21,601 bases of DNA from a virus. The translations under genes were made by a program, and so were the position numbers. The stretch covers positions 1-21,601 of IMG/VR virus record IMGVR_UViG_3300030102_007208, one strand, 5' to 3'. The notes beneath the pieces are model-generated. The model searched no databases. It was not told the origin of the DNA and worked only from the letters and a program-made list of their open reading frames with translations. Shown here piece after piece: positions 1 through 21,601 of the stretch. Each line of letters begins with the position of its first letter. Positions within the stretch are counted from its first letter, which is position 1.

Positions 1-91
1 TTCTTAATTTAATAACCTGTTGTGATAGTTCTTTCATGTCATTCGTGTTTGCTAACGAATCGACTTTGTCTTCTTCTAAGTTTATACTCAT
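1..91 (-). CDS. Partial CDS, N-terminal 30 residues, unknown function
   Basis: An open frame begins at the ATG at 91 and runs off the left edge without a stop. It encodes MSINLEEDKVDSLANTND followed by a charged, helix-prone stretch (MKELSQQVIKLR). A Shine-Dalgarno-like AAAGG lies nine bases upstream of the ATG, and a sigma70-like promoter sits a short leader further upstream (128-155). The upstream signals make a real start likely even though only 30 codons are visible. The acidic start and following amphipathic helix give no family assignment, so function is unknown. It is transcribed in the same direction as the 116-aa gene behind it, but with its own promoter. Confidence 0.6.
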   Translation of the reverse strand, partial: MSINLEEDKVDSLANTNDMKELSQQVIKLR

Positions 92-127
92 GTCTTTTTA
101 CCTTTCGTAGTAGTTAATGATGCTGTT

Positions 128-155
128 AATATAATGTCATAATATCCTATGTCAA
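128..155 (-). promoter_or_regulatory. Sigma70-type promoter for the leftmost minus-strand gene
   Basis: On the minus strand a perfect TTGACA (150-155) is followed after 16 bases by TATATT (128-133), five of six matches to the -10 consensus. Transcription would start near 121, leaving a leader of about 30 bases before the ATG at 91. The box lies directly behind the stop codon of the 116-aa gene, so it serves only the leftmost gene. This is the best consensus promoter in the window and implies use of host RNA polymerase. Confidence 0.65.
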
Positions 156-157
156 GT

Positions 158-508
158 TTATTCTTCAATCTTTCCTTGTTCATATAAATTTATTTCTATT
201 GGATAATAAGTTTTTTCTTGTCTATCCCATTTTAATAAATTAAATTTTCCTCCAGTTTTATCTGCTACAATTGAACATGCTACACCTATAATTGCAGGAT
301 CACCTGTAAGTAATAAGTAGTCGTTCTCTGTATATTTATCTAATAATTTTCTTAATTTAAAAATTAAAGGTCCTGGAGATAAAATAATTTGTGAATGTTC
401 TGATAATAAAGTTTTTAAAGTTCCAAATTTTTGTGCTCCCATAATATTAAATTTAGGAGTCCCTACTTTGGTTCCTGGTAATTCTTGTATTACGTAAACT
501 GTGTTCAT
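158..508 (-). CDS. Conserved-type phage hypothetical protein, 116 aa
   Basis: The frame starts at the ATG at 508 with AGGAAA just upstream as ribosome-binding site. The protein opens MNTVYVIQELPG and contains SPGPLIFKLRKLLDKY (about residues 44-59), LLLTGDPAIIGVACSI (about 65-80) and a C-terminal part with KWDRQEKTYYPIEINLY. From memory of marine-phage genomes, proteins with this start, the central GDPA stretch and the KWDRQE...Y.PIEINLY ending are common and have no assigned function. I cannot confirm this without a search. No signal peptide or membrane segment is evident. It is transcribed away from the helicase gene, from an overlapping divergent promoter region, which suggests the early or replication part of the genome. 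No catalytic motif is recognisable and no function is proposed. Confidence 0.8.
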   Translation of the reverse strand: MNTVYVIQELPGTKVGTPKFNIMGAQKFGTLKTLLSEHSQIILSPGPLIFKLRKLLDKYTENDYLLLTGDPAIIGVACSIVADKTGGKFNLLKWDRQEKTYYPIEINLYEQGKIEE

Positions 509-515
509 AACTTTC

Positions 516-557
516 CTATTGACACCTCTTATAGGGTTATGTTATCACTGTCAATAG
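516..557. promoter_or_regulatory. Overlapping divergent promoters inside a 9-bp inverted repeat
   Basis: CTATTGACA (516-524) is repeated perfectly in inverse orientation as TGTCAATAG (549-557), 24 bases apart. Each arm contains TTGACA as a -35 box pointing inward and across the other arm. On the minus strand TTGACA (549-554) is followed after 15 bases by TATAAG (528-533), giving a start close to the 116-aa gene. On the plus strand TTGACA (519-524) is followed after 18 bases by TATCAC (543-548), a weaker -10 box, giving a start about 17 bases before the helicase ATG. The two promoters occupy the same DNA and should exclude one another. The symmetry could also be an operator for a dimeric repressor. 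Confidence 0.5.
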
Positions 558-571
558 AAAGAAGAAATACT

Positions 572-2002
572 ATGGACTATAAATTTAAAACTAAGCCTTA
601 TGGGCATCAATTATCTGCGTTAAAAAAATCGTGGAATAAAGAAAACTTTGCGTATTTTATGGAAATGGGTACGGGTAAATCTAAAGTGTTAATAGATAAT
701 GTATCTATGCTTTATGACAAAGGTAAAATTAATGGACTACTTTTAATTGCACCTAAAGGTGTATATAAAAATTGGTTCGACTCTGAAATACCTACACATA
801 TGGTGGACCATATAGATAAAAAAATGGTCTTATGGCAAGCTAACATTACTAAATCTCAACAACAAAAGTTGGACACTTTATTTGAACCAGGTGAGGATCT
901 ACATATTTTAATTATGAATGTTGATGCTTTTAGTACAGAAAAAGGTGTGGAGTTTGCAGCTAAATTTTTAAGATGCCATAGAACGATGATGGCTATTGAT
1001 GAGTCTACAACTATAAAAAATCCTGACGCTAAAAGATCTAAAAATATTTGCTCACTAGGTAGACATGCAAAGTATAGAAGAATCTTAACGGGATCTCCTA
1101 TTACAAAGTCTCCATTAGATTTATATAAACAATGTGAATTTTTAGACGAAGGCTTATTAGATTTTACTTCTTATCTTGCATTCAGAACTAGATACGCAAT
1201 TATGAGCACCATGAGACTGCCGACACACAATGCGCAGATAGTAGTTGGTTATAAAAATTTAGCTGAACTGTCTGCTAAAATAATTAAATTTTCAGACCGT
1301 GTATTAAAAGAAGACTGTTTAGATCTTCCTGATTATACTTATCAAAAAAGAGTTATTCAATTAAGTAAAGAACAACAAAAACTTTACGATCAAATGAAAC
1401 AAGTAGCACTTGCTCAAATGGATGGTAAGTTGATGACTACTTCAACTGCATTAGTTCAGCTGATGAGACTTCAACAAATTACTTGTGGTCACTTCAAGGC
1501 AGATGACGATACTTTAAAAATAATTAAGAATGAAAGAATTCCTGCTTTGATGAACATATTAGAAGAGGTAGAAGGTAAAGCTATTATCTGGGCCCACTGG
1601 AGACATGACATAGACTCGATTGTTAAAGCAATTGAAAAAGTATATCCGGGTTCCGTGATGACTTATTATGGATCGACTTCTACTGAAGACAGAGCCAAAG
1701 CTATTAAAGAAATACAGGACCCAGAATCTAAAGTTAGGTTCTTAGTAGGCACACCTCAAACCGGTGGTTATGGTATTACACTTACTGAAGCTAATGTTAT
1801 GATTTATTATTCTAACGGTTATGATCTTGAGAAACGTACTCAATCCGAGGCTAGAATAAATCGTATAGGTCAAAAAAGAAAGATGACTTACATTGATATT
1901 ATTGCTGAGAAAACTGTAGATGAACGTATTGTAAAAGCTTTACGTAAAAAAATTAATATAGCTAGTGAAGTTATGGGTGAGGAGTTGAAGCAATGGATTT
2001 AA
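572..2002 (+). CDS. SNF2-type superfamily 2 helicase/ATPase
   Basis: The chosen start gives 476 aa beginning MDYKFKTKPYGHQLSALKKS, where YGHQ resembles the Q-motif region of SNF2 proteins. An upstream ATG in frame at 485 would run the gene through the divergent promoter and the start of the opposing gene, so it is rejected. Visible helicase motifs are Walker A GTGKS (33-37), the DExx box DEST (143-146), motif III TGSP (173-176) and motif VI QSEARINRIGQKRK (424-437). The RINRIGQ form is characteristic of the SNF2/SWI2 branch of superfamily 2. Such enzymes use ATP to move along double-stranded DNA, and phage versions usually sit with replication or recombination genes. The ribosome-binding site is only a purine-rich AGAAAGAAG. 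The exact role in replication, repair or host takeover cannot be read from the sequence. Confidence 0.93.
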   Translation: MDYKFKTKPYGHQLSALKKSWNKENFAYFMEMGTGKSKVLIDNVSMLYDKGKINGLLLIAPKGVYKNWFDSEIPTHMVDHIDKKMVLWQANITKSQQQKLDTLFEPGEDLHILIMNVDAFSTEKGVEFAAKFLRCHRTMMAIDESTTIKNPDAKRSKNICSLGRHAKYRRILTGSPITKSPLDLYKQCEFLDEGLLDFTSYLAFRTRYAIMSTMRLPTHNAQIVVGYKNLAELSAKIIKFSDRVLKEDCLDLPDYTYQKRVIQLSKEQQKLYDQMKQVALAQMDGKLMTTSTALVQLMRLQQITCGHFKADDDTLKIIKNERIPALMNILEEVEGKAIIWAHWRHDIDSIVKAIEKVYPGSVMTYYGSTSTEDRAKAIKEIQDPESKVRFLVGTPQTGGYGITLTEANVMIYYSNGYDLEKRTQSEARINRIGQKRKMTYIDIIAEKTVDERIVKALRKKINIASEVMGEELKQWI

Positions 2003-2202
2003 TTTTATTAAATGACGGTGTGTATAGTTTAGTAGCTGTTACTAAAGCTATGTTAGGACACATAAAAATAATGGTTGAGGTAGATTGTTTTGATTTATGT
2101 GATGTAGTTAGACTGCATCTTACAACGTATTATGACTATCCAGTTAATGCTTATGTTATGAAAGATGGTAGTGGAGATTTTTATGGATGTATTTGTCGTT
2201 AA
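1993..2202 (+). CDS. Small hypothetical protein, 69 aa
   Basis: The ATG overlaps the last ten bases of the helicase gene and is preceded by GAGGAG, a strong ribosome-binding site eight bases upstream. This favours a real, translationally coupled gene. The product begins MDLILLNDGVYSLVAVTKAM and ends DGSGDFYGCICR. It contains four cysteines, at about residues 32, 36, 66 and 68, but no regular zinc-knuckle spacing. No family is recognised. It ends four bases into the oppositely oriented 59-aa gene, so this is the convergence point between the left block and the virion operon. No clear terminator hairpin was found between them. Confidence 0.6.
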   Translation: MDLILLNDGVYSLVAVTKAMLGHIKIMVEVDCFDLCDVVRLHLTTYYDYPVNAYVMKDGSGDFYGCICR

Positions 2203-2378
2203 TTTACCATATCCATTATTAAAGTTAAGAGCACGGCACCCATACCACCAACTATCCAATATTCTAATCTTTTAATTCTTTCTTTCATTTCTTTTATTTG
2301 CTCAAACGTCTGTTTTTGCATTATTCTGCAAAGTTTTTCATGAGATTCTATTTTTTCTAATGCAGATTTTCTAGACAT
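2199..2378 (-). CDS. Small coiled-coil/one-membrane-segment protein, holin candidate (59 aa)
   Basis: Translating the minus strand from the ATG at 2378 gives 59 residues starting MSRKSALEKIESHEKL. Residues 1-39 are a charged helix with heptad-like spacing, ending KEMKERIKRLEY. Residues 40-58 (YWIVGGMGAVLLTLIMDMV) form a single hydrophobic segment. The ATG overlaps the stop of the preceding 334-aa gene in a TAATG junction. This architecture, an N-terminal coiled coil with one C-terminal membrane span at the end of a virion operon, resembles XhlA-type hemolysin/holin accessory proteins. A holin or lysis-regulator role is therefore a reasonable inference, but no endolysin is visible nearby to support it. 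It could equally be a small virion membrane-interacting protein. The stop codon overlaps that of the plus-strand 69-aa gene within a TTAA. Confidence 0.78.
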   Translation of the reverse strand: MSRKSALEKIESHEKLCRIMQKQTFEQIKEMKERIKRLEYWIVGGMGAVLLTLIMDMVN

Positions 2379-3382
2379 TACACCGCTCTTTGATTTATAC
2401 CAAGACTCTCAAGAAACTCGTTGTATTCTTCTAGAGTAGTTGGTTCTTGTTCAAAGAATCCCATAGTTCCTGAATCATAAATATTTAAATCAGGATTAGT
2501 TATTGTTTTATAAACGTCGCCAGCGTCTATTAAATTTTCTTTTAAAGCAAATTGTTTGCTTTTAATAAAGTTTTTTTGTTTAGGTGTTAGTTCTGCAACT
2601 TGACCTTTGATACTATCAAACTTTCTTGCTTCCTCTATATTTCTTTTAATGTTTTCTATTCCTATATCTTCAATTATATTTGGTGTGCTTGCAACAGGTT
2701 CAGTATTAAATTTTGATGAATCAAACTCAAACGTTTGAACAGGTCTAACCCCCATTCCATCATACTCACCTGCATCTATTGCTGCTTGAAGCTCTTTTGC
2801 AGATTGCATAGTTGCAGCTCTTTTCTTTTCCATTTCCTCATATCCACCAAGCCTTTTTATATTTAAATAATCCATTAAATTTCTTGATTGAGCTAAATCA
2901 GTATTTCGTATTTTATTATTTAAAGCCATTATTCCATCTGATAACATGCCTTTTGAGTTCATTAAAAAACTACCGCCAGGTATGGCTAAACCCGCTAATA
3001 AACGCATTATACCGCTTACAGGACTTGATTGTTTCATTCTATCAATAGCAAATGCCCCACCTTGATAAGGTTGAAAACGAGTGTTATTTTGTTGTGCTCT
3101 TAAAAAATTGTTTTGATTTAAATTATTTATAAAGTCATTTCGAGCTCTTCGAAAATCAGATCCTGTAATAGGTTTACTATCTATAGTTTCAGAAGTGTAA
3201 GTGTTTTTTGTAGGTGCTTCATATACATTGTATTCTTGGCCACCTCCGCCTTTGCCAAAATTTCCTTTACTACCACCGGTTCCTTTGTCTTTTGAACCAC
3301 CTTTACTGCCACCTTGATATTGACCACCAAGATGATCTTGACTACCGCCGCCGCCAAATCTAATTCTTTTATCTATTGTCAT
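2378..3382 (-). CDS. Gly-rich N-terminal probable virion protein, 334 aa
   Basis: The protein begins MTIDKRIRFGGGGSQDHLGG and has a glycine/serine/lysine-rich disordered tract to about residue 50 (short GGSKG-like units). It continues into a region rich in Asn and Gln (INNLNQNNFLRAQQNN), then a short hydrophobic stretch (GIMRLLAGLAIPGGSFLM, about residues 123-140) and a charged helical C-terminal half. AGGA at the end of the upstream gene serves as ribosome-binding site, and only three bases separate the two genes. No enzymatic motif is seen. The position directly after the 1471-aa internal-virion candidate and the composition suggest a minor virion or ejected protein. That role is inferred from context only. 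Confidence 0.8.
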   Translation of the reverse strand: MTIDKRIRFGGGGSQDHLGGQYQGGSKGGSKDKGTGGSKGNFGKGGGGQEYNVYEAPTKNTYTSETIDSKPITGSDFRRARNDFINNLNQNNFLRAQQNNTRFQPYQGGAFAIDRMKQSSPVSGIMRLLAGLAIPGGSFLMNSKGMLSDGIMALNNKIRNTDLAQSRNLMDYLNIKRLGGYEEMEKKRAATMQSAKELQAAIDAGEYDGMGVRPVQTFEFDSSKFNTEPVASTPNIIEDIGIENIKRNIEEARKFDSIKGQVAELTPKQKNFIKSKQFALKENLIDAGDVYKTITNPDLNIYDSGTMGFFEQEPTTLEEYNEFLESLGINQRAV

Positions 3383-3385
3383 AAT

Positions 3386-6300
3386 TTATCCTAAAGGAAA
3401 CAGTTTATCAAATTTTACTGCAGTTGGAAGTAAATTAAACTGTGTTCCTGCGTTTATATTGTTTCTAAATAAGTTAGCATTTACCCCTGTTCCGATCTGA
3501 GCTGGCGGTGGTAAATTTGCATCAGGTAGCTGTGCTATACCTGATAATGGTGTTATTCCTTGAGTAGATACATCAGGTGGATTTAAAGTAAAATTAATAA
3601 ACTCTTCAAAAGTTCCTACACCTTCACCAAGTTCTATGTCTTCTAAATCAAATCTTAAATCTTCAAATATATCTAAAGCTTCTTCAAATTGATTTTCTAC
3701 TTCTGCAGCCTTTAAAGGATTTTCTTCATATAATTTTTCAATTAATCCTTCTAGTCTAGCGTCACTTATATTTGGAGCTCTATATTCTCCGTTCATTAAA
3801 GCATTTAAACGTTTTTTATTTTTTAATCTGGCTCCAATTTTATCTTCTATTTCACTTATGTCTGCTCCCATTGCTTCCATGTCTTTTATTACTTGATACA
3901 TTCTACTTTGAGAATCATAATTATCTTTTAAATATTCAGCCATGTAACCTATTCTTCCGTTAAGATCTAAATTTGGACTGTAGATATTAGATGAGAATTT
4001 ATTTTGTATGTTGCTTAAATCTTTTGCATATGACGTTACGATAAAAGGTAAACTGTCCATAGGTTTTGCTTCTTCGACACGAAGTCCTGACATCAACGCG
4101 ACTATTTCTGTTGCACTATCGTAGGTAGTTCCATAATCTGTAAAGGTTTCTGTTACTCCTTTCCAAACTCTTCTAGCACTTCTTGAAGCACCGGGTTCTA
4201 GTTGAGCTAATAAATGACCTAATGATGCATCAATTCTTTCCATGGCATTATCTTGTTCGTAATAAATAGTTCGACCTTCTTTTGTTTTACCACCTCTAAT
4301 AGTCAAATCAGCTATTGCTCCTGCTCCAATTGATTCTGAAATAAATGGGGATAAAAATTCTGTAAATGCACCAGGTGTGTCTGTTAATGCGTCATTTATT
4401 AAAGCATTGTAAACAATTTGACTAGCATTTTGATTGGTTAAAGTACCGTTACCATATGCATTTAATACTGCATTAACAGGTCTTACCATTGAATCATAAG
4501 GGTTGGTGTATGAGAAGTTAAAGTATTTAAAATTACCTTTGTCATCTGACTCGGTTAATGGAATTAGTGTTGAGTTTTTTTGATAACTTGGTGCGACCGA
4601 TCTTTTAAATGAATCCATTTTATCCGAAGATACTCCAGTTAATTGTTCAGCTGCTTCAGAAATAATTGCACCTGTTCCACCAAATACAGAAGCGGCTCCA
4701 AGTAGTCTTCTTGCTCCCATCTGTCTTATAAATGGATTAGTGCTAGTTAATTCTCTTGCGCCTATTTCAATTAAGTGTGCACTTGTTCTTAAAATTTCTG
4801 CAGGAAAAGCTACAAAGTTACCCAAAGGTAAACTTCTTATGTTTTCAATAAGCTTAGGTACTTTACTATATGTAGGAATAGTGTTGGTTACTAAATAAGC
4901 AGAGATATCTTTTATATCTTTAAATTGTTGTACTAAATTTTCTTTTTGATTTAGTAGGGATTGTTTAGTGGCAGGAGTAGCTGTCAAAAGATTTTGATCT
5001 ATTTCAGCAATTTTAGCATTGGCTGCTGTTAATTCATCCGCTACATCTGACTGTTTACCAACTGTTTTATACCAGTCTATAATATTATCTCTAATAGCTG
5101 CATCTCCTTTTAATCCTTTAGAACTCCATTGAAAAGCTGTACCTAAGGCGTCTTGATAAAAATCATCTGCATAAACTTTCCAAACATTGTCACCACCTTG
5201 ATACAAATCAAAAGCTTTTTTAACTATCGGGGCCTCCATTAAAGCCGACATAGTAAATTTACCATCTTTTGCTTTTTGCATAATAGCTTTAATTTCATTA
5301 ACCTCTATATTTTGATCCACAACACCTCTTCTAATTCTATCTTCCATTTTCTTAGCTACATCTGCAGCTGAAATAAATTTACCTGGAAAAATATCATCAG
5401 CCATTAATTTAAATGAATCAGTAAGACTTACTCTGCCACCAATTAATCCACTAGCTAACGCAAAAAAAGAAGCGGTTGATACGTTTCTTATTTGTGTCAT
5501 TGGTGAGAATACTGTTTTACCTATCTGACCTGCAGCTTTAACAGACATCAATGCACTGTATAAAGGTAGACTATAAGCTCGTGTCATGTATTCATCTACA
5601 CCTTTGACTGCATTCGCTAATTCTGGAGTCATAAATAAACCACGTCCATCAGAACCTTCAGTAAACAATTTGCTTTGTAGTAATTTAGAATCTAACATTG
5701 CTGCACTTTTATCGAATTCAGAATTTATTTGAGTTAAGTTTTGTGTAGGGATACCTTTAGCTCTAGCCTCATCAACAGATCGAAAAGCATTACCGTTTCT
5801 TAAAGCACTGTCTGCAAAATCATCAAAAAATTTTTTCTTATGAATGTTCTTAGCAGTTTGAATAAAAGTATCAGTTACTGCTGCTCTATAATCCTTTAAG
5901 GGTTTAAAAAAAGCTTTTCCTACTACCTCAACTCCTTCATCATCCATCACTTGTTTCATGACTGTTGGAAGATCTATTCCTGCTTGAACTAATTTACCTT
6001 CTCTAGTTAATACATCTACTTCCTTTCCTTCTTTAATAGTCTTATATCCTGCGTCTCTTAACGTTCCTCGAGCTCCTTTTATTTTAAAACCACGTTCTCC
6101 TGTAATATATCTAAATAAAGATTCTGGATCTCTATTACTTTCGATTAAAGATTTTTTAAGATCAGCCATAGTTTTTTGAGCAAACAATTTTTCTGCTTCT
6201 TCTATACCGACATTGTTTGCTTTAGCAAAATTAGGAATAGTATTTGGTTCAAGTTTATTTATTTGAGGAATAGTATTTTTTACAAAAAATTTTTCAGCTC

Positions 6301-7801
6301 CTTTTATGGCTTCAGGATCAAAATCATATGCTTTGTTTTTCATAATACTATATACTTGTTTTAAATAGGCTCCGCCATTTTCCACTATAGTTTTTCCAAA
6401 ATCTTTAATTGCATCATCTGGATTATCAAATAATAATTTTCCATACTTTAAACCTAAATTATTAATATTTGTTTTTAACGCTTTTGCATTTTTTTTCACG
6501 GCTTGTGCTATTTGTTTATTAGGAATAGATTGTTCTAACTTATTTAACAAAGCAATGGCTTCATCCGAATCTTTTAAAGTATCTTTTACTCTAGGGGCAG
6601 CAATGTAATCATATAATGTATCATTCATTTTTAAATACATTTCATCATCTAAAGCAGTGATAGGTTTAGGGTATCTTAATTTTGAGTCTTGTAAATATTT
6701 TGGAAGCTGTAATATATCTCCACCTTTAGCTACTTCCTTAAACTGATCATCTATTTGATTCATTATTTTAACTAAACCTTTATCATCTCCTTGAATATCT
6801 TGTCCCATTCTTCTGTACATATCTGATTGACTTCGTGTGTAAGGTCCATCAGATTTTGTTGCTAATCTCATGTCACTAAAAATTTTTAATACTCTTTCTT
6901 TTATAGGTGCTCCTGCTTCGGCTTTATAGTATTGCCATAGTTTAGGATCAGGCAGACCAGAAGCTTCCCTTAGTTTAGTAGCGGTGTTATTTAAAAATTG
7001 TCCTATACCTCGAGCACCTCTACCCACAGCTTTTGTAGCTCCAAGTTTACCAATTGGTTGAAAGACGGCATAATTCAAAGGTCTAATAACCACATTTTTT
7101 GCAACAGCTGCTCCACCTTTTAAACCCATTAGTCCATATTTAGCACCCAGTGTTCCAGCAACCGGTAAAGCTGCGGTTAAACCACCTCCCAGTACAGTTC
7201 CTTCTGCACCGAATCTTAATTTTTCTTTAAAGTATTCTGTTGCCTTAGCTGAACCTTTTAGTTCATCACCTTTGTAAGCTTCTCCAAAGCCTAATGTTTC
7301 AGTTAAAGTATTAAGGTCGCCAGGAGTCGATACTGCAAAATCAGTTACTCCACCTAAAGCTCCCCAATACCCTGCTCTTTTTGCTAGTTCACCACCAGCC
7401 CCTAAATAATCATAAGTATCATCTGCTCTTCTAAAATTATTTAATTTTACAATTTGACTAGCTTTATTTAATTTTAAAACACCGTTAGCAATCTTTGATG
7501 CAACGCCTAATGGTACACCAAATTGTGTTACTACCGAAGTTACATCACCAACAATTGTATCTGTTTCAGGTGTAATTTTGTCAAAAAGATTATCGATTGC
7601 GGTAATAAGATTTGTGTTTGCTAAATAATCAATAGGTAAAGCACCTAAAGAAACTAAACCTTGAACAGCTTGACTAAGACCTTTTGCAATTCCAATTGGA
7701 ACATCTGTAAAATAATCTAAAGCACCAACTGTTTCAGGTTCAACAGGAGCTTCACTTGATGCAAATAGTGAATCTGAAAATAAACCTGTATCTTCGGCCA
7801 T
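3386..7801 (-). CDS. Giant (1471 aa) internal virion / DNA-ejection protein candidate
   Basis: This is the largest gene in the window. It starts at the ATG at 7801 behind AGGAGA. The N-terminus (MAEDTGLFSDSLFASSEAP) is acidic. It is followed by repeated glycine/alanine-rich amphipathic segments, including PIGIAKGLSQAVQGLVSLGA (about 36-55) and a stretch around 200-245 with VLGGGLTAALPVAGTLGAKYG, that could insert into membranes. The middle contains TVFSPMTQIRNVSTASFFAL (about 762-781), a coiled-coil segment at about 915-965, and a long Asn/Asp-rich C-terminal region. Length, composition and position resemble the large internal core or ejection proteins of short-tailed phages (T7 gp16-like in role, not demonstrated in sequence). 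I see no lytic transglycosylase or peptidase active site. A tape-measure role is less likely because no long-tail genes are adjacent. Confidence 0.85.
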   Translation of the reverse strand: MAEDTGLFSDSLFASSEAPVEPETVGALDYFTDVPIGIAKGLSQAVQGLVSLGALPIDYLANTNLITAIDNLFDKITPETDTIVGDVTSVVTQFGVPLGVASKIANGVLKLNKASQIVKLNNFRRADDTYDYLGAGGELAKRAGYWGALGGVTDFAVSTPGDLNTLTETLGFGEAYKGDELKGSAKATEYFKEKLRFGAEGTVLGGGLTAALPVAGTLGAKYGLMGLKGGAAVAKNVVIRPLNYAVFQPIGKLGATKAVGRGARGIGQFLNNTATKLREASGLPDPKLWQYYKAEAGAPIKERVLKIFSDMRLATKSDGPYTRSQSDMYRRMGQDIQGDDKGLVKIMNQIDDQFKEVAKGGDILQLPKYLQDSKLRYPKPITALDDEMYLKMNDTLYDYIAAPRVKDTLKDSDEAIALLNKLEQSIPNKQIAQAVKKNAKALKTNINNLGLKYGKLLFDNPDDAIKDFGKTIVENGGAYLKQVYSIMKNKAYDFDPEAIKGAEKFFVKNTIPQINKLEPNTIPNFAKANNVGIEEAEKLFAQKTMADLKKSLIESNRDPESLFRYITGERGFKIKGARGTLRDAGYKTIKEGKEVDVLTREGKLVQAGIDLPTVMKQVMDDEGVEVVGKAFFKPLKDYRAAVTDTFIQTAKNIHKKKFFDDFADSALRNGNAFRSVDEARAKGIPTQNLTQINSEFDKSAAMLDSKLLQSKLFTEGSDGRGLFMTPELANAVKGVDEYMTRAYSLPLYSALMSVKAAGQIGKTVFSPMTQIRNVSTASFFALASGLIGGRVSLTDSFKLMADDIFPGKFISAADVAKKMEDRIRRGVVDQNIEVNEIKAIMQKAKDGKFTMSALMEAPIVKKAFDLYQGGDNVWKVYADDFYQDALGTAFQWSSKGLKGDAAIRDNIIDWYKTVGKQSDVADELTAANAKIAEIDQNLLTATPATKQSLLNQKENLVQQFKDIKDISAYLVTNTIPTYSKVPKLIENIRSLPLGNFVAFPAEILRTSAHLIEIGARELTSTNPFIRQMGARRLLGAASVFGGTGAIISEAAEQLTGVSSDKMDSFKRSVAPSYQKNSTLIPLTESDDKGNFKYFNFSYTNPYDSMVRPVNAVLNAYGNGTLTNQNASQIVYNALINDALTDTPGAFTEFLSPFISESIGAGAIADLTIRGGKTKEGRTIYYEQDNAMERIDASLGHLLAQLEPGASRSARRVWKGVTETFTDYGTTYDSATEIVALMSGLRVEEAKPMDSLPFIVTSYAKDLSNIQNKFSSNIYSPNLDLNGRIGYMAEYLKDNYDSQSRMYQVIKDMEAMGADISEIEDKIGARLKNKKRLNALMNGEYRAPNISDARLEGLIEKLYEENPLKAAEVENQFEEALDIFEDLRFDLEDIELGEGVGTFEEFINFTLNPPDVSTQGITPLSGIAQLPDANLPPPAQIGTGVNANLFRNNINAGTQFNLLPTAVKFDKLFPLG

Positions 7802-7809
7802 AGCTTCTC

Positions 7810-9441
7810 CTATGCTGTGCTTTGTGGTAATACTAAAGTAACACCATACTTCATGTTAAATTTATCCACATCACCTTGTGTTCTGATATAAGAAAAATCT
7901 TGTAAGGCTTCATTACTTCCGGCAATTAATCTAACAATTTCATCTGTTATTTCTTTAGGCAATCTATTTCTAATTTCTTCAAAAGATAATTGAGGTGTTT
8001 GAGCAGTTGGTACTTGACTTTGACCTACTGTTTCCGATACTTGAATTGATTCTTCCATAGGAGTACCATTAGCAAATCCTATTCTGCCACCATCTTTTTT
8101 GTTTGCAGCCAAAACGTTTGCATAAATAGCATCTATTCTTCTTATTGAAGGCATTAGTTCTGGGTAATTACTTAAGAATTCAATTTCCGCCATATATTCG
8201 TTTAATGCTCTACCATAATTTGGATCATTTTTATCCATTTTAGCAAGTTTTTTAGCACCGTCTTTAAATCTTTTTATTTGTTCTCTTGCATCACCTGGTT
8301 TCATTACTTTCTCTGCAGTAGATTTACCACCGATAGCTTTTAAAACCTCTGTTTGATTTTTATATCTAGCCGCAGCTTCTGCTTTTTCTGCATCACTGTA
8401 AGCACCTGTTGTATCAGTTATAATTCTTCTCAATTTTGCCATTTCTTTAAACTGTCTTTCACTAAAACCTTCTTTGCCGGAAGCGATTTTAGCTTTTTCT
8501 ATTTCTTTAGTTGCAGTGTAAGCTAATTTAGCAATGTCTTTTTGATCTTTTTTCTTACCAGCCATAATTCCTAATAAGGTTTTATTTAATACAGCGGCTT
8601 TGTCTGCAATAGTTCCTGGTGTACCAATGGCATCCGATAAGGCAAGAGCGACTATACCTTTATTATCCTCTTCACCTATTAATCTTTCTATCTTCTTTTT
8701 TTCAGCTTCGTAAGTATCTTCAAAAGAAGGTGCTTTTTTAGGTGTGTCATCATCCTTAGTGCCTGTTTTTTTATCGGAAACCACAGTGTCAACAATCTCT
8801 TCAATGTTAACTTCTTTAGGTCCTGCATTAGGTAAGTAACCAGCATCAGTACCAAATAATTCTTCAATTTTTTTTCTATCTTTTGTTCTTCCTAAAACTT
8901 TTGGATATTTTCCTGTTTCAGGATCCATAAATAAAGCATCAATAAAACTGATTTCTTCTCCTACTCCTCTAGCTTTTTTTCTATCTGCATCATATTCATC
9001 ATATTGAAAAAATGTTTCATCAATAGGACCATACTCTTGCATTACTTTTTTCTCTTCTAGAGTTCTAGGTCTATTCATGTAAGCTAGTGCTGCTGGTCCT
9101 ACAAAAGGTAATGACATAAGACCTGTTGTACTGGCTGATGGAATACTTAATCCACGAAGTTGAGTTAATAAACGAGAGCCTATGTTTCCTTTTTTAAGAC
9201 CGACATTACTTTTTTTAAGAGCATCTGCTTTTGAACTTATTTTATTAGAACCACCTGTAAGTTCTTCTGCCATGCTTCCACTTATAATATCAAGTACAGA
9301 AAATCCTGTTCTAGATCCTAAATTAGATCCTGCAATTATTCCACCACCAATGTTTCCACCGCCTCTAGCTTGTGTTCTAGGTGTTAGTTGACCAATACCA
9401 GTTGATCCACCTTTTTTAAATGATGGTCTTTTAAAATTCAT
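7810..9441 (-). CDS. Probable virion structural protein with DGGRIGF motif, 543 aa
   Basis: The ATG at 9441 overlaps the stop of the preceding gene in a TAATG junction. The N-terminus is basic and glycine-rich (MNFKRPSFKKGGSTGIGQLT, then ARGGGNIGGG). The middle (about 225-440) is highly charged and alpha-helical with many Lys/Glu, probably partly coiled coil. One copy of the short motif DGGRIGF lies at residues 450-456, followed by a C-terminal domain ending in a compact hydrophobic-polar pattern (MKYGVTLVLPQSTA). The same motif occurs three times in the 598-aa protein two genes upstream, which suggests a shared binding or assembly role. No enzymatic motif is visible. A virion role is inferred from the operon and shared motif. 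Confidence 0.8.
   Translation of the reverse strand: MNFKRPSFKKGGSTGIGQLTPRTQARGGGNIGGGIIAGSNLGSRTGFSVLDIISGSMAEELTGGSNKISSKADALKKSNVGLKKGNIGSRLLTQLRGLSIPSASTTGLMSLPFVGPAALAYMNRPRTLEEKKVMQEYGPIDETFFQYDEYDADRKKARGVGEEISFIDALFMDPETGKYPKVLGRTKDRKKIEELFGTDAGYLPNAGPKEVNIEEIVDTVVSDKKTGTKDDDTPKKAPSFEDTYEAEKKKIERLIGEEDNKGIVALALSDAIGTPGTIADKAAVLNKTLLGIMAGKKKDQKDIAKLAYTATKEIEKAKIASGKEGFSERQFKEMAKLRRIITDTTGAYSDAEKAEAAARYKNQTEVLKAIGGKSTAEKVMKPGDAREQIKRFKDGAKKLAKMDKNDPNYGRALNEYMAEIEFLSNYPELMPSIRRIDAIYANVLAANKKDGGRIGFANGTPMEESIQVSETVGQSQVPTAQTPQLSFEEIRNRLPKEITDEIVRLIAGSNEALQDFSYIRTQGDVDKFNMKYGVTLVLPQSTA
8074..8094 (-). repeat. DGGRIGF protein-motif copy in the 543-aa gene
   Basis: This single copy encodes DGGRIGF with KK before it and AN after it (KKDGGRIGFANG). 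It matches the three copies in the 598-aa gene at the protein level but uses different synonymous codons. Confidence 0.8.
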
Positions 9442-10478
9442 TAACCTTTGCCTCCAAAGATGCTCCCTAAACCGTATGCACTTAATCCAGCGGATAATGC
9501 TTGAGATAAAGGTCCAACACTTCCTGCACCACCCATAGTATTTGTCATGTAAGGAGCACCACTAAGCATAGAAGCTATTCCTGATCCATACATTCCTAAT
9601 CTATTAAAAGGTTCATTGTATTGTAATTGTGCTTGTTCTTGTTGAGCATCTAGTAAAGCCTGATCGTAAGCTAAATTTGATGTTCCAGCAGCACCTAAAT
9701 TTTGTATATTACTTGCAGCTAATGATGGTTGCAAAGATGCTAAGTTTGATGAAAGAGTTCCAAGACCAAGTTGTTGTTGTCCTAAATTCATTTGTTGACC
9801 GCCTAAACTCATTTGTTGACCAAAAGCTTGATTAGCTAATTGATTAGCTTGTGTAAATCCTTCTTTTAATAATCCTGCTTGAGTTGCAGCTCTGTTTCTA
9901 TCTGATGCAGATTGATATTCTGCTCTTTGTACACCTTCTCTACCACCACCAAAAGCACCTGCTGCTATTGCTTCTGCTGCAGTTCCTTGTGCTCCTTTTT
10001 TTGCTTGAATATCAAACTCTGCAAGTGTTGTATCAATAACATCTTGTTGATAAGGAGACATAAATTGTTTATAAGCTTGCGGTCCTGAAAAAGCCTGTGC
10101 CCCACTTAATGTGGTGCCTGCATCACCAAAAGTAGTAGCCGCTTGGGTTTGATATTGTGTTGCTTGATCTAAGTAGGGTTGATAACCTGCAACACCTGTA
10201 CCTTGACCAACACCTGTTACTTGTCCTTGTGGACCAAAAGTTAATTGACCAAGTCCTGCTTGTGTTGCCGCTAATTGTTGTGCTTGTTGAGTTAAAACAT
10301 TTTGATCGGCAATCTTTGGCCCAAGTTGATCTAATGTTGGTACGGTGCCAATAACATTACCATCAGCGTCTTTAATGTCAGAACCAGGAGCTTGACCTGC
10401 TAATTGTGTTAATAGATCTATATAGTTTTCTTGAGCGCTCTCTATAAATGGAGCTGGTTTAGTGTATGTCATTGACAT
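9441..10478 (-). CDS. Ala/Gln/Gly-rich virion protein, 345 aa
   Basis: The start at 10478 overlaps the previous stop as TAATG. The protein has a polar N-terminus (MSMTYTKPAPFIESAQENYI), a Gln/Ala/Gly-rich first third (QQAQQLAATQAGLGQL) and a conserved-looking core at about 135-215 (FMSPYQQDVIDTTLAEFDIQ, then AIAAGAFGGGREGVQRAEYQ). Next come short QQMSLGGQQMNLGQQQLGLG repeats around 220-245 and a glycine-rich hydrophobic C-terminus. I recall the MSPYQQ...DT...GAFGG.RE core from many phage structural proteins placed next to ejection-protein genes. No catalytic signature is present. The composition is typical of internal virion proteins that must unfold and pass through a tail. The virion assignment rests on context and recall and needs a profile search. 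Confidence 0.85.
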   Translation of the reverse strand: MSMTYTKPAPFIESAQENYIDLLTQLAGQAPGSDIKDADGNVIGTVPTLDQLGPKIADQNVLTQQAQQLAATQAGLGQLTFGPQGQVTGVGQGTGVAGYQPYLDQATQYQTQAATTFGDAGTTLSGAQAFSGPQAYKQFMSPYQQDVIDTTLAEFDIQAKKGAQGTAAEAIAAGAFGGGREGVQRAEYQSASDRNRAATQAGLLKEGFTQANQLANQAFGQQMSLGGQQMNLGQQQLGLGTLSSNLASLQPSLAASNIQNLGAAGTSNLAYDQALLDAQQEQAQLQYNEPFNRLGMYGSGIASMLSGAPYMTNTMGGAGSVGPLSQALSAGLSAYGLGSIFGGKG

Positions 10479-12274
10479 TATGCTTTACCTACTTTTTCTG
10501 CTTTTTTCATTGTATTATATAATTTTCTAGATCCTTCTTCAACACTGCCGTTACCTATACCACGTACAGCATCAGCAGTCATTACAAATTCGTTTTTAGA
10601 TAACATAGCAGGTACATCATCAGCTCGTTCTTTAATGCCAACTGGTACAAAACCACCTTCATCTCTGTAGTCTCTTTCAACTACACCAGCATTATTTTTT
10701 CTAATCTTACCTGTTGGTATATCACTTATACCACCCACTGATCTAAATGTTTTACCTGTTAATTGAAATATCTCTGCTTCAATATCAGATACATCTGCGT
10801 CAGGATCTTGTGCTAGTATACCAGCTCTTGTAATTAATAATTCTGATACTCTGTTAGCACCTTTTGATCCATCTTTGTAACCTATTCTTCCGCCGTCTTT
10901 TCGCCCTTCTAGACCCATGATGGCTATTTGTTTTAATACTTTAGCATCATCTATATTAGCTGGACTATTTGGATTTTTTAAAATACCATACAATTGTGGC
11001 ATTGTGAATGATCTATCAGGACCACCAGCACCACCCAATCTTCTAAACAAGTATGACTTTTCTGCAGAAGTAAAAGTAATACCACCGCCTGCCATCATCA
11101 TATCTTCTTCATCTTCGTCATCACCTGCTTTAACGTCAATTGACATGATACCTATTTCTGCTTCTTCTGGCTCAGATCCTTTTGAATAACCTATTCTTCC
11201 GCCGTCCGCTTTCATGTTTATACCTAATTCTTGTAACAATTTCATTCCTTCTTGAGAATCTATTTCTCCAGAATAAATCAATTCTGGTATAAGTGTTCTG
11301 TAAAAATTCATTTTAGTATCTTCATCTACAATACCATCTATGTCATTCATAAGACCATCTACAACAGCTTTTTCTTGAGAACTTCCTGGCATAACTACTA
11401 TTTCTAGATTACCTACTCTAGTGGTTCGGGGTCCGTCTGCATAACCTATTCTACCACCATCTTTTTTACCACCAAAAAAGTTTTGTAAATAACCTGCATA
11501 CTCTTCTTTTTTTTCGTCTCTTTGTGCTTGATCATATTCTTCTTCTGTTAAATCTATTCCAGCTTGAGCTGCTAAAGCTTTAGCTTCTGCGTATGAAAGT
11601 GCAAAAGTTGCTGCTCCAAGAACTGCTGCTTTGTCAAGATTGCCTTTGCTATCGTAAAACAAAGTTTTACTTCCTCTTCTTAAAAGATCTAAAGCTGCTT
11701 TTCCTTTATCTGCTGGAGACGTATTAAAACTTTTAATTGTGTTAAATGAATCCATTGCGGATCCAGGTACATTACTGACTGTAGTTTTATCAACAGTTGT
11801 AATTATATCACCTGGAAGTGCATCTACTGTTGTATCTTCAAAGAAAGTGCTTTCTCCTACTCCTTCAACAGGTTGAACTTTATCTTTAAATAAATTTTTT
11901 ATACCACCTGAACCTGTAGGCATACTAAATGCATCTTTAGCAAATGGATTTTGTAGTCCTTGAAAATCTGCTCCACCTAAATATCTAGCACCTTGACCAA
12001 GTCCATAAGTTAAAGCTCCTTTTTTTAAAGAGTCTCCAATACGTCCTGTTTGATCAAAACTACCAAGACCAGACATTCCTGCTGCAAGTAAAGGGTTAAA
12101 AGGAGCAACAAATGGCGCAGCTGTAACTGCTATTTCAGATATTTCATTAGGTATAATTTTTCTAACAAACTTTTTAAGTTTACTACCTAAACCAAATTTT
12201 TCTCTAGGGGCAACTTGCATAATGCCACCATCTGCTCGTAATTGTCTGTTCATTAAAGATCTAGATATCGCCAT
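10478..12274 (-). CDS. Probable virion protein with three DGGRIGY motifs, 598 aa
   Basis: The protein opens MAISRSLMNRQLRADGGIMQ and carries three near-identical DGGRIGY motifs at residues 272-278, 357-363 and 460-466, each followed by a short Gly-containing turn. A related RADGGIM element lies at residues 13-19. Two acidic patches occur, the stronger being GDDEDEEDMMMAGGG. The C-terminus (about 550-598) has RADDVPAMLSKNEFVMTADA, a motif I recall from the ends of many phage structural proteins. An alanine-rich hydrophobic segment lies near residues 45-75. No good ribosome-binding site precedes the ATG at 12274, and the second ATG at codon 8 is no better supported. A gap of 56 bases separates it from the upstream glycosyltransferase gene. 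The function is unknown. Operon position favours a virion component. Confidence 0.85.
   Translation of the reverse strand: MAISRSLMNRQLRADGGIMQVAPREKFGLGSKLKKFVRKIIPNEISEIAVTAAPFVAPFNPLLAAGMSGLGSFDQTGRIGDSLKKGALTYGLGQGARYLGGADFQGLQNPFAKDAFSMPTGSGGIKNLFKDKVQPVEGVGESTFFEDTTVDALPGDIITTVDKTTVSNVPGSAMDSFNTIKSFNTSPADKGKAALDLLRRGSKTLFYDSKGNLDKAAVLGAATFALSYAEAKALAAQAGIDLTEEEYDQAQRDEKKEEYAGYLQNFFGGKKDGGRIGYADGPRTTRVGNLEIVVMPGSSQEKAVVDGLMNDIDGIVDEDTKMNFYRTLIPELIYSGEIDSQEGMKLLQELGINMKADGGRIGYSKGSEPEEAEIGIMSIDVKAGDDEDEEDMMMAGGGITFTSAEKSYLFRRLGGAGGPDRSFTMPQLYGILKNPNSPANIDDAKVLKQIAIMGLEGRKDGGRIGYKDGSKGANRVSELLITRAGILAQDPDADVSDIEAEIFQLTGKTFRSVGGISDIPTGKIRKNNAGVVERDYRDEGGFVPVGIKERADDVPAMLSKNEFVMTADAVRGIGNGSVEEGSRKLYNTMKKAEKVGKA
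10877..11461 (-). repeat. Three dispersed DGGRIGY motif copies
   Basis: Copies lie at 11441-11461, 11186-11206 and 10877-10897. All encode DGGRIGY, preceded by a basic residue two or fewer positions earlier (KK, KA, RK). Two copies share the codons GGC GGA AGA for GGR while the third uses GGT GGT AGA. Identity is therefore kept in the protein rather than by recent DNA duplication alone. Spacing between copies is 85 and 103 residues. Confidence 0.85.
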
Positions 12275-12330
12275 AATTTAATTAAATTTATACTGTTAAG
12301 CAGGCGTAGAAATCCTGTAAATAGGATACT

Positions 12331-13251
12331 TTATTTGATTTTTTTACTATCGTCAACAGATTTGAAAGGCTTTGTTGCTTGCACTAGATCATCTTTAAAT
12401 CGACCACAATAAGAGTATTCTCCTACGTGAGTTATATATTCGTCTATGTATGCATATACTTTTCCTCCTATATCTACCCATCTTTGACAGAACCCAAAGT
12501 CTTCTCCGTAATAACGTTTGGTTACAGGATCGTGTAAGGTATCAAATAGATTATACATATTATCTTTTTTAACTTGTTTTCCGTTTATAATAGTAGGTTG
12601 AAAAATTTCTAAATGAGGATATTCTTTGATCATCTTTTCAAGAACTTCTCTTTTAATTAACATGCATCCAGTAGGGGCATGAGTTAATTCCATAAGTCCT
12701 CGGTTCACGGTAACTGAATTAGGGTCCTCTACTTTAACTGGAAAAGTAAAACCTGCTTTTGCTAAGTCATTAACGTCATTAATTGCACCTTCTTTTAAAT
12801 CAAGTCTTCTCCATATTTTGTCCCAACTTAATGTTTTCATTGGGTATGGAACACTAATTATATCTTTATCAAAATCTAACATTTTAAATATAGTGCTTCC
12901 ATTAAAATCTATATCAGAATCAATAAACAACAAATGAGTATATTTATCTTCATGACTTAACATTTCAGCAACACATAAATTTCTTCCTTGAGTAACCAAT
13001 GAAGATTTTAATAAAGTAAAACTACAGGATATTTTTTTAGCAAAACATTCTTGTTGAAACTTTAATACTGCTCGTGTGTAATGCATGCTAACATCACTAT
13101 GACAAGGAGTACATACCATTATTTTATGTGGAGAATTTTCTCCTATATTTATTTCAGTTACTTTATTTGTTTTAATTGTTTGATAAGTATCATTATTTTC
13201 AACAACACTTTTATCATTATTAAACCATATTGGTTCATTTGGATTTGACAT
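12331..13251 (-). CDS. Glycosyltransferase, GT2-like (GT-A fold)
   Basis: This 306-aa protein has a strong AAGGAG ribosome-binding site (complement of 13258-13263) before the ATG at 13251 and overlaps the previous glycosyltransferase gene by 17 bases. After a polar leader, KIMVCTPCHSDVSMHY (43-58) begins an alpha/beta nucleotide-binding domain. VTQGRNLCVAEML (86-98) and LLFIDSDIDF (107-116) follow, the latter carrying the DxD-type motif D111-S-D113 that binds metal and nucleotide sugar in GT-A enzymes. A later GEDFGFCQRW segment fits the ED acceptor-side motif of inverting GT2 enzymes. The likely role is transfer of a sugar from a nucleotide donor in the cytoplasm. Candidate acceptors are virion proteins, host surface glycans or modified DNA, and the sequence does not distinguish them. 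It is co-transcribed with structural genes. Confidence 0.82.
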   Translation of the reverse strand: MSNPNEPIWFNNDKSVVENNDTYQTIKTNKVTEINIGENSPHKIMVCTPCHSDVSMHYTRAVLKFQQECFAKKISCSFTLLKSSLVTQGRNLCVAEMLSHEDKYTHLLFIDSDIDFNGSTIFKMLDFDKDIISVPYPMKTLSWDKIWRRLDLKEGAINDVNDLAKAGFTFPVKVEDPNSVTVNRGLMELTHAPTGCMLIKREVLEKMIKEYPHLEIFQPTIINGKQVKKDNMYNLFDTLHDPVTKRYYGEDFGFCQRWVDIGGKVYAYIDEYITHVGEYSYCGRFKDDLVQATKPFKSVDDSKKIK

Positions 13252-14179
13252 TAATTGCTCCTTGTAAAAATCTAGTCCATGAAACTGCTTGTTTATTCCA
13301 AGAATAATAACGTTGAGTATAACTAGACTGAGTAGTTAAATGGTCTTGTATTGGTTTTTCATGAAGTGTTTCTGCTGCTGCATCTATACCATAAGCAAAT
13401 TTCTCAGCTAAAGCTTTGTAATTATTATCATAAGGAATATACATTGGAAACTCTGCACCTGTTTCGAAAAGAGCGCCATAGTTTGTTACTATACTATAAA
13501 GTCCAGCTGACATTGCTTCTAATAAAGAAATACAAGAAGTTTCTTCAAATATACTAGGGTAAACATACATATTATAATTACTTATATTTTCTCTAATATA
13601 TTCGTTTGGTTTATAACCAATGTAATTTACGTTAGGTAAAGACTCTGCTTGTTTATAAAGTTCTTTGTAATTATGGTCGTTTTTTTCCATAAAATCTTTT
13701 CCGTAAACTTCACAAGAAGAATAAACATCTAAACTAATTAAAGGATTTTTTACTAATTGCATAGCGCCTAATAATACAGACAAACCTCTCCAAGGAGTGT
13801 TTTGATGTATAATTTTTATAGGTTGTCCCTTTTCATAAGGTTTTGATTGTTCTATTTTATCTACACCATTTTTTATAACAATACATTTTTCAGTTGGTAA
13901 ACCAAACATCATTCTAAATTTTTCGTGGTTCCAATGTGAATTAAAAACATACCAATCATATATGTGATGATTAGCTTTATTTTTAAACCATGGATATAAA
14001 TTAGGTTGATCGTAAGAATTTTTTTGCCAAAGTATATTTACTTTATTAGGATTAATAGGAATTTTACCAGGAATGCTAGTACAGATCTGTACTTGATCTA
14101 ATAACCCTTTATCAACATATTTATTTAAAAAACCTAATTGTAATTCGGTTCCACCTTTAGGTGTCTGATTCATTATCAT
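13235..14179 (-). CDS. Glycosyltransferase, GT4/GT1-like (GT-B fold)
   Basis: The 314-aa protein begins MIMNQTPKGGTELQ, where GGTE is typical of the N-terminal glycine loop of GT4 enzymes. It continues with VFNSHWNHEKF (78-88) and VIKNGVDKIEQ (101-111), the latter matching the N-G-V/I-D segment of the family. The donor-site signature FEETSCISLLEAMSAG (211-226) contains the EX7E pair E213 and E221. At 314 aa it is shorter than usual for GT-B enzymes, mainly at the N-terminus. The start at 14179 overlaps the 76-aa gene by 23 bases and a second ATG lies two codons later. Together with the GT2-like gene it forms a sugar-transfer pair inside a virion operon. The substrate is unknown. Confidence 0.85.
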   Translation of the reverse strand: MIMNQTPKGGTELQLGFLNKYVDKGLLDQVQICTSIPGKIPINPNKVNILWQKNSYDQPNLYPWFKNKANHHIYDWYVFNSHWNHEKFRMMFGLPTEKCIVIKNGVDKIEQSKPYEKGQPIKIIHQNTPWRGLSVLLGAMQLVKNPLISLDVYSSCEVYGKDFMEKNDHNYKELYKQAESLPNVNYIGYKPNEYIRENISNYNMYVYPSIFEETSCISLLEAMSAGLYSIVTNYGALFETGAEFPMYIPYDNNYKALAEKFAYGIDAAAETLHEKPIQDHLTTQSSYTQRYYSWNKQAVSWTRFLQGAINVKSK

Positions 14180-14387
14180 TTTTACTCATTGCTTTCTGTA
14201 ATAAGTTTAGACCTTTTGGAGATACTTGAACTGTTAGATCTTGTACCACGTGATCTGCTTTCGTTTCTGTATTAGGATCATTTATATCAGCATCTCTTTC
14301 TGCTTCATCTTTATAAATTTTACCTGAATTAACATTTCTAATTGTAACTATTGTTGTACAATTTATTTTTAATATATCATTATCCAT
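14157..14387 (-). CDS. Small hypothetical phage protein, 76 aa
   Basis: This frame starts at 14387, overlapping the end of the 116-aa gene by eight bases, and its stop lies within the start region of the GT4-like gene. The product begins MDNDILKINCTTIVTIRNVN and is rich in Asp, Asn and Glu, with alternating hydrophobic residues suggesting beta strands (VQDLTVQVSPKGLNLL). No family is recognised. The tight overlap on both sides and the matching acidic, beta-like composition support a translated gene, perhaps a small virion accessory protein. Confidence 0.7.
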   Translation of the reverse strand: MDNDILKINCTTIVTIRNVNSGKIYKDEAERDADINDPNTETKADHVVQDLTVQVSPKGLNLLQKAMSKNDNESDT

Positions 14388-14730
14388 TTTGTTGTGACCT
14401 GTCTATTAAAGCATAACTTATGGCACCTTGTATTTTATTGCTGCCTGTTGCTGCTTGCACTGTTATAGCATCTCCTGCTTCTAAATTCAAGCCTTGAGGT
14501 GTAGCATTTACTTGTGACTTAGCTGCTACGTCATCTCTAAAAAATTCATATTCAGTGTTTGAATCAGAGGAATCAACTAAATTCATATTTACTACAATAG
14601 CTGATGATGCATCATTATTTGCACAATAAACACTTTTAATTATAATTGCTCCACTAGTAGGACAAGTAAGCACTGTTGCTTTAGCTGTATCAGCTTGTTT
14701 AAAACCTTGATTTTTATATTGTATTGTCAT
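14380..14730 (-). CDS. Small beta-rich virion-type protein, 116 aa
   Basis: The protein starts MTIQYKNQGFKQADTAKATV and shows repeated beta-strand patterning (GAIIIKSVYCANN, AIVVNMNLVDSS, LEAGDAITVQAA), ending YALIDRSQQNG. The GDAITV-type turn and the overall strand pattern resemble small immunoglobulin-like or jelly-roll decoration proteins of phages. It lies between the 639-aa tail-type protein and the glycosyltransferase genes. Its ATG overlaps the stop of the 54-aa gene as ATGA. No enzymatic residues are visible. A head- or tail-decoration role is inferred from size, composition and position, not from a recognised domain. Confidence 0.75.
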   Translation of the reverse strand: MTIQYKNQGFKQADTAKATVLTCPTSGAIIIKSVYCANNDASSAIVVNMNLVDSSDSNTEYEFFRDDVAAKSQVNATPQGLNLEAGDAITVQAATGSNKIQGAISYALIDRSQQNG

Positions 14731-14891
14731 GATAAAAAATAATTATATATATCTTGTTCTTCTTTTAAATCATTTTGAAAAGCAAAGTTTAACTCACTTT
14801 TTATAGTATCTAATGATTGAAGAATTTGTCTTTGATTATCAACATCATAGTTATCTTTAGGTTCAGGTATGTATGCAGTTATTTTAGCCAT
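14727..14891 (-). CDS. Very small hypothetical protein, 54 aa
   Basis: Minus-strand translation from the ATG at 14891 gives 54 residues beginning MAKITAYIPEPKDNYDVDNQ and ending in an acidic helix (LKEEQDIYNYFLS). The start overlaps the stop of the 639-aa gene as TAATG, and the TGA stop overlaps the next start as ATGA. These precise overlaps on both sides are the main reason to accept such a short gene, because without it a 160-base gap would interrupt a tightly packed operon. Central residues (QILQSLDTIKSELNFAFQ) form a probable amphipathic helix. The function is unknown. Confidence 0.72.
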   Translation of the reverse strand: MAKITAYIPEPKDNYDVDNQRQILQSLDTIKSELNFAFQNDLKEEQDIYNYFLS

Positions 14892-16810
14892 TATCTTCTA
14901 CCATCTGGTTTAGCATCTAATCTTAATGTACCATAACGCCATGTTTCACCTACAGCATCGTTTTCTATTTTAAGTGCTACTAATCTCGCTCTTGCACGAG
15001 TGTCTACTTTATCAGTTGTTGAAGTAACTGTAAAGGGTCCAAGAGGAGAGCTTGCAGCTGTGCCTGTTGGATAATTGTTTAATAATAAAGTAATTTTAGA
15101 ATTACCTTCTAATAATTGAAAGTCAGGTATAAATCTTTTAACAGACATAATAAACTCACCGTCTCCTTGTAAGTTAGCAATGTTGTTTGAATTAGTTATA
15201 TCAAAATCTCCGGATTGAATAAATGCGTCAATAGAAGTAGTACCCGAACTATTTACTTGATCAGTTCCTTTTTCATGTTCATAATATATAGATGCACCAA
15301 AAGTATTTGTAATTCCTTGTATATCAAAATTAGGTACTGCTGTTCTATTATATTCTGTTGCATAAGGTAATTGATACACACCTTGATCAGCATAAGAAGT
15401 TCTTGCTAAAGAAGAAGTTGTCCAAACACCTTCTGCATAGTTATAGGTTACACATCTATTTATTTGTTCTGTGCCTGATGAAGGATAAAACCAGTTAATT
15501 TCATTATATAAAGTATTGTGTTCACAATATACAAGTTGACTAGAATTGTAATTTATACCTAAATTATCTCCATCGTTTGTAAATACAAAATCTTCTACTA
15601 AACATGGTATAGGTTTTACTGTACCATCGAATCTAAAAAAACCACCTTCACCAGACATCCAATACACAAAACCGTTAGAATAACTTAATGCATTCTGTCC
15701 AATACATCCGCAGTTAGTTCCAACTTGTTTTATAGAAAAAGTAAAAGGAGGACCAACAAATTGAATAATATAAGCTGAAGTATCGGTTAAAACTAAAGTA
15801 TAATCTTTACCTGAAACAGCTGCTGTAATTAGGTTACCTTTATCTACTCTAAAAGTTCCTGCAGTATTAGTAGCAGTTGGTTGATATTCGTTAAAATTTT
15901 CTTGATCACTAAATCTAATAAACATAGGGTCTTGTGTTCCTACATTACCTATAGTTGTTTCTGTTCCAAAATGAAATACATGTCTATCTCTATCGGAAAC
16001 TTGTGTTAATCTTGATGCGGTCGGAGCGTTAGCCATTACAGTTGCTCTAATTGTTCTTGCATTGGTTGCTCCTGCATTCCATGTAAATGTTTTACCATTG
16101 TGTATAGTTGCAATAAGAACTTGACCAAAATTATCTAATGACCATAAACCTGGATCTAAAATTACGTTACTAGTAGCACTTGCAGTTCCCCATGTGCTTG
16201 ATCCCCATGTAGATGTTCCCCAACCCAAACCAGCGGTTTGAAAAGTTGGACCAACTAATTCATATGGATTAATAGTTGCCGATCCTGTTGCAGTAGAACT
16301 ACCTCCTGAGTTTGAGGGCATAATAATTTCAAAGGTGCTTGAAGTTTTATTTCTAATTTCAAAAGTATTATCTTCAAAAGCTGATGCTGTATAACCTGAA
16401 CCTGTTGGAACAGTAACAGATGAAAAAGTCACATATCTTCCATTTAATAAACCATGTGCTGATTTATTAACCGTAACAGTAGAAGAACCTGATACTGAAG
16501 TAAATGTAGCTCCAGTGATAGCCGTAGCTAACGGACTAATGTCAAAAAACTTTTCTTCATAGTATAAGAACAAACCTTGAGAAGTTCCTATGGCAGCATA
16601 TTTTTCTCCTGCTATAGATGCAAAAGTGTGTTGTGCTCGTGCTACTCCCGGTAATGTTTCATTGGTTGTAGTTAGCTGTGACCAGCCCCCTATTTTTTCT
16701 GGCAATCCATATCTAAATCTAACAAAATCTCCATCTATCCATTGAGATTCTGCACCGGACTCAGTAACTTGTTTGTCAAAACCAGGCTTGAAATTTAATT
16801 TTTGTAGCAT
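14891..16810 (-). CDS. Tail or head-completion structural protein candidate, 639 aa
   Basis: The protein begins MLQKLNFKPGFDKQVTESGA and soon has FVRFRYGLPEKIGGWSQL (29-46). The R-x-x-x-LPEKxGGW signature recurs, from memory, in short-tailed marine phages, where similar proteins are linked to the P22 gp10-like packaged-DNA stabilisation or tail-hub group. The rest is rich in Thr, Ser, Asn and aromatic residues in short beta strands, such as SGKDYTLVLTDTSAYIIQF and YWMSGEGGFFRFDG, compatible with a beta-propeller. A Cys-Gly-Cys (CGCIG) occurs in the middle. It starts close to the divergent region before the carbamoyltransferase, without a clear ribosome-binding site. Its role is therefore tentative, but a structural function is well supported by context. 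Confidence 0.82.
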   Translation of the reverse strand: MLQKLNFKPGFDKQVTESGAESQWIDGDFVRFRYGLPEKIGGWSQLTTTNETLPGVARAQHTFASIAGEKYAAIGTSQGLFLYYEEKFFDISPLATAITGATFTSVSGSSTVTVNKSAHGLLNGRYVTFSSVTVPTGSGYTASAFEDNTFEIRNKTSSTFEIIMPSNSGGSSTATGSATINPYELVGPTFQTAGLGWGTSTWGSSTWGTASATSNVILDPGLWSLDNFGQVLIATIHNGKTFTWNAGATNARTIRATVMANAPTASRLTQVSDRDRHVFHFGTETTIGNVGTQDPMFIRFSDQENFNEYQPTATNTAGTFRVDKGNLITAAVSGKDYTLVLTDTSAYIIQFVGPPFTFSIKQVGTNCGCIGQNALSYSNGFVYWMSGEGGFFRFDGTVKPIPCLVEDFVFTNDGDNLGINYNSSQLVYCEHNTLYNEINWFYPSSGTEQINRCVTYNYAEGVWTTSSLARTSYADQGVYQLPYATEYNRTAVPNFDIQGITNTFGASIYYEHEKGTDQVNSSGTTSIDAFIQSGDFDITNSNNIANLQGDGEFIMSVKRFIPDFQLLEGNSKITLLLNNYPTGTAASSPLGPFTVTSTTDKVDTRARARLVALKIENDAVGETWRYGTLRLDAKPDGRR

Positions 16811-16867
16811 ATTATACGTTATATATTAGTTATTTAAATTATGAAAGACACAATATTCTATATCTAA
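16811..16867. promoter_or_regulatory. Divergent intergenic region between virion operon and modification cassette
   Basis: This 57-base, extremely AT-rich gap is the only space between the start of the 639-aa gene (minus) and the carbamoyltransferase (plus), so both transcription units must start here or further upstream. TATAAT occurs on the minus strand directly next to the ATG, which is too close for a leadered transcript. No TTGACA-like box was found. Promoters may be phage-specific, and the assignment rests on geometry. Confidence 0.3.
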
Positions 16868-18298
16868 ATGCATATACTATCAATTCATTTTGGTCACGAT
16901 GGAGCATTTTCCATATCTAAAAACAACAAATTACTAATGCATTGTCAATTAGATAGATTCAACAGAATTAAACACGACAGTAAATTATCCAATTCTTTAT
17001 TAGTATATCTACAATCTTTAAAAATTGTATTTAATTTTGTACTTTTTGTAGATCTACAAGATAAAGATAATAATGAAGATGAATTTTATTTAAAAAAAGT
17101 ATTTAATAAATTTAAACTTATAAATGATCAAACTAAAATTATAAACTTTGCAAACAAAAAAAATAGAAAACATCATCTTTTACACGCTTATTGTAGTAAA
17201 GCTATGTTAGGACCCAATGAAAATTATGTCGTAGCTGATGGCGGCGGCATATCTCACGGGAACGAAGAAAGTGAAAGAGAATCAATTTATGATAAAAATT
17301 TTAATTTAATTGCAAGTTATCGTAAAAGAATTGGAATAAGATATGGAAACATAACCGCTATGCTATTTAATTCTAGATACGAAGAAGGATTTCATTTCTG
17401 TGGAAAAACAATGGCCTTATCTCAATATGGAAATAAATTAATAAAGCATTCTAATAATTTAACAGAAGAAAGAAATAATACTGAGTGTCAAAATTTTTTA
17501 TACTCTCTTCAAAAAATAACTGAAAAAGATTTACTAGAAATAATGCCAAAAGAAAATGTTAATTACACAGGTGGTGTAGCACAAAATATTTTAGCTAATT
17601 GTCAATTTTTAAAGTATAAAAATTTTAAAATTGATCCAGTTTGTATAGACTCAGGTATTTCATTAGGATTATTAAATTATTTTTTGGAAGGTAAACTTGA
17701 AAAATTAAACACCGTTTATTTAGGTCCCCTACCTGACTACACAAATTTAAATATATTTAAAAATAAAGATTTTGACATAGTAGATAGTAATGAAGTTAAA
17801 GTTTCTGAATTATTAAAAGATAATCCTGTAGCTTTGTTTCAAGGTAGATCGGAGCAAGGTCAAAGAGGACTAGGTAATAGATCGCTATTAATAAATTGTT
17901 TTAATAAAAAAGCTGTAGAAAAAATAAATGCTATAAAAAATAGAGAATGGTATAGGCCTTTTTCACCTAGTGTAATTGAAGAAAAAGCAAATTTATTTTT
18001 TGATATGCAAGAAAAAGTATCTCCTTATATGATGTATGCTTTTAAAACAAAAGAAAATTTATCTAACGTTTGTGCTATTGATGGAAGTAGTAGAGTGCAA
18101 ACAGTTAACAAAAATCAAAACTTTAATTATTACAATTTATTAAAGGCCTCAGATGGTATTTTATTAAACACTAGCTTAAATTTTCCAGGTCAAGTGCTTG
18201 TAGAAAATTTACATAATTTAAAATATATGTTTATTAATTCGCCCTTGAAATATGCTTGGTTACCTGATATTAATAAACTAATAAAAAAGAAAGTATAA
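16868..18298 (+). CDS. NodU/TobZ-family O-carbamoyltransferase
   Basis: The 476-aa product starts MHILSIHFGHDGAFSI, matching the family's opening GxxxxHDxAA-type segment. Visible motifs are HHLLHA (102-107), metal-binding histidines of the Kae1-like domain; VADGGG (122-127); GGVAQN (235-240); QGRSEQGQRGLGNRSLL (325-341), counterpart of the family's QGRMEFGPRALGNRS; WYRPFSPSV (361-369); and LLNTSLNFPGQVLV (432-445). Family members use carbamoyl phosphate and ATP to form a carbamoyl-adenylate and transfer the carbamoyl group to a hydroxyl, usually on a sugar. It is somewhat shorter than typical members of about 550 aa or more, but the motif order is complete. Two bases separate it from the first oxygenase gene, so the five plus-strand genes are probably co-transcribed. 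It is more AT-rich than the flanking virion genes. Confidence 0.92.
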   Translation: MHILSIHFGHDGAFSISKNNKLLMHCQLDRFNRIKHDSKLSNSLLVYLQSLKIVFNFVLFVDLQDKDNNEDEFYLKKVFNKFKLINDQTKIINFANKKNRKHHLLHAYCSKAMLGPNENYVVADGGGISHGNEESERESIYDKNFNLIASYRKRIGIRYGNITAMLFNSRYEEGFHFCGKTMALSQYGNKLIKHSNNLTEERNNTECQNFLYSLQKITEKDLLEIMPKENVNYTGGVAQNILANCQFLKYKNFKIDPVCIDSGISLGLLNYFLEGKLEKLNTVYLGPLPDYTNLNIFKNKDFDIVDSNEVKVSELLKDNPVALFQGRSEQGQRGLGNRSLLINCFNKKAVEKINAIKNREWYRPFSPSVIEEKANLFFDMQEKVSPYMMYAFKTKENLSNVCAIDGSSRVQTVNKNQNFNYYNLLKASDGILLNTSLNFPGQVLVENLHNLKYMFINSPLKYAWLPDINKLIKKKV

Positions 18299-18300
18299 TA

Positions 18301-18846
18301 ATGGATCATTTAGAAGCAATTGTTGAAATAAAAAATATAGTAGATCCTAGATTCATAAATAAAATAATACCTTTTATAAATAAAAGAGCTAAAATTAATA
18401 TGGCAGTTCAAGCCGGTGTAGATAAAACTATTAGAAATGTAAAAGGCTATCATTTAAATGATAAAACTCCTACAAATATGTTTTATTGGCAATTTATTAA
18501 AAAAGAAATAGAAAGACTTCATTTTTATTATAAAACAAAATTTTCTAAAGTTGATAATTCTCAAATTAATCAAATAGATTTATTAAAATATAAACCCGGT
18601 GGAAAGTATAATGTTCATACCGATCACTTAACAAATTCCTCTAGACATTTAAGTGTTATTATGAATTTAAATGATGAATATGAAGGAGGAGAATTAATTT
18701 TTACAGATCAAAAAGATAAAGAAATTAAAAAATTAAAACTTGGAAAAGGCTCAGTTGTATTTTTTCCTAGTAATTTTATGTATCCTCACGGTATTCAACC
18801 TATAAAGAAAGGAACAAGGTATAGTATAGTTGCATGGCTGCAGTAG
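18301..18846 (+). CDS. 2-oxoglutarate/Fe(II) oxygenase 1, prolyl-4-hydroxylase type
   Basis: The 181-aa protein has the double-stranded beta-helix core of P4H-type hydroxylases. YKPGGKYNVHTDHL (97-110) supplies the H-x-D pair H106 and D108. YEGGELIFTD (127-136) follows as in P4Hc domains. YPHGIQPIKKGTRYSIVAWL (161-180) supplies the distal metal ligand H163 and the 2-oxoglutarate-binding R173. All residues needed for catalysis are present. Such enzymes couple decarboxylation of 2-oxoglutarate to hydroxylation of a protein residue or small molecule. The gene starts two bases after the carbamoyltransferase stop, and its end overlaps the next start by 13 bases. A hydroxyl made by this enzyme could be a target of the adjacent carbamoyltransferase, which is inference only. 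Confidence 0.92.
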   Translation: MDHLEAIVEIKNIVDPRFINKIIPFINKRAKINMAVQAGVDKTIRNVKGYHLNDKTPTNMFYWQFIKKEIERLHFYYKTKFSKVDNSQINQIDLLKYKPGGKYNVHTDHLTNSSRHLSVIMNLNDEYEGGELIFTDQKDKEIKKLKLGKGSVVFFPSNFMYPHGIQPIKKGTRYSIVAWLQ

Positions 18847-19418
18847 ATTATAAATTAATAAAAAACTTTTTTTCAAAAGAAGAACTAGAAATATATCAAA
18901 AATATTGTCATAGAAAATTAGATCAAGGTATATATCTTCTTAATGAAACTAATTTTTCTCCTGCTTGGTATCAAGATGCTTTAATGACATCTTTATTAGA
19001 TGTTAAATTACCCAGGGTAGAAAAAGAATCTAACTTAAAATTATTTCCTACATATTCTTTTTGGAGATATTATGTATTTGGTGGAATGTTAAAAAAACAT
19101 TCTGATAGACCATCTTGTGAAATATCTGTCACTGCTTGTATAAAAAAAGAAGATAACTGGCCTATTGTAATCGAAGGTACTTCTTTTGAATTAGAAGAAG
19201 GTGACGCAATTTTATATGCAGGTTGTGAACAAAAACATTGGAGGCCTGGAATATATAAAGGTGAAGGTATGGCTCAAGTATTTTTACATTATGTAAATAA
19301 AGAAGGTCCGTTTACACACCATGCTTATGACAACGTTTTAAAAAATAAAGGCCAAAAGAAAACTCAAGAAGATATTCAGATATTAAAAAAGTATGACAAT
19401 GATTCAAAGAACACATAA
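18834..19418 (+). CDS. 2-oxoglutarate/Fe(II) oxygenase-like protein 2
   Basis: The 194-aa protein starts MAAVDYKLIKNFFSKEELEI, with an opening typical of phage oxygenases (KNFFSKEEL). LFPTYSFWRYYVFGGMLKKH (70-89) runs into H89-S-D91, the H-x-D pair. A hydrophobic-strand region ISVTACI follows, then LEEGDAILYAGCEQKHWRPG (120-139) with H135 as likely distal metal ligand. The usual Arg or Lys that binds 2-oxoglutarate ten or so residues later is less obvious (YKGEGMAQVFLHYV). It is only distantly similar to the other three oxygenases here. The start overlaps the previous gene by 13 bases. The substrate is unknown. Confidence 0.83.
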   Translation: MAAVDYKLIKNFFSKEELEIYQKYCHRKLDQGIYLLNETNFSPAWYQDALMTSLLDVKLPRVEKESNLKLFPTYSFWRYYVFGGMLKKHSDRPSCEISVTACIKKEDNWPIVIEGTSFELEEGDAILYAGCEQKHWRPGIYKGEGMAQVFLHYVNKEGPFTHHAYDNVLKNKGQKKTQEDIQILKKYDNDSKNT

Positions 19419-19998
19419 AATAGAAAATTTTATAGGCGTATATGATAATTACATTTTACCTCAAGAATGCGATAAAGCTATAAAAATATTTGAAGACCAA
19501 CACAAATTTAACAACACTTTAAATAGAAAAAATTTTGAAAACGCTGGGGCATTAACAAAAAAAGATAATCAATTTTTTGCGTCTCCAAATAATATGGATG
19601 TGTGGTGGGCAGAATATAAATCTATGATGATTAATTTTGACATGGCTTTTAAACATTATTCCGATACTACAGGAGCAGTAGAAGCTTATGGTGTAGAAAA
19701 TTTTCATTTTAATGTTATGAAAGTTCAAAGGACTTTACCTACAGAAGGATACCATATTTGGCATTTAGAACACGGCAAAGGATTTGATAATGAATCTAGA
19801 GCTTTTGTTTTTACTATTTATTTAAATGATGTAGAAGAAGGTGGAGAAACAGAATTTTTACATTTTTCAAAAAGAGTAAAACCTAAAACTGGTAGAATAG
19901 TTATTTGGCCTGCAGCGTTTCCTTATGTGCACAGAGGTAATCCTCCTTTATCAGGAAAAAAATATATCGTGACTTCTTGGATGAAGCTTAGACCTTAA
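19393..19998 (+). CDS. 2-oxoglutarate/Fe(II) oxygenase-like protein 3, HxE type
   Basis: The 201-aa product has NFIGVYDNYILPQECDKAIK at 12-31, then QRTLPTEGYHIWHLEHG (112-128) where the metal pair reads H124-L-E126, with Glu in place of the usual Asp. YLNDVEEGGETEFL (143-156) is the conserved core turn. WPAAFPYVHRGNPPLSGKKY (172-191) supplies the distal H180 and a Lys (189 or 190) where the 2-oxoglutarate carboxylate is normally held, as in lysine-type prolyl hydroxylases. It overlaps the previous gene by 26 bases and a second ATG lies two codons in. With the next gene it shares the NFI..YDN/KDN start, the HxE pair and the HRG-P element, suggesting an ancient tandem duplication. The acceptor is unknown. 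Confidence 0.85.
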   Translation: MTMIQRTHKIENFIGVYDNYILPQECDKAIKIFEDQHKFNNTLNRKNFENAGALTKKDNQFFASPNNMDVWWAEYKSMMINFDMAFKHYSDTTGAVEAYGVENFHFNVMKVQRTLPTEGYHIWHLEHGKGFDNESRAFVFTIYLNDVEEGGETEFLHFSKRVKPKTGRIVIWPAAFPYVHRGNPPLSGKKYIVTSWMKLRP

Positions 19999-19999
19999 A

Positions 20000-20563
20000 A
20001 TGATAAGAAATTTTATTTATGTAAAGGATAATTTTTTATCTGAAAAAGAATGTGATGAAGTAATAAAATTTTTTAAAACCTTACCTAATGATGATAAAAG
20101 TCACGATAAAGATTATCATAAAGAAGGTAAATATAATGGTGTATTTATGTTTGATAATTCACCTTATTTAAAAAACGATATTCTTTCTTTTTTAAAAGAA
20201 AGATTTCAAAAAGAATTAAATGAATATATAAAAATTTATCCAGAATTAAACTATGTCGGTCCCTTTTATTTAACTGAAATAAGATTTAAACATTGGAAAG
20301 ATGGTAGTTTTTTTGAAAATTGGCATTCCGAACATTCAATAGAAAATTCAAATAGAATTTTAAATTTTATGATTTATTTAAGCACTCATGATTGTGGAAC
20401 ACAGTTTTTAGATAAACGTATCATTAAATCTGAAAAAGGAAGATTAGCTATACTTCCTTCTTACTTTACTCATACTCATAGAGGTATGCCCTGTCCGGAA
20501 GGTAAAGATAGGTATATGTTTGGTGGTTATTTTAATTTTTCTTCTATGAAGAATAAGACGTAG
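20000..20563 (+). CDS. 2-oxoglutarate/Fe(II) oxygenase-like protein 4, HxE type
   Basis: The 187-aa protein begins MIRNFIYVKDNFLSEKECDE and has FKHWKDGSFFENWHSEHS (96-113), where H109-S-E111 is the probable metal pair, again with Glu. FMIYLSTHDCGTQFL (123-137) forms the core strand, and ILPSYFTHTHRGMPCPEGKD (151-170) plus R171 gives the distal H160 and a 2-oxoglutarate-binding Arg. It begins one base after the stop of gene 3 and ends overlapping the opposing 124-aa gene by 20 bases, tail to tail. It is the last gene of the plus-strand cassette. The C-terminal FGGYFNFSSMKNKT is short, as in compact phage enzymes. Confidence 0.83.
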   Translation: MIRNFIYVKDNFLSEKECDEVIKFFKTLPNDDKSHDKDYHKEGKYNGVFMFDNSPYLKNDILSFLKERFQKELNEYIKIYPELNYVGPFYLTEIRFKHWKDGSFFENWHSEHSIENSNRILNFMIYLSTHDCGTQFLDKRIIKSEKGRLAILPSYFTHTHRGMPCPEGKDRYMFGGYFNFSSMKNKT

Positions 20564-20918
20564 GTCTTTCACCTATTCTAGAAATTTTTTCAGCTTCCGT
20601 TTCACCATCTATATTATTTCCATCCCAATCAGCTTGTAATTCAGATAAATGAACTGCATCCCATCTAGAAGAGAATTGACTTATGTCTCCTAAATTAGCA
20701 TCTGCATAACTTGTGTGTGGAGTTTCATCTCTGTATTCTACTTCGTCAGTGGTTACTGATGTGCCGTGTTGAATAGCCCAAATGTTTGAAAATTTAGAAT
20801 CAGACCAAAATGAATCATCATCAATAATATAACCAACTCCTTGACTTGCTCCTTCTGCATAATTTTTAATTATGCATCTGTCATCAAATACTACTGTCCA
20901 ATTTGCATTTGTTGCCAT
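20544..20918 (-). CDS. Hypothetical phage protein downstream of tail-collar gene, 124 aa
   Basis: The protein starts MATNANWTVVFDDRCIIKNY with AGGAGA well placed upstream. It has an acidic, beta-rich composition (DDDSFWSDSKFSNIWAIQHG) and a C-terminal part with DAVHLSELQADWDG (about 88-101). No signal peptide or catalytic motif is seen. Ten bases separate it from the tail-collar fibre gene, so the two are probably one unit. Its tryptophan- and aspartate-rich pattern fits a small fibre-associated or receptor-site protein, but no family is recognised. Its 3' end overlaps the opposing oxygenase gene by 20 bases. Confidence 0.8.
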   Translation of the reverse strand: MATNANWTVVFDDRCIIKNYAEGASQGVGYIIDDDSFWSDSKFSNIWAIQHGTSVTTDEVEYRDETPHTSYADANLGDISQFSSRWDAVHLSELQADWDGNNIDGETEAEKISRIGERPTSYSS

Positions 20919-20928
20919 TTTATTTCTC

Positions 20929-21579
20929 CTAAGTTTTTATAATATAAATTAATGTTAAGTAAGGTTGTAAAATTGATGGGTTAACTGTAGTTCCACTAAA
21001 GTTACTTGAAGCATTACCACTACCACTAAAGTTTGCACTCATATTATGAGAGTGTGCGTTACCTGAACCTGCACTACCTGTATTAGGTGTAGGACCATCA
21101 AAACCTCTTATTTGACCAGCTGCTTTATAAGGACTTCCATCATTAGGAGGAGATGATCTTGTAGGTATACTATGTGAGTGAGAAGCTAACTGAGAAGTTG
21201 ATAAAGATGCGTTACCTGTTGAACCGCCGACGTTACCTGTAACGTTAATATTAGTAGATACGTTACCTGCGGGTGCAACTGGAGTAGTATTTGCTCCACC
21301 AGTAGACGCTAAAGCTTTGTTGTTTGATTTACCTACAACAACTTCGTCTTGTAAATCTGGTAAATTAAAAGTAGATGAACCATCACCTGCACCATAAGTT
21401 GTACCTATGACTGCAAATAAGGCAGAATAAGTTGATCTTGAAACAGCTGCACCATTGCATTCTAAAAAACCTGTTGCAACCGTTGAATCTGTCCAAGGAA
21501 CTACTGTTCCCGTTGGAATACCACCTACAAGAAGCGATCCCGCGTTGATCATTTCTGTTCCGCCTGAAAATAGTGCCAT
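20929..21579 (-). CDS. Phage tail-collar domain fibre protein, 216 aa
   Basis: The gene starts at 21579 behind AAAAGGAGA (complement of 21586-21594). Residues about 21-76 are a tail-collar domain (IPTGTVVPWTDSTVATGFLE, CNGAAVSRSTYSALFAVIGT, STFNLPDLQ), the fold at the base of T4 gp12-like short fibres. A low-complexity stretch of G-N-V/A/S units follows, then two H-S-H elements (134-136 and 176-178) and a hydrophobic end PSILQPYLTLIYIIKT. In T4-type fibres, HxH motifs in the receptor-binding tip coordinate iron, so these histidines may do the same. The product is probably a trimeric host-recognition fibre or its tip. At 216 aa it is short, which suggests a compact fibre or one attached through another protein. 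Confidence 0.9.
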   Translation of the reverse strand: MALFSGGTEMINAGSLLVGGIPTGTVVPWTDSTVATGFLECNGAAVSRSTYSALFAVIGTTYGAGDGSSTFNLPDLQDEVVVGKSNNKALASTGGANTTPVAPAGNVSTNINVTGNVGGSTGNASLSTSQLASHSHSIPTRSSPPNDGSPYKAAGQIRGFDGPTPNTGSAGSGNAHSHNMSANFSGSGNASSNFSGTTVNPSILQPYLTLIYIIKT

Positions 21580-21601
21580 TATGAGTCTCCTTTTACCTTA
21601 G

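Follow-up and report, generated by a model that had tools for sequence, protein, structure and literature searches.

A short, portable Gly-Gly-Arg motif at cassette boundaries in putative virion proteins of pelagiphage-like viruses

A peptide motif of the form [K/R/F]-[A/K]-D-G-G-R-[I/V]-G-[F/Y/L]-x-x-G recurs in two putative virion proteins encoded in a complete IMG/VR record of 21.6 kb, the whole stretch of DNA that was analysed (hereafter the window). Judged by comparison of sequences, the motif is under selection at the protein level, is portable, and coincides with the boundaries of protein modules. It is general and apparently undescribed; a literature search found no paper that names the peptide and no described function. 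We propose that a common factor may read it in trans on many pelagiphage-like proteins, as a portable signal of about 11 residues that marks junctions. A processing cut at or beside the Gly-Gly pair would then divide cassettes, or leader and body pieces, from one another while the head matures or during ejection.

Four copies are present in the window, all on the minus strand, three in a 598-aa protein (p598, 10478..12274) and one in a 543-aa protein (p543, 7810..9441). In p598, an N-terminal block kept across the family ("A", aa 1-269, 11468..12274) is followed by the first copy (KKDGGRIGYADG, aa 270-281, 11432..11467), a variable cassette in whose place relatives carry others (aa 282-354, 11213..11431), the second copy (KADGGRIGYSKG, aa 355-366, 11177..11212), cassette "C", which comprises an acidic linker and a small helical segment (aa 367-457, 10904..11176), the third copy (RKDGGRIGYKDG, aa 458-469, 10868..10903), and a C-terminal block with near-invariant columns and a tape-measure-like C-terminal module at aa 539-596 ("B", aa 470-598, 10478..10867). 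The copy in p543, a mostly helical protein, sits in a linker N-terminal to a conserved C-terminal domain (KKDGGRIGFANG, aa 448-459, 8065..8100). The DGGRIG[YF] cores occupy 11441-11461, 11186-11206 and 10877-10897 in p598 (in the region of aa 273, 358 and 461) and 8074-8094 in p543 (aa 451); neither strand of the window holds a fifth match, and the pattern read backwards gave zero. The four copies listed by the sequence-only reading of this DNA are therefore real, and they stand far above chance: composition-shuffled p598 yielded about 5e-5 copies per protein and shuffled p543 yielded none in 20,000 shuffles, and the analytic expectations were 2e-5 and 7e-6, respectively. The same reading placed Lys or Arg ahead of the motif and a small turn with Gly or Ser behind it; the residues before the Gly-Gly pair are KKD, KAD, RKD and KKD, with K or R one to two residues before the Asp in every copy, and x-x-G trails each copy. 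A 1471-aa neighbour carries GGRV inside a conserved stretch and was left out of the copy count.

Gene order and weak profile matches mark p598 and p543 as putative virion proteins, of the head or of the ejection apparatus. The best annotated relatives of the window are the cultured pelagiphages HTVC027P and HTVC023P and phage 023Pt_psg01, which the 639-aa product of a neighbouring gene matches at 67, 59 and 47%, respectively; this product also matches phrog_3287, a P22 gp10-like virion structural family. Residues 539-596 of p598 weakly resemble tape-measure proteins in a PHROG search (phrog_5448, E=0.00099). Neither p598 nor p543 had a match in Pfam, a credible match in PDB, or a match to the PHROG ejection proteins.

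The motif is kept by relatives of both genes. When p598 homologues were collected through peptide patterns that leave the motif out, two to four copies were present in 28 of the 31 distinct complete sequences. Across 28 aligned sequences, GGRIG of the first copy is invariant (28/28), as is GGR of the third (28/28). The second is the family's most variable copy (GG 68%, R 93%, final G 100%), and in some relatives this junction has no GG (e.g., TNITRVDRKFG), with R, V and the final G remaining. Among 17 relatives of p543, with identity down to about 30%, G451, G452, R453 and G459 are invariant (17/17), whereas the mean majority identity of the flanks is 0.44; the motif is therefore the conserved item in an otherwise variable linker.

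Codon usage shows that the peptide rather than the DNA is conserved, as had been proposed. Over 363 copies, codon identity between loci was 0.48 against a codon-usage background of 0.45, and because these values are close, selection acts on the protein. Codon identity among copies of one gene was higher, at 0.66, which argues for some within-gene copying in addition to protein-level conservation. The statement that synonymous codons differ between the copies in the window was accurate for two of them, which differ at several synonymous positions, but not for copies 2 and 3 of p598, which are identical at 20 of 21 bases. The idea that the motif DNA serves as an internal Shine-Dalgarno or re-initiation site was dropped; the first Gly codon is GGA in just 9 of 363 copies, an avoidance that argues against a selected GGAGG.

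An alignment of 258 distinct contexts gave the consensus [K/F/A/R]-[A72/K20]-[D68]-G-G-R-[I90/V10]-G-[F/Y/L]-x-x-[G95]-[G/S/T] (figures are percentages), in which the search pattern itself dictates positions 0 to +3. Information fades within about three residues and is at background beyond roughly -4 to +9. A second sample of 72 contexts, which was likewise fetched with motif-based patterns and shares a few loci with the first, had the same profile. A chance recurrence, or a piece of a larger conserved domain, is scarcely credible as an explanation: chance is ruled out by the shuffles and by zero matches to the reversed motif, and the sharp information profile and the family alignments rule out the larger domain that the sequence-only reading had held up as a possible refutation.

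That reading had also proposed a scan of marine viral proteins with mapping of the carriers. A degenerate DNA pattern for DGGRIG[FY]xxG matched at least 120 loci in IMG/VR, where the reversed peptide matched none. Very roughly 900 motif stretches are present in IMG/VR, a figure obtained as 59 x 120/8 from an exact-codon subset with 59 loci in all and 8 among the 120 of the first sample. When the motif was masked, 174 proteins among the matches listed fell into 39 mutually unrelated clusters; most of the carriers have no assigned function, and they are probably parts of the virion. GC content was 31-41% in 117 of 120 loci (among the matches listed), and nearly all carriers are low-GC phages resembling those of SAR11. 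In bacterial and archaeal genomes amounting to 257 billion bases there were 46 matches, which are scattered and for the most part belong to frames of GC-rich genomes or to sequences like 5-formyltetrahydrofolate cyclo-ligase; the only phage-type protein among them is carried by L140, a 36% GC contig of a Maricaulis MAG. An origin of the motif from the host was rejected on these grounds, the cellular matches being scattered and mostly chance frames or cyclo-ligase. In 14 phage records, mostly of 50-60 kb, matches were confined to the coding strand and a control pattern had none; in 13 of the 14 there are one to four exact copies, which often belong to two gene loci separated by 25-30 kb. HTVC027P, cultured on Pelagibacter HTCC1062, carries copies in gp41 (KADGGRIGYSIG) and gp42, whose genes lie between those for the terminase and the portal, and in gp82 (YADGGRIGFNSG), its p598 homologue. 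Small basic, head-like proteins bear the motif near the C-terminus. A tblastn search of INPHARED with the motif returned nothing useful because the peptide is too short.

The central region of p598-type proteins is built of units delimited by the motif. Motif proteins were cut at the motif and the pieces clustered, so that each protein could be written as a string; the p598-type layout is A-[cassettes]-B, with constant end blocks and a centre of motif-bounded cassettes of 40-125 aa (A-E-C-B, A-T-E-C-B, A-E-T-C-B, A-E-C-aH-B, A-W-C-bU-B and A-C-aR-B were seen). Comparison of these strings indicates that cassettes are inserted, lost and reordered. Whole cassettes with 98-99% identity occur at different ordinal positions in two pairs of loci (L237/L245, 89 aa; L006/L182, 65 aa), and one 50-aa cassette precedes cassette E in L006 and follows it in L182. 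Cassette R lies between different end blocks in HTVC027P and is also found in the p598-type proteins L246 and L111. Class C has 42 members at varying ordinal positions; cassette C was found at 47 viral loci and bU at 4, and five cassettes had no relative in INPHARED. A PDB match of cassette C to an ETS domain (E 0.58) was taken as chance. Pairwise alignment after masking of the motif yielded 288 distinct large central indels. Their left edges lay near a motif in 52% of cases (18% random), their right edges in 60% (23% random), their acceptor sites in 64% (18% random), and both edges lay at motifs in 41% (5% random); because the events are pairwise and phylogenetically overlapping, these ratios are descriptive and carry no p-value.

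Protein termini also tend to fall at the motif. Of 124 cases in which the N-terminus of a foreign ORF maps into a motif protein, 30 lie near the motif, where 14.9 would be expected; the events are pairwise and phylogenetically non-independent, and many of the remaining ones represent one free-standing C-block ORF in L027. Of 37 distinct cases, 27 have a twin-arginine-like segment (RRxF[LMIV]K and then a hydrophobic stretch) that begins 11-15 residues past the motif, and in an ORF of L099 this segment is the true N-terminus (MNRRAFIQGLIGLASMPAIG); in one other family, leaders of about 45-65 aa lie ahead of the first motif. AlphaFold2 models were poor (mean pLDDT 45 for p598 and 52 for p543). 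All four copies fall within long stretches of pLDDT <50, where means over blocks of ten residues are about 26-40, and helices adjoin them, including those at aa 403-455 of p598 (block-mean pLDDT 56-82). The models fit a view of the motif copies as disordered junctions and are no proof of binding or cleavage.

A processing site at or beside the Gly-Gly pair, read in trans, is ranked first because it gives the best account of the boundaries, the leaders and the N-terminus-like downstream segments; we hold it tentatively, at somewhat short of an even chance. HTVC023P, whose short homologue is free of cassettes, has no motif either, and T4 offers a precedent in a single propeptide of ten or so residues that serves both targeting and processing (PMC9026906). 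However, conservation spans about 11 residues on both sides of any bond, which is longer than known prohead-protease sites, the Gly-Gly pair is gone from one junction of some relatives, and a cut near the C-terminus of the small basic carriers would have no obvious purpose. The window yielded no protease, and profile scans of about 30 of the 87 HTVC027P proteins gave no prohead protease, the sole annotated peptidase seen being an M15. In a bolder version, rather unlikely as a whole, p598-type proteins would be cassette polyproteins, in which interchangeable small proteins between DGG-RIGF processing sites are packaged in the head and, once inside a SAR11-type host, released as evolvable infection effectors, with the same signal on other packaged proteins. 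The motif might instead be a docking short linear motif that binds a repeated virion partner (capsid inner face, portal, scaffold or DNA), with avidity from multiple copies and no cleavage. Such a role, ranked second and possible if on balance doubtful, agrees with the two to four copies within one family, the many unrelated client proteins, the disordered setting, the presence on small basic head-like proteins, and the conserved Arg and aromatic residue. However, no partner gene was linked to the presence of the motif, and docking alone gives no account of insertion boundaries and foreign N-termini at the motif. Because of the cassette boundaries and the N-terminus mapping, a processing or junction signal is somewhat more likely than pure docking.

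The very low pLDDT between helical segments, the shuffling of cassettes at the motif position and the raised within-gene codon identity would also suit a passive flexible hinge, a Gly-rich turn that tolerates module fusion, with its DNA acting as short homology for cassette recombination and no reader in trans. However, a hinge has no need for an invariant Arg, a near-invariant Ile and a fixed Gly eight residues on across unrelated families, and codon identity between loci near background points to selection on the protein; we consider this third-ranked explanation unlikely. A contact with phosphate or nucleic acid, in which a Gly-rich loop with its Arg would lie on packaged DNA, is ranked fourth and seems quite improbable. 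The glycines, the Arg and the Lys close by are suited to it, and among the cellular hits a single natural look-alike recurs, xDGGRIGYGKGYYDR, which is similar to the Gly-rich loop of 5-formyltetrahydrofolate cyclo-ligase, a loop with an ATP-binding role. Against such a contact, D/E is strongly preferred directly before the Gly-Gly pair, the net charge is small, and copies lie 60-150 residues apart whereas RGG boxes are clustered. The sequence-only reading had offered a docking or assembly tag, a protease site and a nucleic-acid contact side by side; these are inseparable by sequence alone, with a junction or processing role somewhat favoured, and the portability of the motif and its delimiting of cassettes had not been foreseen.

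Pelagiphages rank among the ocean's most numerous viruses, and the majority of their head and ejection proteins have no annotation. One signal carried by dozens of unrelated families would help to pick out packaged proteins in metagenomes, would predict domain boundaries, and would point to common machinery for maturation or loading. Exchange of cassettes at a fixed peptide boundary within one gene would be an unusual route of phage protein evolution.

Several known systems share features with the motif or its carriers. The positions of the p598 and p543 genes resemble those of the ejection genes in the gene order of P22. Like P22 gp7, gp20 and gp16 and T7 gp14-16, the two proteins are placed after a P22 gp10-like protein (phrog_3287), are poorly conserved and are partly disordered, but they have no sequence match to these ejection proteins in PHROG, Pfam or PDB. 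For P22 gp20, cutting by an enzyme of the host may be required (PMC8954989). Homology to tape-measure proteins does not extend over most of p598, in which just aa 539-596 match phrog_5448 (E=0.00099). RGG/RG-boxes consist of closely spaced repeats, and the motif of single GGR units split by cassettes. The adenovirus protease site, (M/I/L)XGG-X, shares the GG-X core and occurs at several sites in core proteins (PMC7998265). However, it requires M/I/L two residues before GG, where the motif has A (72%) or K (20%), conservation of the motif reaches eight residues past the first Gly, and no related protease was found. The prohead sites of SPN3US gp245 resemble the motif in that several copies of a short motif lie in long segments of ejection proteins; they differ in being a much shorter A-X-E, in a large myovirus with a known dedicated protease (PMC10052503). 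The capsid targeting sequence of T4, with its gp21 site, is likewise about 10 residues common to diverse, poorly conserved packaged proteins (PMC9026906). Diverse proteins of one phage share the motif in the same way (39 clusters among the matches listed; two distant loci per genome in several records, including HTVC027P). However, the T4 sequence is N-terminal and ends in L/I-X-E, whereas the motif is mostly internal (p598 aa 273, 358 and 461; p543 aa 451), is often multi-copy, has a Gly-Gly-Arg-based consensus without L/I-X-E, and bounds exchangeable cassettes. No gp21-like protease was found in the window or among the roughly 30 HTVC027P proteins scanned. The motif would thus work most like the capsid-targeting and processing sequence of T4, as a functional analogue and not as a member of its class.

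Within the motif coding DNA of 206 genes, GGA is rarely used as the first glycine codon of the GGR core (9 of 363, versus about a third in background). Avoidance of GGA at this position may possibly keep out an internal GGAGG ribosome-binding sequence.

The C-terminal module of the 598-aa protein (GGFVPVGIKERADDVPAMLSKNEFVMTADAV; window 10478-10654, minus strand; aa 539-596) also occurs in tape-measure profiles, and its counterpart in the L027 record is an ORF of its own. A protein of the 598-aa type with two motif copies is also encoded on L140, a 36% GC contig that was binned in a Maricaulis MAG and is probably phage DNA.

The motif or its GGRV/GGL relatives are also borne by small basic proteins (L034:2624-2881; L035:2788-3030; gp47 and gp49 of the cultured pelagiphage HTVC027P), where the site lies past the conserved N-terminal part or close to the C-terminus. 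In large phage proteins, including HTVC027P gp42 (L247:23405-26083) and those of loci L004, L009, L022, L060, and others, a twin-arginine-like segment, made up of RRxFLK or a similar sequence and then a run of hydrophobic residues, is found mid-protein, usually 11-15 residues downstream of the motif. HTVC027P gp42 also contains an HNH-like stretch (LEVDHFDKVKNNPFSNLRVIPARINRAAGN), which from its appearance we would guess to be a putative nuclease; Pfam returned no match for this stretch.

Adjoining the structural genes, at window 18301-20563, are tandem genes resembling those of 2OG-Fe(II) oxygenases; HTVC027P and the cultured pelagiphage HTVC023P likewise have comparable annotated genes in the neighbourhood of this module.
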